Shown piece after piece: positions 1-64,000 of a stretch of 64,000 nt of DNA (within the stretch, counting starts at the first letter, position 1; each line of letters begins with the position of its first letter). This DNA comes from Parvibaculaceae bacterium Mf 1.05b.01 (GTDB lineage Bacteria; Pseudomonadota; Alphaproteobacteria; Parvibaculales; Parvibaculaceae). A model generated the notes under the pieces. That model was not told the origin of the DNA and made no database searches. It was given only the letters and a program-made list of their open reading frames with translations. The stretch lies in NCBI GenBank assembly GCA_000509225.1, contig BAOK01000002.1, positions 562,496 to 626,495 of the forward strand. The letters are read 5' to 3'. A program made the translations under genes and the position numbers.

Positions 1-1342
1 TTTCCCGGTCAGCTGTGATGGTAATGGTCACTTCTTTGTCGTAGCTCATCACCACGTGGCCCAGACCCAGACCATCAAACAGACAGAGAAGGCCAAAATA
101 CTTAACCATCTGAGCGCCGTTCATGTAGATCGGAATGGGCGGCCCAGGCACGTTAGTCACAACCGTGTTGAAAAACGGCTTGGTAGAGTTTGCCAGTCCG
201 AACTGCGTATAGAGCCTCGCAGCAATGCCCGTAAACAGAGCGGGAGCCGTTTTGCTGAGTTCTGACATCTGGCGTGCGCCAAGGGCGTTCGTCAGGGCTT
301 TCTGTTCCTGGGTATGGTTGGCGATTGAAAGTATGCGCTCTAAAGGATCGGCAATGTCGGACCCGAGTTGGACCATCATTGCGGAGACCTGATTGCCGAG
401 CGATCCGGACTCATCGTTGGTTCTGACGGAGACGGGCGCCATTGCGACCAGTGTTGTCTCCGGTAGCTCAGCTTTTGAGTCCAGGTATTTTCGCATCGCG
501 CCGCCGACGATGGTCAGCATAACATCGTTGACTTTTGCGCCAGGTACGCCGGTTTTGATCTCTTTAATCCGCGCCAGGTCGAACGCGACTCCTTCAATTA
601 CGCGGTGTGCAGAAATCTTATTGTTGAAACGCGTGCGCGGTACGGCCATGGCCTGGCCAAGTGAGAATTCTTTTGTCAGCAAGCCTTTGATTGTACGCGC
701 GAGGCCTGGAAGGGTTTTGCCGGCCATTTCGACCCACTTGAAGGGCTGCTTCACATTACCGAGATATCCCCGTACCGCCATTTCGACAGCGGTTGGCTTT
801 TTCTCTGGCTTCCAGGTGTCTTCCAAGACGGGAAGTGTGTCGCCTGGGTTGATGGTGTGCAGAGCATTCATAATGTCGACGCCTGACATGCCATCGATCG
901 CCGAATGGTGGATCTTGGAAATGATGGCATAGGAGCCTTCCGGCACACCCTCGACATGATCGAGGCCTTCGATGATCGTGAACTCCCATAGCGGTTTTGT
1001 CAGATCGAGAGGGCGGGCCATGATGCGCGCCGATTGAATGCAAAGCTGTCGCCAGTCCCCCGGCTTCGGCAGGGCCACGTGACGCACATGATATTCCAGA
1101 TTGAAATCTTCAACTTCAATCCAGTAAGGGTGATCAATGCCAAATGGTACATTTGCGAGGCCGCGCCGGAATGTGTTGGCGAGCGGCAATCGTTCTTCAA
1201 CGAAATTCAGAATGTCTTTGTATCTGACAAACCCGCCAGGGGCTGTCGAAGGATCGTAGATTGCGACGCTGCCGATATGCATCGGCGAGTTCTCTTGATC
1301 CATGTAAAGGAATGCGGCGTCGAGGCCTGTGAGTTGTTCCAT
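1..1342 (-). CDS. Wax ester synthase / diacylglycerol acyltransferase (WS/DGAT), 3' end cut by the window edge
   Basis: This enzyme transfers an acyl group from acyl-CoA to a fatty alcohol or diacylglycerol, making storage wax ester or triacylglycerol at the membrane. The frame is open from the ATG at 1342 to the window edge, 447 codons, so only the last few residues are likely missing. The protein opens with the family's usual MEQLTGLDAAFLYMD, and the catalytic HHxxxDG motif reads HHSAIDG at about residues 145-151 (near 890-910). The C-terminal domain has the typical KVNDVMLTIVGGAMRKYL and NVPGPPIP stretches. It is divergent from the ring-cleavage cassette at 1629, with about 290 bp between them. 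Family assignment is firm; the preferred acceptor cannot be read from the sequence. Confidence 0.93.
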   Translation of the reverse strand, partial: MEQLTGLDAAFLYMDQENSPMHIGSVAIYDPSTAPGGFVRYKDILNFVEERLPLANTFRRGLANVPFGIDHPYWIEVEDFNLEYHVRHVALPKPGDWRQLCIQSARIMARPLDLTKPLWEFTIIEGLDHVEGVPEGSYAIISKIHHSAIDGMSGVDIMNALHTINPGDTLPVLEDTWKPEKKPTAVEMAVRGYLGNVKQPFKWVEMAGKTLPGLARTIKGLLTKEFSLGQAMAVPRTRFNNKISAHRVIEGVAFDLARIKEIKTGVPGAKVNDVMLTIVGGAMRKYLDSKAELPETTLVAMAPVSVRTNDESGSLGNQVSAMMVQLGSDIADPLERILSIANHTQEQKALTNALGARQMSELSKTAPALFTGIAARLYTQFGLANSTKPFFNTVVTNVPGPPIPIYMNGAQMVKYFGLLCLFDGLGLGHVVMSYDKEVTITITADRE

Positions 1343-1535
1343 AGTGCACGATCCTCCCTATCGTTGATTTTAAGCGTAACAAGCCCTCGCCATAGCTACC
1401 AACTGAATCGCGCCGACATCGCGGAATTTGGTGAACAAGCTGGAATTGTCGCCTAACGTTAGTGGGTGGTTAGCTGAGGTTTTCTAGGCAGCACAATCTA
1501 ATCAGATGAGATTGGGGCGCCTGCCTTGTAAATGT

Positions 1536-1566
1536 TGATCATGATCATATCTGATGATAGTATCAT
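1536..1566. promoter_or_regulatory. Two adjacent palindromes in the DGAT / FAH-hydrolase divergent region
   Basis: TGATCATGATCA (1536-1547) is a perfect 12-bp palindrome. ATGATAGTATCAT (1554-1566) has 6-bp arms around one central base. Their centres are about 18.5 bp apart, roughly two helical turns, in the only sizeable gap between two divergent catabolic genes. They look like operator sites. No regulator gene is adjacent, so the binding protein is unknown. Confidence 0.45.
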
Positions 1567-1628
1567 TTTAAGAAAATGACAGATCAAGGCGCATCGCGCC
1601 ATGTGTTTGAATTCCAGGGGAGAGGCTC

Positions 1629-2498
1629 ATGCGGCTCATAACGTTTACAGACGAACAATCGACGCGGATTGGTATTTTGCAGGAAGATCAAATTGTCGAC
1701 CTGTCAGCTGCCGCCCCCGACATTCCAAGCGAGATGGTTGCCTTTCTTGAAGCAGGCGATGCTGCTTTGGAGAAGGCGCGTGCTGCAGCCGACACCGAAG
1801 CGTCAATAAAACTGTCTGACGTGACACTTGAGAGCCCTGTGTTGCGGCCACCGAAAATTCTCGCCGTTGGGCTGAACTATCGTGAGCATGTGGAAGAGAC
1901 CGGCCGGGAACTTCCAAAGGTTCCGATTATATTCAATAAGCAATCAACATCGGCAACGGGTCCCTTTGCGCCAATTCTGCGACCACATGAAAGCGTCGCA
2001 TTGGACTATGAGGGCGAGATGGGGGTTGTGATCGGCAAGCGTTGCCGCCGAGTGCCGAAAGACCGGTATGCGGAGGTTGTTGCCGGGTACACGGTTCTGA
2101 ATGACGTGACTATCCGCGATTGGCAGATCAGGTCGCCGACCATGACGATGGGCAAATCCTGGGACAGCCATTGTCCAATGGGACCTTCTATAGTCACGCC
2201 AGATGAAGTTGATATTTCGAAGTTGGGCCTGAAGACATTGGTGAATGGCGATGTGCGACAGCAGTCCGATACGAGTTACCTGATTTTCGACGTGCCCACG
2301 CTTATCGAACATCTTTCCACTGCTTTTACTCTGGAACCAGGAGATGTGATTGCCACAGGTACTTGCGCCGGTGTTGCTGCTGCCATGGAAGGTCAGCCTT
2401 GGCTAAAGAACGGTGACGTTGTGCGTGTTGAGATTGAAAGTCTCGGAGCTATTGAGAACAAGGTGGTCGACGACAAGGGTGGCGTGGTTATCGAATAA
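1629..2498 (+). CDS. Fumarylacetoacetate hydrolase (FAH) family protein
   Basis: This is a cytosolic, divalent-metal-dependent enzyme of the FAH / 2-oxohepta-3-ene-1,7-dioate hydratase family, which cleaves C-C bonds in beta-diketo acids or hydrates dienoates after ring opening. The 289 residues have a short N-terminal lobe and then the FAH core starting at ILAVGLNYREH (about residue 78). The acidic metal-site stretch LDYEGEMGVVIG and the later MGKSWDSHCPMGP block are intact. A strong GGGGAGAGG ribosome site precedes the ATG. It is first of three co-directional genes with a dioxygenase (35 bp on) and a GST. In gentisate and homogentisate pathways an FAH enzyme does the last hydrolysis, and that role is inferred here. 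The substrate is unknown. Confidence 0.9.
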   Translation: MRLITFTDEQSTRIGILQEDQIVDLSAAAPDIPSEMVAFLEAGDAALEKARAAADTEASIKLSDVTLESPVLRPPKILAVGLNYREHVEETGRELPKVPIIFNKQSTSATGPFAPILRPHESVALDYEGEMGVVIGKRCRRVPKDRYAEVVAGYTVLNDVTIRDWQIRSPTMTMGKSWDSHCPMGPSIVTPDEVDISKLGLKTLVNGDVRQQSDTSYLIFDVPTLIEHLSTAFTLEPGDVIATGTCAGVAAAMEGQPWLKNGDVVRVEIESLGAIENKVVDDKGGVVIE

Positions 2499-2533
2499 CA
2501 CCGCCATTTCTCAAATCGAATGGAACACCTGAA

Positions 2534-3457
2534 ATGATCAAAGTCGAAGACATTGTTTATGCGCGTTTTCGTGCCCCTGATCTGGACAAGATGGAAAACT
2601 TTCTTGTTGATTTCGGCATGCAGCGATACGCACGGACAGAGACGGCACTCTTTATGCGCGGTGTTGGGGCTGATCCAATTCTGCATGTGACCGAATTGGG
2701 TGAGCCTGGTTTTGTCGGGTTGGCGCTGCAAGCTTCCTCTGAAGCTGATCTGAATTCAGTTGCAGAGGCGAATGGCGTGTCCGTGGAAGCGCGGACGGAA
2801 CCGGGCGGGGGCAAACGCGCGCTTGTGCATGATCCAGACGGATTTCCCATTGAAATTCTTCATGGGCTGGAGCGCTTGGATGTCGCTGAGGTTCAAGAGA
2901 TAGCACCGCTCAATGCGCGTCTTGAAAAGCCAAGGCTGGGCGATGTGAAGCGTATGGCCGCCGGCCCCGCTCATGTTCATCGCCTTGGGCATCTCGTCTT
3001 GAACGTCACCGACTATCAAAAAAGTTTTGCTTGGTATCACGAACAGTTTGGCCTGCTGAAATCAGACGAAATTTACGTTGGCGATGAAAACACTGTGATT
3101 GGCGCATTCACGCGGTGTGACCAGGGTGAGAAATTCGTGGACCACCACACTTTGTTTTTGCTGGGTACAGGTAAGCCTGGTTTCAATCATGCAGCCTGGG
3201 AGGTTGCGGACCTTGATGACCTGATGTTGGGTCGCGATGTCTTGATCGACAAAGGGCATAAGTCTGTTTGGGGCGTTGGCCGACATATTCTGGGGTCGCA
3301 AGTATTCGATTATTGGCGAGATCCGTGGGGCCATACGGTGGAGCATTGGACAGACGGTGATTTGTTCAATGCGTCAACACCTCCTGGGAAAGCGTCTTTG
3401 GATGAGCTACTTGGACAGCAGTGGGGTCCGAGACCATTGGAAGATATGGCGGGATAA
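2534..3457 (+). CDS. Type I extradiol dioxygenase-like VOC family protein
   Basis: A vicinal-oxygen-chelate protein with two tandem betaalphabetabetabeta modules, about residues 1-125 and 145-285 of 307. This is the architecture of BphC-type catechol 2,3-dioxygenases, which open a diphenolic ring next to a hydroxyl group. The Fe(II) triad is complete in the C-terminal half: His153 (LGHLVLNV), His219 (FNHAAWEV) and Glu270 (HTVEHW). Spacing matches the His146/His210/Glu260 triad of biphenyl-diol dioxygenase. It sits between an FAH hydrolase and a GST in the same transcript, consistent with ring-cleaving activity. The aromatic or quinol substrate cannot be told from sequence. A non-oxidative VOC role is possible but less likely given the intact triad. 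Confidence 0.87.
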   Translation: MIKVEDIVYARFRAPDLDKMENFLVDFGMQRYARTETALFMRGVGADPILHVTELGEPGFVGLALQASSEADLNSVAEANGVSVEARTEPGGGKRALVHDPDGFPIEILHGLERLDVAEVQEIAPLNARLEKPRLGDVKRMAAGPAHVHRLGHLVLNVTDYQKSFAWYHEQFGLLKSDEIYVGDENTVIGAFTRCDQGEKFVDHHTLFLLGTGKPGFNHAAWEVADLDDLMLGRDVLIDKGHKSVWGVGRHILGSQVFDYWRDPWGHTVEHWTDGDLFNASTPPGKASLDELLGQQWGPRPLEDMAG

Positions 3458-3481
3458 CATCCTTACGGTTGGAGAGACGAT

Positions 3482-4345
3482 ATGATCCTTAGTGATGAAC
3501 AAGTGACGACAGAAGAGGTTAAATCCTGGAAGGGACTGCATCTCCTCCACTTTAGTGGGAGCTCCTGTTCACAAAAGGTCCGCACCCTGCTTCGTGAGAA
3601 GGGCATAGACTATGTCTCTCACCACATAAATCTTGTGAAGCATGAGCACGCTTCCCCCTGGTACCTGGGCATCAACCCGCGCGGAGTGGTGCCTGTACTT
3701 GTGCACGATGGGGTTGTGCATGTGGAGAGCAACGACATTCTTGCTTATTTGGATGCTTTGCCGAGCAGCGCGGATTCCTTTTTCCCACAGACCCCTGAGG
3801 AGCGTGCGATTGTCGATGCCTCTTTGACGTTGGAAAACGATCTGCATTTCGCTTTGCGTGAGATCACTATGGGTTTCATCTTTCCCAAACGTCTGGCGCA
3901 GAAGCCTGACGATGTTCTTGCGAAATATGAACAAGAGGGTGCTGATGACCCTTCCCGTGACAAAGAGATTGCATGGTGGCGCGCATATGCTGAAGCCGGT
4001 GTGACGGAGCCGCAGGCGCGGGCCGCGGTCAAAGCTCATCGGGATGCATTCGATGCACTTGAAAAGCGCCTAGTGAAAAATGAATGGTTGATCGGGGACC
4101 GGATTTCGGTTCTCGAGCTTGCGTGGTTCATCACCATGAACCGGTTGCGTATGGGCGGCTATCCGCTTGAAATTCATCCGCGGCTGTTCAAGCTCTATAA
4201 TCGACTTTTGAAACGGCCTGCTTTTGCTCGAGAAACCAAAACGCCTGCGATCCTCTCTAAAATCCTTCTGCCCGCAGTCCGATTTGGGCAGGTTCTGCGC
4301 GGTAAGCGGATGAAGGATGTCGCAGCGGACATTCTCGCGGGGTAG
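3482..4345 (+). CDS. Glutathione S-transferase, zeta / maleylacetoacetate isomerase-like
   Basis: A 287-residue GST with an N-terminal thioredoxin fold and an all-alpha C-terminal domain. Ser27-Ser28-Cys29 followed by SQKVR matches the zeta-class SSCxxxVR signature of maleylacetoacetate and maleylpyruvate isomerases, which use glutathione to turn a cis double bond to trans. The ES pair that holds the glutathione gamma-glutamyl group is in VHVESNDILAYLD. It is longer than a classical zeta enzyme (about 215 residues), mainly in the C-terminal domain. It lies 24 bp after the dioxygenase behind a GGAGAG ribosome site and ends before a strong terminator, closing the cassette. Isomerase function is an inference from motif and context; a beta-etherase-like role is an alternative. 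Confidence 0.85.
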   Translation: MILSDEQVTTEEVKSWKGLHLLHFSGSSCSQKVRTLLREKGIDYVSHHINLVKHEHASPWYLGINPRGVVPVLVHDGVVHVESNDILAYLDALPSSADSFFPQTPEERAIVDASLTLENDLHFALREITMGFIFPKRLAQKPDDVLAKYEQEGADDPSRDKEIAWWRAYAEAGVTEPQARAAVKAHRDAFDALEKRLVKNEWLIGDRISVLELAWFITMNRLRMGGYPLEIHPRLFKLYNRLLKRPAFARETKTPAILSKILLPAVRFGQVLRGKRMKDVAADILAG

Positions 4346-4377
4346 ATTGCCCGTTCGACGATATATATAGGCAAAAG

Positions 4378-4410
4378 AAAACCGCCCATTGCTTGCGCAA
4401 GGGCGGTTTT
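4378..4410. terminator. Bidirectional rho-independent terminator
   Basis: A 10-bp perfect stem AAAACCGCCC / GGGCGGTTTT encloses a 13-base loop. The A and T ends let it work on both strands. It lies between the convergent GST and small secreted-protein genes. Confidence 0.9.
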
Positions 4411-4429
4411 GATCTTCGATGCTTACGGT

Positions 4430-4780
4430 CTATTCGTGATAGCGGTAGCTTGAGATCTCACACACGTCGATCCGCTCGCGGACAAGGACATCACCGTCTG
4501 CAAACACAGCCCGGAAATCGTACATGCAATAGCCTGTGCCATCGTCAATATCGATCATGACGCTGTCGCCTGACCCTAAGACGTCATAGCCCAGAATGTC
4601 TTCTTCCCAGTCGTTGGTTCCGACATTCGATGCGTAGAATTCTACCATCGTCCAGCTTGTTTCATTGATGATGCGAACGCGGCGGTCTTCCGCCTGGCTT
4701 GGCGCCGCAGTCACGACGATAAACAGCCCAACGAGCGCTGCAACAGCTGCGGCGCGTGCCGCGTGGATTACCTTATTCAT
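4430..4780 (-). CDS. Small secreted protein of unknown function
   Basis: 116 residues with a clear Sec signal peptide (basic MNKVIHAAR, a hydrophobic AAAVAALVGLFIVV core, cleavage probably after APSQA, about residue 30). The mature part is acidic and beta-rich, with two cysteines (GYCMYDF and DVCEIS) that could form a disulfide. The stretch RVRIINETSWTMVEFYAS recalls small alphaproteobacterial exported proteins of unknown role. It faces the GST gene across a shared terminator and diverges from the DUF2855 gene. No function is proposed. Confidence 0.75.
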   Translation of the reverse strand: MNKVIHAARAAAVAALVGLFIVVTAAPSQAEDRRVRIINETSWTMVEFYASNVGTNDWEEDILGYDVLGSGDSVMIDIDDGTGYCMYDFRAVFADGDVLVRERIDVCEISSYRYHE

Positions 4781-4992
4781 ATTTCCCCACAGATATAGAC
4801 GTACCCGTAGAGAGTGTGGGGGATTGGCCTATGCAAGTCAATGTATGGACCGCTTGGTGTCTAATATTGAACAGGGTTTGCACCTTTTTGGGTGCAGATT
4901 TTCTTGGTGCTTGTGTCCTGCGCCCTTACCATGCGGCAAATTTGGTCATCCGGCTGGCGGGCACAGGACCCCACGGCTTAAGGGAGCGAAAC

Positions 4993-6099
4993 ATGGCAGA
5001 GCAGGCAGCGGCAAATTTTTGGGTAAAACGAGACAATCTGCGTACAACAAAGATGGTCGAAACACCGATCCCTGGTGCGGATGGACTGCAACCTGGTGAG
5101 GTGCTTTTCAAAGTAGAGGATTTTGCCTTCACCGCAAACAACATCACCTATGCAGCCTTTGGCGAAGCGATGAAGTATTGGGACTTCTTTCCGGCTGACG
5201 AAGGCTGGGGACGCGTTCCTGTCTGGGGCTTTGGAGATGTGCTCGCGTCTAACGCTGAGGGGGTCGCCGCTGGAGAACGCTTCTATGGTTACTTCCCCAT
5301 GTCGACGCATTTCGTGGCACAAGCAGTCCGCGTTTCTGACGCTGGTTTTTTCGATGGGGCTGCCAACAGGGCCGAATTGTCGCCTGTCTACAATAACTAT
5401 CTCAGAGTGACAGCTGATCCTGGTTATGACGCTGCGCGGGAAGCGGAGCAAAGTCTTTTACGCCCGGTGTTCACCACGTCCTTCCTGATCGATGATTTCC
5501 TAGATGACAATCAGTTCTTTGAGGCATCAACCGTCGTCCTGTCGAGTGCTTCGAGTAAGACCTCTCTGGGTCTTGCTCAGGTGCTTTCAAGCCGGTCGGC
5601 GAACAAGCCGCGGGTGATTGGTCTGACCTCAAAAGGCAATACTGCGTTTGTTGAAGGTGTTGGATATTATGATGACGTTGTCGCCTACGATGATATCGCC
5701 TCCATAAGCGTTGAGGGCAATGTGGCGTTTGTCGATATGGCGGGAGATGCAAATGTCCGCGCCGCGATTCACAATCACTTCGCTGAACGTCTTACCTGCA
5801 GCTGTGCGGTTGGTGGCACACATTGGGAGCAAGGCGGCGGCGCTGACAACCTTCCCGGAGCCCAGCCAACGTTTTTCTTCGCGCCGTCTCAGATCCAAAA
5901 ACGCAACAAGGACTGGGGCGCTGAGGCGCTACAGGCGAAGATTGCCAAGGCCTGGGCCGCGTTTCTTGCCTCTGTTGATGGGTGGATGAAAGTGGAACGT
6001 TCCGGTGGCCTTGATGTAACCAAGCAGGTCTATCTGGATGTTCTGGAAGGCAAGGTTGCACCGGAGAGCGGAAAAATCATCTCGCTCTGGAAAATCTGA
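4993..6099 (+). CDS. DUF2855 family protein
   Basis: A 368-residue protein of the DUF2855 family, whose biochemical role is not established. Its layout resembles a medium-chain dehydrogenase/reductase: an N-terminal barrel-like part (GEVLFKVEDFAFTANNITYA, WGFGDVLASN) and a middle segment that could be a Rossmann-like domain (STVVLSSASSKTSLGLAQVL, then RVIGLTSKGNTAFV). The ATG at 4993 is chosen because GGGAG lies 7 bases upstream; the frame is open 79 codons further 5', but that part has unrelated composition. The amidohydrolase and a CobW-type GTPase follow closely (30 and 3 bp gaps), so the three genes are probably one transcript. A redox role is inference from fold resemblance only. Confidence 0.85.
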   Translation: MAEQAAANFWVKRDNLRTTKMVETPIPGADGLQPGEVLFKVEDFAFTANNITYAAFGEAMKYWDFFPADEGWGRVPVWGFGDVLASNAEGVAAGERFYGYFPMSTHFVAQAVRVSDAGFFDGAANRAELSPVYNNYLRVTADPGYDAAREAEQSLLRPVFTTSFLIDDFLDDNQFFEASTVVLSSASSKTSLGLAQVLSSRSANKPRVIGLTSKGNTAFVEGVGYYDDVVAYDDIASISVEGNVAFVDMAGDANVRAAIHNHFAERLTCSCAVGGTHWEQGGGADNLPGAQPTFFFAPSQIQKRNKDWGAEALQAKIAKAWAAFLASVDGWMKVERSGGLDVTKQVYLDVLEGKVAPESGKIISLWKI

Positions 6100-6129
6100 G
6101 TTTAGGTACAATTGTTGGGGGCGCATCCA

Positions 6130-7770
6130 GTGACGACAACCATTTTTTCGGCCAAACGGATCATTACGATGAATCCGTCTCGGCCCTTTGCCACTCATGT
6201 GGCTGTCCGTGACGGGCGTGTCCTTAGTGTGGGTACTCTGAAGGAAGTGAGCGCCTGGGGGGATGCCAATGTCGATGATCGTTTTTCAGATCAAGTGGTT
6301 ATGCCTGGTTTGATTGAAGGCCATAGTCATCTGGTAGAAGGTGCGCTCTGGGACCACACCTATGTGGGCTATTATGACCGGACCGCGCCAGATGGCAGAG
6401 TCTGGCCTGGTTTGAAGTCGGTGGACGCTGTTGTTGAACGCCTGCAGGAAGCCAGCGCAGCACAGGACGACCCTGATGCCGCCCTTATCGGGTGGGGTTT
6501 TGACCCGATCTTTTTTGGCGAGCAGCGAATGCATGCGCGAGATCTTGATCGTGTCTCAAATGGGCGTTGCATCGGTGTGTTTCATGCGAGCCTGCATTTT
6601 CTCAATGTAAATTCTGCCGTGATCGAAGACTCCGATCTTGCTGCCTCCACTGATATGCAGGAAGTGATGACAGATGCCCGAGGCGCGCCGACGGGTGAGC
6701 TGGCGGGCATGGTCGGCATGTATCTCGCCATGAAGTCGCTCAAATTTGATTTGGGATCGCAAGCGACGCACCCACCGGCGCTCTGGAATTTCGCCAAAGT
6801 CTGTCAATTGGCAGGCGTGACGACGGCGACCGATCTTCATAGTCCGCTGGACGATGAGATGGTTGGCCGTCTCACCGGTGAGACTGATAAGGCAGATTTC
6901 CCGCTTCGAATTGTCTCGGCATTTGGAGGCACTCTGATGCCAGCGGACAAAGGGACCGCGCGCATTGGGTCGCTGGTCTCCAAGAGCACAGACAAGCACA
7001 AAATGGGGATTGTTAAGCTGGTTCTGGATGGGTCGATCCAAGGTTTTACGGCGCGCCTTAAGTGGCCGGGGCATTTTAATGGGGCCCCAAACGGCCTCTG
7101 GTATATCGCTCCAGATGAATTCAAGAAGACCGTCTTGGCATACAATGCCGCCGGCCATCAGTTGCACATTCATACGAATGGGGATGAGGCGACGGAGCTG
7201 GCATTGGATGCGATTGAAGAGGCGCTTGCGACCAATCCTCACCCGGACCACCGGCATACGTTGCAGCACTGCCAGATGGCGAGCGATGCGCAATTCAGGC
7301 GCATGGCTGCGATGGGTGTTGGGGTGAACCTCTTTAGCAACCACGTCTATTACTGGGGTGACCAACACTATGAGCTGACTCTTGGGCCTGACCGCGCACA
7401 CCGGATAGACAATGCAGGCAGTGCAGTTGAGCATGGCGTCGACCTGGCTTTGCATTCCGACGCGCCGATAACGGCGATAGGTCCGCTCTTTACCGCCTGG
7501 TGTGCGGTCAACCGTGTGACATCGACAGGCAAGCACCTGGGTGGTGATGCAGAACGGCTCACTGTCGAAGAGGCGCTTCACACCATCACCATGGGCGGGG
7601 CCATCTCCCTCAAGCTTGATCATGAGATTGGGAGCATCGAAGTAGGCAAACTTGCCGACTTCGCGGTTCTGAATGAGGACCCGTTTGAAGTTGATCCAAT
7701 GGCACTCAAAGATGTCGATGTCTGGGGGACGGTTGTAGGTGGTGAGGTATTTGAAGCACCTCAGGTCTAG
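6130..7770 (+). CDS. YtcJ-like metal-dependent amidohydrolase
   Basis: A 546-residue amidohydrolase-superfamily enzyme of the YtcJ/ExoP-like branch (Amidohydro_3), expected to hydrolyse an amide, ester or similar bond in the cytosol with one or two bound metals. Visible are the first-strand HxH (EGHSHLVEG), a VKLVLDGSIQG stretch around the bridging-lysine strand, HIHTNGD, HTLQHCQ, and the strand-8 Asp in LHSDAP. The small beta-sandwich domain is built from both termini. The GTG at 6130 with GGGGGCG upstream is taken as start; a TTG 18 bases earlier is also possible. Only 3 bp separate its stop from a COG0523 metallochaperone, which might serve it. Substrate unknown. Confidence 0.88.
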   Translation: MTTTIFSAKRIITMNPSRPFATHVAVRDGRVLSVGTLKEVSAWGDANVDDRFSDQVVMPGLIEGHSHLVEGALWDHTYVGYYDRTAPDGRVWPGLKSVDAVVERLQEASAAQDDPDAALIGWGFDPIFFGEQRMHARDLDRVSNGRCIGVFHASLHFLNVNSAVIEDSDLAASTDMQEVMTDARGAPTGELAGMVGMYLAMKSLKFDLGSQATHPPALWNFAKVCQLAGVTTATDLHSPLDDEMVGRLTGETDKADFPLRIVSAFGGTLMPADKGTARIGSLVSKSTDKHKMGIVKLVLDGSIQGFTARLKWPGHFNGAPNGLWYIAPDEFKKTVLAYNAAGHQLHIHTNGDEATELALDAIEEALATNPHPDHRHTLQHCQMASDAQFRRMAAMGVGVNLFSNHVYYWGDQHYELTLGPDRAHRIDNAGSAVEHGVDLALHSDAPITAIGPLFTAWCAVNRVTSTGKHLGGDAERLTVEEALHTITMGGAISLKLDHEIGSIEVGKLADFAVLNEDPFEVDPMALKDVDVWGTVVGGEVFEAPQV

Positions 7771-7773
7771 ACC

Positions 7774-8679
7774 ATGAGTGACCGATCTGTGATCCCCGTT
7801 TCGGTTGTTGGGGGGTTTCTCGGTGCGGGGAAGACGACCCTTCTCAACCGCTTGTTGCAGGAGAATGAAGGGCGCCGCCTTGGTGTGATCGTCAATGATT
7901 TTGGCGACATCAATATTGATGAGAATCTGATTGTCACCCGTGATGAAGACATGGTCAGTCTCGCAAATGGATGCATCTGTTGCTCCATTGGAAATGATTT
8001 TCTGCGCGCCTTGATCTCTCTCGTTACGCGTCCAGACCCCCCAGAGCACATCGTCATCGAGGCAAGCGGTGTTGCGGACCCTTTGCGGATCGCGGCGATT
8101 GCTCGCGCAGATAAGGCTCTGCGGCTCCAGGGGATCTTCGTGTTGGTGGACGCCACACAATATCAGACCCAGGCTGCCGACCCTCTGCTTGTTGACACAG
8201 TTCGTGCACAGGTAGGGGCGGCTGATCTGTTGTTGCTCACAAAAACAGATATCGCGAAGGATGATCAAACGCAGGCGGTTGGTGAGCTGCTGGAGCGTGA
8301 AAGACCTGGTGTCTTGAGAATTGAAACGACCACCACAGATGTTCCCGTCTCTCTTCTGTTCGGTTTTTCTGCAGACCTGCGGACACCATCGACGACACCG
8401 CATGATCCCCATGCCCTTTTCTGGACAGGGTCAATTGCTTGCGACAAAGCCTGCGATGTCGAGCAGCTCACAGCTGTGTTGGAAGACTGTGCCGGCCTTT
8501 TGCGCTGCAAAGGGATTGTGCGATCGGCGGGCGGCGGGGGGCAAATTGTACAATGGACCGCTGGGCGGTTGGAGCTCTCCTCGCTCGAGGTGGCGCCTGC
8601 TGAGGCTGCACTGGTCTATATTGGTGTCGGCGCAGCGCCTGCTGGTTTTGAACGCTCGATTCAGCAGTGCTTTGAATGA
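7774..8679 (+). CDS. CobW/COG0523 family GTP-binding metallochaperone
   Basis: A 301-residue G3E-family GTPase. Walker A is GGFLGAGKTT (residues 13-22), the metal-binding CxCC motif is Cys67-Ile-Cys69-Cys70 in NGCICC, and a Walker B-like glutamate is in IVIEASGVADPL. A TKTD guanine-specificity motif follows, then a CobW C-terminal domain. Such proteins deliver Zn, Co, Fe or nitrile-hydratase metal to client enzymes, driven by GTP. Tight coupling to the upstream metal-dependent amidohydrolase (3-bp gap) points to that enzyme as client; this is inference. No Zur-like site was seen upstream. It is convergent with the TetR gene, with only 3 bp between stop codons. Confidence 0.9.
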   Translation: MSDRSVIPVSVVGGFLGAGKTTLLNRLLQENEGRRLGVIVNDFGDINIDENLIVTRDEDMVSLANGCICCSIGNDFLRALISLVTRPDPPEHIVIEASGVADPLRIAAIARADKALRLQGIFVLVDATQYQTQAADPLLVDTVRAQVGAADLLLLTKTDIAKDDQTQAVGELLERERPGVLRIETTTTDVPVSLLFGFSADLRTPSTTPHDPHALFWTGSIACDKACDVEQLTAVLEDCAGLLRCKGIVRSAGGGGQIVQWTAGRLELSSLEVAPAEAALVYIGVGAAPAGFERSIQQCFE

Positions 8680-8682
8680 CGC

Positions 8683-9396
8683 CTAAAGAAGCCTGTCGAG
8701 CTTCGCTTCAATTCTTGCCAGCCGTTCAGTGGTTGTGTCTCCCGGGTCTGCGCCTTTCTTCAGCGCCCGCCAATAGGTGTGACCCAGTTTCTTTGCGGCG
8801 TCTGACACATCGAGCGTGCTCGTCCGTTTCTGAACAATCGCCGTCCAGGCAATGTGTTCCGCTCCGCCGTAGATCATGTCGCGGACCATATCGTCACTCA
8901 TCTCTGTCTCTATAGCCTCAGAGGCCTGCGCGAGAACAGTGCGTAGGAGGCCGGTATAGGACCGAAAGATATCGCGTGAGCTTGAGGTGAGATAGGCATC
9001 AGTCGCGCGCACTTCGCGTATCCACATAAGGAAAAGCTCGGGCTGTTCCAAAATCATTGCGATGTGCCGTTGAATCAGGAGTGCCACCTGATCGCGCGGA
9101 TGTTCAATGGCACTCAATGTTTGTTCGAGCTCTTCAGCTTGAGCGGAGAACCAGCGTTCGGCGACCCGAATGGCAAGCTCGCGTTTGCTGGGCACATAAT
9201 TGTAGAGACTTCCTTCCGACAGGCCTGTGGCGGTTGCGACATCGGCCATGGTCATGCCGTCAAAGCCTTGAGATGTGATGAGCTCCCACGCTGCGTCGAG
9301 GATCGACTGTTCCCGGTCTCCCCAGCGTCCGGATCGCTTCTTGGGTGATGTCGCAGATATGGAAATTTGAGTATTCCTCAGAAAATTAGTGCTCAA
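8683..9396 (-). CDS. TetR/AcrR family transcriptional regulator
   Basis: A helix-turn-helix repressor. The TetR_N domain spans about residues 27-75 (REQSILDAAWELITSQGFDGMTMADVATATGLSEGSLYNYVPSKREL), followed by an all-helical ligand-binding domain. Length is 237 residues from a TTG at 9396. No ATG lies close to the domain, so the start is uncertain by up to about 20 residues. It is divergent from the crotonase-ACAD operon at 9494. Two copies of TTGAG-N5-CTCAG lie in the gap and at the gene's own 5' end, suggesting it represses both itself and the operon. The ligand is probably a CoA thioester or related acid, by analogy with TetR genes in such loci. Confidence 0.9.
   Translation of the reverse strand: MSTNFLRNTQISISATSPKKRSGRWGDREQSILDAAWELITSQGFDGMTMADVATATGLSEGSLYNYVPSKRELAIRVAERWFSAQAEELEQTLSAIEHPRDQVALLIQRHIAMILEQPELFLMWIREVRATDAYLTSSSRDIFRSYTGLLRTVLAQASEAIETEMSDDMVRDMIYGGAEHIAWTAIVQKRTSTLDVSDAAKKLGHTYWRALKKGADPGDTTTERLARIEAKLDRLL
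9367..9381. promoter_or_regulatory. Putative TetR operator 1
   Basis: TTGAGTATTCCTCAG has inverted TGAG/CTCA arms five bases apart. The same motif recurs at 9462, and both copies are followed by GAAAA. It overlaps the 5' end of the tetR reading frame, fitting autorepression or a later true start. Confidence 0.55.
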
Positions 9397-9461
9397 AAGC
9401 GTCTTAAGCCGTATTTCACCACGGATTTAAGCTCAGTTTGGGGTTGAAGGTCCAGTATAAA

Positions 9462-9476
9462 TTGAGTTAACCTCAG
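9462..9476. promoter_or_regulatory. Putative TetR operator 2
   Basis: TTGAGTTAACCTCAG matches the first site at 10 of 10 arm positions and has a GTTAAC palindromic core. It lies 18-32 bases upstream of the crotonase ATG, where a bound repressor would block the operon promoter. Confidence 0.6.
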
Positions 9477-9493
9477 AAAAAAGGGGAACGGTC

Positions 9494-10288
9494 ATGGAAT
9501 TCAAAGATTACGAGACCTTGTCATTCGGTTACGAAGGCCGGGTTTTGACAGTCACCATCGATGGGCCGGGCCCGGTCAATGCCGTCAATGCGCGCATGCA
9601 TGAAGAGCTTGGCCGCGTTTTCACCGATCTACAGCGGGATGAAGATAGCGACCTCATCATTCTGACGGGTGCCGGGCGGGCTTTCTGCGCGGGCGGCGAC
9701 ATGGAATGGTTCGACGAGATGATCGCGAACCCGGCGAAGTTTCGCTCCATTGCACCAGAGGGCAAGCGGATTGTTACGTCCCTCCTTGATCTGGAAAAGC
9801 CGATTGTCTGTCGCCTTAACGGGGCAGCGGCCGGGCTTGGTGCAACGATCGCGCTTCTCTGTGATGTGATCATCGCGAGCGACAATGCGGTCATTGGTGA
9901 CCCGCATGTAAAGGTCGGCCTTGTTGCTGGCGACGGTGGTGCGGTGATCTGGCCGCAGCTCATTGGTTTTGCAAAGGCAAAAGAGTTGCTGATGACCGGA
10001 GACATGCTGACCGGCCAGCAGGCGATGGATCTGGGGCTCATCAATTATTCCGTTCCTCCTGAAGAGCTTGATGCAAAAGTTGCTGAGCTTGTTGGCAAGA
10101 TCATGGGCAATCCCAAATGGGCAGTCCGATGGACGAAGACGGCGGCGAACATCACCCTTCGGGAAATTGCAGTGAAGGTGATGGATGCGGCAATTGCCTA
10201 CGAAGCCATCACCAATACGCTGGAAGATCGCAAAGAAGCGGTGTCTGCCTTCAAGGAAAAACGCGCGCCGAACTTCACTGGGGAATAG
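9494..10288 (+). CDS. Crotonase-fold protein (enoyl-CoA hydratase/isomerase family)
   Basis: A 264-residue crotonase-superfamily protein that should bind acyl-CoA. Oxyanion-hole segments are present (AFCAGGDMEWF and GAAAGLGATIALLCD). The two glutamates of classical enoyl-CoA hydratase are not: the first position reads Thr in GATIALLCD and the second His in GDPHVKVGL. It is therefore probably not a standard hydratase; isomerase, C-C lyase or CoA hydrolase chemistry is open. AGGGGAA gives a strong ribosome site. It is the first gene of the TetR-controlled operon, 5 bp before the acyl-CoA dehydrogenase, so its substrate is likely a product or precursor of that enzyme. Confidence 0.88.
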   Translation: MEFKDYETLSFGYEGRVLTVTIDGPGPVNAVNARMHEELGRVFTDLQRDEDSDLIILTGAGRAFCAGGDMEWFDEMIANPAKFRSIAPEGKRIVTSLLDLEKPIVCRLNGAAAGLGATIALLCDVIIASDNAVIGDPHVKVGLVAGDGGAVIWPQLIGFAKAKELLMTGDMLTGQQAMDLGLINYSVPPEELDAKVAELVGKIMGNPKWAVRWTKTAANITLREIAVKVMDAAIAYEAITNTLEDRKEAVSAFKEKRAPNFTGE

Positions 10289-10293
10289 AGATC

Positions 10294-11463
10294 ATGTATT
10301 TCACAGATGAACCTGAGCACGTCACGATACTGCGCGATATGATCAAGAAATTCGTGACAGATGAGATGCCGCGGGAGAAGCGGCGGCAGCTCGACAAGGA
10401 TCACACCTTCTGCCGCGACACGTTTCGCAAGCTGGCTGACCTGGGTGTTTGCGGTCTCACCATTCCCGAAGAGTTTGGGGGGCAGGGGATCGATCTGGTC
10501 GCTGCCGTTGCTGTGCTGGACGAGCTTTGTCAGGTCGGGCCCTCGCTCGGCGGACCGTTCATTCATGCTGCATTTTATGGCGGAGCAAATGTCGTAGAGA
10601 ACGGGTCAGATGCTCAGAAACGAGAGTTGTTGCCAAAACTCGCCAAGGGCGACATCTGGTTTGCCTATGGGTTGAGCGAGCCGGACGTGGGCGGTGACCT
10701 TGCGACGGTCAGAACCCGAGCGCATCTGGAAGATGATGGTAAGACCGTGGTGATCAATGGTGCGAAGCGTTGGTGTACAGGTGCTGATTGGGCGGACTAC
10801 ATCTATTGTCTGGTGAACAGCGACGTTGACGGCAAGAAGTACAGGAACCTCACCGTGCTTTTGATCCCAACGGACATGGCAGGCATTTCCATGCAGCCGA
10901 TTGAGCATTCAAATCTTCGCTACACAGCGTCCTGTGATGTCTTCTTTGATGATGTTCGGATCCCTGTTGAACAGGTGTTGGGTGGTCCGGAAGGCTGGAA
11001 CAAAGGATGGGGCATGCTTGCAGGCCGAACCCTTGATGTTGAAAAGATTGAGATTACAACCGTGACCTATGGTATTGCGCGCGCTGCAGTTGATGAAGCC
11101 TGGCAATATGCACAAGAACGGGTGCAGTTCGGCAAACCTATCGCAGCACATCAGGCCGTGCGCCACGCCTTGTCCGAAGCGAAAACGAAACTCCAAGCTT
11201 GCCAGCATATGCTTTACCACGCTGTGCATTTGGCGCATGAGGGCAAGCCCTGTTCTGTGGAAACCAGCATGGCGAAGCTTTTCGTAGCAGATACAGCCGT
11301 TGAGATTGTGCTCTCCTGTCAGCAGGTGATGGGTGCCTACGGGCTTACAGACTCCTATGACATGGAGCGCAATGTGCGGGATGTGCTTGGCATGCCGATT
11401 GTCGGTGGCTCGTCGAACATGCAACGCAATAATATAGCTGCCCGCCTTGGGCTGCCCCAATAA
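10294..11463 (+). CDS. Acyl-CoA dehydrogenase
   Basis: A 389-residue FAD-dependent acyl-CoA dehydrogenase that introduces an alpha,beta double bond and passes electrons to ETF. All three domains are visible: N-terminal helices (LTIPEEFGGQGID), the central beta-domain (GLSEPDVGGDLATV, INGAKRWCTGADWADY) and the C-terminal helical bundle (RVQFGKPIAAHQAVRH). The usual catalytic-Glu loop near the C-terminus reads VGGSSNMQR, with Gly371 where many members have Glu. Glu250 in LDVEK lies where isovaleryl- and long-chain acyl-CoA dehydrogenases carry the base, so activity is probably kept. The ATG at 10294 follows the crotonase stop by 5 bp. A branched or bulky substrate is inferred. Confidence 0.92.
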   Translation: MYFTDEPEHVTILRDMIKKFVTDEMPREKRRQLDKDHTFCRDTFRKLADLGVCGLTIPEEFGGQGIDLVAAVAVLDELCQVGPSLGGPFIHAAFYGGANVVENGSDAQKRELLPKLAKGDIWFAYGLSEPDVGGDLATVRTRAHLEDDGKTVVINGAKRWCTGADWADYIYCLVNSDVDGKKYRNLTVLLIPTDMAGISMQPIEHSNLRYTASCDVFFDDVRIPVEQVLGGPEGWNKGWGMLAGRTLDVEKIEITTVTYGIARAAVDEAWQYAQERVQFGKPIAAHQAVRHALSEAKTKLQACQHMLYHAVHLAHEGKPCSVETSMAKLFVADTAVEIVLSCQQVMGAYGLTDSYDMERNVRDVLGMPIVGGSSNMQRNNIAARLGLPQ

Positions 11464-11482
11464 ACCTCCAGGAGATAGGTCG

Positions 11483-12646
11483 ATGACATCAACTGGGAAT
11501 GCACTTCTCGACGCCGCTGAGAATTTTGTGCCTATGCTGCGGGAGCGTACGGACGAAATTGAAGAGGCGCGCCAGGTTCCTCAGGATATTGCTGAAGCCT
11601 TCGCCGACGCCGGCTTCTATTCGGTTATGGTGCCTGAGGTGTATGGCGGTCTGGAGCTGGACCCACCGAGTTTCCTCAAACTTATTCGGACATTGGCGCG
11701 GGGCGACTCGTCTGCTGCCTGGTGCACGATGATTGGGGCGACGACCGGACTTGGCTCCGCCTATATGCCGAAGGCGGACGCGGAAGAGATTTTTGGTGGC
11801 GGTAAGCGGACTATTACAGCTGGTGTGTTTGCACCCACTGGAAAGGCCATGCCGGAGGGCGACGGATACCGTGTGTCCGGGCGATGGCAGTGGGGCTCGG
11901 GCAGCCGGAACGCGGCATGGATCTCCGGCGGCTGCTTTGTCATGAAAGATGGCAAGCCTGAAATGTCTGACACCGGCGTTCCTATTAGCCGGATGATGAT
12001 GGTGCCCGCAGATGAGGTGACTTTACTGGATACATGGGATGTATCCGGTCTCTGTGGCACGGGTAGTACTGACTTCGAGATGAACGATGTGTGGGTGCCT
12101 GAAAGTCGTGGCATTGCTTTTGGCTATGACAAACCCATGGAACGTCCACTCTATGTTTTTCCTCTGTTTGCCCTGCTGGCATCCGGCATCGCGGGCGTTG
12201 CCTTGGGCACAGCGCGATCAGCGATTGACGAGCTTGTGAGCTTTGCCTCAGCGAAGACGCCCCAGGGGGCATTGAAGCCATTGGCAAAGCGGCCTGATAC
12301 ACAGATGGGGGTGGCGCGGGCCGAAGCGCTGGTGAGGTCCGCTCAGACCTGGATGGACGATGCTTTCGCGGAAGCCTGGGAAGCAGCTCAGACAAAAGGC
12401 GTGATTAGCGTTGATCAGCGTCGCGATATGCGCCTTTCCATGGCGCATGCCACCACGTCTGCGGCCCAAGCAGTTGATATTGTCTATGACCTGGGTGGTG
12501 GAACCTCTGTCTATAGACGCTCGCCCCTGCAAAGACATTTCAGAGATGTGCATGTGGCGACGCAGCATATGATGGTCGCCAAAGGAGTCCTGGAGCAGGC
12601 CGGACGGCTTTTCCTTGGCCTCGAAACAGACACGCGTCTGTTCTGA
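11483..12646 (+). CDS. Acyl-CoA dehydrogenase-fold flavoprotein (DszC/HsaA-like monooxygenase or dehydrogenase)
   Basis: A 387-residue acyl-CoA dehydrogenase-fold protein whose N-terminus (VPQDIAEAFADAGFYSVMVPEVYGGLELDP) and WCTMIGATTG segment are typical of the branch containing flavin-dependent monooxygenases such as DszC, HsaA and HpaB-like enzymes. These use reduced flavin and O2 to hydroxylate an aromatic, sulfur or polycyclic substrate. The central GRWQWGSGSRNAAWISGG and late YDLGGGTSVYRRSPLQRHFRD blocks are also characteristic. AGGAGAT precedes the ATG at 11483. It follows a true acyl-CoA dehydrogenase by 19 bp. No flavin reductase gene is nearby, so reduced flavin would have to come from elsewhere. 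Monooxygenase versus dehydrogenase is not decided. Confidence 0.85.
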   Translation: MTSTGNALLDAAENFVPMLRERTDEIEEARQVPQDIAEAFADAGFYSVMVPEVYGGLELDPPSFLKLIRTLARGDSSAAWCTMIGATTGLGSAYMPKADAEEIFGGGKRTITAGVFAPTGKAMPEGDGYRVSGRWQWGSGSRNAAWISGGCFVMKDGKPEMSDTGVPISRMMMVPADEVTLLDTWDVSGLCGTGSTDFEMNDVWVPESRGIAFGYDKPMERPLYVFPLFALLASGIAGVALGTARSAIDELVSFASAKTPQGALKPLAKRPDTQMGVARAEALVRSAQTWMDDAFAEAWEAAQTKGVISVDQRRDMRLSMAHATTSAAQAVDIVYDLGGGTSVYRRSPLQRHFRDVHVATQHMMVAKGVLEQAGRLFLGLETDTRLF

Positions 12647-12797
12647 CACTTTGCTTGCCGCATTTCCGGACGGACAACCGCTTACACGTTCGGCCTAGCC
12701 TTGAACCAGTGGTGGCGTCGGCCTCACCCTGGAAATGCTCTCGCCCTTCCCACAGACGCTGAAATGTCTCAGACTTGCCAGAACCGGGGAGAGACTT

Positions 12798-13979
12798 ATG
12801 AGTGTCATGGGAGCTGCAGGCGAGATTCAGTGCTCGGCGCTGGAGAAGGTGGTTTTTGGAAAACCGGCGGCGGACGCATTGGCGGAGCAAGTTGAGGCGC
12901 TAGGTGCTCAACGTGTTTTCCTGATTGCCAGCAAAACACTTTCTGACGAGACAGTTGAAATTGACAAGGTGCGCAGCGCACTAGGGGACAGGCTTGCTGA
13001 TGTCTATACAGGCATGCCTGCGCATACACCGCGCCAAGCCGTCATTGATGCGGCAGATGCGGCGCGCAATGCGAACGCTGACTTGCTTGTCACGCTTGGT
13101 GGCGGGTCTGTCACCGATGCGGGTAAGGTGGTGCTCGTCGCGCTCACCCACAATGTGAAAGATGCTGATGGATTGGAGCCCTTTCACGTGCGCGTTGAGA
13201 AAGACGGCACGGTTGTGCATCCGGAGTTTGAAGGGCCCGCCATTCGATCAATTGCCATCCCTACAACGTTGTCGGGCGGTGAGTTTAATCCTCTCGGCGG
13301 GGCGACGGACCTTCGAAAGAACCTGAAAGAAGGGTATGAGCACAGAGACCTGGCGCCGCATACGGTGATCCTTGACCCAGCGCTCACGCGACATACGCCG
13401 GACTGGCTCTGGTTTTCGACCGGTGTTCGCGCCATGGACCATGCCATTGAGACGCTCGCCTCGCTTCAGTCCAACCCTTATTGCGATGGGCTTGCCGACA
13501 GTGCGTTGCGCTTGCTGGTAGATGGCTTGCGACGGGTGAAGGAAAATCCGGGCGATATGGAAGCCCGACTTAATTGTCAGATCGGTATGTGGCAGTCCAT
13601 GGTGCCGGTCGTCTCTGGCGTGCCCATGGGGGCGAGCCACGCTATCGGTCATGTGTTGGGTGGCGCCTGTGACGTGCCCCACGGCTATACGTCATGTGTG
13701 ATGTCGCCTTACGTGCTTGCCTTTAACGAACCGGTGAACGCTGAGCGGCAGAAGCGCATTAGTGGATGTTTCGGTGCGCCGGACAGAAGGGCCTCTGAAC
13801 TCGCAGACGACTTCATTGCCGAGCTGGGCATGCCCCGGACACTGGCGGCCGTAAATGTAGGTGAAGACCGGTTGCAGGAAGTGGCTGAGAAGACGATGCA
13901 CGATTTCTGGGCAAGAACAAATCCACGACCTGTGTCAGAGGCCGCGGATGTCATGCAGATACTTCAATTGGCTAAGTAG
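12798..13979 (+). CDS. Iron-containing (group III) alcohol dehydrogenase / maleylacetate reductase-like
   Basis: A 393-residue Fe-type dehydrogenase with an N-terminal NAD(P)-binding domain (LGGGSVTDAGKVV, the GGGSxxD signature) and an all-helical metal-site domain (MDHAIET, GASHAIGHVLGG, VPHGYTS) that supplies the histidines. IPTTLSGGEFNPLGG lies at the cofactor/substrate cleft. The closest described group seems to be maleylacetate reductases, which reduce maleylacetate to 3-oxoadipate in aromatic catabolism; butanol-type dehydrogenases are the alternative. The ATG at 12798 has GGGGAGAG upstream. A 150-bp gap precedes it, so it may have its own promoter. It converges on a crotonase gene 4 bp away. 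Confidence 0.87.
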   Translation: MSVMGAAGEIQCSALEKVVFGKPAADALAEQVEALGAQRVFLIASKTLSDETVEIDKVRSALGDRLADVYTGMPAHTPRQAVIDAADAARNANADLLVTLGGGSVTDAGKVVLVALTHNVKDADGLEPFHVRVEKDGTVVHPEFEGPAIRSIAIPTTLSGGEFNPLGGATDLRKNLKEGYEHRDLAPHTVILDPALTRHTPDWLWFSTGVRAMDHAIETLASLQSNPYCDGLADSALRLLVDGLRRVKENPGDMEARLNCQIGMWQSMVPVVSGVPMGASHAIGHVLGGACDVPHGYTSCVMSPYVLAFNEPVNAERQKRISGCFGAPDRRASELADDFIAELGMPRTLAAVNVGEDRLQEVAEKTMHDFWARTNPRPVSEAADVMQILQLAK

Positions 13980-13983
13980 ACGA

Positions 13984-14805
13984 TCAGGCGTCGGCAAATT
14001 TGCCAGGACGTTTTTCCATGGTCGACATGATGGCTTCGATCTGATTAGCAGACCCAATGATCTCGTCCTGCTCAACAGACTCTGTCAACAATCCGGCGCC
14101 GGCATCTGCATAGGGGGCTGCATTGAAGATGCGCTTGTTGGCGCGGATGGCATCGGGGTTTTTACCGGCAATTTCGCGAGCTGTTTCCAACGCCAGGGTG
14201 CGTGGGTCGTCGACAACACGGGTCGCAAAGCCGTAGTTGAGTGCTTCCTCGCCGGAAAAAATGCGGCCTGTGTAGGTGAGTTCCCTGACAACATCCTCAC
14301 GCGCGAGGTGGCGCATAAGTTGTGTGCCTGCCATGTCGGGCACAAGTCCCCATTTGATTTCCATGATGGACATTTTGGTATCGGGTGCGACATAGCGCAT
14401 GTCAGCGCCGAGGCAGACCTGGAACCCGCCGCCGAAGGCAACACCGTGCACGGCGGCGATGACTGGTACCGGAACCTCGCGCCAGACCCAGGCGGCATAC
14501 TGAGCACGGTTGGCAAGGCCGTGTGTTCTTGGGGCAAGCGCATTGCGTTTCTTGTTTGATTTGGTGCCGCTGTCATCGTCGCTCTCGGCCATCTTGCCGA
14601 AATTGCCCATGTCCAGACCTGCACAGAAGGCGCGACCCTCGCCGGAAAGCACGACGGCTCGGACACCCTTTTCGGTCTTCATGCGTTCGCCAGTATCGAT
14701 CAGCGCCTTAAACATCTGGTCATCCAGCGCGTTCATCTTGTCACTTCGCGTCAAGCGCACATCTGCAACGCCGTCTTGTATGTCGACTGAAATACGTTCG
14801 CTCAT
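13984..14805 (-). CDS. Crotonase-fold protein (enoyl-CoA hydratase/isomerase family)
   Basis: A 273-residue acyl-CoA-binding crotonase. GRAFCAGLDMGNF and GVAFGGGFQVCLGADMRY form the oxyanion hole. The first hydratase glutamate is replaced (Gln in GGFQVCLG), while the second is kept in SIMEIKWGLVPD, a pattern common in delta3,delta2-enoyl-CoA isomerases and related enzymes. An unusual acidic and serine-rich insert (MAESDDDSGTKSNKKRN) follows the first motif. The ATG at 14805 is chosen because AGGGAGA sits just upstream; an in-frame TTG ten codons earlier lacks one. It diverges from the thiolase at 15066. The exact reaction is unknown. Confidence 0.88.
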   Translation of the reverse strand: MSERISVDIQDGVADVRLTRSDKMNALDDQMFKALIDTGERMKTEKGVRAVVLSGEGRAFCAGLDMGNFGKMAESDDDSGTKSNKKRNALAPRTHGLANRAQYAAWVWREVPVPVIAAVHGVAFGGGFQVCLGADMRYVAPDTKMSIMEIKWGLVPDMAGTQLMRHLAREDVVRELTYTGRIFSGEEALNYGFATRVVDDPRTLALETAREIAGKNPDAIRANKRIFNAAPYADAGAGLLTESVEQDEIIGSANQIEAIMSTMEKRPGKFADA

Positions 14806-15065
14806 AAGGGTCTCCCTGGAGGTCATTTGGACCAAATTTGTCAGTGTTCTGCGATATTGAGTTGCGCGCAGTCTAAGCGCGGCTAAGGGGTTAAAGCAAT
14901 TTATCAGCCTTTACGTAGGGAATTCCTCGGCAAATTGGGCTCCTGGAAAGTGTGAGGCGGGCGCGCCTAAAAGAGCGTTGAATCTGTCGCGCGCTCGGCC
15001 CATCTTACGGCCAAATCGAACCCATCTTTTATGGTTTGACTCGTTACATCCAAGAGGAAGAAGAC

Positions 15066-16238
15066 ATGGCAGAAGCTTATATCGTCTCCGCGACCCGGAC
15101 CGCCGGTGGTCGTCGTGACGGACGCCTTAAAGGCTGGCACCCGGCTGATATGGCTGGTGAAGTTTTGAAATCAGTGATCTCCAAGGCAAATGCCGATCCG
15201 GCGCGCGTTGATGACGTGATCATGGGCTGTGTTGGTCAGGCTGGGGAGCAGGCCGGCAATATCGCACGTAACGCTGTTCTTGCTGCAGGTATGCCGGAAA
15301 GCGTTCCTGCGACATCTGTTGACCGTCAGTGCGGTTCTTCGCAGCAGGCATTGCATTTTGCAGCGCAGGCTGTGATGTCAGGCTTTATGGATTGCGTGAT
15401 CGCATCTGGTGTTGAAAGCATGACGCGTGTTCCCATGGGCCTGCCTATGTCGCTTCCTGCGAAAAATGGTTTCGGCTTCTATGTCAGCCCCCATATGACA
15501 GAGCGCTATCCTGACGTTCAGTTCAGCCAGTTTGCTGGTGCTGAAATGATGGCGAAGAAATACGGGCTCTCAAAGGACGAACTCGATCAGTACGGTTTCG
15601 GCAGCCATGAAAAAGCGATTGCCGCAACGCAGGCAGGCGACTTTGATGACGAGATTCTCGGTCTTGAAGTTGAGCTGGAAGATGGCACCAAAGAGATCCA
15701 CAAGGTGGATGAAGGTATCCGCTTCAATGCAAGCCTTGAAGGTATTCAGGGCGTGAAGCTTCTGGTTGAAGGTGGTGCGCTGACTGCCGCGACTTCAAGT
15801 CAGATCTGTGATGGCGCGTCAGCTGTCATGGTTGTGAATGAGAGAGGTTTAAAGGACCTCGGTGTTGATCCAATCGCACGCATTCATCACCTGACCGTCA
15901 CCGGCGGTGATCCTGTTATCATGCTGGAAGCTCCAATTCCTGCAACTCAGGCTGCTCTTGAAAAGACCGGCATGAAGATTGATGACATTGATCTCTTTGA
16001 GGTGAACGAAGCATTTGCGTCAGTCCCTGCAGCCTGGCTGAAAGAAACCGGCGCTGATCCTGAGCGTCTTAACGTGAACGGCGGCGCCATTGCCCTTGGT
16101 CATCCACTTGGTGGCTCCGGCACGAAGCTCATGACCACATTGATCCACGCGCTGCAGAAGAAGAATAAGCGCTATGGTCTGCAGACAATGTGTGAAGGTG
16201 GCGGCCTCGCCAACGTATCCATCGTTGAGCGCCTCTAA
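15066..16238 (+). CDS. Acetyl-CoA C-acyltransferase (thiolase)
   Basis: A 390-residue thiolase that cleaves a 3-oxoacyl-CoA with CoA or condenses two acyl-CoAs. The acyl-carrying Cys89 is in VDRQCGSSQQAL, the base histidine in GGAIALGHPLGGSG, and the second catalytic cysteine in MCEGGGLANVSIVE at the C-terminus. The ATG at 15066 follows an AGAGGAAGAAG purine run. It stands alone between a divergent crotonase and a strong terminator and would finish beta-oxidation of products from the preceding catabolic genes. Degradative versus biosynthetic type cannot be fixed by reading. Confidence 0.94.
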   Translation: MAEAYIVSATRTAGGRRDGRLKGWHPADMAGEVLKSVISKANADPARVDDVIMGCVGQAGEQAGNIARNAVLAAGMPESVPATSVDRQCGSSQQALHFAAQAVMSGFMDCVIASGVESMTRVPMGLPMSLPAKNGFGFYVSPHMTERYPDVQFSQFAGAEMMAKKYGLSKDELDQYGFGSHEKAIAATQAGDFDDEILGLEVELEDGTKEIHKVDEGIRFNASLEGIQGVKLLVEGGALTAATSSQICDGASAVMVVNERGLKDLGVDPIARIHHLTVTGGDPVIMLEAPIPATQAALEKTGMKIDDIDLFEVNEAFASVPAAWLKETGADPERLNVNGGAIALGHPLGGSGTKLMTTLIHALQKKNKRYGLQTMCEGGGLANVSIVERL

Positions 16239-16259
16239 GACCTTAGCGATCGTGGTTTG

Positions 16260-16288
16260 AAAGGCGGTGCTTCGGCGCCGCCTTTTTT
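16260..16288 (+). terminator. Rho-independent terminator after thiolase
   Basis: GGCGGTGC / GCGCCGCC (8 bp with one wobble pair) closes a TTCG tetraloop and is followed by six T. Its T run overlaps the stop codon of the convergent znuA, so the same hairpin may also end znuA transcription, less well. Confidence 0.93.
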
Positions 16289-17231
16289 ATTGGGACAGGC
16301 AGTCTGCAACGCTGTCTGCGAGAGCTCTTAGGGTCGCGGCATAGTGATCCGGCCCGGCAGGGAGGGCACTTCCCAGCGGATCCAAATAGCCCAGACGGAC
16401 CCCTTCGTCTTCGGTCAAAACCTGCAAAATGCGAGCTTCAAACTGGGGTTCCGCAAAAACACAGAGTGCACTCTCGCTCGCCTGCTTCAAATCCGCAATG
16501 CGCCGGGCACCTGGGCGTACTTCCGGGTTTGCAGTGACTGAGCCCGCTGGCGACAGGTCATACCGTTCCTCGAAATATTGATAGGCATCATGAAACACGA
16601 TGTAAGGTTGCCTTCTAACTGGGTTCAGTTGCTCTTTCAATTCAGTGTCCAGCAACAGCAACCTCTCGCGATAGTTCGACGCGTTCTCAGCGAATACTGC
16701 CGCTAAGTCCGGGTAAGCCTTGCCCAATTGGTGTTCGATTGAGGTGACTGCGGCGATCCCATTTTCTATGTCGAGCCAAAAATGGGGGTCCAGTGTCTGA
16801 TGATCAGTCTCTCCTTCGTGCTCATCTTCATGTTCGTCGGCATGTCCATGGGTGTCGTCCTTGTGGTGCGATTCCCAGATGCCCCCTTCCCGTGCTTCGA
16901 GCAAGGTGACCCCCTCTGTGTGCAGCAGAGGCACAGAGGCACTTTCCTTTGCAAGGTTTGCCATCGGGTTCACGAGAAAACCCTCCAACGCTGGATCAAC
17001 CCAAAAGATCAGGTCAGCCTCTGCCAGAGATGCTGCCTGTGAGGGTTTTAGGGAGAAGGTGTGCGGCGAGGCCGCGCCGGTGACCAATAGTTCGGGACTA
17101 CCGGTCTCGCCCATTACTGCCGCGACCAGGCTGTGAATGGGCTTTAGGCTCGCCACAACCTTCGGCGTGTCTGCCAAGGCCGGTGCGATGCCGGCCAGAC
17201 CTAAGATGAGAGCAGCTAGGATGATACGCAT
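16287..17231 (-). CDS. znuA: Zinc ABC transporter substrate-binding protein ZnuA
   Basis: A periplasmic cluster A-I metal-binding protein that catches Zn2+ for an ABC importer. It has 314 residues with a Sec signal peptide (MRIILAALILGLAGIAPALA). Three metal histidines sit in the expected places: SPHTFSLKP, LDPHFWLD and FHDAYQYF. Between the first two is the histidine- and acid-rich flexible loop typical of ZnuA (HHKDDTHGHADEHEDEHEG, near 16800-16870), which separates it from manganese binders. The ATG at 17231 is preferred because the signal peptide begins there. No znuB or znuC gene adjoins it, so the permease and ATPase must be elsewhere. No Zur-type dyad was recognised upstream. Confidence 0.93.
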   Translation of the reverse strand: MRIILAALILGLAGIAPALADTPKVVASLKPIHSLVAAVMGETGSPELLVTGAASPHTFSLKPSQAASLAEADLIFWVDPALEGFLVNPMANLAKESASVPLLHTEGVTLLEAREGGIWESHHKDDTHGHADEHEDEHEGETDHQTLDPHFWLDIENGIAAVTSIEHQLGKAYPDLAAVFAENASNYRERLLLLDTELKEQLNPVRRQPYIVFHDAYQYFEERYDLSPAGSVTANPEVRPGARRIADLKQASESALCVFAEPQFEARILQVLTEDEGVRLGYLDPLGSALPAGPDHYAATLRALADSVADCLSQ

Positions 17232-17426
17232 AGAATACCTATTGATTAGGGGGTGCGCGATCCTAACGATCCGAGACCGGCTGTAAAGCCATGGATGGGG
17301 GGAATAGGAATATCCGTGCGATGGATAGGGATTTGGGGCGGTTTTACTCGCGCGTGATGATTGATGTTTCCCCCAAAGCTTGATACCCCGGTTGGGTACA
17401 AATTTGAGCTGGAGCCTGCGCATTCA

Positions 17427-18158
17427 ATGACCGCACGTAAGAAGCACTTCGAGACCATCTACCGAAACTTCAACGCCTCGATTTCTGAGAAATATGATTG
17501 CGGTCAGTTTTGTGCGCCATTGAACAATGGCGACCCGGTTTGCTGCGATGTCGAAAACGCCATCCCAGCGGCATCGCCGCCTGAGTGGAAGGTGATCAAG
17601 AAACGGACCAATCTCTGGAAGAAATACAAGCCCGATCCTGACGACAAGCATGCTGTCGCAGAAGTGAAGGACATTAACGAAACCTGCGTGGCTTGTGTCT
17701 GCAAGGGTGCCGCGAAATGTGAGCGCGACAACCGCCTGATGGCCTGTCGGTCCTTTCCCTTCTTTCCTTACCTTACCAAAGAGGGTGAGTTTATCGGGCT
17801 TGGCTACTACTGGATATTTGAAGACCGGTGCTGGGTGATATCAAACTTGCAGATTGTTGAGCATGCGTTCGTCAAAGAATTTGTGGATGCATATCAAATG
17901 CTCATCGATGTGGATGAGGGCGAGTATGAGGCGTTTTTGGAGCAGTCCGCGCAGATGCGCCGCATCTTCTCCCGCCGCAATGAGATTATTCCGATCATAG
18001 ATCGGGAAGGCGGCTACCTGAAAGTTTTGCCCAAATCGGGTGGCAAGGTTGAAGTGGCTGACGTCAACGAGTTTTCCAAATTTGGGCCCTTTGTTTCCGA
18101 CAAGGCCTACAAAAAAGAAGTCAAAAGAATGGAAAAGATCTTCGCTGAGATCGACTGA
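17427..18158 (+). CDS. Cysteine-cluster protein resembling the YkgJ family
   Basis: A 243-residue cytosolic protein rich in cysteine near its N-terminus: Cys25-x3-Cys29-x9-Cys39-Cys40, then CVACVCKGAAKCERDNRLMAC and a later DRCWV. This recalls YkgJ-type metal or Fe-S binding cysteine clusters, whose function is mostly unknown. The second half is charged and helical (FVDAYQMLIDVDEGEYEAFLEQ). The ATG at 17427 is used; another ATG 21 codons upstream is possible and neither has a strong ribosome site. It is divergent from znuA, so a metal-related link is conceivable, and 28 bp upstream of a GST gene. Confidence 0.7.
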   Translation: MTARKKHFETIYRNFNASISEKYDCGQFCAPLNNGDPVCCDVENAIPAASPPEWKVIKKRTNLWKKYKPDPDDKHAVAEVKDINETCVACVCKGAAKCERDNRLMACRSFPFFPYLTKEGEFIGLGYYWIFEDRCWVISNLQIVEHAFVKEFVDAYQMLIDVDEGEYEAFLEQSAQMRRIFSRRNEIIPIIDREGGYLKVLPKSGGKVEVADVNEFSKFGPFVSDKAYKKEVKRMEKIFAEID

Positions 18159-18186
18159 TCCGGTGAGGTTGACAGGGAGTTAAGTC

Positions 18187-18855
18187 ATGGGATTGATCGT
18201 TTATGGGGCGGCGCTTTCGCCGTTCGTCCGGAAAGCGCGTGTGTTCCTCGCCGAGAAGGGTCTCGACTATACGCTTGAGAATGTGAACATCTTTCCGCCG
18301 CCTGATTGGTTCTCAGAAATCTCACCGCTGAAGCGCATTCCGGTTCTGAAAGACGAAGAAGCAGATCTGTTTCTGGCAGATTCATCCGCGATTTGCGGGT
18401 ATCTGGAAAAGAAGTGTCCGTCGCCGGCGCTTTACCCTACTGATCCCACTGACTATGGTCGGGCCCTTTGGTTTGAGGAATATGGCGACTCTGAGCTTGC
18501 CGGGCATATAGGCATGGGGACGTTCCGCCCGATGGTCGTTGCTCCGCTCATGGGCAAGGAGCCGGACACCACAATGGCCAATAAGACTATCGAAGAGAAG
18601 CTGCCCTCCTATTTCCAATATTTGGAGGCTCAGGCTGGGTCGCGTGAATTCCTTGTGGGTGATGCTTTTTCGATAGCAGATATCGGGATTGCCACTCAGT
18701 TTGTGAATTTTGCTCATGCTGGCTTCAAACCTGGCGCGGACAGCTATCCAAATCTCACCGACTATCTGACGCGCATGCACGCGCGACCGAGCTTTGCGGC
18801 TTGTATCGCTGAAGAAACAGCCATGCTGGACAAAGTTCTCAAACGAGCAGGCTAA
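18187..18855 (+). CDS. Glutathione S-transferase family protein
   Basis: A 222-residue GST. The thioredoxin-like domain begins LIVYGAALSPFVRKARVFLAEKGLDY, has the cis-proline segment KRIPVLKD and the ADSSAICGYLE glutathione-binding helix, and is followed by a helical domain with the N-capping motif FSIADIGIATQF. Ser11-Pro-Phe replaces the Ser/Cys pair of the zeta-like GST at 3482, so this is a different subclass. GGGAG lies upstream of the ATG. It follows the cysteine-cluster gene by 28 bp and precedes an acyl-CoA ligase by 71 bp. The substrate is unknown. Confidence 0.88.
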   Translation: MGLIVYGAALSPFVRKARVFLAEKGLDYTLENVNIFPPPDWFSEISPLKRIPVLKDEEADLFLADSSAICGYLEKKCPSPALYPTDPTDYGRALWFEEYGDSELAGHIGMGTFRPMVVAPLMGKEPDTTMANKTIEEKLPSYFQYLEAQAGSREFLVGDAFSIADIGIATQFVNFAHAGFKPGADSYPNLTDYLTRMHARPSFAACIAEETAMLDKVLKRAG

Positions 18856-18926
18856 GCAATCTCTTGGCTTTCTGGTCGCCTAGGGCTTAAATCGCTGAAA
18901 AGCATAAAGTTCCTTGGGAGGATCCG

Positions 18927-20681
18927 ATGACGGAGACACATGCAATGGCGGCTGACTGGCCTGCTATGTCGATTGCTGATGCACACACACTGCTGACTAC
19001 TGCCCCTGACTCGCCTTTTGAAATGGCGGAAGCAGTGGTGCGGGGTGTGAAGCTGCGCGTCTGGAAAAACGCGCCTTCATCACTTCGGGAACTCTTTGAC
19101 CTGGGCAGAGCTCATGGCGACCTGGATTACCTTGTGTTTGAAGACGAACGTGTCACCTATGAGACCCATTACCGGGCTGTAGCAAGGCTAGCTCATGATC
19201 TTATCTCTCGTGGTGTAGGCAAGGGGGACAGGGTTGCTATCGTCATGCGGAACTATCCGGAATGGTCGATTGCGTTCTGGGCCACTGTTGTTGTCGGGGC
19301 GGTCAGCGTTCCTCTCAATGCCTGGCTGACAGGACCGGAGCTTGAATATGGGCTTGCTGACTCAGGGTCGAAGGTCGCAATTGTTGATGGTGAACGTGGG
19401 GAACGTATCCGGGATCATCTGGCGGCGTTGAACGAACTCAAGTCCCTCATTGTTGTTCGCCCTGGCGGGCCATTGCCCGATGGGGCGGTGCTTTGGGATG
19501 ATATTGTCGCGTCGCCGAAGGACCTGCATACGCTTCCTGATACGCCTCTACCGCAAGTGGACATTGATCCTGAAGATGATGCGACGATCTTCTACACGTC
19601 GGGTACGACGGGTAAGCCCAAAGGCGCGCTTGGAACGCATCGGAATATTCTGACCAATCTCATCAGTCTGGGGATCGCGCCGACACGGGCATTCCTGCGG
19701 CGTGGGGACGTGCCACCAGCACCCGATCCGGATGCGCCGAAGCGTGCTTTTCTTTTGTCCGTGCCTTTCTTCCATGCAACCGGCTGCCATTCCATTTTGG
19801 TGCCGAACCTGGCCGCGGGTGGCAAGATCGTCATGATGTACAAGTGGGACCCAGAAGAAGCTCTGCATCTTATCGAGAAAGAAAAGATCGCTGCCTTTGG
19901 CGGCGTACCAGCGATGGTCTGGCAGGTGCTCGAGTCCCCCAACTTTGATCAGTTTGATTTATCAAGCGTTGAGTCGGTCTCCTATGGCGGTGCGCCTAGT
20001 GCACCGGAACTTGTTGCGCGCATCAAGCAGGCCTTTCCCAAAGTCTCGCCCGGCAATGGGTATGGGTTGACAGAAACCTCTTCCGTGACGACCCAGAATT
20101 CGGCGGAAGATTATCAAAACCGGCCGTCGAGCGCAGGGCCGGCGGTGCCGGTCTGTGACCTCAAAGTGGTCGACACGGACAATAATGAAGTTCCTCTCGG
20201 CGAGGTTGGAGAGCTTTTGATCCGCGGCCCTAATGTTGTGAAGGGCTATTGGAATAAGCCGGAAGCCACCGCTGAGGCGATCGATGGGGATGGTTGGTTC
20301 CGCTCAGGCGATCTTGTGAGGATGGATGAAGAGGGCTTTGTCTATATTCTTGATCGCGCGAAGGACATGCTGATCCGAGGCGGAGAGAACATTTACTGCG
20401 TGGAGATTGAGGATGTCCTGTATGCGCATCCGGATGTGATGGATGCCGCTATCATCGGCATCCCCCATAAGGTTCTTGGCGAAGAAGTTGGCGCTATTGT
20501 CCAGGTGACCGATGGATCGTTGGTGACAGAAGAAGCCCTTCAGGGACATGTGCGGGAACAGTTGGCGGCGTTTAAGGTGCCGATCAAAATAGAAATCCGA
20601 AATGAGCCTTTGCCACGCAATGCGAACGGGAAAATTCTGAAAACCCAGCTCCGCGAAGAGTTTCTTGCGAATATGGCCTGA
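18927..20681 (+). CDS. Acyl-CoA synthetase (AMP-dependent synthetase/ligase)
   Basis: A 584-residue ANL-superfamily ligase that activates a carboxylic acid to acyl-AMP and then acyl-CoA. The P-loop is YTSGTTGKPKG, the gate region VPFFHATGCH, the adenine motif GYGLTETSS, the hinge DRAKDMLIRGGENIYCVEIE, and the catalytic lysine is in RNANGKILKTQLRE. An N-terminal extension of about 50 residues precedes the core. GGGAGGATCCG precedes the ATG. The MerR gene 79 bp downstream may regulate it. Medium- or long-chain or aromatic acid specificity cannot be told from sequence. Confidence 0.93.
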   Translation: MTETHAMAADWPAMSIADAHTLLTTAPDSPFEMAEAVVRGVKLRVWKNAPSSLRELFDLGRAHGDLDYLVFEDERVTYETHYRAVARLAHDLISRGVGKGDRVAIVMRNYPEWSIAFWATVVVGAVSVPLNAWLTGPELEYGLADSGSKVAIVDGERGERIRDHLAALNELKSLIVVRPGGPLPDGAVLWDDIVASPKDLHTLPDTPLPQVDIDPEDDATIFYTSGTTGKPKGALGTHRNILTNLISLGIAPTRAFLRRGDVPPAPDPDAPKRAFLLSVPFFHATGCHSILVPNLAAGGKIVMMYKWDPEEALHLIEKEKIAAFGGVPAMVWQVLESPNFDQFDLSSVESVSYGGAPSAPELVARIKQAFPKVSPGNGYGLTETSSVTTQNSAEDYQNRPSSAGPAVPVCDLKVVDTDNNEVPLGEVGELLIRGPNVVKGYWNKPEATAEAIDGDGWFRSGDLVRMDEEGFVYILDRAKDMLIRGGENIYCVEIEDVLYAHPDVMDAAIIGIPHKVLGEEVGAIVQVTDGSLVTEEALQGHVREQLAAFKVPIKIEIRNEPLPRNANGKILKTQLREEFLANMA

Positions 20682-20760
20682 CGCACAAGCGGGTAATTTC
20701 ATCCCGCTCTGGTCGCATGGTACTGTCAGACGGGATTAGAATAGTGGGTGGTAGATCGAC

Positions 20761-21543
20761 GTGAGTGGTGACTCTGCAATAAAAGCCGGATCAGGCCTCA
20801 AGATGCGTGAGCTGGAACAGGCTACGGGCGTGGGACGTGAGACAATCCGTTTCTACATCCGCGAAGGCCTGTTGCCGGAGCCCGAGCGCCCAAAACGCAA
20901 TGTTGCCCGCTACAGCGACGTCCATGTTGATCGTCTGAAAGAGATCAAGAAGCTCCAACAGGAACGCTTCTTGCCGCTTAATGTGATCAAGACCATTGTC
21001 AAAGCGCAGGACGCGGGCGCAGCGACCGGTATTGAAGGGTTTGTGGGGCTGGAGAACGCGCTCTATCCCTTGCTCGGTGACCCTGAAAAGCTCGAGCCCC
21101 GTCGGTTGGAAGATGTGGCCACGGATGTTGGCTTTGCTGTTTCGGAGTTAGATGAGTTGGCGTCGCTCGGCTTTATCAATGTTGATGAACGTGGGGGTGA
21201 ACGCTGGCTTGACACGCGCAATGCCCGCATTGTTGCCTTGTGGCGGGGCATTCGGGATGCCGGATTTACCGAGGAAAAAGGATATGGCCCTGAGACCTGG
21301 GCGATCTACGGCACGTTTCTCAGCTGGTTGGTGCAAGAGGAAGTTAACTCATTCTACAGCATCTTGCCTGACCAGGTCGGCCAGGGGGAAGCGGCAACAA
21401 TGGCTGCTGAAGGCATCCGCATTCTAAACGAGATCCTGCCGCTCATGCGGACCGATAGAATTATCCGGGCGGTGGAAGAAATCAGCCAGAGTGGAGAACT
21501 GCCGGGCGCACGCGATGGCGGTAAGACCTCTGACGAAGACTAA
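20761..21543 (+). CDS. MerR family transcriptional regulator
   Basis: A 260-residue regulator starting at GTG 20761. The winged-helix MerR domain covers about residues 15-85 (MRELEQATGVGRETIRFYIREGLLPEPER, then ARYSDVHVDRLKEIKKLQ), followed by a long C-terminal effector domain that lacks the cysteine pairs of metal-sensing MerR proteins. Similar large MerR proteins sit beside fatty-acid or acetoin genes, and it follows an acyl-CoA ligase here, so an acyl-CoA or small organic ligand is likely; this is inference. It is convergent with the polyamine transporter ATPase gene, 6 bp apart. Confidence 0.88.
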   Translation: MSGDSAIKAGSGLKMRELEQATGVGRETIRFYIREGLLPEPERPKRNVARYSDVHVDRLKEIKKLQQERFLPLNVIKTIVKAQDAGAATGIEGFVGLENALYPLLGDPEKLEPRRLEDVATDVGFAVSELDELASLGFINVDERGGERWLDTRNARIVALWRGIRDAGFTEEKGYGPETWAIYGTFLSWLVQEEVNSFYSILPDQVGQGEAATMAAEGIRILNEILPLMRTDRIIRAVEEISQSGELPGARDGGKTSDED

Positions 21544-21549
21544 TTTCCT

Positions 21550-22650
21550 CTATTCCGCGAAGAGCAACGTGTCTTCGGGACGCCAGCTTACCCAAACTGT
21601 TTCACCTTGTGCGTATCCCGGGCCGATGCCTCGTTCCGCGTTGGTGATTTCTGCAAGCACAGGGTCTGCGGCACCGACATCCACATAGAGATTTGAATAG
21701 CCGCCATAATAGGCAATGTCCGCCACGGATCCTTGAATCGACAGAAGGTTGCTGTCGGCCGGTTTGTCCCGGCTCACATTCACTTTTTCGGGCCGCACGG
21801 CAACGCAGACAGAGCCAGTAGCCGTTCCGTCCAGGACTTGGTCGGAAAGGGGGGCGGCGCTCACATTTACTTTTCCCTCGCCTGCTGGTGAGGCGCTGCC
21901 GGAGAACAGATTGATCTGTCCGATAAAGTCTCCGACAAACCGGTTCGTGGGGTGTTCATAGAGTTCGGCGGGGCTTGCGACCTGACGCACAAAGCCTGAT
22001 TCCATTACGGCGATGCGGTCTGCCATGGAGAGTGCTTCAGCCTGATCATGAGTCACAATGACAAAGGTAATGCCCACAGTTTTTTGCAGGCGAACCAATT
22101 CCAGCTGCATGGCTTCGCGCAGTTTGGCGTCCAGCGCCGAGAGGGGTTCATCAAGAAGCAGCACGCTTGGGCGTTTGATTAATGCGCGGGCCAGGGCAAC
22201 GCGTTGCCGTTGGCCCCCGGAAAGCTCGTCAGGCATGCGAGACCCAAGGCCCCCCAGCTTGACAAGCTCCAGTGCTTCTTCCACGCGGGCGGAAATTTCC
22301 TTTTTGGCTACCCCGTCTATCTTTAGGCCATAACCCACATTCTGCGCGACGGTCATATGCGGGAACACGGCGTAGGATTGAAACACCATATTGACAGGCC
22401 GTTTGTTGGCCTGGACCTCCGCCATATCATCACCGTCGATGATGACCTTGCCTTCGGTCGGCGTCTCAAACCCTGCCAACATTCGAAGCAGGGTCGTCTT
22501 GCCACAGCCTGACGGCCCCAGCAGAGCGAAAAACTCACCGCGGTTTACGGTGAGCGACACGTTGTCTACGGCGCGGACATCCGAGCCATAGATTTTGGTG
22601 ACGTCATTGATTTCGATAATCGGTTCGTTTGACGAAGCGTCGCTCTGCAT
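21550..22650 (-). CDS. Polyamine-type ABC transporter ATP-binding protein (PotA-like)
   Basis: A 366-residue importer ATPase of the spermidine/putrescine group. Walker A is [10 protein letters not shown], signature [15 protein letters not shown], Walker [13 protein letters not shown], switch histidine in [11 protein letters not shown]-terminal TOBE domain ([11 protein letters not shown] to the end) is typical of PotA. It is the last gene of a four-gene minus-strand cluster: binding protein, permease 1, permease 2, ATPase. It starts 1 bp after the second permease stop. The exact polyamine is unknown. Confidence 0.94.
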
Positions 22651-22651
22651 A

Positions 22652-23518
22652 TCAACCTGCTTGCAACATGTTGTTTCGGTTCTGGAGCCGGAGCGCCAGG
22701 GCGGTAATGATCACGGTGATCACGATGAGAATGGTCGAGGCGGCATTTACCTCAGGCGTCACGGAGAAGCGGACCATTGAATAAATCTTCACTGGGAAGG
22801 TGAGCGTATTTGGCCCAGAGGTAAAGAAGGTAATGACAAAATCGTCCAGCGACAGAGTGAATGCAAGCAGAGCGCCTGCAATCAGCCCTGGTTTCATGTG
22901 CGGCACGATTATGTCCTTAAAAACCTGGTACTCGCTTGCCCCTAGGTCTTTGGCGCTTTCCGACAGCTCGGTATTAAAGCTCTCAAGTCTGGCGCGAATG
23001 ACTATCGCTGCAAAGGGGAAACTGAAGGCGATATGGGCGATGGTGATGGCTGACAGGTTGAAAGGCCAGACCCAGCCGCCTGTATTGAAGCCGGTGCGCA
23101 GGAAGAACACCATCAATGCCACACCCATACAGATCTCCGGTATGACGACGGGGAGGGCCATGGCACCTTCATAGGCGGCCCGGAAGGGGAAACGGAACCT
23201 CCAGAGTACATAGGCGGTGAGCGCACCTAAGATCACACTGACAATGGTGCTTACGAATGCAATGGTTAGCGAGTTCACGAAGGCTTCGATGAGCTCTGAA
23301 TTGTTCATCGCCTTTTCGTAATATTTGAATGTGAACCCCCTCCAGACAACATTGCGCTTGCTGTCATTAAAACTGAAGGCGATCAGCGTGAGGATCGGCA
23401 TGTAGAGGAAGATCAATGTGAGCGCCACGGTGACGCGCAGCCAGAGACGGCGGTGGTATTCAAGTGGGCCGATCTCGCTCTTTCCGCGGCGGCTCAAGAG
23501 GTTTCCGAGGAGACTCAT
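22652..23518 (-). CDS. Polyamine-type ABC transporter permease (PotC-like)
   Basis: A 288-residue inner-membrane permease with about six transmembrane helices. The first is LTLIFLYMPILTLIAF, and the EAA loop that docks with the ATPase is ESAKDLGASEYQVFKDIIVPHMKPG. FNDSKRNVVWRGFTFKYYEKA after helix 1 is characteristic of PotC-type subunits. Its ATG overlaps the stop of the partner permease (ATGA, 23515-23518), so the two are translationally coupled and probably form the heterodimeric channel. Confidence 0.93.
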   Translation of the reverse strand: MSLLGNLLSRRGKSEIGPLEYHRRLWLRVTVALTLIFLYMPILTLIAFSFNDSKRNVVWRGFTFKYYEKAMNNSELIEAFVNSLTIAFVSTIVSVILGALTAYVLWRFRFPFRAAYEGAMALPVVIPEICMGVALMVFFLRTGFNTGGWVWPFNLSAITIAHIAFSFPFAAIVIRARLESFNTELSESAKDLGASEYQVFKDIIVPHMKPGLIAGALLAFTLSLDDFVITFFTSGPNTLTFPVKIYSMVRFSVTPEVNAASTILIVITVIITALALRLQNRNNMLQAG

Positions 23519-24435
23519 ACTCGGTCCCCCATGCCTTCGCGCTTGGTTAGCAGGGCCCTGAGCGCCAGTCCGAAGAAGGTCGCGTACATGAGAAGGAAAC
23601 TAAGGGCTGCCCCAAAGGGCCAGTCATTGGCAGACTTAAATTGACGCTCGATGACATTGGCAATCATCTGGCTGTCTGTGCCGCCGAGCAGGTCCGGGGT
23701 CAGGTAGGAACCAAGTGTCGGAATGAAGGTGATGACGATGCCCGAGGCAATACCTGGAAGTGCTAAGGGAACAACAACCGACCAGAAGGTACGGATGTGT
23801 CCGGCGCCGAGATCCAGGCTCGCCTCAATGAAGGAGCGATCCAGCCTATCGAGCGCTGCATAAAGCGGCAGGACCATGAAGGGGAGCGCGACATATACGA
23901 GGCCAACCACAACGGCTGTATTGTTGTAGAGGAGGGCCAGCGGCTCAAATCGTTCGCCGATCAGGTTGAAATTCCCGAGACCGATGAAAATAAGAAATCC
24001 ATTTGCGTTCTCCCAAACCCATTCCAGGGTGAAGTTGACATGACCGCGGGTCCGCAAAACAGCGATCAGCGCATAGGTGCGGATCAGCAGATTTGTCCAG
24101 AACGGAAGGATAACCAGAAGCAGGAGCCACATGCGGGCCTTTGGCGGCGCGAAAACAATGGCGATGGCGACGGGAAAGGCGACGATGAGGCAGATGAAGG
24201 TTGTGACACCCGCCATCCAAAGCGACTTTGCGAATATGCTTAAGTAAAGAGGTTCAAGTGCGCGGGCGTATTGCTGGAAGGTCCAGGTAATATCAATTTC
24301 TGTGATGCCTGTTTTGACACCAAAACTAAATGCCCAGATGAGCGAGAGCGGCGCCAGGAAAAACGCGAGCAACCATAAGGTTGGCGGTATGAAGGAGGCC
24401 CAAAATGCTCCAGGTGATTTGCGCCAATTATCCAT
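23515..24435 (-). CDS. Polyamine-type ABC transporter permease (PotB-like)
   Basis: A 306-residue inner-membrane permease with six predicted helices, starting LWLLAFFLAPLSLIWAFSFG. Its EAA loop reads EASLDLGAGHIRTFWSVVVPLALPG. LGSYLTPDLLGGTDSQMIANVIERQF is the conserved late loop of PotB subunits. The ATG at 24435 is preferred over a TTG six codons upstream for its better spacing from GGGGA. It is preceded by a terminator-like hairpin that separates it from the binding-protein gene. Confidence 0.93.
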   Translation of the reverse strand: MDNWRKSPGAFWASFIPPTLWLLAFFLAPLSLIWAFSFGVKTGITEIDITWTFQQYARALEPLYLSIFAKSLWMAGVTTFICLIVAFPVAIAIVFAPPKARMWLLLLVILPFWTNLLIRTYALIAVLRTRGHVNFTLEWVWENANGFLIFIGLGNFNLIGERFEPLALLYNNTAVVVGLVYVALPFMVLPLYAALDRLDRSFIEASLDLGAGHIRTFWSVVVPLALPGIASGIVITFIPTLGSYLTPDLLGGTDSQMIANVIERQFKSANDWPFGAALSFLLMYATFFGLALRALLTKREGMGDRV

Positions 24436-24466
24436 CGTGAAAAGCGTCCCCAACAGCTACACGGTA

Positions 24467-24503
24467 GAAAGAAAAAGGGCGGGAAGTTTTTGGCTTCCCG
24501 CCC
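24467..24503 (-). terminator. Intra-operon terminator/attenuator between binding protein and permease genes
   Basis: On the minus strand GGGCGGGAAG and CTTCCCGCCC form a 10-bp perfect stem, followed by TTTTTCTTT. Placed after the abundant binding-protein gene and before the permeases, it would lower permease expression by partial termination and protect the upstream mRNA. Confidence 0.85.
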
Positions 24504-24514
24504 GGTTTTGTTTG

Positions 24515-25612
24515 TTATGCCGCAAAGATGCGGGTGCACATTTCGTCCAGCTTGGCGTTGTGATCTTCGCCGAGATAGAGGGAGCTTTCAGATTTTGCCA
24601 GAACATCTTCAGGAGGGAAGATGGCTGGGTTCTTGCTGTAGCTGTCATCCATTGATTCCGCTGCCGTCTTGTTCGGCGTTGCGTACTCAATGTATTCCGC
24701 GATGAGCGTGTTCACTTCCGGCTCATACACATAATTGATGAAGGCATGGGCGTTTTCAGGATGCGGTGCGCCTTTGGGTATCGCGAGGGTGTCTTCCCAC
24801 ACGAGGCCGCCTTCTTTAGGAACGACATAGCCAATGTCATCGTCTTCGCTCATCAGCTGAGCGATGTCGCCATTCCACTCCATAACGATGTCAACTTCAC
24901 CGGATGCGAGCAGATCCTGTCCATTGTCTTCATGGAACGCTTTGATGTGCTGCTTCTGTTTGGTGATCAGTGCTTCGGCTGCAGCAAGTTCTGTATCATC
25001 CTGCGAGTTGATCGAATGTCCGAGGTAGCGCAGAGCCATCTGAATCATGGTTCCGCAATCGGACATGATCGAGATCTTGCCAGCATATTCATCCGAATCG
25101 TAGAGGACTGCCCAGCTGTCTGGGGGTGTTGCTACGCGTGATTTTCTGTAGCCGATGCCGATGGTGCCCCACATATATGGTACTGAGTATTTCCGACCTG
25201 GGTCAAAGGCGACATTGTCCCCTAGGAACCGCGGATAGAGGTGGGAAAGGTTGGGAATTTTTGAGTGATCAAGCTCTTCGAGCATTCCAGCTGCGGCCAT
25301 GCGGGCGACATAGTCATTTGACGGTACAATCACATCATAACCAGGATTGCCTTCGCGCAGTTTCGCGAAAAGTTCGTCATTGTCTGCGAACAGATCCATG
25401 GTGACTTCAATGCCTGTTGCGGCCTTAAAGTCATCAAGTGTTGTTTCACCAATGTAGGTGTCCCAGTTGTAGAAGCTGAGCTTCTTCTCTTCTGCTGCGT
25501 TGGCTAAAGTCGGCAAGGATGACACAGTAAAGCCTACGGCCGCTGCCCCCTGCATCATTTGACGGCGCGACAAAGCTTGAAGCAGCCCGGCCATCCCTCT
25601 ATTGCGTTTCAT
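24515..25612 (-). CDS. Extracellular polyamine-binding protein (PotD/PotF-like)
   Basis: A 365-residue periplasmic binding protein that delivers spermidine, putrescine or a related cation to the permease. It carries a twin-arginine type signal (ALSRRQMMQGAAAVGFTVSSL, cleavage near LANAAEE). The mature protein begins KLSFYNWDTYIGETTLDDFKAATGIEV, the standard PotD/PotF opening, and has VPSNDYVARMAAAGMLEELD, MEWNGDIAQL and the C-terminal INYVYEPEVN stretch. GGAGGATC precedes the ATG at 25612. Tat export suggests it folds before secretion. It heads the four-gene transporter cluster. Confidence 0.93.
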   Translation of the reverse strand: MKRNRGMAGLLQALSRRQMMQGAAAVGFTVSSLPTLANAAEEKKLSFYNWDTYIGETTLDDFKAATGIEVTMDLFADNDELFAKLREGNPGYDVIVPSNDYVARMAAAGMLEELDHSKIPNLSHLYPRFLGDNVAFDPGRKYSVPYMWGTIGIGYRKSRVATPPDSWAVLYDSDEYAGKISIMSDCGTMIQMALRYLGHSINSQDDTELAAAEALITKQKQHIKAFHEDNGQDLLASGEVDIVMEWNGDIAQLMSEDDDIGYVVPKEGGLVWEDTLAIPKGAPHPENAHAFINYVYEPEVNTLIAEYIEYATPNKTAAESMDDSYSKNPAIFPPEDVLAKSESSLYLGEDHNAKLDEMCTRIFAA

Positions 25613-25950
25613 CGATTGATCCTCCGATCGAGATAAAAAACTACCCCCTAAAACATGCCCAGCATGTCTTACGTGCAAACCATCTGCCACCAATGATCTA
25701 CGGCAAGAAGTGTTCATCCGTTTGACACAGAGTGCAAGAAGTTAGGGGCGTAAAGTGTTTAGCATTATGGACGGCCAAGTCTTTTCTCGCCGCCGTGCGG
25801 ACAAATGTGCCGTGGGATGAGGCACTTTATCTTTGTCCTGCATTTGTCGGTGGCACCCATTAGGGAAATGAATGCCGTCGTGAACAGTTTGCGCCTCGAT
25901 TGGCGTTTCGGTGTCGAGCCCGTGGGTCTCTCATAAAAAAGCCCTTGAAG
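25613..25950. other. Intergenic region upstream of the transporter cluster
   Basis: About 340 bp without a credible gene between the divergent binding-protein and DUF2061 genes. It must hold the transporter promoter. I see no tRNA, no strong hairpin and no clear operator here, apart from the palindrome that begins at 25951. Confidence 0.5.
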
Positions 25951-25976
25951 ATAATAATAATTCTAATTATTATTAT
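25951..25976. promoter_or_regulatory. 26-bp AT palindrome, Fur/Irr-like operator
   Basis: Perfect 12-bp arms (ATAATAATAATT and AATTATTATTAT) flank a central CT. The sequence is close to repeated NATWAT hexamers, the Fur box pattern. It ends 26 bp before the DUF2061 start codon, in the promoter position. Confidence 0.6.
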
Positions 25977-26002
25977 AATTAGTGAGATTGAGGAGATTTC
26001 AA

Positions 26003-26206
26003 ATGCGTGATCCGGCGAATTTGCGTGATTTGGCTAAAACGGGGACCTTTGCGGCACTCCATTTTGGTGTGGGGTTTGGCGTGACCTATGCCTTAACGGG
26101 CTCCGTCGCCATTGCAACAGGCGTCGCTCTTATCGAGCCAGCGGTGAACACCGTGGTCTTTTTCTTTCATGAGCGGGCCTGGTCGCGGATGCCCGTCACG
26201 GTATGA
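26003..26206 (+). CDS. DUF2061 small membrane protein
   Basis: A 67-residue inner-membrane protein of the DUF2061 family with two transmembrane segments (ALHFGVGFGVTYALTG and VAIATGVALIEPAVNTVVFFF) and the conserved short charged end FHERAWSRM. Function is unknown. The ATG at 26003 with AGGAG 7 bases upstream is chosen over a GTG seven codons earlier. The long AT-rich palindrome just upstream suggests metal-dependent, probably iron-dependent, control. Confidence 0.85.
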   Translation: MRDPANLRDLAKTGTFAALHFGVGFGVTYALTGSVAIATGVALIEPAVNTVVFFFHERAWSRMPVTV

Positions 26207-26212
26207 TCCGCT

Positions 26213-26827
26213 CTATTTCCAGGCAAATAACGGCTGTTCAAGGTGGGCGACGCGGGTCGGCCGGCCATGGACGGCGACTTCGTTGAACTGATGAATGACA
26301 GCGGCGGTCGGTGCGTGGACCTGGGTATTTTGGAAATGAAGTCTGATTACGGGACGCTCGCTCTCCGGAATTGTGATGAATTCGGCTGAGTTATCTTTTT
26401 GCAAGTCGCTCAGCGGGATGTGGTGCAGGGATGCTACTTCGTCCGGGTTCAGGACAGGACGAATGTCCGGTGACGCCCACATAACCACCGGTGAAATGAG
26501 ATAGCCTGAGCGTGTCGGGTAGTCATCAAGGCGGCCGAGCAATGTAATGTCTTGTGCAGGCACACCCACTTCTTCGTGCAACTCACGAAGTGCGGCTTCC
26601 TCTATGGTTTCCCCGGCATCCAGGCGTCCGCCAGGCAGAGCCCATTGGCCGGCATGGCTGCTTAGTTTTGAGGCGCGCCGTGTCAGCAAAAAGGATGCTC
26701 TATGATCGTCCGAGGCTATGACAATCGCGACTGCTGCGCGTTTAAGATTTTCTGCTGAATCTTCCAGTCGGCTGAATTCGGCTAAATGCCGAGCAAGCCG
26801 GTCCTTCAGTCCTTCGCTGTATTTCAT
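26213..26827 (-). CDS. Nudix hydrolase, CoA pyrophosphatase-like
   Basis: A 204-residue Nudix enzyme. The Nudix box is complete (GGRLDAGETIEEAALRELHE, then EVGV), giving the GX5EX7REUXEEXGU pattern. Just before it, LLTRRASKLSSHAGQWALPGG matches the extra signature of CoA diphosphatases (NudL/CoAse family), which split CoA or acyl-CoA into 4'-phosphopantetheine and 3',5'-ADP. In a genome rich in acyl-CoA catabolism this would recycle or clear CoA derivatives. It is convergent with the DUF2061 gene and divergent from alanine dehydrogenase. Confidence 0.88.
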   Translation of the reverse strand: MKYSEGLKDRLARHLAEFSRLEDSAENLKRAAVAIVIASDDHRASFLLTRRASKLSSHAGQWALPGGRLDAGETIEEAALRELHEEVGVPAQDITLLGRLDDYPTRSGYLISPVVMWASPDIRPVLNPDEVASLHHIPLSDLQKDNSAEFITIPESERPVIRLHFQNTQVHAPTAAVIHQFNEVAVHGRPTRVAHLEQPLFAWK

Positions 26828-27005
26828 GGATTTTCAGCCATCTTCTTTGCACTGTTTCGCGTGGAGCCTTGTTTAATATATCAAACATGAAAACACAATC
26901 AGGGAGCCTGTGGATTGCGCCCTGATCAGGTCACTCTACACTTTCTCACGCACAAGGAGAGAGGTGGGCGTAGAAGAAAACGCCCGAGCCAGTGGAGAGC
27001 AAGAT

Positions 27006-28124
27006 ATGCGGATCGGTGTTCCAAAGGAAATCAAGGTACACGAGTATCGTGTCGGTATGACGCCTGCCAGTGTTCGAGAGGCAGTCCATAACGGACATCA
27101 GGTCGTTGTTGAAACCAATGCCGGGTTGGCGATTGGGCTGCCAGATGAATCCTATATTGCTGCGGGCGCGGAAATTGCCGGCAATGCGTCGGATGTGTTT
27201 GCCTCCGCAGACATGATCGTGAAAGTGAAGGAACCACAGCTCAACGAGTGCGCCATGCTGCGGGAAGGTCAGATCCTCTTCACCTATCTTCATCTTGCGC
27301 CTGATCCCGAGCAGGCAAAGGCCCTGATGGCATCGGGGTGTGTTGCGATTGCCTATGAAACCGTGACGGACCGCCATGGGGGCTTGCCGCTTTTGGCGCC
27401 CATGAGTGAGGTTGCCGGTCGTATGTCGATTCAGGCGGGCGCCCACTGTCTGGAAATGGAGCAGGGGGGGCGCGGACAGTTGCTGGGAGGTGTGCCGGGC
27501 GTGCCCGCAGCCAAAGTGGTTGTTATCGGCGGCGGCGTTGCTGGCACCAATGCGGCACGTATGGCGATGGGGCTAGAGGCGCATGTAACGATCATCGATA
27601 TCAATCTTGATCGCCTCTACGAACTGGATATGCAGTTTGGCCCGATGCTTAACACAATCTTCTCGACAGTTGATGCCATAGAGGAACATGTGCTCGGCGC
27701 AGATCTTGTTGTTGGGGCGGTGCTTGTTCCAGGTGCCGCCGCTCCGAAGCTTGTTTCGCGCAACATGATCTCGAATATGAAACGCGGTGCCGTGCTCGTT
27801 GATATTTCCATCGACCAGGGTGGGTGCTTCGCGACCTCGCGCCCAACGACGCATGCGGAGCCAACTTATGTTGTTGATGATGTGGTCCACTATTGTGTGG
27901 CGAACATGCCAGGTGCTGTTGCGCGGACATCCACCTTTGCGCTTAACAATGCAACGCTGCCTTTCATGCTGGCACTGGCGAACAAGGGATATCGTCAGGC
28001 CCTGGCCGACGATCCTCATTTACTGGCAGGCCTTAATGTTCATCATGGTGCGGTCACCTATGAAGCAGTTGCGTCTGCGTTGGGCGAAAAGTTCCATGAT
28101 GCCGCCAGTGTGATCGCTGCCTAA
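27006..28124 (+). CDS. ald: Alanine dehydrogenase
   Basis: This enzyme interconverts L-alanine and pyruvate plus ammonia with NAD+, linking nitrogen and carbon metabolism in the cytosol. The ATG at 27006 gives 372 residues, the family's usual size. MRIGVPKEIKVHEYRVGMTP at the N-terminus, the pyruvate-site lysine in IVKVKEPQ, the catalytic histidine in LHLAPDPEQ, and the NAD-binding VVIGGGVAGTNAARMAMGLEA are all present. The late VANMPGAVARTSTFALNNATLP block is diagnostic. It stands alone; a hairpin follows its stop. No Lrp-type regulator gene adjoins it. Confidence 0.96.
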   Translation: MRIGVPKEIKVHEYRVGMTPASVREAVHNGHQVVVETNAGLAIGLPDESYIAAGAEIAGNASDVFASADMIVKVKEPQLNECAMLREGQILFTYLHLAPDPEQAKALMASGCVAIAYETVTDRHGGLPLLAPMSEVAGRMSIQAGAHCLEMEQGGRGQLLGGVPGVPAAKVVVIGGGVAGTNAARMAMGLEAHVTIIDINLDRLYELDMQFGPMLNTIFSTVDAIEEHVLGADLVVGAVLVPGAAAPKLVSRNMISNMKRGAVLVDISIDQGGCFATSRPTTHAEPTYVVDDVVHYCVANMPGAVARTSTFALNNATLPFMLALANKGYRQALADDPHLLAGLNVHHGAVTYEAVASALGEKFHDAASVIAA

Positions 28125-28158
28125 TAAAGTCGTCTCCACCCGTCTTAGAAATTGGAAC

Positions 28159-28184
28159 AGCCCGGTGCAGTAATGCGCCGGGCT
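28159..28184 (+). terminator. Hairpin after alanine dehydrogenase
   Basis: AGCCCGGTGC and GCGCCGGGCT form a 10-bp stem with one wobble pair and a 6-base loop. No T run follows, so it may be a weak or rho-assisted terminator. Confidence 0.5.
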
Positions 28185-28271
28185 TCGCCGTTGAAGCTGC
28201 TTTTATTCTCCCCATTTCTCCCTGGCTTGCAGTTCGCAATCTAGTCGTATCTCAGAGGAGAGGAAGCAATA

Positions 28272-28976
28272 ATGGCACTGAATGCACGTTTGTTGGGTCT
28301 TCTCGGATTTGCCTTTGTTCTGGCGGTCACGGGTATTTCTTTGATCTTAGACCGTGAACCCAAACGGTCGCCGGTGATCGGTCCAGTCTCCTTCTTTGCG
28401 GCACCTGTCGCTGAGGGCGGCCTGCTGTTTTCCGCATTGATTGAAGATGGGGTTCTGGCTAGGCGGTCTACAGAAGCGACATTGACCATCGATGAGATGA
28501 TTACGCCGGTGATTGCCGGGCGCGTGCTTGCCATGTCAGATGCTGAGCTTGCCTTTGTTGAGCTTGATAGCGTCGGCGGCGATGTCCAGTCGTCCATCGA
28601 CATTGCACGCCGGCTCCGGGCTGCGGGGTCGCGCACGCATGTTGCGTCGGGGGCAAAGTGTTTCAGTGCCTGCACCGTTATCTATCAGGGTGGTGTTGAA
28701 CGGACGGCGGGAGAGGATGCGCTGTTTCTTCTTCACTATGCCGTGCAGGTGTCTGACGACCCAAATCATGCACGCGTTGGTAGTGTCTGGGGCACGGTAA
28801 CATTGATCGAAGCCATGATTGATTTGGGCACAGACTCGTCGATTTATGACCAGATGCCTGGTTTTGGCGATTGGCTTCTATCCAGCAGACAGGCAATGGA
28901 CCTTGGCCTTGTACAGCGTGTTGTGTCCAGGCCAGCGGTTGCTGATCGGGTTCACAAGCAGAAGGCCGGGGTCTGA
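28272..28976 (+). CDS. Membrane-anchored ClpP/crotonase-fold periplasmic protein (COG3904-like)
   Basis: A 234-residue protein with an uncleaved N-terminal membrane helix (LLGLLGFAFVLAVTGISLIL), then a ClpP-fold domain of about 150 residues. ELDSVGGDVQSSIDIARRLR corresponds to the LNSPGGSV loop, and the candidate nucleophile serine is in CFSACTVIYQGG. HYAVQV may supply the histidine. Such proteins are predicted periplasmic or membrane-bound proteases of unknown target. GAGGAGAGGAAG gives a strong ribosome site. No partner SPFH or protease gene is adjacent. Catalytic activity is inferred from fold only. Confidence 0.78.
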   Translation: MALNARLLGLLGFAFVLAVTGISLILDREPKRSPVIGPVSFFAAPVAEGGLLFSALIEDGVLARRSTEATLTIDEMITPVIAGRVLAMSDAELAFVELDSVGGDVQSSIDIARRLRAAGSRTHVASGAKCFSACTVIYQGGVERTAGEDALFLLHYAVQVSDDPNHARVGSVWGTVTLIEAMIDLGTDSSIYDQMPGFGDWLLSSRQAMDLGLVQRVVSRPAVADRVHKQKAGV

Positions 28977-29020
28977 TGCGCAATTTCTTGCAGGTCCAAG
29001 ACAGTAGTATTGAAACGTCG

Positions 29021-29611
29021 TTAGGTCTTTTTCGGTTTGTCGGTCGCTGCATGGGCGTCGGCGGTGGCAATACGCCACTCCGCCATTTCATTGGCCCACT
29101 CCGTCAGAACGCCCGTCGTTTCTCCGAACGGCGTTTCTTCTCCGGTCGCTTCATCAATCAGACGCATTGCGACAGGATTGCCGGTGCGGTCGCTGACATA
29201 TTGGACCGGCGTGCGTCCGCTCGGCTCCATTCGCCAGGTTTTCCCCCATTCCCCCATCGCAAAAATTACCTGGCGGAAGGACTCTCCTGCGTCGGTCGGT
29301 TCGTATTCATGGCGTGGTGGATTGGACTGGTAGGCCCGGCGGGTCAGCAACCCTTCATCCGAGAGCTTGTTCAGGCGATCCGTCAGTATGTTAGTGGCAA
29401 TCCCGAGGGACTTGACCAGCTCGTCGAAGCGGCGCAATCCCAGCAACAGGTCGCGCATTATCAGGATGCTCCAGCGATCGCCGAGTACAGACACCGTTGC
29501 CGCAATTGGGCAGGTGGCGCTTTCATCACATTTCGATCTGGCGCGCGATTTTGCAGCGCCCGTCTTTTTGCCGGTGCTTGGGTGCCCCGGCTCCCCATCA
29601 GGTTCCCTCAT
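29021..29611 (-). CDS. HxlR family transcriptional regulator
   Basis: A 196-residue winged-helix regulator. The HxlR domain lies at about residues 32-120: CPIAATVSVLGDRWSILIMRDLLLG with its conserved cysteine, then FDELVKSLGIATNILTDRLNKLSDEGLL and the wing RRAYQSNPPRHEYEPTDAG. A C-terminal extension of about 70 residues beyond the usual HxlR length may bind a ligand. HxlR proteins respond to aldehydes, quinones or oxidative stress through the cysteine. It is divergent from the DUF1329 gene, with a matching inverted repeat between them, so it likely controls that gene and itself. Confidence 0.9.
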   Translation of the reverse strand: MREPDGEPGHPSTGKKTGAAKSRARSKCDESATCPIAATVSVLGDRWSILIMRDLLLGLRRFDELVKSLGIATNILTDRLNKLSDEGLLTRRAYQSNPPRHEYEPTDAGESFRQVIFAMGEWGKTWRMEPSGRTPVQYVSDRTGNPVAMRLIDEATGEETPFGETTGVLTEWANEMAEWRIATADAHAATDKPKKT

Positions 29612-29684
29612 GAGTTGAGTTTAGCAACTTTCGTTCCGCAAGTGGATAGCGCAAATGGGCGTCAGGGGTGGAACCTTGCGAAAT

Positions 29685-29709
29685 AGTAACTTGCAAAAAA
29701 CAAGTAACT
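29685..29709. promoter_or_regulatory. Inverted repeat, putative HxlR operator
   Basis: AGTAACTTG (29685-29693) and CAAGTAACT (29701-29709) are inverted arms with one mismatch and a 7-base A-rich spacer. It lies in the gap between hxlR and the DUF1329 gene, where a divergent promoter is expected. Confidence 0.6.
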
Positions 29710-29762
29710 AGAAGAATGTGACGCACCTTATGAGGAAATCGGGCGAAGCCCAGGAGTTTGAA

Positions 29763-31148
29763 ATGAGAACAGGACTATTTAGAGGAACGCAGGCCGCGAT
29801 GGCTGGCGGAGCGCTCGCTGCGCTGGTGAGCGTGTCTGCGCTGGCGGCGGTTCCAGAAGCTGTCGCTAATCGGCTTGGCCAGGATCTAACGCCGACCGGT
29901 GCGGAAAAGGCCGGCAACAGCGATGGGTCCATTCCCGCTTGGACCGGTGGCTTGACTGCTCCGCCTGCGGGGCTTGGCTACCGGGCCGGAGAGCATTATC
30001 TCGATCCGTTTGCCGGTGATCAGGTGCAGTTCACCATTGATGGAACGAACTATGCTCAATATGAGGCAAATCTGACGCCTGGGCAGGTGGCGATGCTGCA
30101 GACCTATCCGAGTTATAAGATGAACGTCTATCAGACACGTCGAACTTGTGCGAACCCGGACAGCGCTTATGCGCAGGCGAGGCAAAACGCGGTTACCGGT
30201 CGCCTCGCTGGGGATGGCAACGGCGTGGTGGACGCTGTGCGCACAACACCTTTCCCGATCCCAAACAACGCGCTTGAGATCATCTGGAATCATACGCTCA
30301 CCTATCGCGCCTTTAAGATAGCTGCGCAAACAGTGAATGCGGCGCCAACGCGGGACGGTTCGTTTACACCACTGGTTGTTCAGACCGATACGATCATCAA
30401 TTACTCCAATCCCGTCGTGACCAAGACCGAGGAGCTCGACAATGTCTCGGTCTACATCATTTTCAACACGATCGCGCCCGCCCGGAGCGCAGGTAGCGTA
30501 TTGCTGGTGCATGAAACACTGAACCAGGCCATCGGCGCGCGTCGTGCCTGGCAGTACAGTCCAGGGACAAGACGCGTTCGTCGGGCTCCCAATATTGCGT
30601 ATGACAATCCAGGAACCAACTCTGATGGTCTGTCTACGTCAGATAGCTTTGACATGTATAACGGGGCGCCTGACCGATACGACTGGACAGTGCTTGGCAA
30701 ACGTGAAGTCTTCATCTCCGCGAATAATTACAAGGTTCAGCAGACGGGGGTGAAATACACCGACATTGTGCAGCCAGGTCATCCTGATCAAGACCTGGTG
30801 CGCTATGAGCGTCGCCGTGTCTGGGAGATCCAGGCAGACCTGAAGTCGCAGACGCGTCATGTTTATTCCCGCCGTCAAATGGCACTGGATGAAGATGGTT
30901 GGGCCATTGCTGCGACCACACTTTATGATGGTCGTGGTGAATTGTGGCGTGTGCAGGAACGTTGGGCCTCAGTTGCTTACGATCATCCTCTATGCAATGG
31001 CGCAGGCGATGTCGTTTACGACCTGAATGCTGGGCGTTATCTCGCTGGCGGGTTGCGTAGTGAAGAAGGCCCCATCAATTACGATGCGTCTGAACTCAGC
31101 CTTGAGCGGTATACACCCGCAACTATTCGTCAATTGGGTGTTCGGTAG
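29763..31148 (+). CDS. DUF1329 exported protein
   Basis: A 461-residue protein with an N-terminal signal peptide (hydrophobic AAMAGGALAALVSVSALAA). The DUF1329 domain fills the rest: NRLGQDLTPTGAEKAGN at the start, GSIPAWTGGL, LTYRAFKIAAQ, and the late DLKSQTRHVYSRRQMALDEDGW. DUF1329 proteins have an outer-membrane lipoprotein-sorting (LolA/LolB-like) fold. They usually occur next to DUF1302 proteins and RND exporters, often in steroid or hydrophobic-compound loci; neither partner is here. AGGAG precedes the ATG at 29763. A terminator follows. Regulation by the adjacent HxlR protein is likely. Confidence 0.9.
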   Translation: MRTGLFRGTQAAMAGGALAALVSVSALAAVPEAVANRLGQDLTPTGAEKAGNSDGSIPAWTGGLTAPPAGLGYRAGEHYLDPFAGDQVQFTIDGTNYAQYEANLTPGQVAMLQTYPSYKMNVYQTRRTCANPDSAYAQARQNAVTGRLAGDGNGVVDAVRTTPFPIPNNALEIIWNHTLTYRAFKIAAQTVNAAPTRDGSFTPLVVQTDTIINYSNPVVTKTEELDNVSVYIIFNTIAPARSAGSVLLVHETLNQAIGARRAWQYSPGTRRVRRAPNIAYDNPGTNSDGLSTSDSFDMYNGAPDRYDWTVLGKREVFISANNYKVQQTGVKYTDIVQPGHPDQDLVRYERRRVWEIQADLKSQTRHVYSRRQMALDEDGWAIAATTLYDGRGELWRVQERWASVAYDHPLCNGAGDVVYDLNAGRYLAGGLRSEEGPINYDASELSLERYTPATIRQLGVR

Positions 31149-31180
31149 GTTCCCTCTCTCAAGTATCGAACATTCTCCTT

Positions 31181-31215
31181 GGGGTCGTGCATCTACGGGT
31201 GTGCGGCCCCTTTTT
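31181..31215 (+). terminator. Rho-independent terminator after DUF1329 gene
   Basis: GGGGTCGTGCA pairs with TGTGCGGCCCC (11 bp including wobbles), followed by TTTTT. It is well placed 32 bp after the stop. Confidence 0.85.
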
Positions 31216-31323
31216 GTGCCGCAATGATCTCAGACGTTAAGGATTTGGTGGGATTTTGACACTAACTTTATGTTTAGTTTGACGTTTTTGCCTCTTTTGG
31301 GGCTTTGAGATTGGAATGCTGTC

Positions 31324-31584
31324 ATGTTCGCACGCGCGTTGATTATTGCTCTGTCCTTGGGTTTTGGCACGCAAGTCGCCATGGCTGCAGAAGACGGCAT
31401 GCTGCGCGACTATGACCGCGAAAGCCTCAACTTTCTGTTTGAACAAGCGCAGAGTTCCGGACCTTTGTCGGGCATGTCAGAAGACGACATGTTGATCACC
31501 GGTTCTATCGGCAGTTCGGACAAGAAAGAGAGCCCTTCATCTCCGTCAAGCGACAGAGTTCCGCAGGCTCGCCCGGCTCGCTAA
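31324..31584 (+). CDS. Small exported protein of unknown function
   Basis: 86 residues with a Sec signal peptide (MFARALIIALSLGFGTQVAMA). The mature part is acidic, then serine/proline-rich and probably disordered (SDKKESPSSPSSDRVPQ). The stretch DMLITGSIGSSDKK has a TGSI-like motif often seen in small alphaproteobacterial exported proteins. Coding is supported by the clean signal peptide and by the lack of any alternative gene. It is convergent with the serine hydrolase gene. No function can be assigned. Confidence 0.65.
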   Translation: MFARALIIALSLGFGTQVAMAAEDGMLRDYDRESLNFLFEQAQSSGPLSGMSEDDMLITGSIGSSDKKESPSSPSSDRVPQARPAR

Positions 31585-31596
31585 GCCTCTCTTCTG

Positions 31597-32727
31597 CTAT
31601 TTTGCAGCGTTGACGATGTCCGTTATGGCCTGAACCACCGGCCCTGCGTCTTCATATGTGAGACCCAGATAGACAACCACCATGTCCAGTGACGGAATGA
31701 TCACGACGACCTGTGCGCCGAAGCCGCGGGCCATGAAAGTGTCCGTCGGGATTTCATCGGTGATGACCGCCTGGCCCGTTTCCGGGTTTATTTCATTCAG
31801 CCAAAAGTGCGCGCCGTATTGCCCCTTTGAATTGGGTGTGGGAAGTCTGGCGTGATCTGCCCAGTGTTCAGGCAGGATGCGTTTTCCGTCCCAAACACCA
31901 TCGCGTAGGTAAAGGAGTCCAAAGCGGGCCCAGTCCCGGGCGGTCATGTGCAGGTAGGATGACCCTATGAAGGTATTAGCTTCATCAAACTCAGGGACAG
32001 CCGATCTGATGCCAATTCGACTGAAGAGGCTTTCCTCCATAAAGGCGCGGTATTCTTCAGCGCTCTGCGCCCCAATAGTGTCCCGTACGACCCCTGAGAG
32101 CACGTTTGATGTGCCGCTTGAATATTGCCAGTGCGTACCAGGATCTGCCTGCAGAAGGCCCCCTGCAGCATATTCCGCAGTGTCCAGCCGACCTTTGCCA
32201 AACAGCATCTGCAAAACGTTGGATGTTTCAGGGTTTGTGTAGTCTTCGGAGAAGGTGAGTCCGCTTTCCATTCGTAAAAGATTCTCGACCGTGATCGCTT
32301 TACGCGCGTCGTTGACCTTTCTGTTCCAGCGCGCGACGCGTGCAGGTTTGTACAGGTCGATCTGTCCGTCCTTGATAAGAATGCCAATCAGTGCGTGTAC
32401 AATGCTCTTTGCCATCGACCAGGATTGAAGGCGAGTGCTGGAGTCAAAACCGCTGGCGTATCTCTCTCCGATCAATTGGCCGCCTTTGACGACCAGAATT
32501 GCGCGGGTGTTTTGCGGTGTGTCTGGATCTGTTCCAGCGATTGTGCGGTCGAGCACTCGTTCGAGAACAGCGGGTGTTGGCGCCGTTGGCCAGATTTGGG
32601 TCGGCCAGGTGATTTCCGGTGGCTGACCCGGCAGCGGGACCAATTGCTCATCGGCACGTGCCGACGCTGTAAGAGCGACTGCTAAAAGCAGGATGCCTGG
32701 CAAAAGTATGGATGCAAAAAGGCGCAT
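31597..32727 (-). CDS. Exported serine hydrolase (beta-lactamase-fold, NylB/EstB-like)
   Basis: A 376-residue protein with a signal peptide (MRLFASILLPGILLLAVALTASARA) and a class C beta-lactamase-like hydrolase domain. The nucleophile motif SxxK is SMAK in LQSWSMAKSIVHALIGI. The tyrosine of the YxN-type motif lies in WQYSSGTSNVLSG, and a HFWLN element is in the third-motif position. This combination matches 6-aminohexanoate-oligomer hydrolases and EstB-type esterases better than true beta-lactamases. It acts in the periplasm on an ester or amide. A small cysteine-containing membrane protein is encoded divergently 130 bp away. Confidence 0.88.
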   Translation of the reverse strand: MRLFASILLPGILLLAVALTASARADEQLVPLPGQPPEITWPTQIWPTAPTPAVLERVLDRTIAGTDPDTPQNTRAILVVKGGQLIGERYASGFDSSTRLQSWSMAKSIVHALIGILIKDGQIDLYKPARVARWNRKVNDARKAITVENLLRMESGLTFSEDYTNPETSNVLQMLFGKGRLDTAEYAAGGLLQADPGTHWQYSSGTSNVLSGVVRDTIGAQSAEEYRAFMEESLFSRIGIRSAVPEFDEANTFIGSSYLHMTARDWARFGLLYLRDGVWDGKRILPEHWADHARLPTPNSKGQYGAHFWLNEINPETGQAVITDEIPTDTFMARGFGAQVVVIIPSLDMVVVYLGLTYEDAGPVVQAITDIVNAAK

Positions 32728-32857
32728 ATAAGTTCAAAATCACAATAGACTTGTTTTTCTTGTCGGTACTCTAGAGCAAGCTGGCCTGCCAGGTCATCCT
32801 TGCTTCTGCGGTCGACAATATTCTTCGATTCTTGCCTTAACTTGGGATGGCGCTCTC

Positions 32858-33160
32858 GTGAACCTTAGATTTCTAATTATTGGCATGATAATCGCCGTGG
32901 GCATGGGCGTGGGCATGATCCAGGGTGAGAAAAAACTCGATGCTCTCATCGTTGTTGCGAACGCTGTTGCGAAAACCAACTGTTCCTGCGTCTTTGTCGC
33001 TGGGCGCGATCTGGCCGACTGTATCAAAGAAGCGCCGCCCGGGTTTGATCTGGCAACGCCCTGGATCGATGAGGAAGTTCCGGGTGTTTCAAGCTCTATC
33101 TATTGGGTTGTGCGGGGAAGTGCTCGATACCGCGAAGGTATCGGCTGTCGTCTCGAATAG
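32858..33160 (+). CDS. Small membrane-anchored cysteine-containing protein
   Basis: 100 residues starting at GTG 32858. An N-terminal hydrophobic helix (FLIIGMIIAVGMGVGMI) anchors or exports it. The rest has four cysteines (TNCSCVFVAGRDLADC and GIGC at the end), suggesting two disulfides in the periplasm. It is divergent from the serine hydrolase, and similar short cysteine modules can accompany such hydrolases, but no function is known to me. Coding confidence rests on the membrane helix, the cysteine pattern and a GGGATGG purine run upstream. Confidence 0.6.
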   Translation: MNLRFLIIGMIIAVGMGVGMIQGEKKLDALIVVANAVAKTNCSCVFVAGRDLADCIKEAPPGFDLATPWIDEEVPGVSSSIYWVVRGSARYREGIGCRLE

Positions 33161-33258
33161 GGCAGGGCAGCGTGTCGCGTTTAACCGGAGCCAAAAAAGG
33201 CGCTAGGATTACGCGTGTTTACACATCGAAAAATCATATGGAATGCGAAGCACCCTAA

Positions 33259-34557
33259 ATGACCGAGCTGTTTCCCGGAGAAGATCCCTCCATTGTTTAT
33301 CAGCGTCTTGCCTTGGCGCTAGGGGTCGGCCTCATTGTGGGCCTGGAAAGAGGGTGGCACGAGCGTGACTCTGAATCTGGCTCGAATGCTGCCGGTGTGC
33401 GAACCTTCGCCCTTATGGGGCTGCTGGGCGGATTGGCAGGTCTCAGCGGTCTTGTTGTCGGTGATCTGCTTACCCTTGCGATTTCTGCCGGGTTCTTTGC
33501 ATTTGTGATTGCAGCCTATGTGATTGGTCTACGTCCCCTTGGTGGACGTGTGCCCGATAAGGGTATGACGACCGAGGTGGCGGCACTCATCACCTATCTT
33601 CTGGGGCTTCTCGCGGTTCGCGGGGACATGACCTTGACGGCTGTATGTGCTGTTGTTCTTGTTGCGCTGCTTAATCTCAAAGAGCCCCTTCACAATGCGC
33701 TCAATCGACTGAAGGCGTTTGAGTTGGAGGCGGCGATCAAGCTTCTGCTGATCTCCGTTGTTGTGCTGCCCTTCTTGCCCAATGAAGGGTACGGCCCCGG
33801 CGGGATCTGGAACCCCTTTGAATTCTGGTGGATGGTTGTGCTGATCTCCGCACTTTCCTTTGGTGGCTATTTCGCCATTCGGATTGCCGGGCCCAAAAAG
33901 GGGCCACTTGTGATGGGGGCTCTTGGGGGGCTCGCGTCATCGACGGCGTTGACGGTCTCCGCCTCGCGGCTTGTCTCAAAAGCGCCAGGCGCGGCCTCAG
34001 CATTTGCGGGGGCTGTTGCGCTGAGTGCGGCCATGAGCTTTGGGCGTACGCTCCTTTTGGCATCCGCTCTTTACCCGCCAGTGGTTGTCAAACTTGGGAC
34101 CCCGTTGGCGCTTGCCGGCTTTGTTGCTGTCGTTGCCGTCCTCATCGGCCAGCGCTCAGCGCGTGCTTCTGATGAAAGCGAAGACCTGTTGGCGGAGATG
34201 GGCTCGCCCGATGATTTCGGGACAGCTCTGCAGTTCGGTTTGCTGCTCGTGCTGGTAACGACGCTTGCCTATTTTGCAAATGAGTGGCTCGGGGAAGACG
34301 GTCTATATACTGTTGCTGCTGTCTCCGGGCTTGTCGACGTGGACGCTGTGACGCTGTCTATGTCCCGTCTAGCAGAGACGCCCGAAGGCCCGCTCATGCC
34401 GGTTGTGGCGATGGCCATCCTCATCTCGGTGGTCATGAATACGGGGGTTAAGGTGGTGATTGGGGGGTACTTTGCGGGGCGGGCCTTTGCTCTTCGCCTG
34501 GCAAGTATCTTTTTTCCGGCCTTCCTTGTCGCCTTTGCTGGCTTTTTGTTTGTCTAA
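33259..34557 (+). CDS. MgtC/SapB and DUF4010 domain membrane protein
   Basis: A 432-residue polytopic inner-membrane protein. The MgtC/SapB domain fills the first 150 residues (ALGVGLIVGLERGWHERD, GVRTFALMGLLGGLAG) and the DUF4010 domain the rest (AAIKLLLISVVVLPFLPNEGYGPGG, GALGGLASSTALTVSASRL). About 12 transmembrane segments are expected. MgtC relatives influence Mg2+ homeostasis, but for this two-domain type transport activity is unproven. It has no Mg-transporter ATPase neighbour. rpmF follows after 177 bp. Confidence 0.9.
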   Translation: MTELFPGEDPSIVYQRLALALGVGLIVGLERGWHERDSESGSNAAGVRTFALMGLLGGLAGLSGLVVGDLLTLAISAGFFAFVIAAYVIGLRPLGGRVPDKGMTTEVAALITYLLGLLAVRGDMTLTAVCAVVLVALLNLKEPLHNALNRLKAFELEAAIKLLLISVVVLPFLPNEGYGPGGIWNPFEFWWMVVLISALSFGGYFAIRIAGPKKGPLVMGALGGLASSTALTVSASRLVSKAPGAASAFAGAVALSAAMSFGRTLLLASALYPPVVVKLGTPLALAGFVAVVAVLIGQRSARASDESEDLLAEMGSPDDFGTALQFGLLLVLVTTLAYFANEWLGEDGLYTVAAVSGLVDVDAVTLSMSRLAETPEGPLMPVVAMAILISVVMNTGVKVVIGGYFAGRAFALRLASIFFPAFLVAFAGFLFV

Positions 34558-34651
34558 GACGGGGTCTTTTCAGAGGGATTCAGGTGGTTCTTGGTCAGCC
34601 CCTATAGACGTGGGGGATGGTTGGATGTATAACGCGCTCTGAATTTGAGGC

Positions 34652-34672
34652 AGGGGCTCGATCGGGGCCCCT
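34652..34672 (+). other. GC-rich hairpin upstream of rpmF
   Basis: AGGGGCTC and GGGCCCCT form an 8-bp stem with one wobble pair and a 5-base loop, 62 bp before the rpmF start. No T run follows. It could be a weak terminator for the MgtC gene or part of the L32 leader. Confidence 0.35.
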
Positions 34673-34734
34673 CCATTCGTTTAACCCCCTGATTTTCTTC
34701 GTGTTTTTCAGGGCGCACAGCAAGCGAGACCGAG

Positions 34735-34920
34735 ATGGCTGTTCCAAAAAGTAAAATCAGCGGCTCCAAGCGTGGTATGCGGCGGTCTGCGGATGCGTTG
34801 AAGCGTCCGACATATGTCGAGAACCCAGATTCGGGTGAACTGCATCGTCCGCACCATATTGACCTGAAAAGCGGTATGTATCGCGGTCGTCAGGTTCTTG
34901 AGCCAAAAGACGATATTTGA
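34735..34920 (+). CDS. rpmF: 50S ribosomal protein L32
   Basis: A 61-residue ribosomal protein of the large subunit. [20 protein letters not shown] is the universal L32 opening, and the [21 protein letters not shown] segment is the alphaproteobacterial form without the zinc cysteines. It is the expected size. In many bacteria rpmF precedes plsX; here a strong terminator follows directly, so it is monocistronic. Confidence 0.98.
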
Positions 34921-34944
34921 TTTCTACGTTCGCGTGGGACTACC

Positions 34945-34972
34945 AAAAAGCGCCGTTTACGGCGCTTTTTTT
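34945..34972 (+). terminator. Rho-independent terminator after rpmF
   Basis: AAAAAGCGCCG and CGGCGCTTTTT flank a 4-base TTTA loop, with seven T at the 3' side. A strong canonical terminator. Confidence 0.95.
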
Positions 34973-35122
34973 GTGCCTGCCAGTTGCAATTCTAGGCCTT
35001 TTGGCCGGGTGCCGCATTTTGGCCGTAAAAACTCAGTCACCTGAACATCATGCTGGGCCGGAGCAAATGTCGTGCTACCCTCTTCTGATTGAGGCCGGTT
35101 CTATTCGTTTAAAGGGGAATTT

Positions 35123-35518
35123 ATGTTTAACAGTCTGCCTCTCATGGCCCTCGCGGTCATTGCTTACAACGTTCTTGTCTTTCTGGGCGGCGGCGCTGCG
35201 ATGGGCAATGTTCTGGCTGAAGTTCAGCTCCTGTCGGGAGCAACCTGGTCGGTCACTGTCTCAGATATCCTTCTGTCGTCGGCGCTGGTCCTGTTGTTTT
35301 TCGAGCTGATTGGCTCGACACGCACCACGGGCTCAAGTGTGCTCAATCATGGACTGTCGCTGGTCGTCTTTATCGTTGCGCTCATTGAGTTCATCGTTCT
35401 GCCAGAGTTCGGTACGTCGACTTTCTTCCTGATCACCTTGTTCACGCTGTTGGATGTGGTTGCAGGATTTACGGTCACGATTGCAACTGCGCGTCGGGAC
35501 TTCTCCGTGGGCGAGTGA
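35123..35518 (+). CDS. Small four-helix membrane protein of unknown function
   Basis: 131 residues with four likely transmembrane segments: LPLMALAVIAYNVLVFLG, ILLSSALVLLFFELIG, GLSLVVFIVALIEFIVL and STFFLITLFTLLDVVAGFTV. Short charged loops and a cytosolic tail RRDFSVGE follow the positive-inside rule. AAAGGGGAATTT gives a ribosome site. No known family is recognised. It is isolated by terminators on both sides. Confidence 0.78.
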   Translation: MFNSLPLMALAVIAYNVLVFLGGGAAMGNVLAEVQLLSGATWSVTVSDILLSSALVLLFFELIGSTRTTGSSVLNHGLSLVVFIVALIEFIVLPEFGTSTFFLITLFTLLDVVAGFTVTIATARRDFSVGE

Positions 35519-35543
35519 GCAACCGCTCCTTACATTTTCAGAG

Positions 35544-35568
35544 CGGCGGGGCATGGCCCCGCCGTTTT
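35544..35568 (+). terminator. Rho-independent terminator
   Basis: CGGCGGGGC and GCCCCGCCG form a perfect 9-bp stem around ATG, followed by TTTT. It ends the small membrane-protein gene. Confidence 0.88.
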
Positions 35569-35618
35569 CGTATCTGATTGCGCTATCTCTCAACCAACCC
35601 CAAACTGATGAGAATGCT

Positions 35619-35948
35619 ATGAGCAAGTCGCTGTTTGAAACGCTCACGATCCTGCTGGGGCTTGCTTTTACGCTGGCCTTTTTTGTTATTGTTGTCCCGG
35701 CTTTGTTAGTAGACGGAGACATTGTCGGAGCATTTGCTGCCGGGTTTGTGAATCCCTACTCGTCTGGCTATTCGCTTGATGTGATCATCACCGGACTTAT
35801 CCTCATCGTCTGGATCCTCTATGAGCGCCAATCGTTGGGCGTGCGCTATGGCTGGGTCTGCATTGTGCTGTGTGCTGTTCCGGGCGTCGCGACGGCGTTT
35901 GCGCTCTATCTGGTGCTGCGGTCGAGGACCGTTCAGAACCTCACCTAA
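35619..35948 (+). CDS. DUF2834 family membrane protein
   Basis: 109 residues with three transmembrane segments. The core AAGFVNPYSSGYSLDVIITG, then VWILYERQSLGVRYGW, is the DUF2834 signature, a family of unknown function in bacteria. The ATG at 35619 is used because the family begins at the first hydrophobic helix (LTILLGLAFTLAFFVIVVPAL); upstream in-frame sequence overlaps the preceding terminator. It converges on pabC with a 23-bp gap. Confidence 0.8.
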   Translation: MSKSLFETLTILLGLAFTLAFFVIVVPALLVDGDIVGAFAAGFVNPYSSGYSLDVIITGLILIVWILYERQSLGVRYGWVCIVLCAVPGVATAFALYLVLRSRTVQNLT

Positions 35949-35971
35949 GTCAAATGATCAGGCCGCGTCAC

Positions 35972-36817
35972 TCAAGTCTGAATGGACTGAAGCTCAGCCT
36001 GATCGAAAGCGTCGCGGAGTTTGTTCTGCCATGTATGGATTTTGAGAGGCCGATCGGCGATCTCTGTCAGCGGCTGAAGGCCAACAAGAGAGTTGGTCAG
36101 GAACGCACTTTCCACATTTGCAAGCGTGGATGGCGTGATGCTCTCTTCGAATGCAGCGATGCCTGTTTGTGACGCGATTTCGAGCACCTTCCGACGCGCA
36201 GTTCCATCCAGGCAGCCATCGCTCAAGGGGGGTGTGATGAGTGTATTGCTATCCCACAGGAAGATGTTTGCGGCTGTCGCGCAGGTTACCTTGTCCTGGG
36301 TGTTGAGAAGGATTGCATCATCTGCTCCACTTGCGTCTGCTTCCTGCCGCGCCAAAACCTGATCGAGATAGGTGAGCGTCTTTAGATTCGCCGTTGGGGA
36401 GAATTCATTTCGACGCCCTGTCGCGATGATCGCACGCGCAGTCTCTTTGGGGAGTGGTGACTGGGAACAGGTGATCAGGACGGTGGGGTTGGCTTCAGAT
36501 GAAGGGACGAGGCCTCGCGGACCGGTTCCCCGCGTAAGTGTGAGGCGGACCGCTGTACGGTCTTGGTCACTGTTGTTGCTTTCGGCCAGTAGAGATGTGG
36601 CGGCCGACATTAGCTCGGCAATGGAGTAGGGAAGTTTGATCCCGAGTGTGCCAGCGCCGCGCGATAGTCTGTCAAAGTGGATATCGGCGAAGATCAGTTT
36701 TCCTTCGCGCGTCGCCATGGTTTCAAAGATACCGTCCCCCAGAAGGAACCCGCGGTCACTCGGGTCGATCCGCGCATCTGCTGCGGCAAGCAAGGTTCCA
36801 TTGAGCCAGATGGTCAC
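35972..36817 (-). CDS. pabC: Aminodeoxychorismate lyase (class IV aminotransferase fold)
   Basis: A 281-residue PLP enzyme expected to release pyruvate from 4-amino-4-deoxychorismate, giving p-aminobenzoate for folate. Family features are DRGFLLGDGIFETMA near the N-terminus, the PLP lysine in TANLKTLTYLDQVLAR, and DDAILLNTQDKVTCATAANIFLW. On sequence alone it could be a D-amino-acid or branched-chain aminotransferase. The ATGA overlap with pabA (36814-36817) and the pabB-pabA-pabC order make the folate role likely. Confidence 0.88.
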   Translation of the reverse strand: MTIWLNGTLLAAADARIDPSDRGFLLGDGIFETMATREGKLIFADIHFDRLSRGAGTLGIKLPYSIAELMSAATSLLAESNNSDQDRTAVRLTLTRGTGPRGLVPSSEANPTVLITCSQSPLPKETARAIIATGRRNEFSPTANLKTLTYLDQVLARQEADASGADDAILLNTQDKVTCATAANIFLWDSNTLITPPLSDGCLDGTARRKVLEIASQTGIAAFEESITPSTLANVESAFLTNSLVGLQPLTEIADRPLKIHTWQNKLRDAFDQAELQSIQT

Positions 36818-37428
36818 GCACTCATATCCGTCTGTTGTGGGATGTCCCGGTGAGGAACGCCTGCAAGGTCGAGAAAGTTGGCAAGAAGTTGGTGCCCGTG
36901 GTCTGTCAGCACGGACTCAGGATGAAACTGGACGCCAAAAATAGGTTCACTCTTATGCGCAAGGCCCATCAGGTGTCCGTCATCTTCCGCGTTTGCGATA
37001 GGGATCAGTGGATTGGTCGCACCCAGCTCTGACACCAATGAATGGTAGCGAGCTGCCGCAAACGGGTTGGGGAGATGCCGAAAGAGCGGGTGATGTTCGT
37101 GGCTGATCAAAGAAGATTTTCCGTGCCTTGGTTCTGTTGCCCGAACGGTTTTGCCGCCAAAGGCCTCCGCTATGCATTGGTGCCCGAGACAGACACCGAG
37201 TAACGGAATCTTATGTTCTGCCGCAGCGTGAACCATATCTTTGCTGATGCCGGCCTCTGTTGGCGTGCAGGGGCCAGGTGACAAGATGATGGCTTGCGGC
37301 CGGCGTTTGAGGAGGTCGCTGATGCCTTCTTCGTCATTGCGAACGACCTGCCGGTCGCATCCCAGTTCGCCGATATAGCGGGCGAGGTTGTGCACAAAGC
37401 TGTCATAATTATCGATGAGCAGGATCAT
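36814..37428 (-). CDS. pabA: Aminodeoxychorismate/anthranilate synthase glutamine amidotransferase component
   Basis: A 204-residue class I glutamine amidotransferase that channels ammonia to the synthase subunit. The nucleophile cysteine is in LLGVCLGHQCIAEAFGG, and the histidine-glutamate pair in GVQFHPESVLT. ILLIDNYDSFVHNLARYI is the standard start. It overlaps both neighbours by the ATGA arrangement, so subunits are translated in step. The same protein may also serve anthranilate synthase, as in many bacteria. Confidence 0.95.
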   Translation of the reverse strand: MILLIDNYDSFVHNLARYIGELGCDRQVVRNDEEGISDLLKRRPQAIILSPGPCTPTEAGISKDMVHAAAEHKIPLLGVCLGHQCIAEAFGGKTVRATEPRHGKSSLISHEHHPLFRHLPNPFAAARYHSLVSELGATNPLIPIANAEDDGHLMGLAHKSEPIFGVQFHPESVLTDHGHQLLANFLDLAGVPHRDIPQQTDMSA

Positions 37429-38927
37429 GCGCTGGCCTGCTGACCGTTCGAGGCTACAGGAGCAACGCCGCGTATGGCGTCGGCGAGTGCCGCTGCTTTA
37501 TCGAGAGTCTCGTCATATTCATCAGATGGTTTTGAATCTGCGACGATGCCACCGCCAGCCCGGAAGGTGATGTTGTCACCGGTGCAGGTCATGGAACGGA
37601 TCAGTATGTTTGTGTCCATGGTGCCGGAGAAACTGAGAAATCCTAGCGACCCGCAATAGGGGCCACGCGCTGTGCCTTCCAGCTCTGAGATGATTTCCAT
37701 GGCGCGAACTTTTGGAGCGCCGGTGATCGACCCGCCGGGAAAGCAGGCCTTAAGAAGATCAATGCTTGTCTTGTCGGGCCTGAGGCTCGAGCTGATGGTC
37801 GATACCAAATGATGAACGGTGGCGAAACTTTCCAGCTTGCAGAGATCGGTGACTTTGACAGAGCCGTCTTTGCTGATGCGGGACAGGTCATTTCGAAGCA
37901 GGTCGACAATCATCACGTTTTCAGCGCGGTCTTTGTCGCTGCGGGTAAGATCTTGCGCAAGGGCCAGGTCTGCTTGGGGGGTTGTCCCTCTTGGCCGCGT
38001 TCCCTTGATCGGTTTTGTCTCGACGCTACTCCCATCGGTTTTGAGAAACCGTTCGGGTGACGAAGAGAGCAGGCATCCATTGTCGAAATTGAAAAAGCCA
38101 GCGAAGGGTGCTGGGCTGATGACTCTTAGCTTCCGATAGAGCGTGAAAGCGTCGTCGCCATTTTGCAGAGTTGCATCGAATCGTTGAGACAGGTTTGCCT
38201 GAAAGATATCGCCTGCAAAAATATAGTCGATGACCTGCTGTATTTTGTCTTCATAGCTCGCGCGCGTGTGTTCGGCGTGCACGGCACTTGTGGGCGCGGG
38301 CATTTCTGGCCATTCCAGGCGCGGCAATGCAGGGTTGAGCGCCAGGCGCGCGCGCCATTTGGCCGCTCGTGCTTCGGCTCGGACCGCACGTGCCGTCGGG
38401 CTCACCTCAGGCAGCCCGGTGGAGACGATGAAGGCGCGGCGATCGACACAATCAAACGCCAAAATGCAGTCATAGGCACCAACGGCGAAGTCGGGCGCTT
38501 GTTCTCCGTCACTTTTCTTTTGGGATGGGGTCGGGAGTTTTTCCAACTCCTGCGCCAGTTCATATCCGAACATGCCTGCGAGCCCTCCTGAGAAGGGGGG
38601 CAATCCGTCTTCTTCCGGCCAGTTTGGGGCGAGGGCAAGGGCATTGGCTTGCTGATTTAGGAGTTCCAGGGCGCCGACATTCTGCGGGATGCCGTTCAGG
38701 CATGTCTGTCCCTGCCGCTTCGTTAGGACTGTGAATGGGTCTGCGGCTATGTAGGTCCAGCGGCCCTGAAGTGACGGATCTTGGTGGGGCGCCGCGGTTG
38801 CCGAATCGAGCAGGAGCGCAAAAGGCTCCCTGACGACGGCCGCAAAGACAGAGAGAGGATCGCAGAATGGAACCTCTTCAATCAGATGTCCTGCGTCATA
38901 AACGCGATGAAACAAAGATCTGTCCAT
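37425..38927 (-). CDS. pabB: Aminodeoxychorismate synthase component I
   Basis: A 500-residue chorismate-binding enzyme that aminates chorismate at C4 for folate synthesis. The active-site stretch reads KPIKGTRPRG: the lysine in PIKGT marks PabB, where anthranilate synthase has PIAGT. DRAENVMIVDLLRNDLSRI and FPGGSITGAPKVRAMEIISELE complete the core. The N-terminal tryptophan-binding-like subdomain is present (GGLAGMFGYELAQELEKL). It is the first gene of pabB-pabA-pabC. No fusion to PabC is seen. Confidence 0.95.
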   Translation of the reverse strand: MDRSLFHRVYDAGHLIEEVPFCDPLSVFAAVVREPFALLLDSATAAPHQDPSLQGRWTYIAADPFTVLTKRQGQTCLNGIPQNVGALELLNQQANALALAPNWPEEDGLPPFSGGLAGMFGYELAQELEKLPTPSQKKSDGEQAPDFAVGAYDCILAFDCVDRRAFIVSTGLPEVSPTARAVRAEARAAKWRARLALNPALPRLEWPEMPAPTSAVHAEHTRASYEDKIQQVIDYIFAGDIFQANLSQRFDATLQNGDDAFTLYRKLRVISPAPFAGFFNFDNGCLLSSSPERFLKTDGSSVETKPIKGTRPRGTTPQADLALAQDLTRSDKDRAENVMIVDLLRNDLSRISKDGSVKVTDLCKLESFATVHHLVSTISSSLRPDKTSIDLLKACFPGGSITGAPKVRAMEIISELEGTARGPYCGSLGFLSFSGTMDTNILIRSMTCTGDNITFRAGGGIVADSKPSDEYDETLDKAAALADAIRGVAPVASNGQQASA

Positions 38928-38968
38928 GGTCAGTGTGTTCTAGGCGCAATCGCCGGCCTGCTGCAAGC

Positions 38969-40012
38969 CTAAAGCGGCCTGTCCGCTGCATGGCATTGGC
39001 AGTCCGCAGGCTCAAGACGGGTGTCAGGTCCACGGGCTTTGCCGCCCACACCCCCGGTTGTCGTTCGAATGCGATTGGTCTCGACAAACTCGATAAGGAG
39101 GGTGGTGAGTTTCTCTGCTTCAACCAGGGGAACAAGGTGGTCTGTCTCCTCAAACGTGTGGAGGTGCGCCGCTGGAACAAGGGCTGTAATCTCATCCGCG
39201 TTCGCATAGGGCACCACATCGTCATCTGTACCCCAGATGATCTGCACCGGCAGATTACTTGCGCCGATGGTCCTATAGGCATCCTGCGCATCCCAAAGCG
39301 GGTAGTGCCGTATGGAGGACAGGAGTGCTCTGCTATATCCGTTGAAGCCTGCTTGTGCTTCATGGTCAGCCAGATGGCGGTCCGGATTGGCACTGGCTTT
39401 AGCGGCTCTTTCCGCGCTGCGGCGCCCCAACATGTCACCGGCATAGTGGAAGATGATTTCGCCCAGACCCGGCAGGGCAATCAGACCTGGCAAGAAGCTG
39501 GGCTCACCTGTACCGGCGGGGGCGATAAGGCTCAGGGAGCGGACCTTGGTCGGGTGGTTCGCGCTGAAGATGGTCGCGGTGGCACCTCCCATGGAATATC
39601 CGACCAAATGGATCGGTCGTGAAATTTTCAGATGATCCAAGAGCTCAATGATCAGCTGATCGGTTCGCTCCGCTGTGTAGTTTCCGTCTGGTCGATCGGA
39701 AAAGCCGCGCCCATAATTATCAAATGCCACCACGCTGTACCCTGCATCCGCCAAAGATGTCAGGTGGTCTTTCCAAATATAGGATGGGGTGCGAAATCCA
39801 TGGATCAGAAGGACAACCGGCCCTGTCTCAGGTCCAGTCATGCGGTAGTGAACCGTTCCTTCGCTCAACTCAGCAAAATTCTCTGCCTGCCCATCCGCCA
39901 ACAGTTGATCGCGGGCTTCAGCGGTCAATTCAGGTTTGTCGGCGCCGATGAACCAGAGGCTGGTGGCTACAAGGGCCATGAACAGCGAAAGAATGAGAAG
40001 CGTGTTTTTCAT
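38969..40012 (-). CDS. Alpha/beta hydrolase
   Basis: A 347-residue alpha/beta hydrolase with an N-terminal membrane or signal segment (LLILSLFMALVATSLWFIGA). The oxyanion HGF is in LLIHGFRTPSYIW, the nucleophile serine in VGYSMGGATA, the acid in IWGTDDDVVP and the histidine in EETDHLVPLV. This is the order of C-C bond hydrolases and esterases. AGGAG precedes the ATG at 40012. The last 35 residues are basic and lie outside the domain. It is divergent from the SDR gene; the substrate is unknown. Confidence 0.88.
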   Translation of the reverse strand: MKNTLLILSLFMALVATSLWFIGADKPELTAEARDQLLADGQAENFAELSEGTVHYRMTGPETGPVVLLIHGFRTPSYIWKDHLTSLADAGYSVVAFDNYGRGFSDRPDGNYTAERTDQLIIELLDHLKISRPIHLVGYSMGGATATIFSANHPTKVRSLSLIAPAGTGEPSFLPGLIALPGLGEIIFHYAGDMLGRRSAERAAKASANPDRHLADHEAQAGFNGYSRALLSSIRHYPLWDAQDAYRTIGASNLPVQIIWGTDDDVVPYANADEITALVPAAHLHTFEETDHLVPLVEAEKLTTLLIEFVETNRIRTTTGGVGGKARGPDTRLEPADCQCHAADRPL

Positions 40013-40163
40013 ACGTCGGGCTCCTGCCATGCGCCGCGCAGTGTAGTCGGTCTGGGTCAATCGGACAAAAACTGCGGGCTGTGGGCCCCATTTGCATCCT
40101 TGCCTTTGGTCAGGTTTATCGGCTTACTACTGTGAAACTGACCGAATTCAGGGAGTGATGACA

Positions 40164-40955
40164 ATGGATAATGCCTTTAAGGACCGACCGCTCAACGGCA
40201 AGGTCGCCTTTATCGCTGGTGCGTCGAGCGGGATTAATCTGGGTATTGCTCAACATTTCGCTACCAATGGCGCAAAAGTGGCGATTATCAGCCGCAGCCA
40301 TGAGAAGATCGTTGCCGCTGCTGACTCCGTTGAGGGGGGTATCGGCATGGCTGCCGATGTTCGCGACTTTGAGAGTGTCGACAAGGCCCTTGCCACCACC
40401 GTGGAGCAGTTTGGCAAAATCGATATCGTGGTCTCCGGAGCTGCCGGAAACTTTGTGGCGCCGGCTTTGGGCATGTCGTCCAATGGATTTAAGACGGTTG
40501 TGGATATTGACCTGATTGGCACGTTCAACGTGCTGCGCGCCTCGTTTCAATATTTGAACCGTCCCGGTGCTTCTCTGATGAGCATAACGGCACCGCAGGC
40601 GCATAACCCATCCATGTTCCAAGCCCATGTATGTGCTGCAAAGGCCGGCATTAACATGCTCACCCAATGTCTCGCGATGGAGTGGGGCCCAGCCGGTGTG
40701 CGGGTGAACGCGATTTCTCCGGGGCCGATTGCAGACACTGAAGGCATGGCGCGGCTCGCGCCGACGCCAGAGATGGAGGCCGCCGTCAAAGCCAGCGTTG
40801 CCATGAGAGGCTATGGAGAGAAGCGTGATATTGCAGATGTGGCTATGTATCTCGCGACTGAGAATGCGCGCTACATCACCGGGACCATTATCGATTGTGA
40901 TGGCGGCACCAAGCTTGGAAATGCGAGCGGTGACGCTCTTGGTGAGTTTGCCTGA
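40164..40955 (+). CDS. Short-chain dehydrogenase/reductase, 2,4-dienoyl-CoA reductase-like
   Basis: A 263-residue SDR. The nucleotide-binding glycine motif is GASSGINLGIA, followed by VVSGAAGNFVAP (NNAG-like). The usual catalytic YxxxK is HVCAAK: tyrosine is missing and lysine is kept, as in peroxisomal-type 2,4-dienoyl-CoA reductases. LTQCLAMEWGPAGVRVNAISPGPI also fits that group. It would reduce dienoyl-CoA from unsaturated fatty acids with NADPH. The ATG at 40164 has GGGAG at proper spacing. The stop is 3 bp before the YeiH start, so they are coupled, an odd pairing. Confidence 0.9.
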   Translation: MDNAFKDRPLNGKVAFIAGASSGINLGIAQHFATNGAKVAIISRSHEKIVAAADSVEGGIGMAADVRDFESVDKALATTVEQFGKIDIVVSGAAGNFVAPALGMSSNGFKTVVDIDLIGTFNVLRASFQYLNRPGASLMSITAPQAHNPSMFQAHVCAAKAGINMLTQCLAMEWGPAGVRVNAISPGPIADTEGMARLAPTPEMEAAVKASVAMRGYGEKRDIADVAMYLATENARYITGTIIDCDGGTKLGNASGDALGEFA

Positions 40956-40958
40956 GTG

Positions 40959-42104
40959 ATGGATGAAAAAGACTTTGAGGCTGCCCGCCGCAACCTGACT
41001 TCAGACCCTAAAGGTGGCAACCGCCTTTCCTCTCTTGAGCAGCTGGCATCACTCGACAGTATGGAAGGGATTGCGCAGGCGGAGCCGACACCGGTTCCTC
41101 CCTTTCTGAGGTACGTGCCTAAGGGAGCGCTCATTCATGCGATCTATCCGGGTCTGCTGGTCGCCCTCACCATAGGCCTTGCATCGACCTGGTTGTCGAC
41201 CCGCTATGGTGCGCCGGTAATGTTGTTTGCGTTGTTACTCGGTATGGCATTTCACTTTCTCCATGAAGAGGGGCGGTGCATCGCAGGGATTGAATTTGCC
41301 GCGCGGAGCCTCCTGCGGATCGGTGTTGCACTTTTGGGCGTGCGGATTACCTTTGATCAGATTGCGGGTTTGGGGCTCGGACCCGTCCTCACAGTTATCG
41401 CCGGTGTTGCAACAACGATCTTCTTTGGATGGGCGCTCGCGAAGGCGTTGGGTCTTAAGTCGACATTGGGCGTACTTTCAGGCGGGTCCGTGGCCATTTG
41501 TGGGGCGTCTGCAGCGCTCGCGATATCATCGGTCCTGCCACGCAATTCAGAGCTGGAGCGCGATACAATTCTCACAGTTGTGGCAGTAACTACCCTTTCA
41601 ACAGTTGCGATGGTTCTCTACCCGCTGTTTGTTGGCACTCTTGGTCTCAATCATGTCGACGCGGGTATTTTTCTGGGTGGGACAATCCATGATGTCGCGC
41701 AGGTCGTGGGAGCTGGATATATGGTCTCACCAGAGACAGGCGATGTCTCGACCTATATCAAACTCTTGCGCGTGGCGATGTTGCTCCCCGTGGTCTTCCT
41801 CATTGCCTTCATTGTGACGCGCTCCAATGGGAGTGGGTCAGGCAGCAAGGTTCCTCTGCCGATTTTTCTGTTCGGATTTGCCGCTTTGGTTGTGGTCAAC
41901 AGCACTGGATACCTGCCGACAGTCGCGACAGACCAGCTCGCTGATATCTCAAGGTGGTGCCTGGTCACAGCCATTGCTGCATTGGGCATGAAGACATCCT
42001 TCAAAGAGCTGGCCGTTGTTGGCTGGCGGCCGGTCGCGCTTGTCGTAGCGGAAACGGGGTGGATTGCGCTTCTGGTTCTCGGTTCTCTTTTCTTTGTGAT
42101 CTGA
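40959..42104 (+). CDS. YeiH family putative sulfate/anion exporter
   Basis: A 381-residue membrane protein of the YeiH (UPF0324) family with about ten helices. LRIGVALLGVRITFDQIAGL, GVLSGGSVAICGASAALAISSVL and IFLGGTIHDVAQVVGAGYMVS are the family's conserved blocks. Members are proposed to export sulfate or small sulfonated anions; evidence is indirect. The first 60 residues form a charged cytosolic extension (EDFEAARRNLTSDPKGG-like composition) before helix 1, which is longer than usual. The ATG at 40959 follows the SDR stop; a GTG one codon earlier is an alternative. Confidence 0.88.
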   Translation: MDEKDFEAARRNLTSDPKGGNRLSSLEQLASLDSMEGIAQAEPTPVPPFLRYVPKGALIHAIYPGLLVALTIGLASTWLSTRYGAPVMLFALLLGMAFHFLHEEGRCIAGIEFAARSLLRIGVALLGVRITFDQIAGLGLGPVLTVIAGVATTIFFGWALAKALGLKSTLGVLSGGSVAICGASAALAISSVLPRNSELERDTILTVVAVTTLSTVAMVLYPLFVGTLGLNHVDAGIFLGGTIHDVAQVVGAGYMVSPETGDVSTYIKLLRVAMLLPVVFLIAFIVTRSNGSGSGSKVPLPIFLFGFAALVVVNSTGYLPTVATDQLADISRWCLVTAIAALGMKTSFKELAVVGWRPVALVVAETGWIALLVLGSLFFVI

Positions 42105-42177
42105 GGCGTCGAAAACCAGGTGCCTCTCGCATCGGAATGGCTTTAGTCTTCCTCCCACAATATCGAGGGAGGGCGAG

Positions 42178-42993
42178 ATGATCCCAAAAATTGATCCAAG
42201 CGCATTTGAATGCGTTCTCTATGACGTGGCAGACCATGTTGCGACGATTACACTTAATCGGCCGGAACGTCGGAACGCGCTCAATCGCCTTGCGTATGAT
42301 GAAGTGGAAGCAGCATTCCGGACGGTCTCGCGAGATCCGGAGGTCAGGTGTGTCATCGTCACTGGAGCCGACCCTGCATTCTGTTCCGGCGAAGACGTGA
42401 AAGAGATGATGACCGGTGAGGCACATGAGGGCAGTATTCAGCGGTTGACCCAGGTCCGGCCTGAACCAACGCCCGCAGCGGTTGCCGCTCTTGAATGTGA
42501 CCGGCCGGTGATCGCTGCGGTGAATGGCGCCGCTGTTGGTTGGGGTATGGAACTATCCTTGTTTGCAGATATCCGTATCGCATCTGAGAAAGCGAAGTTT
42601 GGAGAGATTTTCATCAAGCGGGGGCTCATAACAGATGTCGGCGGCTTATGGCGGTTGCCGGCTATTGTCGGCCAGGCCCAGGCTGCAGAGCTCCTCTTTA
42701 CCGGCGAAATCATTGATGCAGAGGTTGCGCGTGGGATTGGCCTCGTGTCCCGTGTCGTTCCCCACGATGCGTTAATGGCAGAGGCAGGAGCTCTGGCTGC
42801 GCGTATCGCGTGCAATGCACCGCTTGCGCTGCGCTATATGAAAGAAGGTCTGCGCCGGACGAGCTATGGGGAGCTGCGCGACATTGGCAGTTGGGTGAGC
42901 TCGACGCTTGGTACACTGTTTCAAACGGAAGACCACCGCGAAGGCGTGCAGAGTTTTCTTGAAAAACGCGCTCCAGAATTCAAAGGCAGATAG
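42178..42993 (+). CDS. Enoyl-CoA hydratase/isomerase (PaaG-like crotonase)
   Basis: A 271-residue crotonase. Oxyanion motifs are AFCSGEDVKEMM and GAAVGWGMELSLFADIRI. The first catalytic glutamate is kept (MELSLF), and the second region reads KFGEIFIKRGLITDVGGLWRLP, like PaaG and related hydratase/isomerases. GGGAGGGCGAG precedes the ATG. It heads a likely operon with a small HTH protein (11 bp) and a gamma-glutamyltransferase (overlapping). Its own substrate is unknown. Confidence 0.9.
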   Translation: MIPKIDPSAFECVLYDVADHVATITLNRPERRNALNRLAYDEVEAAFRTVSRDPEVRCVIVTGADPAFCSGEDVKEMMTGEAHEGSIQRLTQVRPEPTPAAVAALECDRPVIAAVNGAAVGWGMELSLFADIRIASEKAKFGEIFIKRGLITDVGGLWRLPAIVGQAQAAELLFTGEIIDAEVARGIGLVSRVVPHDALMAEAGALAARIACNAPLALRYMKEGLRRTSYGELRDIGSWVSSTLGTLFQTEDHREGVQSFLEKRAPEFKGR

Positions 42994-43004
42994 ACCGACG
43001 TCCC

Positions 43005-43373
43005 ATGGCACTCTTTTTCGATCAAGACTGGTTTGACCAGCAACTCAAATCTATCGCGCGGACCCATGAGGATGTTGCCGCTCTATTGCGCCTGACATCG
43101 ATACAGGTGGCGGAGATCTGGAAAGACCAAAGAGAACTGCTGCCTCATGAAGTGAGTGCTTTGGCAAAGCTCCTTAATGCAACACCGGCGGAGGTGGCCG
43201 ACCATGCCGGGGTGTCCACGCCGGTTCCCTCGGCGTTGGAAAATGCTGACATGACGCCTGTCCTGACACGGTTGGATGAGATGAATGGTCGGCTTGATCG
43301 GATTGAGCGTGCTCTTGTTGACTTGAAATCATTGGTGCTGGAACAGAGTGCCGCCAAATCGAAGGAAGTTTGA
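43005..43373 (+). CDS. Small helix-turn-helix protein with C-terminal coiled coil
   Basis: 122 residues. The N-terminal half (HEDVAALLRLTSIQVAEIWKD, VSALAKLLNATPAEVADHAG) has the spacing of an XRE-like or Cro/C1-like helix-turn-helix. The C-terminal 40 residues form an amphipathic helix with heptads (LDEMNGRLDRIERALVDLKSLV), probably for dimerisation. It lies between a crotonase and a gamma-glutamyltransferase gene and overlaps the latter's start (TGATG). It might regulate its own operon. The family is not named with certainty. Confidence 0.72.
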   Translation: MALFFDQDWFDQQLKSIARTHEDVAALLRLTSIQVAEIWKDQRELLPHEVSALAKLLNATPAEVADHAGVSTPVPSALENADMTPVLTRLDEMNGRLDRIERALVDLKSLVLEQSAAKSKEV

Positions 43374-44962
43374 TGCGCGATATGCATTATCCGGGACGGT
43401 CCACCGTACATGCCATGAATGGCATGTGTGCGACTTCACAGCCTCTGGCGGCCGAGGCCGCAGTCAACCTGCTGCGTCAGGGGGGGAATGCTGTTGACGC
43501 TGCTATTTGTGCGAGCGCCGTCCTCTGCGTCGTAGAACCCTACAATACGGGGATTGGTGGCGACTGCTTTGCGCTTCTGTCAAAGGGGGGCAGTGGTGAG
43601 GTGATCGGTCTTAACGGATCGGGCCGGGCGCCAAAGAATGCGAGTGCTCAAAAACTGAGAGACCAGGGTATCAGTGAAATCGGTCTGACCAGTGTTCACT
43701 CTGCGACCATTCCCGGCGCGGTGGATGCCTGGGATCGCTTGCTCAAAGACCATGGGAGCATGGGGTTTGCGGAGGTTCTGGCGCCGGCTATCCGGATTGC
43801 AGAAGAAGGGTTTCCTGCATCACCCCGTGTTTCGCTGGAGTGGAGATATCTCGCTGATCATCTGAAGAAAGACCCGGATGCAGCTGCTCACTTTCTGGCG
43901 AATGGGGCTGGCCCGGAAGTGGGGCAGGTCGTGCGCATGCCGGGTCTTGCGGCGACCTTGCGGCTTATCGCCGAGAAAGGTCGGGCAGGCTTCTATGAAG
44001 GTGAGGTGGCTGAAGACCTGGTCACCAAACTGAAAAGCCTGGGCGGTGAGCATACGTTGGATGATTTCGCTTCCACCTGTGCTGACTATGTTACGCCCAC
44101 GCGCACCGACTATCGGGGCCGTCAGGTCTTGGAAATACCGCCCAATGGACAAGGGATTACTGCGCAGATTGCCTTGAATGTTCTTGGGCATTTTGACTTG
44201 GGTTCAGTTGATCCCCATGGACCGGAGCGGTTCCATCTTGAGATGGAAGCCTGTCGGCTTGCCTATGACCTGCGCGACAAGTATGTCGCCGACCCGGAAT
44301 TTGCGGCCGTTCCCGTTGACGATTTGTTGAGTGCCAAAACCGCTGCAACGCTTGCGGACCGGATCGATCCGAACCGGGCGCTCAAAGACGTTGTGGCCAA
44401 TCGCGACCCGCTCAATCGAGACACGATCTATCTCACTGTGGTGGACCAAGACCGGAACGCAATCTCTTTCATCAATTCGCTCTATCAGGCCTTTGGCTCT
44501 GGCATTACGGGGCCAACAAGTGCGGTGGTGATGCAAAACCGTGGCGCAGGCTTTGTTCTGACGGAAGGGCATCCAAATTGCCTTGAGGGGGGGAAGCGGC
44601 CGCTTCACACCATCATTCCGGGCATGCTTGTAGAAGAGGGCAGGGCGACCCTTCCGTTTGGGGTCATGGGCGGTGCGTTTCAGCCGGTCGGCCATGTGCA
44701 TCTCATGACCAATTTCATCGACTTTGGAATGGATGTTCAGGAGGCGCTCGACAGTCCTCGCGCTTTTCCAGGAGCTAGAAGTATTGAAGTTGAAAAAGGT
44801 ATTGATGGCGCTGTCCGAGCAGGCCTGGAAGCACGGGGGCACGCAGTCTCTAACGCCCTTCTTCCGCTTGGTGGTGGTCAGGCAATCTATCTTGATCCCG
44901 TCTATGGCGGGTTGATCGGTGGTTCGGACCCCCGCAAAGATGGCGCAGCCATCGGCTACTAA
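43373..44962 (+). CDS. Gamma-glutamyltransferase family protein
   Basis: A 529-residue Ntn-hydrolase that is made as a precursor and cleaves itself before a threonine. MCATSQPLAAEAAVNLLRQGGNAVDAA is the family start, and the nucleophile is probably Thr351 in RDTIYLTVVD, aligned with Thr391 of E. coli GGT. GGKRPLHTIIPGMLV and the late GGDPRKDG-type end are typical. No signal peptide is visible, unlike periplasmic GGT, so it probably acts in the cytosol. It may hydrolyse gamma-glutamyl or other amides rather than glutathione itself. Its start overlaps the HTH gene stop. Confidence 0.9.
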   Translation: MRDMHYPGRSTVHAMNGMCATSQPLAAEAAVNLLRQGGNAVDAAICASAVLCVVEPYNTGIGGDCFALLSKGGSGEVIGLNGSGRAPKNASAQKLRDQGISEIGLTSVHSATIPGAVDAWDRLLKDHGSMGFAEVLAPAIRIAEEGFPASPRVSLEWRYLADHLKKDPDAAAHFLANGAGPEVGQVVRMPGLAATLRLIAEKGRAGFYEGEVAEDLVTKLKSLGGEHTLDDFASTCADYVTPTRTDYRGRQVLEIPPNGQGITAQIALNVLGHFDLGSVDPHGPERFHLEMEACRLAYDLRDKYVADPEFAAVPVDDLLSAKTAATLADRIDPNRALKDVVANRDPLNRDTIYLTVVDQDRNAISFINSLYQAFGSGITGPTSAVVMQNRGAGFVLTEGHPNCLEGGKRPLHTIIPGMLVEEGRATLPFGVMGGAFQPVGHVHLMTNFIDFGMDVQEALDSPRAFPGARSIEVEKGIDGAVRAGLEARGHAVSNALLPLGGGQAIYLDPVYGGLIGGSDPRKDGAAIGY

Positions 44963-44966
44963 ATCC

Positions 44967-45293
44967 CTAGGCCTTTCGAGTGAGCACGCGGTCTGAAGGT
45001 GTGCCAGTGTCGAGCCTGTTGGCAGAACTATACGCGCTTGCGGCGTTCTGCCTTGCTCTTACACGCGCACTTGCGTTGCGGGGCCACTGCCAGTGCTGGT
45101 CCACATATTGAGCCAGAAAGGGAGCTGTAGGGCCCTGCCGGTTATGTAGCCGACGGTCTGTCGCCCGCCGTTGCGGCGGATCTACCAGTTTTGGTTTTTC
45201 TGTCTCACTGGCGCGCGTTTCCTCCGCCTTGGCTTTTGGGCGGGTCGGCTTGTGAAAGAAGCCTGTTCCAGTTATGCGCGTAATGCGGGTCAT
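44967..45293 (-). CDS. Basic protein of unknown function
   Basis: 108 residues, very basic. The N-terminal half is low-complexity and charged (KPTRPKAKAEETRASETEKPK). The C-terminal half has the short block GPTAPFLAQYVDQHWQWPRN, a form seen in small conserved alphaproteobacterial proteins, which supports real coding. No domain with known function is recognised. It converges on the gamma-glutamyltransferase gene (4-bp gap). Confidence 0.55.
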   Translation of the reverse strand: MTRITRITGTGFFHKPTRPKAKAEETRASETEKPKLVDPPQRRATDRRLHNRQGPTAPFLAQYVDQHWQWPRNASARVRARQNAASAYSSANRLDTGTPSDRVLTRKA

Positions 45294-45434
45294 GGCCTTA
45301 GAGTAGCAAGAAACCGGCCAGGGATTTTGTGTCGAATTGAAACAGATCTGTGGCTTTAACCAATAATTTTAGGTTTTTCTTCGCAATGTTCCTTGGCCAT
45401 TTCTTAACAAGCGTCGGCCAAAATCATCCTAGTT

Positions 45435-47309
45435 GTGCAGGCGTACCGCAAGTTTGCGGATCTGGCCGGGACCACCGGTTTACAAATGGGGTGTTGTAAA
45501 GTGTTGCGTGATCGACGTAGTTGGCGCGGGCAGAAATCTGGGGCGAGTGAAAGCTCTGACCAGACATCAGAGGTTGATGATTTCTCGCTCGATGCCGCCA
45601 AGCTTGACTCGCTTGGTCTTGAGGCTATCGCTGAAGTGGGCGACGTATTCTACGAATGGCAACTGGACAAAGACAGTCTCACTTGGGCCGACAATGTTTC
45701 TGCTGTTCTGGGTGTTGAACAAACGTCTGCCCTCTCCTCAGGTCGCGGCTATGCATCGCGCCTTGTGACAGGCAAAGGGGTCACGCGCTACGAGGCCATT
45801 GTTACAGAAGGGCTGCGGGACAATGGATCGGGTGTTGCCTTTCAGATTGAATATGCGATCAAAAATGACCAAGGTGAAGAGCATTGGGTAGAAGATCGCG
45901 GGCGCTGGTTCGGCGACTCTGAAGGACGCCCTGTGCGTGCGGTCGGTGTTGTTCGCATTATTACAAGTCGGCGCCAGCGCGATGAAGAGCTCAACTTTCT
46001 TGTGACCTATGATGAGCTTACGGGGCACGTCAATCGCGCGCGCCTGAAAGAACTTCTTGGTGAGACGCTTGTCGACTTGCGTCGCAATGAGCGGCAGGGT
46101 GCTTACTTGGTCGCGGCGATTGATAACCTGGCATTGATCAACGAAGCCTATGGCTTTGACGTGGCTGATCAGATGATTGTTGCTGTTGGCAATCGGCTGC
46201 TTGGAGAGCTGCGGGGAAGTGACGTTATTGGTCGATGCTCCGGCAATAAATTTGGTATCATTCTTTCGAATTGCTCCGAAAAACAGATGCATGCGACGAC
46301 GGAGCGGTTGCTAAGTGTTGTACGTGATTTGGTCATTGAGATTGATGCGGGCCCCGTTGCCTCCACCGTTTCCATCGGTTGTGTTTCTTTACCGTCTAGC
46401 GCCAAAACAGCTCAAGCCGCCATGATGCGAGCGGAAGAAGCGCTCACCGAAGCCAAGCATTCACGTCGAGCATCCTACGCTGCCTTTGAACATAGCCCGG
46501 AACGCGATCGCGCTCGCCGCAGCAACCTCAAGATCGCCGATGAACTTCTCGCAGCGCTCAATGAACGGCGCTTGACCCTGGCGTTCCAACCGCTGGTTTC
46601 ATCTGCAACTCTGGAGCCGGTCCTTCACGAAACACTCATCCGCCTGCGGCAACGAGATGGTGATGTTGTCCCTGCCGGACAGTTCATTCCTATCGCGGAG
46701 AAGTTAGGCCTTGTTCGCCTCATAGATCACCGTGTCCTGGAATTGGCTTTCGAGGAGCTTGCTCATACGAGCCAGCCGCAACTCGCCATAAACGTGTCGG
46801 GTTACACAATCACAGATAGGGTTTGGCTCGATATGTTTATCGCGTTGACCAAGTCCAATCCGGGCGCTGCGGAACGGTTGGTGGTTGAGATTACAGAGAC
46901 GGTTGCTATCCAAGAGATCAGCGAAAGTCAGCAGTTTGTCCAGACTGTCCGAAATCAGGGCTCAAAGGTGGCTATTGATGATTTTGGAGCCGGGTATACG
47001 TCCTTTAGGAACCTCAAGTGCCTTGATGTCGATATGGTGAAAATCGATGGTTCCTTTGTCGAGGGGTTGGTAGACAAGCCCGACAATCAAATGTTCCTCC
47101 GAAGTTTCGTCGATCTAGCGCGGAATTTTGGTCTCCCGACGGTGGCTGAATTTGTCACCTGCCAGGGGGAAATCGATTACCTGCGCGAAATTGGCGTGGA
47201 GTATCTGCAAGGCTTCTATGTTGGCGAACCCGTCCTTGTCCCGCCATGGCGTGAGGGTGAAGAAGAGAAAGAAGCTAAGCCGAAGGATGATAATCGCGCC
47301 GCGTCTTAG
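45435..47309 (+). CDS. PAS, degenerate GGDEF and EAL domain protein
   Basis: A 624-residue cyclic-di-GMP protein. A PAS domain (about residues 50-175; FYEWQLDKDSLTWADNVSAVLG, EHWVEDRGRWFGD) precedes a GGDEF-fold domain whose active site is SGNKF (269-273) instead of GGDEF, so it should not make c-di-GMP. The EAL domain (about 365-605) starts with Glu399 in HETLIRL and keeps AIDDFGAGY (513-520) and VDMVKIDGSFV, so phosphodiesterase activity is plausible. No membrane helix is seen. The start is GTG 45435 or ATG 45486; neither has a clear ribosome site. It is convergent with phaR. Confidence 0.88.
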   Translation: MQAYRKFADLAGTTGLQMGCCKVLRDRRSWRGQKSGASESSDQTSEVDDFSLDAAKLDSLGLEAIAEVGDVFYEWQLDKDSLTWADNVSAVLGVEQTSALSSGRGYASRLVTGKGVTRYEAIVTEGLRDNGSGVAFQIEYAIKNDQGEEHWVEDRGRWFGDSEGRPVRAVGVVRIITSRRQRDEELNFLVTYDELTGHVNRARLKELLGETLVDLRRNERQGAYLVAAIDNLALINEAYGFDVADQMIVAVGNRLLGELRGSDVIGRCSGNKFGIILSNCSEKQMHATTERLLSVVRDLVIEIDAGPVASTVSIGCVSLPSSAKTAQAAMMRAEEALTEAKHSRRASYAAFEHSPERDRARRSNLKIADELLAALNERRLTLAFQPLVSSATLEPVLHETLIRLRQRDGDVVPAGQFIPIAEKLGLVRLIDHRVLELAFEELAHTSQPQLAINVSGYTITDRVWLDMFIALTKSNPGAAERLVVEITETVAIQEISESQQFVQTVRNQGSKVAIDDFGAGYTSFRNLKCLDVDMVKIDGSFVEGLVDKPDNQMFLRSFVDLARNFGLPTVAEFVTCQGEIDYLREIGVEYLQGFYVGEPVLVPPWREGEEEKEAKPKDDNRAAS

Positions 47310-47319
47310 GTGCTGTACG

Positions 47320-47931
47320 TCACTTTTCTTTGTCTTTTCCCGAGAGGGCTGCGAGCTCTTTCTGAATTTCTTTGAGCTGCTGCTTGACCGTCTCCAGGTC
47401 GTCCCCATCGCCCAGCGCTGATTTTTCTGTCTCAGCTGATTTCTCATCGCGCTCATTGTCGGAGCGCAAGGCGAAGGGTGAGAACATCCGAATTGCTTCT
47501 TCGAACATAGAAATGTTTCGGCGGATCTGCTCTTCAAATTGGTCGAACCGCTCTTTGCCGCCAAATGCCGATGTCATCTTGTCGACGAGCTTTGATCGTT
47601 CCTGGGAAAACGTATTCATGCTCATTTCCAAATAGGACGGCACAAATCCCTGGAGACTGTCGCCATAAAAGCTGATCAGTTGACGCAGAAAGGGAACCGG
47701 CAAAAGGTTGTGGCCCTTTTGTTCCTGTTCAAAGATGATCTGAGTAAGGACTGATCTCGTCAGGTCTTCTGAAGATTTGGCATCGTGCACAAGAAAGTCC
47801 TGACCTTCGCGGACCATGGTCGCCAGGTCTTCCAGTGTTACATATGAGCTGGTTGCCGTGTTGTAGAGCCGCCGATTTGCATATTTCTTGATGGTAATCG
47901 GTTCGCCGGCAACTGGTTTCTTCTTTGCCAA
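47320..47931 (-). CDS. phaR: Polyhydroxyalkanoate synthesis repressor PhaR
   Basis: A DNA- and PHB-binding repressor that controls phasin and polyhydroxyalkanoate genes. The PHB_acc_N domain is clear (IKKYANRRLYNTATSSYVTLEDLATMV, DFLVHDAKSSEDLTRSVLTQIIFEQE), followed by two PHB_acc repeats and an acidic/lysine tail (LSGKDKEK). TTG 47931, preceded by GAGG at good spacing, gives 203 residues; an ATG at 47997 is the alternative, with a basic extension. No phaC or phasin gene adjoins it. With the DGAT gene at the left edge the genome seems to store both PHA and neutral lipid. Confidence 0.9.
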   Translation of the reverse strand: MAKKKPVAGEPITIKKYANRRLYNTATSSYVTLEDLATMVREGQDFLVHDAKSSEDLTRSVLTQIIFEQEQKGHNLLPVPFLRQLISFYGDSLQGFVPSYLEMSMNTFSQERSKLVDKMTSAFGGKERFDQFEEQIRRNISMFEEAIRMFSPFALRSDNERDEKSAETEKSALGDGDDLETVKQQLKEIQKELAALSGKDKEK

Positions 47932-48265
47932 GGATCGCCTCGTTATTCTGGCCGTCCGATCATGTGGTGGTCCGGACCGGGCCCTGTTTCTTGTCATTGT
48001 TGCGCGGCAGTGTTGCAATGCGCAAGTCTGTTGGTGCATCGCGGTAGGTCAAAATTCGACACATTGCCGTTCTCAGGGCTATTTCCCGCGTTATTCAATT
48101 CTCCGGGTACGTTTTAGACCTTGTTTTCCTTGTCTCCAAGACAGGCGATTGTGCGCTGCAACAATTACTCATTGCTGAAGGGCCGGCGAAAAAGGCCAGA
48201 ATTTCTGTTTCAGGAGCAATTATTGCCGTGCGTGATGGACGGGCAATCAGGCATCGGCTGGTGGT
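47932..48265. other. Intergenic region upstream of phaR
   Basis: About 330 bp between DUF882 and phaR, both on the minus strand. It holds the phaR promoter and may include its extended 5' coding end. I see no tRNA, repeat or convincing terminator. Confidence 0.4.
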
Positions 48266-48862
48266 TCAGCTGGTGCTCTCGTCACCTCGCCCGGGCGCGG
48301 GATAGACCCAGGTTCCCGGTGGTCCCACATCCAGGTGAACGAAAGGTCGGCTTGTCGGATAGTAGCCAGCCCCGCCTTTGCCCAGAGATTTAGCGACGCG
48401 GTACAGCATGCCGACATCGTTGAAGTCCTGGGTAAGGTCCATGGCCATTCCCTGCATGTGGAAGCTGTTTTCAGCGACGCCTTCTGAGCGTGCCGCCAGA
48501 CGGGCATTCGTTGTGGGTGAACGATAGCCCGACATTGTATAGAGCGGCGCACGGGAGGGTGTTAGCTGGTCCACCTCCCACATAAGGTCCAGCAAGTCCG
48601 TACTCATCTGTGTGGTGGTGTTGGATCTAAGATCCCTCATAAACCAATTTATTGTACTGAAGGTCTCGGCTATATGTTCACCGTCTGCCCAATAGGTAAT
48701 GGTCAGCCGTTCACCGGAATTCAGGCTCTGCATACGCAGTGTTCGTTTATAGGGAGCTTGAGCCTGCACGATCGCGGGAGTCACTAGGGCGCTGCCTAGA
48801 GCCAGTCCGCTGGACAGGACCTGACGTCGGTTGGGTGCACTTATCTGGCGTGGTTTCTTCAT
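48266..48862 (-). CDS. DUF882 (YcbK-like) peptidase M15-fold exported protein
   Basis: A 198-residue protein with a twin-arginine-type signal (NRRQVLSSGLALGSALVTPAI). The DUF882 domain resembles M15A D-Ala-D-Ala carboxypeptidases and murein endopeptidases: the zinc-site elements SGYRSPTTNARL, SFHMQGMAMDL and FVHLDVG are present. It likely trims peptidoglycan in the periplasm. Its ATG overlaps the stop of the polysaccharide deacetylase gene (ATGA at 48859-48862), so two wall-active enzymes are made together. Confidence 0.88.
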   Translation of the reverse strand: MKKPRQISAPNRRQVLSSGLALGSALVTPAIVQAQAPYKRTLRMQSLNSGERLTITYWADGEHIAETFSTINWFMRDLRSNTTTQMSTDLLDLMWEVDQLTPSRAPLYTMSGYRSPTTNARLAARSEGVAENSFHMQGMAMDLTQDFNDVGMLYRVAKSLGKGGAGYYPTSRPFVHLDVGPPGTWVYPAPGRGDESTS

Positions 48863-49740
48863 AGGGCAGACCTTAGCGAAAGATCAGTGGGTGTCTCAAG
48901 TGACGGAATTTCAACATTTGGCCTGCTGGGTGGCTGTATGGCCGTTTGTGCCTGTTCTGTAGGCATGTCGCGTTCCGGTACCATATGGGCAACGCGGTAG
49001 CCTTTATCGCGGATTTGTTTCAGCACGAAGGGTAAAGCCGCCGCGGTCCTTTGTTTGGTGTCGTGAAAGATAACGATCCCGCCGCTTTTTGAGCGAATGT
49101 TCCTGACCGCGCGGTAGACCACAGCGCGAGAAGAGATGCGTCTCCAGTCATCGGTGCCGACATCGCAGGAGAAGGTGGAAATGTTCCGTGCCGCCAGCCA
49201 ACCCCGCAGGGCATTTGAGTGATTGAGGCCTGGGAAGCGGAAAAAGGGCGCCACAACGACATGCGCCGTTTCGGGTGCCCCATCCAGTGCGGCCTGGATC
49301 TCGGAGATGCCGCGGGTGATCTGCCGTGTTGCGCGGTTCCAGCTGAGGCGCCGGAGGTTGTTGGGGTGTGAATAGGAGTGCGAGGCAATCGTGTGTCCAC
49401 GGAGCGCTGCTTCACGCACCAGATGGGGATAGCGTTCTGCGCGATGACCGGTAAAGAAGAAGGTCGCTTTGACGCAATATCTGTCGAGCGTGTCCAAGAT
49501 GATTGGGGTGACGTCCGGGTCTGGTCCGTCATCGAACGTCAGAACCACTTCTTTTGGTTCGATATCGACTGTGCGGGCATATTGCATGGTGCCGTAACTC
49601 TGAACAGTTTCCGGGACCATGACGGTGCGACTTGGGCCACCCGCCTCAATGCAGGCAGCAGACTGTTCTTCTGCCTGCGCTGTGGCAGACGCTGAGAACA
49701 GAAATCCGAGCGCGCATAGGCTGATTAGTGTTTTTCTCAT
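48859..49740 (-). CDS. Exported polysaccharide deacetylase (NodB domain)
   Basis: A 293-residue protein with a Sec signal peptide (MRKTLISLCALGFLFSASATAQA). The NodB domain has motif 1 TFDDGPDPD (catalytic and metal aspartates), motif 2 SHSYSHPN (metal histidines), motif 3 FFRFPGL and the late IVIFHDTK. It removes acetyl groups from an N-acetylated glycan, maybe peptidoglycan or exopolysaccharide. GGGGGGTGGGG precedes the ATG at 49740. It is coupled to the DUF882 gene. Confidence 0.9.
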   Translation of the reverse strand: MRKTLISLCALGFLFSASATAQAEEQSAACIEAGGPSRTVMVPETVQSYGTMQYARTVDIEPKEVVLTFDDGPDPDVTPIILDTLDRYCVKATFFFTGHRAERYPHLVREAALRGHTIASHSYSHPNNLRRLSWNRATRQITRGISEIQAALDGAPETAHVVVAPFFRFPGLNHSNALRGWLAARNISTFSCDVGTDDWRRISSRAVVYRAVRNIRSKSGGIVIFHDTKQRTAAALPFVLKQIRDKGYRVAHMVPERDMPTEQAQTAIQPPSRPNVEIPSLETPTDLSLRSAL

Positions 49741-49772
49741 TTCCCCACCCCCCGTAGAGAAATCCTTGTCTT

Positions 49773-50234
49773 CTATTTTATCGTGGTGCCTGGCTGCCAA
49801 TCCTCTGGCGCTAGTTCAAATCCTGCGAAGTCAAAACCGGGTGCGACAGTGCAGCCAACCAGTGTCCAGGCACCCAGTGGTTCGGCGGCCTGCCATTCAT
49901 CTTTTCTGACAATACCCTGTGGGCGTTCGCCTGCCGATAGGTTGGGGCCGAGAGTCATGTGCTCGGGCGTATCCTCATCATTGGCGGCAACTGACAGGCG
50001 CAGGGGATCACCTGCATACCAATGCCAGATTTCTGTGGCATCCACGCGGTGCCAATGAGACCGTTCGCCCGCCTTCAAAAGGTAGTAGATCGCTGTGGAG
50101 GACGCACGGGTTTGGCCTTCAAGAGCATCATCGCGAAAGGTTTCGCGAAAGTGGCCCCCTTCAGGATGAGGCTGCAGTCCGAGCTCACCGATCAACTGAT
50201 CTGGGTTTATCGGTGCGCTTGATGCCTTACTCAT
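49773..50234 (-). CDS. DUF985 cupin protein
   Basis: A 153-residue single-domain cupin of the DUF985 (YML079-like) family. It begins LIGELGLQPHPEGGHFRETF and has STAIYYLLKAGERSHWHRVDATEIWHWY, with the HWHR histidines in the cupin barrel, and ends with the GFDFAGFELA block. Metal or small-sugar binding is suggested for the fold, but no function is established. It lies between gloB (27 bp) and the deacetylase (32 bp) on the minus strand, so all could share a transcript. Confidence 0.9.
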   Translation of the reverse strand: MSKASSAPINPDQLIGELGLQPHPEGGHFRETFRDDALEGQTRASSTAIYYLLKAGERSHWHRVDATEIWHWYAGDPLRLSVAANDEDTPEHMTLGPNLSAGERPQGIVRKDEWQAAEPLGAWTLVGCTVAPGFDFAGFELAPEDWQPGTTIK

Positions 50235-50261
50235 ACTTCACTCCACAGGTCGGGCTATCTT

Positions 50262-51032
50262 TTAGAAATTGTCTTTGCGATGACGAACTTCGGTGAAGAT
50301 CGCCGCAGCTGACGCACCACTGAGACCGACCGTCTTCTGAATTTCGTCACTGGAAGGCCGCACAAAGGGATTTGTCTTGCGTTCCAAACCAATTGTTGTC
50401 GGAACCGTCGGTTCGCCCCGTGCCCTCAATTTGTCGATCTCAGCAATCCTTGTCGCGAGCTCCGGGTTGCCTGGCTCAATCGTTGCCGCGAACTTGGCGT
50501 TGGCCTGTGTGTATTCGTGGGCGCAATAGACCGTGGTCTCATCTGGCAGGGCCATGAGTTTTTCCAGCGAGGACCACATCTGATCAGGTGTTCCTTCGAA
50601 AACGCGTCCGCACCCAAGAGCGAAAAGCGCATCGCCGACAAAGGCGACGCCTTCCTCTTCGAAGTAATAGGCAATGTGTCCGAGTGTGTGACCGGGTACG
50701 CCAATGACGCGCACTTCATGTGTGCCAAACAGAAATGTATCGCCGTCACCGACTTCCTTTTCGATGCCTGGAATTTTGTCCGCCTCATCGCGCGGACCGA
50801 TAATGGCGCAGCCGGTCTTTTCCTGGAGCTCCAGATTGCCGCCTGCATGGTCGTAATGATGGTGGGTATTCAGAATGTGTGTCAGTTCCCAGCCGTGGGT
50901 TTTCAGCGATGCTTCAATTGGCCCTACTTCTGGTGTGTCAATTGTTGCGGTTGTATCAGCTTCCGGGTCGTGAATGAGGTAGCCATAATTGTCGCTGAGG
51001 CAGGGTATTTGATGGATCACAAGCTTGGACAT
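50262..51032 (-). CDS. gloB: Hydroxyacylglutathione hydrolase (glyoxalase II)
   Basis: A 256-residue metallo-beta-lactamase-fold enzyme that splits S-lactoylglutathione into lactate and glutathione, finishing methylglyoxal detoxification. The metal motif is NTHHHYDHAGG; GHTLGHIAYYF, DALFALGCGRVFEG and CAHEYTQANAKFA follow as in known GloB. Full length is typical. It is divergent from the methyltransferase gene at 51171, a pairing common in alphaproteobacteria. Confidence 0.96.
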   Translation of the reverse strand: MSKLVIHQIPCLSDNYGYLIHDPEADTTATIDTPEVGPIEASLKTHGWELTHILNTHHHYDHAGGNLELQEKTGCAIIGPRDEADKIPGIEKEVGDGDTFLFGTHEVRVIGVPGHTLGHIAYYFEEEGVAFVGDALFALGCGRVFEGTPDQMWSSLEKLMALPDETTVYCAHEYTQANAKFAATIEPGNPELATRIAEIDKLRARGEPTVPTTIGLERKTNPFVRPSSDEIQKTVGLSGASAAAIFTEVRHRKDNF

Positions 51033-51170
51033 AATTGCTCCGGGCGCAGGAAAAGGTTTCGGGTAGGGTAACGCTGATCCGTGTCAAAATGAACAGGCTG
51101 GGTGGTTGTTTTGCAGTATTCAGGCGGGACGTTAACGCCGTTTGCTCCCAAAATCGGTTAGATTGTTGCC

Positions 51171-51968
51171 ATGTATCCAGATGTTGTTGATCTCAGGAGC
51201 TTTTATACCAAGCCATTGGGGCGGGTTGCGCGACGTGTGATCGGGCACCAGTTGCGCAATGTCTGGCCGAATGTGTCCGGTATGACACTAGCCGGGTTTG
51301 GATACGCCACCCCCTATCTCCGACCATTTCTCGGGGAGGCGACCCGGGTGTTGGCCCTTATGCCTGCAGAACAGGGCGTTGTGAGATGGCCGGCAGATGG
51401 TCCCGGCCTGGTAACGCTGGCGGATGAGACACATCTTCCGTTGCCCGATGAGTGTGTCGACCGGCTGGTGCTTGTGCACTCCGTTGAAAACAGTGAAGCC
51501 TTGCGTGCTTTGTTGCGCCAAGCTTGGCAGGTGCTGGCACCTGGCGGCCGGTTGCTCATTGTTGCGCCTAACAGGCATGGTTTCTGGGCGCGTCGAGATA
51601 AAACACCTTTTGGTCACGGTCGCCCTTTTACTCGGATGCAGCTCTCTGAATTGCTTCGAGGCGCCATGTTCACGCCGACTCTCTGGCGATCCTGTCTCTT
51701 CGTACCGCCTTTCGGCGTCCGCCCGTTCATACGTTCTGCTTTGGCGTGGGAGCGGCTGGGTCGCATAAGCGGCGGTCGGTTTGCAGGCGTCATCCTGGTA
51801 GAAGCAGCGAAGCAGATGTATGCAACGCCGCCGCTGGCTGTTGAAAATGGTGTTCGACGTCGACTCACCGCGCCGGTTGGTCGGCTGGCGCCTGGGAATG
51901 CCACAGGAAACGTGACAGGACGGGCAGGATCAGCCACCATGCCGCACTCAGACCACAAAACAGATTAG
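51171..51968 (+). CDS. Class I SAM-dependent methyltransferase
   Basis: A 265-residue methyltransferase-like protein. The Rossmann core is visible as MTLAGFGYATPYLRPFLGEA (a divergent glycine loop), LPLPDECVDRLVLVHSVEN (motif resembling PFxDxxFDxV) and LAPGGRLLIVAPNRHGFWAR. The glycine-rich loop lacks the usual ExGxGxG, so SAM binding should be checked. It is divergent from gloB and precedes the PII gene by 15 bp. The target is unknown. Confidence 0.82.
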   Translation: MYPDVVDLRSFYTKPLGRVARRVIGHQLRNVWPNVSGMTLAGFGYATPYLRPFLGEATRVLALMPAEQGVVRWPADGPGLVTLADETHLPLPDECVDRLVLVHSVENSEALRALLRQAWQVLAPGGRLLIVAPNRHGFWARRDKTPFGHGRPFTRMQLSELLRGAMFTPTLWRSCLFVPPFGVRPFIRSALAWERLGRISGGRFAGVILVEAAKQMYATPPLAVENGVRRRLTAPVGRLAPGNATGNVTGRAGSATMPHSDHKTD

Positions 51969-51983
51969 GTAAAGGTACGTCGC

Positions 51984-52328
51984 ATGAAAATGATCGTCGC
52001 AATTGTGAAACCTGCGGTAACAGAGCATGTGATGGATGCGCTCGCGGAGATCGGCATTTCCGGGCTGACGGTGAGCGAAGTTAAGGGGCATGGTCGCCAA
52101 AAAGGGCAGACGGAGATTTACCGTGGAGCCGAGTATCAGGTCACTTTGGTGCCGAAGGTTCGTTTTGAGATAGCGGTGGAAGATTCTGTGGTCGACAGCG
52201 TTGTTGATACGATCTGCAAGACTGCCTCGACGGGTAAGATCGGTGACGGCAAAGTGTTTGTGATGGATATGGCCTCAGCCGTTCGGATCCGGACTGGCGA
52301 GCGAGATTCTGAAGCAATCGGTGCTTAA
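51984..52328 (+). CDS. PII family nitrogen regulatory protein
   Basis: A 114-residue PII signal protein (GlnB/GlnK family) that senses 2-oxoglutarate, ATP and ADP. The T-loop KGHGRQKGQTEIYRGAEYQV keeps the tyrosine that is uridylylated, and the B-loop and C-loop blocks TGKIGDGKVFV and AVRIRTGE are intact. Unlike most, it is not next to amtB or glnA; it follows a methyltransferase by 15 bp. GlnB versus GlnK cannot be settled. Confidence 0.95.
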   Translation: MKMIVAIVKPAVTEHVMDALAEIGISGLTVSEVKGHGRQKGQTEIYRGAEYQVTLVPKVRFEIAVEDSVVDSVVDTICKTASTGKIGDGKVFVMDMASAVRIRTGERDSEAIGA

Positions 52329-52338
52329 GAAGCTCTAC

Positions 52339-52956
52339 CTAGCGCCGTTTGAGCAAAAAGACAGCTTCTTCAGCGAGCAGATTGTCAAAAAAGCCCGGAT
52401 TGCTTGCCTGGCGTACGGTGCCGCCTGACAGCATGAGACCTTGCACAACCTCAAGGTCCAACTCGTCGCACAGAGCAACGAAGTCCTTCACCGTGCAGAG
52501 GTGGATGTTGGGCGTCTCGTACCACTTGTCCGACAGCGTAGCTGTTTCTGGCATGCGGCCGAGAAGCCCCAGTTGAACTCTGATTTTCCAGTGCCCGAAG
52601 TTTGGAAAGGAGACGATCACGTGTCGCCCGATCCGTCTCATCTGCCGTAGGACGGCGCCAGGGTTTCGCGTGGCCTGGATGGTTTTGCTCAAAATCACAT
52701 AGTCAAATGCGTCTTTAGGATAGTCGCCGAGATCCTGGTCGGCATCGCCCTGGATAACCGACAGGCCGCGGGTCACGCAGGCATTCACGCCTTCCTGGGA
52801 GAGCTCAACACCGCGCCCATCCACATTGCGTTTGGTCGCCAGGATTTCCAGCAGTTCGCCTTCGCCACAGCCGACATCGAGCACGCGGGATGAAGGCTCT
52901 ACCAGGTCCGCGATGATGGAGAGGTCGCGACGATTGTCGAGTGGTTTGAGGGCCAT
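52339..52956 (-). CDS. metW: Methionine biosynthesis protein MetW
   Basis: A 205-residue SAM-binding-fold protein that works with MetX in homoserine acetylation. VLDVGCGEGELLEIL is the methyltransferase motif I, GRGVELSQEGVNACVTRGL motif II; YVILSKTIQATRNP and VIVSFPNFGHWKIR are MetW-specific. It overlaps the metX stop by one base (TAATG), the usual metX-metW arrangement. Confidence 0.95.
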   Translation of the reverse strand: MALKPLDNRRDLSIIADLVEPSSRVLDVGCGEGELLEILATKRNVDGRGVELSQEGVNACVTRGLSVIQGDADQDLGDYPKDAFDYVILSKTIQATRNPGAVLRQMRRIGRHVIVSFPNFGHWKIRVQLGLLGRMPETATLSDKWYETPNIHLCTVKDFVALCDELDLEVVQGLMLSGGTVRQASNPGFFDNLLAEEAVFLLKRR

Positions 52957-54134
52957 TATGCAAGCCCTCGGCGTTCTGCTGCGCTGTCGATGAAGCCCCT
53001 GAGCGTGGAGAACATTTCCGGCTCATCAAGCAAGAAAGCGTCATGCCCCTTGTCGGACTCGATTTCGACAAAGCTCACATTGGCAGCGACTGCGTTCAGG
53101 GCGTGCACAATCTGTTTGTTGTAGGTCGTGGGGTAGTGCCAATCACTGGTAAAGGAGACGACGCAGAAACGTGTCTCCGTGCCTTTGAAGGCGTTCGCGA
53201 GTGAGTCACCATGCCCAGCGGCCAAGTCGAAATAGTCCATTGCGCGGGTGATGTAGAGATAGGAGTTCGCGTCAAAACGGTCGACAAAGGTTGACCCCTG
53301 GTGGCGCAAATAGCTCTCGATCTGGAAGTCGGGTCCAAATCCATAGGTAAACTCGTCGCCATCCTGGAGGTTCCGGTCGAACTTCTGGAAGAGTGAGCCT
53401 TCAGACATGTAAGTGATGTGGGCAGCCATGCGGGCGACAGCGAGACCCTTGCGGGGTCTCGTGCCGTGCTCGTAATAGGCACCATCATGCCATTCCGGAT
53501 CGGCCTGCACCGCTTGGCGCCCCACTTCGTGGAAAGCAATGTTTTGCGCTGAATGGCGTGCGGCCGTGGCGATGGGGATCGCTGAAAAAACACGGTCTGG
53601 ATAGGTGCTCGCCCATTCCAGCGTTTGCATGCCGCCCATTGAGCCTCCGGCGACGCAGAACAGCTTCTCTATGCCTAGATGGTCGATCAGCTGCACCTGC
53701 GCACGGACCATGTCGGCAATGGTGATCACGGGGAAGTTGAGGCCGTAGGGCTTGCCAGTTTCAGGGTTAAGGGACTCAGGTCCGGTGGTTCCCTGGCAGC
53801 CGCCGACGACGTTCGGGCAGATCACGAAGAACCGGTCTGTGTCGATTGGACGGCCGGGACCGATCATCCCTTGCCACCAACCCTCCTTGCCGGTTGCCGG
53901 GTGGACATTGGCTGCATGTTGATCAAGCGTCAGGGCGTGACAGACCAGCACCGCGTTGGATTTGGCAGCGTTCAAGGAGCCATAGGTGTTGTAGGCCTGG
54001 ACGACTGGGTACAAGTCTTCACCGGAATCGAGGCGTAGAGGCTGGTCGGATTGAAATGTGACCATTTCAAACGCCAAACCCTGTTCCTCTTGGTTCCGGG
54101 ACTGATTGCCGGATATGTCTGCACTTGTACCCAT
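52956..54134 (-). CDS. metX: Homoserine O-acetyltransferase
   Basis: A 392-residue alpha/beta hydrolase-fold enzyme making O-acetyl- (or succinyl-) homoserine for methionine. The nucleophile serine is in [35 protein letters not shown] (acid) and [13 protein letters not shown] (histidine) complete the active site. It begins at ATG 54134, only 9 bases after a long hairpin, with no strong ribosome site visible, so translation may be controlled. Divergent from hisC. Confidence 0.96.
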
Positions 54135-54142
54135 GGTTTAGC

Positions 54143-54183
54143 CAGGCTCAGACATTGTCTTCTGACAGCATCTGAGTAGCCTG
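54143..54183 (-). other. Long hairpin in the metX leader
   Basis: In the metX mRNA, CAGG...CCTG, CTCAGA...TCTGAG and TGTC...GACA pair in a nested stem with symmetric 3-base internal loops and an AGAA tetraloop. It ends 9 bases before the ATG, so it may block or set translation. It does not match the SAM-II consensus as I remember it. Confidence 0.55.
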
Positions 54184-54340
54184 TCCGTCTTTCAATTGCC
54201 TTGCAAAATGGGTGCTTAGCTAGGGTGCCAAGCCCCTGATTGTCAACGTTTTCTTTGATTTTAACCTTTGTGCCGCCTATGAATAGCCGCGCATGGCTCG
54301 AAGGCGGTAAACAATCCGCGACGACGCTTTTAAGGATGGA

Positions 54341-55441
54341 ATGATGGCATCGCTGACACCACAACCCGGCATATTGGACATCGTGCCTTATGTCGGCGGC
54401 AGGGAGAGTGCTGAGGGCGCTGCCCGCGTGTTCAAGCTCTCCGCAAACGAAACACCGTTGGGGCCGAGCCCCAATGCTGTTGAGGCATTTCGCGCTGTTG
54501 GAGACAGTTTGGAGATCTATCCAGACGGGTCAGGCCTGGTGCTCAGAGAAGCGATCGCCGACCGGTTTGGGTTGAATGCTGACCGGATTGTCTGCGGGGC
54601 CGGGTCAGATGAACTGCTGCACCTTTTAGCACAATGTTATCTCGGACCCGGAGATGAGGCGATCGTCAGTGAACACGGATTTCTGGTCTATCCGATTATC
54701 ACGAAAGCGGCTGGGGCGAAGGTGGTAACCGTCGGTGAGACCGACTTTACCGCCACCGTGGACGCCTTTCTGGCGGCACAGACCGATGCGACGCGGGTCG
54801 TGTTCCTGGCTAACCCCAACAATCCAACGGGTACTTACATACCTACGGACGAAGTTCGTCGTCTTCGTGCAGGCTTGCGCGATGATGTTTTGCTCATTCT
54901 TGACGCGGCCTACGCGGAGTATGTCCGGCGGAATGATTATGAAGCGGGCATTGAGATGGTCGCAACCCATGACAATGTGGTGATGACACGGACCTTCTCG
55001 AAGATCTATGGCCTGGCAGCGCTGCGGCTGGGATGGGCTTATTGCCCAGAGGCGGTGGCTGATGTCTTGAACCGGGTTCGCGGGCCTTTCAATGTGAATA
55101 CGCCTGCGTTGATGGCTGGCGTTGCCGCCATGAAGGATCAGGCACATGTGGAGCGGGCAGCCGACCATAATGAGACCTGGGCAACCTGGCTGACACAGGA
55201 AATCACGGGACTTGGCCTTGAGGTGCTGCCTGCTTCGGCAAACTTCCTGAGCATCCGCTTTCCAGACGTTGAGGGGCATCGGGCGGCTGATGCGGATCAA
55301 TTTCTTATGAAACGCGGATTGATCCTGCGTGGCGTAGGTGCCTATGGCATGCCAGATTTTTTGCGCCTGAGTATCGGTACCGAAGAAGCGAACCGCTTGG
55401 TTGTTTCAGCATTGTCTGAGTTTATGGGGGACCGCTCATGA
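54341..55441 (+). CDS. hisC: Histidinol-phosphate aminotransferase
   Basis: A 366-residue PLP enzyme that transaminates imidazole acetol phosphate in histidine synthesis and often also aromatic 2-oxo acids. [33 protein letters not shown], the PLP aspartate in LDAAYAEYV, and the PLP lysine in [17 protein letters not shown] are present. AAGGATGG precedes two adjacent ATG codons. It is translationally coupled to tyrC (ATGA overlap), so aromatic transamination is likely part of its role. Confidence 0.95.
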
Positions 55442-56367
55442 GCGGAGATACGCATTTTGATCGGGTCGCTCTCATTGGTCTCGGGCTTATTGGATCGTCT
55501 CTCGGCCATGCGATGAAGCGCGCTGGATTGGCAGGCGAGATTGTTGGTTCTGCCCGGTCTGACGCCACACGTGCTCGCTCGCTTGAGATCGGCTTTATTG
55601 ATCGGGCAGAGGCTCATGCGGCTGATGCGGTTAAGGGTGCTGACCTGGTGGTGCTTTGTACGCCGGTTGGCGCCGTTGGTGCTGTTGCACAGGAGATTGC
55701 GCCGCATCTAGCTGAAAGCGCCATCCTGACTGATGTGGGATCGGTTAAGGCATCTCTGATCGACGATGTAGGGCCCCATGTACCTGAGGGCGTTCACTTT
55801 ATTCCAGGCCACCCGATTGCCGGGACTGAGCAGAGTGGTCCTGATGCGGGGTTCCCTGAACTTTTTGATGGGCGCTGGTGCATTCTAACGCCACTTGAGG
55901 ACAGTGACCCTGCAATGGTCGCCAAGCTTTCCCGTTTCTGGGAAGCATGCGGTTCAAGGATCGATGTGATGGAGGCGCAGCATCATGACCTGGTGCTTGC
56001 GATCACAAGTCATCTGCCGCACCTCATCGCCTACAATATTGTGGGGACCGCAGATGACCTGGAAGCGGTTACCAAGTCAGAAGTGATCAAATATTCTGCT
56101 GGTGGCTTTCGGGATTTCACGCGACTTGCCGCATCTGACCCGACCATGTGGCGCGATGTATGCCTCAACAATCGCGACGCCATTCTGGAAATGTTCGGAC
56201 GTTTCTCCGAGGACCTGGCCGCTATGCAAAGGGCCATCAGGTGGGGGGATGGGGACGCTCTCTTTGAGCTGTTTACCCGTACCCGTGACATTCGCCGTTC
56301 CATTGTGGATGCGGGCCAGGAAGTAGCGGCGCCAAACTTTGGGCGTGATCCCGCGAAAGAAGACTAG
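55438..56367 (+). CDS. tyrC: Prephenate/arogenate dehydrogenase
   Basis: A 309-residue NAD(P)-dependent enzyme of tyrosine synthesis. The dinucleotide motif is [20 protein letters not shown]; the catalytic histidine is in [18 protein letters not shown], and [18 protein letters not shown] is the core helical part. Its start overlaps the hisC stop. Preference for prephenate, arogenate or both is not readable. The tyrA symbol would be equally valid. Confidence 0.93.
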
Positions 56368-56383
56368 CTCGTTTTATAAAGCG

Positions 56384-57469
56384 CTAATAGAGCGGCTCCA
56401 GCCGGGCAGCAGCGACGGGCCCCAGAAACAGAACGCCATCTTTCATCGCTACAGGCAAGCGAACGCGGCCGTTCTCCTCTCCTTGCAAGCTTGAAAGTGC
56501 TGCCATGCCGGCAAAGGCGAGGCGGGCGCTTTGTTGCGATACAATGCCGGCCTGCACCAAGGCATCAATCAGCCCATCGAGATTGCCAACACTTGTGCGG
56601 AAACGTCCTTCCGGGCGCCCCAGACTGTCCAGCTTGACCTCTCCCTGGCCGGTCATCTCGATGGGGCCCCACTCAAGGGCGAATTCTGAGATGGCGAGCT
56701 TTGTGCCATTTGCGGCAGCATCGGGCAGAAAAGTAGCGAGCGCGTTTGGAAAGCCTGGTGGCAGATCTGTAATGCGGGTTTGGGCTTCCAGGTGGGCGAT
56801 TTCGCTTCCCGCCCAGTTGATGTCACCCATGTCCACCCATGAAATGTCCTGACCTTTCAGGGCGATGTCAAAGGCAGGGCCAACGACCTCTGGCGCTGGG
56901 CGCCCGTGCAGTTGTAATCGTCCTGCTGCCGCGCCGCCTGCGAGAACAGGGCCGTCGACAGATTGTTGTACCCTTGTGGCCACGAGGTTTTGAATGTCTC
57001 CGGAAAGTCGTTGTTCCTGCGAACTTTCGTCGACATAGCTCGCCCAGAATACGTCGGAGGTGAGGTTCAGGGTGAACTTTTGCTCAGAGCCATCGCGTGG
57101 TTCTGAATAATGGACGCGCTGGTCGCCAGGAATATCAACAATGACATGATTGAGGCGGTAGGCGAGTGTTTGTGCGCTTAGTGTATCTGCTTCCCAGGTC
57201 CATGCGCGCGGGGCGTCCGGTGCGTCTATGCGGCCACCAGCGATTTCGACCTGTATCCGGTAGGGGTAGCCACCGGTATCCAGGTTGTCCCAGCTTACGG
57301 AAATTCCCTTAGCCGCCTGATCGATCTGCCATTTCAGAATGGCGGCCTCGACCCGGTTAGCAACACCGACCCACCAGAGCGAATAGGTGATGGCACCGAC
57401 AGCAATGAGGATGAAAGGGAGAATCAAAGACCAGCGGATGTTTTTCATAGGTTTAGGCAAACGGCTCAT
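56384..57469 (-). CDS. DUF2125 domain protein
   Basis: A 361-residue protein with one N-terminal membrane helix (WSLILPFILIAVGAITYSLWW) and a large periplasmic domain of the DUF2125 family, a beta-rich group in alphaproteobacteria with unknown role, possibly lipid transport-like. VSWDNLDTGGYPYRIQVEIAGG is the diagnostic opening. The first ATG (57469) or an internal one seven codons on (57448) may be used. It converges on tyrC. Confidence 0.9.
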   Translation of the reverse strand: MSRLPKPMKNIRWSLILPFILIAVGAITYSLWWVGVANRVEAAILKWQIDQAAKGISVSWDNLDTGGYPYRIQVEIAGGRIDAPDAPRAWTWEADTLSAQTLAYRLNHVIVDIPGDQRVHYSEPRDGSEQKFTLNLTSDVFWASYVDESSQEQRLSGDIQNLVATRVQQSVDGPVLAGGAAAGRLQLHGRPAPEVVGPAFDIALKGQDISWVDMGDINWAGSEIAHLEAQTRITDLPPGFPNALATFLPDAAANGTKLAISEFALEWGPIEMTGQGEVKLDSLGRPEGRFRTSVGNLDGLIDALVQAGIVSQQSARLAFAGMAALSSLQGEENGRVRLPVAMKDGVLFLGPVAAARLEPLY

Positions 57470-57585
57470 AAGGACAATTATATCGTCGCAGCTGCTGCAC
57501 AGGCGCTGCTGCTTTTGGGGGAAGTGGGAAGACCTGATAGATTTCCCAGTGTTGAGGTAAACAGTTAAGCAAGCGTAGCGCCATC

Positions 57586-58137
57586 ATGCAGGATTTATGG
57601 GTATTTGGATATGGGTCGTTGATGTGGCGCCCCGGGTTTCCGTTTGTCGAGCGATATGCCGCCCGTCTACACGGCTACCACCGCTCTTTCTGTGTGTTCA
57701 GCCATGTTCATCGCGGTACGAAGGAACGTCCCGGGTTGGTGTTTGGTCTAGATCGCGGCGGTTCCTGTCGCGGTTTTGCTTACCAGGTTGCGCCAGAACA
57801 TGCAGACGCCACGCGGCTTTACCTTCAAGAACGCGAGCAGGTGACCAGTGTCTACCTTGATGTCACCCGGTCCCTGACTTTGTTGGATGGACCGGTGCCC
57901 AAGGTTGAAGCACTTTGCTTTATTGTTGACCGAGACCATGAGCAATATGCCCATAAGCTTGATTTTGATCGGCAGGTGGAGCTGATTGCGCACGGGGAGG
58001 GGCAGTCAGGTAAGAACCCTGAATATCTTCAAAGTACGGTCAAACATCTTCAGGAAATGCGGATCAGCGACCAGGGGTTGGAGACGCTTTGGCGCGCTGT
58101 AGAGCAGCGTCTAGATCAATCGTCTGTGCGCCCGTAA
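57586..58137 (+). CDS. ChaC-like gamma-glutamylcyclotransferase
   Basis: A 183-residue enzyme expected to cyclise the gamma-glutamyl group of glutathione, giving 5-oxoproline and Cys-Gly. The substrate loop is VFGYGSLMWRPGFPF; RSFCVFSHVHRGTKERPGLVFGL and the catalytic glutamate in QEREQVTSVY are family marks. Its 3' end overlaps the convergent ycaQ gene by 74 bp. Together with several GST genes and gloB this window is rich in glutathione-related functions. Confidence 0.92.
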   Translation: MQDLWVFGYGSLMWRPGFPFVERYAARLHGYHRSFCVFSHVHRGTKERPGLVFGLDRGGSCRGFAYQVAPEHADATRLYLQEREQVTSVYLDVTRSLTLLDGPVPKVEALCFIVDRDHEQYAHKLDFDRQVELIAHGEGQSGKNPEYLQSTVKHLQEMRISDQGLETLWRAVEQRLDQSSVRP

Positions 58138-59278
58138 ACTTCGTGAGGCGCCGCAGCGCCTTTCTAAGTCCTTCTTCGCGGGCGGCGCTCAGCTTGACAC
58201 CCTCTTCCAGCCAAAGGCCTTTCACTTCGAGACGGCCTTCTTTGCGGTGGACTTTGACATCGGTTCGTCCAGTGAATTTCGACCCTTCCAGGATTGGCAA
58301 AACGTAGTAGCCATATTGGCGTTTCTTTTCTGGAACAAATATCTCCACGCGATAGTCAAAGCCAAAAAGACGTTCAGCACGTTTTCTGTCGCGCACCACA
58401 GGGTCAAAGGGGCTTAGTAGACGAAGGCGCTTTGTCGGTGCATTGAGCGCGTCGAGTTCTTCTTCAATAGAGGCGAAGGCGACAGATTTTCGCCATGTTC
58501 CGTCTGTTCCTTCTACCTCAACTGGCATCAGGTCGTGCCCCATTTGGTTTTTGACCCAATCAGCAGCCTGCTTGCTGGAGACGCTTGCCCAATAGGCGGC
58601 GATCTCGCCATGGGTCGCTGTGCCCAAACGCTTTAGCGCCTCGCGACATTTCCAGTCGATGGTCTCCGTGAGGCTTGGTTTTTCTTCGCGGTGGCACCCG
58701 TCAATGCAGCGATCGGTCAGATCATAGACTTTCTGAAAGCCTTCGCGGCGAACAATGGCCAGCTCTCCAGCCCGCCAGAGATATTCCAGCGCAGTTTTTG
58801 AGGGGCCCCATCCCCACCAGGCGCCCTGGCCTTTATCCTCAAAGTCTCGCGACATGAGGGGGCCTTCTTTCTTGATGCGGGCTTTCACGGCTCTGAGGAC
58901 TTTGGCGCCATCAGGTCCCATTCGTTGCTGCCAGTTTGGATGGCCTAAGCGTTCTTTGGCGCGGGAAAATCGATGGCGCCAATAGGGATAAAACTCTGTT
59001 GGGATGAGGCAGGCGTCATGGGTCCAGTGTTCGAACAAAGTGCCGCGCTCTTCGTGAAGTTCTTTCAGATGCTCGTGGCGATATCCGTCTGCACGTGAGT
59101 GCAGAATCATGTGATGAGCGCGCTCGACAGTATTGATGCTGTCGAGCTGCACATATCCAAGCTGGTTGATAAGGTCCTGCAGCTTGTCTGCATTGAAAGG
59201 GCCGGACGGTTTCTGGCCGAAGCCTTGCTTCTCCAGAAGCAAGGATCTGGCATCGGCGTTTGATATTTTGAGTGTCAC
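58064..59278 (-). CDS. YcaQ/AlkX-type DNA glycosylase (winged-helix family)
   Basis: A 404-residue HTH_42 family protein, related to E. coli YcaQ (AlkX), which unhooks interstrand cross-links. The catalytic Q-phi-D motif is Gln44-Leu-Asp46 in YVQLDSINTVERAHHMI. Tandem winged-helix blocks follow (GAWWGWGPSKTALEYLWRAGEL, LLSPFDPVVRDRKRAERLFGFDYR, YYVLPILEG). The start is GTG 59278, 7 bp after the nrdJ stop, so both are probably one operon. This would place it under the LexA box upstream of nrdJ. Confidence 0.88.
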   Translation of the reverse strand: MTLKISNADARSLLLEKQGFGQKPSGPFNADKLQDLINQLGYVQLDSINTVERAHHMILHSRADGYRHEHLKELHEERGTLFEHWTHDACLIPTEFYPYWRHRFSRAKERLGHPNWQQRMGPDGAKVLRAVKARIKKEGPLMSRDFEDKGQGAWWGWGPSKTALEYLWRAGELAIVRREGFQKVYDLTDRCIDGCHREEKPSLTETIDWKCREALKRLGTATHGEIAAYWASVSSKQAADWVKNQMGHDLMPVEVEGTDGTWRKSVAFASIEEELDALNAPTKRLRLLSPFDPVVRDRKRAERLFGFDYRVEIFVPEKKRQYGYYVLPILEGSKFTGRTDVKVHRKEGRLEVKGLWLEEGVKLSAAREEGLRKALRRLTKFTGAQTIDLDAALQRAKASPTPGR

Positions 59279-59285
59279 GTTTTCG

Positions 59286-61613
59286 TCAGCCGCACCGTGA
59301 ATATCCGCACTCGGTGCAGTTATCGCAGCCTTCCTGGCGGATCAATGAGCGATCCCCACAGCGGGGGCAGCTTGCCCGTCTCGGGTCGTCCGTGTCGCCA
59401 GCCACTTTTTGAAGAGCCTCCGAAATCGGACGGCCCTCATTCCTGGTGATGAACCCGGTGTCGATCATATGTTGTTCGATCACTTCGCCGATGGCGGCCA
59501 GCAGACTGGGCACATATCGTCCATCAACCCAGGCGCCGCCGCGCGGGTCAAATACGGCTTTCAGCTCCTCAACGACAAAGGTCACATCGCCGCCGCGGCG
59601 GAAGACGGCCGAGATCATCCGCGTCAAGGCCACGGTCCAGGCATAGTGCTCCATGTTTTTTGAGTTGATGAAGATCTCAAAAGGACGCCTGCGATTGTCC
59701 TGCATAATGTCGTTTAGTGTGATGTACATGGCGTGATCGCTTTCGGGCCATTGCAGCTTGTAGGTGAAGCCAGGCAGGACTGTGTCACGCTCCAGGGGCG
59801 ACGACATGTAGACGACGCCCTCGTGCTCGATAGGGTCGAGAGAAGGCTTCGGTGCTTCCAGTGGAAGCGCGGATTGGCTTTGTGCTTCCTTTTGTTCGAC
59901 AGGTTTTGTTGTGGCAAGGACGGAGCCGCGCACATCACTTGGTCGATAGGTGGTGCAGCCTTTTAGGCCCATTTGATAGGCATCACGATAGACTGACTTG
60001 AAATCTTCAAAACTCAGGTCTTCCGGGCAGTTGATGGTTTTTGAGATTGAGCTGTCGATGTATTTTTGAACGATGGCCTGAACCCTGACATGATCTCGTG
60101 GGCTCAAACCTTCTGTCGTCACGAATGTATCTGGCAGGACCGCGTCGTCGCCGAACTTTTCCCTATATTGAGCAACGGCATAGTCGACAACTTTTTCTTC
60201 TTTTCGGGAACCGTCGGGCATCAGGACCTTGCGGGTATAATCCAGAGCAAAGATGGGTTCGATGCCGCTCGACACGTTCCCAGCAAATAGCGAGATCGTT
60301 CCTGTCGGCGCGATGGATGTGAGGAGCGCGTTTCGAATTCCCTTGTCTTCAATGGCAGTCCGCACATCGGCATCGAGACGTCTGACAGTTTCGCCGTCGA
60401 GGAACGCCTTTGTGTCGAACAGGGGGAACGCGCCTTTTTCTGCGGCAAGGTCTGTTGAAGCCAGATAGGCGGCACGCTGGAGCGCCTGTATCCAGGTTTC
60501 AATCAGATTAAGGCTTTCGTCACTGCCATAGCGCACGCCACACATGACAAGCGCATCAGCAAGGCCGGTGACGCCGAGGCCAATGCGCCGCTTGGCTTTG
60601 GCTTCATGTTCCTGCTGGGGCAGTGGAAAACGGGAGATGTCGATGACATTGTCCATGGCGCGCACAGCAGTGCGTACCAATCTGTCCAGCTCTGCCAAAT
60701 TGATTTTGGCGTCAGGGTCGAACGGCTTTTCCACCAACCGTGCAAGATTGATTGATCCTAAAAGACAGGCGCCATAGGGCGGGAGAGGTTGCTCGCCACA
60801 GGGATTGGTGGCGTGAATTGTTTCGCAATAGGCGAGATTGTTTTGCTTGTTGATGCGATCAATGAAAATGACGCCGGGCTCCGCATAGGCGTAGGTGGCA
60901 TCCATCATTTTGTCCCACAGTGCCCGGGCTTTGATTGTTTTATAGGTTTTGCCATCGAAGACGAGCGGCCAGTCGCGATCTGCTTCGACCGCCTCCATAA
61001 AAGGATCAGTGACCAGTACCGACAGGTTGAACATGGTCAGCCGTCCGGCTTCCTGTTTTGCTTCGATGAAGTCCTCAATGTCTGGATGGGTGCACACCAT
61101 GGTGGCCATCATGGCACCGCGTCTTGATCCGGCAGACATGATGGTCTGGCACATGGCGTTCCAGACATCCATAAAGCTCAGCGGGCCCGATGCATCTGCC
61201 CCAACGCCTTTTACTTCGGCACCTTTGGGTCGCAGGGTGGAGAAGTCATACCCGATGCCACCGCCCTGCTGCATGGTGAGGGCGGCTTCCTTCAAGGCCT
61301 CGAAGATCCCGCCCATGTCATCAGGTACATCGCCCATGACGAAACAATTGAAGAGGGTGACTGAGCGTTCGGTGCCAGCCCCGGCAACGATGCGCCCGGC
61401 GGGCAAAAACTGAAATCCCTCTAAGGCCTGTTTGAATTCTGTTTCCCACCTTGCCTGGTCGGCAGACGCTTCTGCCTCAGCCAGGGCCTTTGCAATGCGG
61501 CTCCATGTTGCCGCAACGGTTTCATCAGCAGGCAGTGTGTCTGACCCGCTGAAGCGATATTTCATCTGCCAGATCTGGTCGGCGATAGGGATCAGGGGTT
61601 CGGACTGCGTCAT
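59286..61613 (-). CDS. nrdJ: Adenosylcobalamin-dependent ribonucleotide reductase (class II)
   Basis: A 775-residue B12-dependent reductase that makes deoxynucleotides without oxygen or a second subunit. FNCFVMGDVPDD and TNPCGEQPLPPYGACLLGSINL carry catalytic residues; GSRRGAMMATMVCTHPDI and APTGTISLFAGNVSSGIEP are also conserved. The C-terminus has a zinc-ribbon-like CPRCG...CTECGYSRCG that feeds reducing equivalents. No ATP-cone is visible at the N-terminus. Upstream lie a LexA box and an inverted repeat; ycaQ follows in the operon. Confidence 0.96.
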   Translation of the reverse strand: MTQSEPLIPIADQIWQMKYRFSGSDTLPADETVAATWSRIAKALAEAEASADQARWETEFKQALEGFQFLPAGRIVAGAGTERSVTLFNCFVMGDVPDDMGGIFEALKEAALTMQQGGGIGYDFSTLRPKGAEVKGVGADASGPLSFMDVWNAMCQTIMSAGSRRGAMMATMVCTHPDIEDFIEAKQEAGRLTMFNLSVLVTDPFMEAVEADRDWPLVFDGKTYKTIKARALWDKMMDATYAYAEPGVIFIDRINKQNNLAYCETIHATNPCGEQPLPPYGACLLGSINLARLVEKPFDPDAKINLAELDRLVRTAVRAMDNVIDISRFPLPQQEHEAKAKRRIGLGVTGLADALVMCGVRYGSDESLNLIETWIQALQRAAYLASTDLAAEKGAFPLFDTKAFLDGETVRRLDADVRTAIEDKGIRNALLTSIAPTGTISLFAGNVSSGIEPIFALDYTRKVLMPDGSRKEEKVVDYAVAQYREKFGDDAVLPDTFVTTEGLSPRDHVRVQAIVQKYIDSSISKTINCPEDLSFEDFKSVYRDAYQMGLKGCTTYRPSDVRGSVLATTKPVEQKEAQSQSALPLEAPKPSLDPIEHEGVVYMSSPLERDTVLPGFTYKLQWPESDHAMYITLNDIMQDNRRRPFEIFINSKNMEHYAWTVALTRMISAVFRRGGDVTFVVEELKAVFDPRGGAWVDGRYVPSLLAAIGEVIEQHMIDTGFITRNEGRPISEALQKVAGDTDDPRRASCPRCGDRSLIRQEGCDNCTECGYSRCG

Positions 61614-61690
61614 CTAATGATATCTCATTGCGGGCGTGTAGAATGAGGGGCCCTGATCTTGATCCGGATCGTCCGGCCCGTCAAACAAAT

Positions 61691-61705
61691 GTTCCATTTA
61701 TGTTC
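61691..61705 (-). promoter_or_regulatory. LexA (SOS) box upstream of nrdJ
   Basis: GTTCCATTTATGTTC (GAACATAAATGGAAC in the nrdJ direction) fits the alphaproteobacterial direct-repeat LexA site GTTC-N7-GTTC exactly. It lies 78-92 bases before the nrdJ ATG, between plsC and nrdJ. Confidence 0.65.
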
Positions 61706-61735
61706 TTTTGACAATGCTGAAGCCTCAAAAGAACA
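61701..61735. promoter_or_regulatory. 11-bp inverted repeat next to the LexA box
   Basis: TGTTCTTTTGA (61701-61711) and TCAAAAGAACA (61725-61735) are perfect inverted arms, 13 bases apart, and share a GTTC with the LexA box. It may be a second operator or a hairpin ending plsC transcripts. Confidence 0.5.
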
Positions 61736-61769
61736 AATGACTCCTGCGCAGAACAATGGCTGGGGAAGG

Positions 61770-62534
61770 TTAATCCTTGCTGACCTCTGCGGAAGCAGCC
61801 TCGCGTGCGGCATCCGGGTCGAAACCCGCCTCCAACAGCAATTTGTCAGTCGCGGTTTCAATCCGGTTCTCGAGCTCTTTCATGAACTCGGGGCGTTTCA
61901 AGCCGGGAGCGATGGGCGGTAGAAATTCGATCACAATGGTGCCGGGTTTGCGCTCGAGCCTCCGTCGTGGCCAAAAAAGACCAGAATTGAGTGCCACCGG
62001 CACACAGGGAACATCCAGGTGGCTATAGAGGCCTGCAACGCCGGGCATGTAAGGATTGCGCGCTCCCGGGGCGGCTCTGGTGCCTTCAGGGAAGATGATC
62101 AGATGTCTGTCCTCTTCGGCGGCGGCCGCTGCTTGGCGCAGCATCTTTCTGAGCGCTTTAGGGCCATCAGAGCGTCGGATGGCAATCATCCGCGCTTTCT
62201 GCACATACCAGCCATAGAGCGGAATGTAGAGAAGCTCTTGTTTCAGAACGAGGGCCGGGTGTTCAACAATGGCGATGAGGCTCACTGTCTCCCACATGGA
62301 TTGATGTTTTGAGGCGACCACACAGGCCGTGTCAGGAATGTTTTCCAGTCCCCTCACTTCATAGGTGGTGCCTGCGACGACTCTGAGGAGCCACAGGTTC
62401 CAGTGCCCTACTGCGCGCATCAGCCAGACGGCGTATCTCGATGGGCCAACGAGAAGTGGCAGACCGATCAGGCCGGCAATGACAGAGGTGCTGTAAAACA
62501 GGAAGTTGAACAGAATGGATCGAAATAAGAGCAA
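61770..62534 (-). CDS. plsC: 1-acyl-sn-glycerol-3-phosphate acyltransferase
   Basis: A 254-residue membrane acyltransferase that makes phosphatidate. An N-terminal hydrophobic region (LFNFLFYSTSVIAGLIGLPLLVG) anchors it. Motif I is KHQSMWE (His77 to Glu82), with Glu for the usual Asp, a form common in alphaproteobacteria; motif III is FPEGTRAAPG and motif IV VPVALNSG-like. It follows ydcF by 52 bp and could be in the ftsX-ydcF-plsC transcript. Confidence 0.93.
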   Translation of the reverse strand: MLLFRSILFNFLFYSTSVIAGLIGLPLLVGPSRYAVWLMRAVGHWNLWLLRVVAGTTYEVRGLENIPDTACVVASKHQSMWETVSLIAIVEHPALVLKQELLYIPLYGWYVQKARMIAIRRSDGPKALRKMLRQAAAAAEEDRHLIIFPEGTRAAPGARNPYMPGVAGLYSHLDVPCVPVALNSGLFWPRRRLERKPGTIVIEFLPPIAPGLKRPEFMKELENRIETATDKLLLEAGFDPDAAREAASAEVSKD

Positions 62535-62586
62535 ATGACGGTCCCCTTGCGGCCAGAAGAGCTGGTATCAGGCGCCTCTTCAGTGA

Positions 62587-63213
62587 TCACACTTCCTCAA
62601 GGCCACCCAATCGCACCAGCGTTAGCAGAAATTTGGAGTATTCCGCAATGAGGAGGCGGCTTGTGCCGGAATATCGCCACCAATCGTCGAGGTGTACCTC
62701 GTCATGGAAAACTGGATGGCCCCGGAGATCCACGGCGGGCATTGTATGGCCGAGCTCCCGCAGGGCGCGCGGCAGGTGATAGGCACTGGTGACCACCAGC
62801 AGACTTTGGAACCCGTTGGCTTCCACCCAGGAGGCAGTCTCAGCTGCATTGCCAATTGTGTCTTCGGCTCTCCAGTCCATGTCGACACAGCAGTCAAACA
62901 GGGCCTTGTCGGGGCTCAGAAGGTCGCTGAGCTCCTCTTTTGTTACCTCGGGGTGTACGCCTGACACGAGGAGACGGGCGCCTCTGCCGCTTGTCAGAAG
63001 ATCCATGGCAGCGTCAATGCGCTCAGGTCCGCCGGTCAGGACAACAATGGCATCTGCTGTGGGCTGGGGGCCTGCCAGGTTGGGCTGAGGAATTTCGCTT
63101 AGGAACCAAAGAAAACCGACCGCGTACCCAAGCGCCAAGGCCGTCAGGCCGGTCAGGACCAACCTTAGTCGTCGGGGCAGCTTTCCCCAGATGGACTTGA
63201 GTGTTGCGTACAT
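62587..63213 (-). CDS. YdcF/ElyC-type DUF218 membrane protein
   Basis: A 208-residue protein with one N-terminal membrane helix (LRLVLTGLTALALGYAVGFLWFL) and a DUF218 domain: ADAIVVLTGGPERIDAAMDLL, GARLLVSGVHP, NAAETASWV and LVVTSAYHLPRALRE. These proteins act in envelope carbon-chain or peptidoglycan precursor metabolism. It lies between ftsX and plsC, a common alphaproteobacterial order. ATG at 63213; a GTG one codon earlier is possible. Confidence 0.9.
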   Translation of the reverse strand: MYATLKSIWGKLPRRLRLVLTGLTALALGYAVGFLWFLSEIPQPNLAGPQPTADAIVVLTGGPERIDAAMDLLTSGRGARLLVSGVHPEVTKEELSDLLSPDKALFDCCVDMDWRAEDTIGNAAETASWVEANGFQSLLVVTSAYHLPRALRELGHTMPAVDLRGHPVFHDEVHLDDWWRYSGTSRLLIAEYSKFLLTLVRLGGLEEV

Positions 63214-63333
63214 CACTGCCGGTCGCTCATGTTCCCAGGAAATGACAGTTTAGCATGAGGAAACGAGCAATACCGCCAATTTGCGGCGAATTTTTGCCTT
63301 TGAGGGATTTTCGGCTGATCGCGCTTGCGAACC

Positions 63334-63354
63334 ACAAAAGTCTGCAACTTTTGT
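63334..63354. other. Short hairpin after ftsX
   Basis: ACAAAAGT and ACTTTTGT form a perfect 8-bp inverted repeat around CTGCA, about 11 bases after the ftsX stop. It is AT-rich with no long T run; a weak terminator or processing site at best. Confidence 0.35.
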
Positions 63355-63364
63355 TGAAAGCGCT

Positions 63365-64000
63365 CTAAATCATTCGGCCTAGAACACGCAGGACCGTCAT
63401 TCGGGCGGCGAGGGTGGTCGTGAGGGCGACAATCGCCGGGACCAGCAACAGCCAGGGGTAGTCGCTGAGCATGAGGCCCGGTACTGGAAGTAGGAAGGCA
63501 CCGCCTTCAGAGCCCAGCCAGGTGATGGCGAGGAAGGTGAGGACAGCGGCGGCAAGGCCACTTGCTCCGCCTCTTAGGCCCAATTGCAGAAAGTGCCGCT
63601 GGACTTCGTTTGCCACAAACTCATCTGGTGCGCCCACGAGATGCAGGACTTCGACACTCTCATGATTGGCGGCAAGGCTCGCCCGGGTGGCAAAGACAAC
63701 GATGGCCACTGTGGTGAGCGTTATCAATGAGAGAATGCCGATCGATAGCCAGACAGCGGAGCGCGCGGCTGACAGAAGTTCACCCAGCCATTGTCTATGT
63801 GTATCGAGTTCAATCCCCGGGGCAGCTGCCGCGAGCCGTTCGGCGAGGCGGCTCATATCAACATTTGCGTCAGAGCTGAGCTCTACATCAATCAGAGAGG
63901 GCAGGGGCAGATCTTCACTCTCTGTCGTTTCGCCCAACCAGGGATCGAGAAGCGCTCGAATATCTGCTTCTGAGAGCGCACTTGCGCGTTCAATCCCCTC
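63365..64000 (-). CDS. ftsX: Cell division protein FtsX (N-terminal part beyond window)
   Basis: The C-terminal 212 codons of an FtsX-like permease; the frame is open to the window end. FtsX with FtsE activates cell-wall hydrolases at the septum. Visible are part of the periplasmic domain (LPSLIDVELSSDANVDMSRLAERLA), the helix SIGILSLITLTTVAIVVFATRASLA, the typical EVLHLVGAPDEFVANEVQRHFLQLGLRG-like block and two final helices. ftsE would lie upstream outside the window. Confidence 0.92.
   Translation of the reverse strand, partial: EGIERASALSEADIRALLDPWLGETTESEDLPLPSLIDVELSSDANVDMSRLAERLAAAAPGIELDTHRQWLGELLSAARSAVWLSIGILSLITLTTVAIVVFATRASLAANHESVEVLHLVGAPDEFVANEVQRHFLQLGLRGGASGLAAAVLTFLAITWLGSEGGAFLLPVPGLMLSDYPWLLLVPAIVALTTTLAARMTVLRVLGRMI

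Follow-up and report, generated by a model that had tools for sequence, protein, structure and literature searches.

Our comparative data indicated that nrdJ, encoding a short B12-dependent class II ribonucleotide reductase (RNR), and ycaQ, encoding a YcaQ/AlkX-type glycosylase, are likely to form a two-gene SOS operon behind a LexA operator in Parvibaculaceae bacterium Mf 1.05b.01 (probability of about 0.85, with LexA binding, induction, co-transcription, and physiological role all predicted from sequence). The LexA-type switch before nrdJ is very probably real and appears to belong mostly to the B12 enzyme. The window, that is, the whole 64,000-nucleotide stretch of contig BAOK01000002.1 that was analyzed, contains the following features toward its right-hand end.

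62534-61770, minus strand: plsC
156 bp: intergenic region between plsC and nrdJ
61702..61734, minus strand: inverted repeat GTTCTTTTGA-N13-TCAAAAGAAC, between plsC and nrdJ
61691..61705, minus strand: predicted LexA operator, GAAC-N7-GAAC, reading GTTCCATTTATGTTC on the plus strand and GAACATAAATGGAAC on the coding strand
61679..61684, minus strand: -35 element TTGACG, separated from the upstream box by 6 nt, with similar spacing in relatives
61656..61661, minus strand: tentative -10 element CAAGAT, 17 nt past the -35 element
59286..61613, minus strand: nrdJ, short NrdZ-type class II RNR of 775 aa, ATG at 61613
58064..59278, minus strand: ycaQ/alkX-like gene (PF06224), 404 aa, GTG start
57586-58137, plus strand: ChaC-like gene, arranged tail to tail with ycaQ

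The first-pass annotation had placed a perfect GTTC-N7-GTTC 78 bases upstream of a class II nrdJ, and this was confirmed, with the near edge of the box at 61691-61705 lying 78 bp from the nrdJ ATG and the nrdJ product scoring above the profile cut-off of TIGR02504 NrdJ_Z (588.6 bits versus 399.95). Cysteines with radical and redox roles were all retained (C90, C272 in NPCGE, and C283), as was the C-terminal Cys cluster. A YcaQ/AlkX-type gene 7 bp after nrdJ had also been claimed, and it was found there, with a GTG start at 59278. Its product, the single PF06224 protein of the host genome, scored 244 bits against the AlkZ-like/HTH_42 profile (cut-off, 25.9) and matched the solved structure 9zd6 (phmmer E-value, 7e-45), with the catalytic motif Q44-L45-D46 (QxD, not QxQ) aligned to the QID of that structure. 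The QxD motif distinguishes YcaQ/AlkX from AlkZ (PMC7367128, PMC13303869); by this mark the product is of the YcaQ/AlkX type, for which cross-link unhooking is the predicted activity. The 7-bp gap between the nrdJ stop codon and the ycaQ GTG was identical in four genomes of the genus (G000-G003), which, along with the shared strand, supports a single nrdJ-ycaQ transcript. Neither a B12 riboswitch nor any other known RNA was seen near nrdJ in the 52-64 kb part of the window. The inverted repeat shares GAAC with the LexA box, which its 3' arm overlaps, and both of its arms were altered together in G002; it could be a plsC terminator or a second regulatory element. At the position of the -10 element, other genera carry CTAGCT- or CTAGGA-like sequences. 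As a separate observation, short NrdJ frames of ~1150-1280 aa occurred in G020, G032, G077, G080, G156, G219, G307, G381, and other genomes, with the best match beginning at residue 267-270, just ahead of the radical-cysteine motif NPCGE, and these probably contain inteins at the active site.

A perfect match to the operator is by itself at chance level and not significant. Three such boxes occurred in the window versus 1.8 expected, and the whole genome contained 103, many of them inside coding sequence, versus 134 for a reversed control pattern. The perfect box, which was the argument of the first-pass annotation, would thus not carry the case by itself, and the nrdJ box is significant because of its place, spacer, and conservation. 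Perfect boxes with AT-rich spacers precede recA, lexA, imuA, imuB, uvrA/ssb, comM, zapE, mraZ, and a radical-SAM gene (uvrA, ssb, imuA, and zapE being named by sequence and position), and the box upstream of host lexA (C2:1276935) reads GAACCAAACTAGAAC. When a spacer matrix was built from six such boxes (recA, lexA, imuA, imuB, uvrA/ssb, and comM), with nrdJ excluded, the nrdJ box came sixth among the 100 perfect boxes listed, ahead of those of lexA, imuA, and recA, a ranking that is indicative because only six training sequences underlie it.

Several other perfect boxes of the host deserve mention in their own right. The box GTTCCTTCTTTGTTC lies ~240 bp before mraZ, the first gene of a division and cell-wall cluster (L101:2059-2073; G000:C2:409558-409572), and possibly provides an SOS input into cell division. 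Another, ~23 bp ahead of the gene for a zapE/AFG1-like ATPase (L098:2007-2021; G000:C1:451106-451120), may be a further link between SOS and division. Additional SOS genes of the host are likely marked by perfect boxes of AT-rich sequence, which lie close to a DUF2867 gene (L107:1980), the radical-SAM gene (L108:2039), and a glyoxalase/VOC gene (L110:2040).

To compare relatives, we took in Rhodobiaceae FE80, Tepidicaulis marinus, and Parvibaculum as members of Parvibaculaceae. All 11 non-Parvibaculum family genomes with a complete nrdJ upstream region (G000-G003, G005-G009, G012, and G013) carried a perfect nrdJ box, in which the half-sites were fixed and the spacers varied freely (ATAAATG, ATACAAA, AAAAAAA, TTATCAA, ATTAAAA, and others). 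The 100% core identity of the family box alignment arises by construction, since its rows were picked for a perfect box, and the counts are the unbiased measure. In nearly all of these promoters, TTGAC comes 5-7 nt after the box, and a -10-like sequence (e.g., CTAGCT) follows ~17 nt after that. Most Parvibaculum nrdJ genes have GNAC-N7-GAAC (7/8 bases) or a weaker site at the corresponding place, with perfect boxes in P. indicum and G027. A canonical lexA-promoter box was found in 19/20 family genomes searched (the lexA of G018 having no box within reach of the start used), indicating that the operator recognized by LexA is unchanged in the family. The Parvibaculum nrdJ upstream regions (L053-L073) additionally contain DnaA-box-like TGTGGATAA/TGTGGAAAA repeats, which are absent from the genus of the window and suggest replication-linked nrdJ control in Parvibaculum.

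Conservation extended across the class. We examined 300 bp upstream of short NrdJ in 60 alphaproteobacterial genomes from more than 50 families, picked without regard to the box; the expected counts come from shuffles of the same sequences and ignore shared ancestry, so that the excesses measure conservation rather than independent origins. Perfect boxes preceded short NrdJ in 19/60 genomes (0.42 expected), at least seven of the eight box bases were present in 50/60 (10.8 expected), and a box followed after 4-8 nt by a TTGNC-type (TTGAC-like) -35 element was found in 29/60 (0.03 expected); the remaining 10/60 had no box even with one mismatch allowed in these 300 bp. The commonest variant class-wide was AAAC-N7-GAAC, and in genomes with this nrdJ variant the canonical lexA box was present before 23/23 lexA genes whose start was found. 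Nearly every alphaproteobacterial lexA promoter examined (e.g., L253-L278) also had a second, conserved site matching at 7/8 bases, GTTT-N7-GTTC, ~25 bp past the canonical box, and one-mismatch GTTC-to-GTTT sites hence recur in lexA promoters too. As controls, 20 stretches of ~1.6 kb upstream of long NrdJ and NrdA contained no perfect box, and ~728 kb of other strands gave one unrelated match to the box/-35 layout. Each Parvibaculaceae genome examined encodes three RNRs, the other two in the host being a long NrdJ (1317-aa open frame) and a 704-aa NrdA-like frame, neither of which has a perfect box nearby among the perfect boxes listed. With short NrdJ often boxed across the class and the other two RNRs unboxed, short NrdJ is a predicted class-wide LexA target and would serve as a third RNR reserved for DNA damage; as one of three, it is probably dispensable for ordinary dNTP supply. 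The first-pass annotation had called for the gene pair and box to be sought in relatives, where both were encountered, the box at the frequencies given above and the adjacent pair in four families.

Three other explanations were weighed. That the nrdJ box is a chance match would agree with the 103 genomic perfect boxes, which do not exceed the control pattern and often lie in coding sequence; although true of the box taken alone, this explanation was rejected by the 11/11 family genomes and the 19 exact class-wide boxes against 0.42 expected, and we give it almost no credence. It is also unlikely that the nrdJ promoter is mainly under another control (oxygen via FNR, NrdR, or DnaA) with the LexA box as a minor input. 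Sphingopyxis nrdZ, described as an O2-independent RNR, was induced up to 365-fold in anaerobic growth, a condition in which SOS genes rose 4-12 fold (PMC6472365), and the DnaA-box-like TGTGGATAA sites of Parvibaculum nrdJ promoters point the same way. However, the window's nrdJ promoter contained no FNR-like site with one mismatch or fewer, FNR control of this gene was rejected for want of a near-consensus site, and the conserved promoter elements are the box and the -35 layout. The anaerobic response of Sphingopyxis nonetheless makes a second signal likely in some lineages, and DNA damage is possibly neither the sole nor the main signal.

The most serious of the three, which we regard as doubtful yet less so than control by another regulator, is that SOS control concerns nrdJ only, as a source of reserve dNTPs, with ycaQ as a passenger or under its own promoter and no cross-link repair unit. 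It is favored by the box following short nrdJ through most of the class without ycaQ alongside. Among 386 class genomes, a close ycaQ occurred in 58, short nrdJ in 149, and both in 43 (22 expected, an excess that ignores relatedness), and the two genes were adjacent in only ~10 of these 43; in Parvibaculum they lie ~0.5-2 kb apart, where ycaQ has no perfect box of its own. Against this, adjacency with gaps of ~7 to 50 bp was found in four families, namely f1 (Parvibaculaceae), f5 (G043), f116 (G156, G253, G336, and G408), and f123 (G163), and exact boxes of its own precede ycaQ in several other lineages. Where ycaQ is away from nrdJ, 3/27 genomes have a perfect box within 60 bp of its start (0.19 expected), and a Hyphomicrobiales MAG (L128) has one 131 bp before ycaQ. 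Such boxes suggest selection for damage control of ycaQ itself, and this control thus seems to have evolved on more than one occasion. A VOC/glyoxalase-family gene was observed between nrdJ and ycaQ, in the same direction, in Tepidicaulis marinus and UBA4490, reaching up to the ycaQ start (L118/L119, 416 bp before ycaQ); its orthology to the host VOC gene that has an SOS box was considered and rejected, the similarity being only distant. The annotated idea of one damage-inducible nrdJ-ycaQ unit is accordingly supported, with qualifications: phylogenetic footprinting strongly supports the operator and the 7-bp gap in four genomes supports one transcript, but ycaQ is tied to the operator only in some families, and the functional link between dNTP supply and cross-link repair is a predicted one.

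In the two-gene SOS operon that we favor, LexA would occupy 61691-61705, immediately before the -35 element, and repress a sigma-70 type promoter, and RecA filaments on damaged DNA would trigger LexA self-cleavage and joint transcription of nrdJ and ycaQ as a bicistronic message. Class II RNRs function with or without oxygen. NrdJ would act as an accessory, B12-dependent third RNR not tied to oxygen, supplying extra dNTPs for repair and translesion synthesis at stalled forks, while YcaQ, as an AlkX-type enzyme, may unhook interstrand cross-links or remove cationic N-alkyl purines. Because repair after unhooking needs dNTPs, the pairing of the two genes would make sense. In a wider scenario, toward which we lean with less assurance than for the operon itself, short B12-dependent NrdJ would be a core gene of the class-wide LexA regulon, providing an SOS dNTP supply independent of class I, and several lineages would have independently placed an AlkX-type glycosylase under the same switch, through an operon or a box of its own. 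These findings bear on where bacteria obtain the dNTPs used in repair and translesion synthesis when the SOS response is on. The conservation of a LexA operator before one specific RNR offers a testable reason why many alphaproteobacteria have two or three RNRs, namely an enzyme reserved for damage, and the YcaQ/AlkX family, whose E. coli member is reported to be constitutive, gains a regulatory context in the DNA-damage response.

The LexA regulon of Caulobacter, Rhodobacter, and Sinorhizobium uses the same GTTC-N7-GTTC operator beside a sigma-70 type promoter, whereas the targets predicted here are the gene for a short class II RNR and that for a YcaQ-type glycosylase. No report of either as an alphaproteobacterial LexA target appeared in the literature searched; published SOS gene lists lay outside this search, and an earlier listing of nrdJ is possible. 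The text of a paper on LexA in Streptomyces venezuelae names no RNR. In E. coli, dNTP supply through nrdAB goes up after DNA damage and, to our knowledge, no LexA box is used for this induction; the dNTP response to damage is alike, but here a dedicated class II enzyme with a predicted LexA box would provide it. The class II NrdJ/NrdZ proteins of Thermotoga maritima (1xje) and Sphingopyxis (nrdZ) share TIGR02504 membership, the catalytic cysteines, and the C-terminal Cys cluster with the NrdJ of the window, which differs from them as a predicted SOS-inducible third RNR. With E. coli YcaQ/AlkX (YQL subfamily of PF06224), the glycosylase shares family, length, QxD motif, and single copy. In E. 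coli, ycaQ shares a putative operon with msbA and lpxK, and its RNA did not rise after mechlorethamine or MMS treatment (PMC7367128), whereas the ycaQ of the window follows an RNR gene and has predicted LexA control. Since E. coli ycaQ is reported not to be damage-induced, the predicted SOS control represents a new variant in the regulation of YcaQ-family glycosylases.
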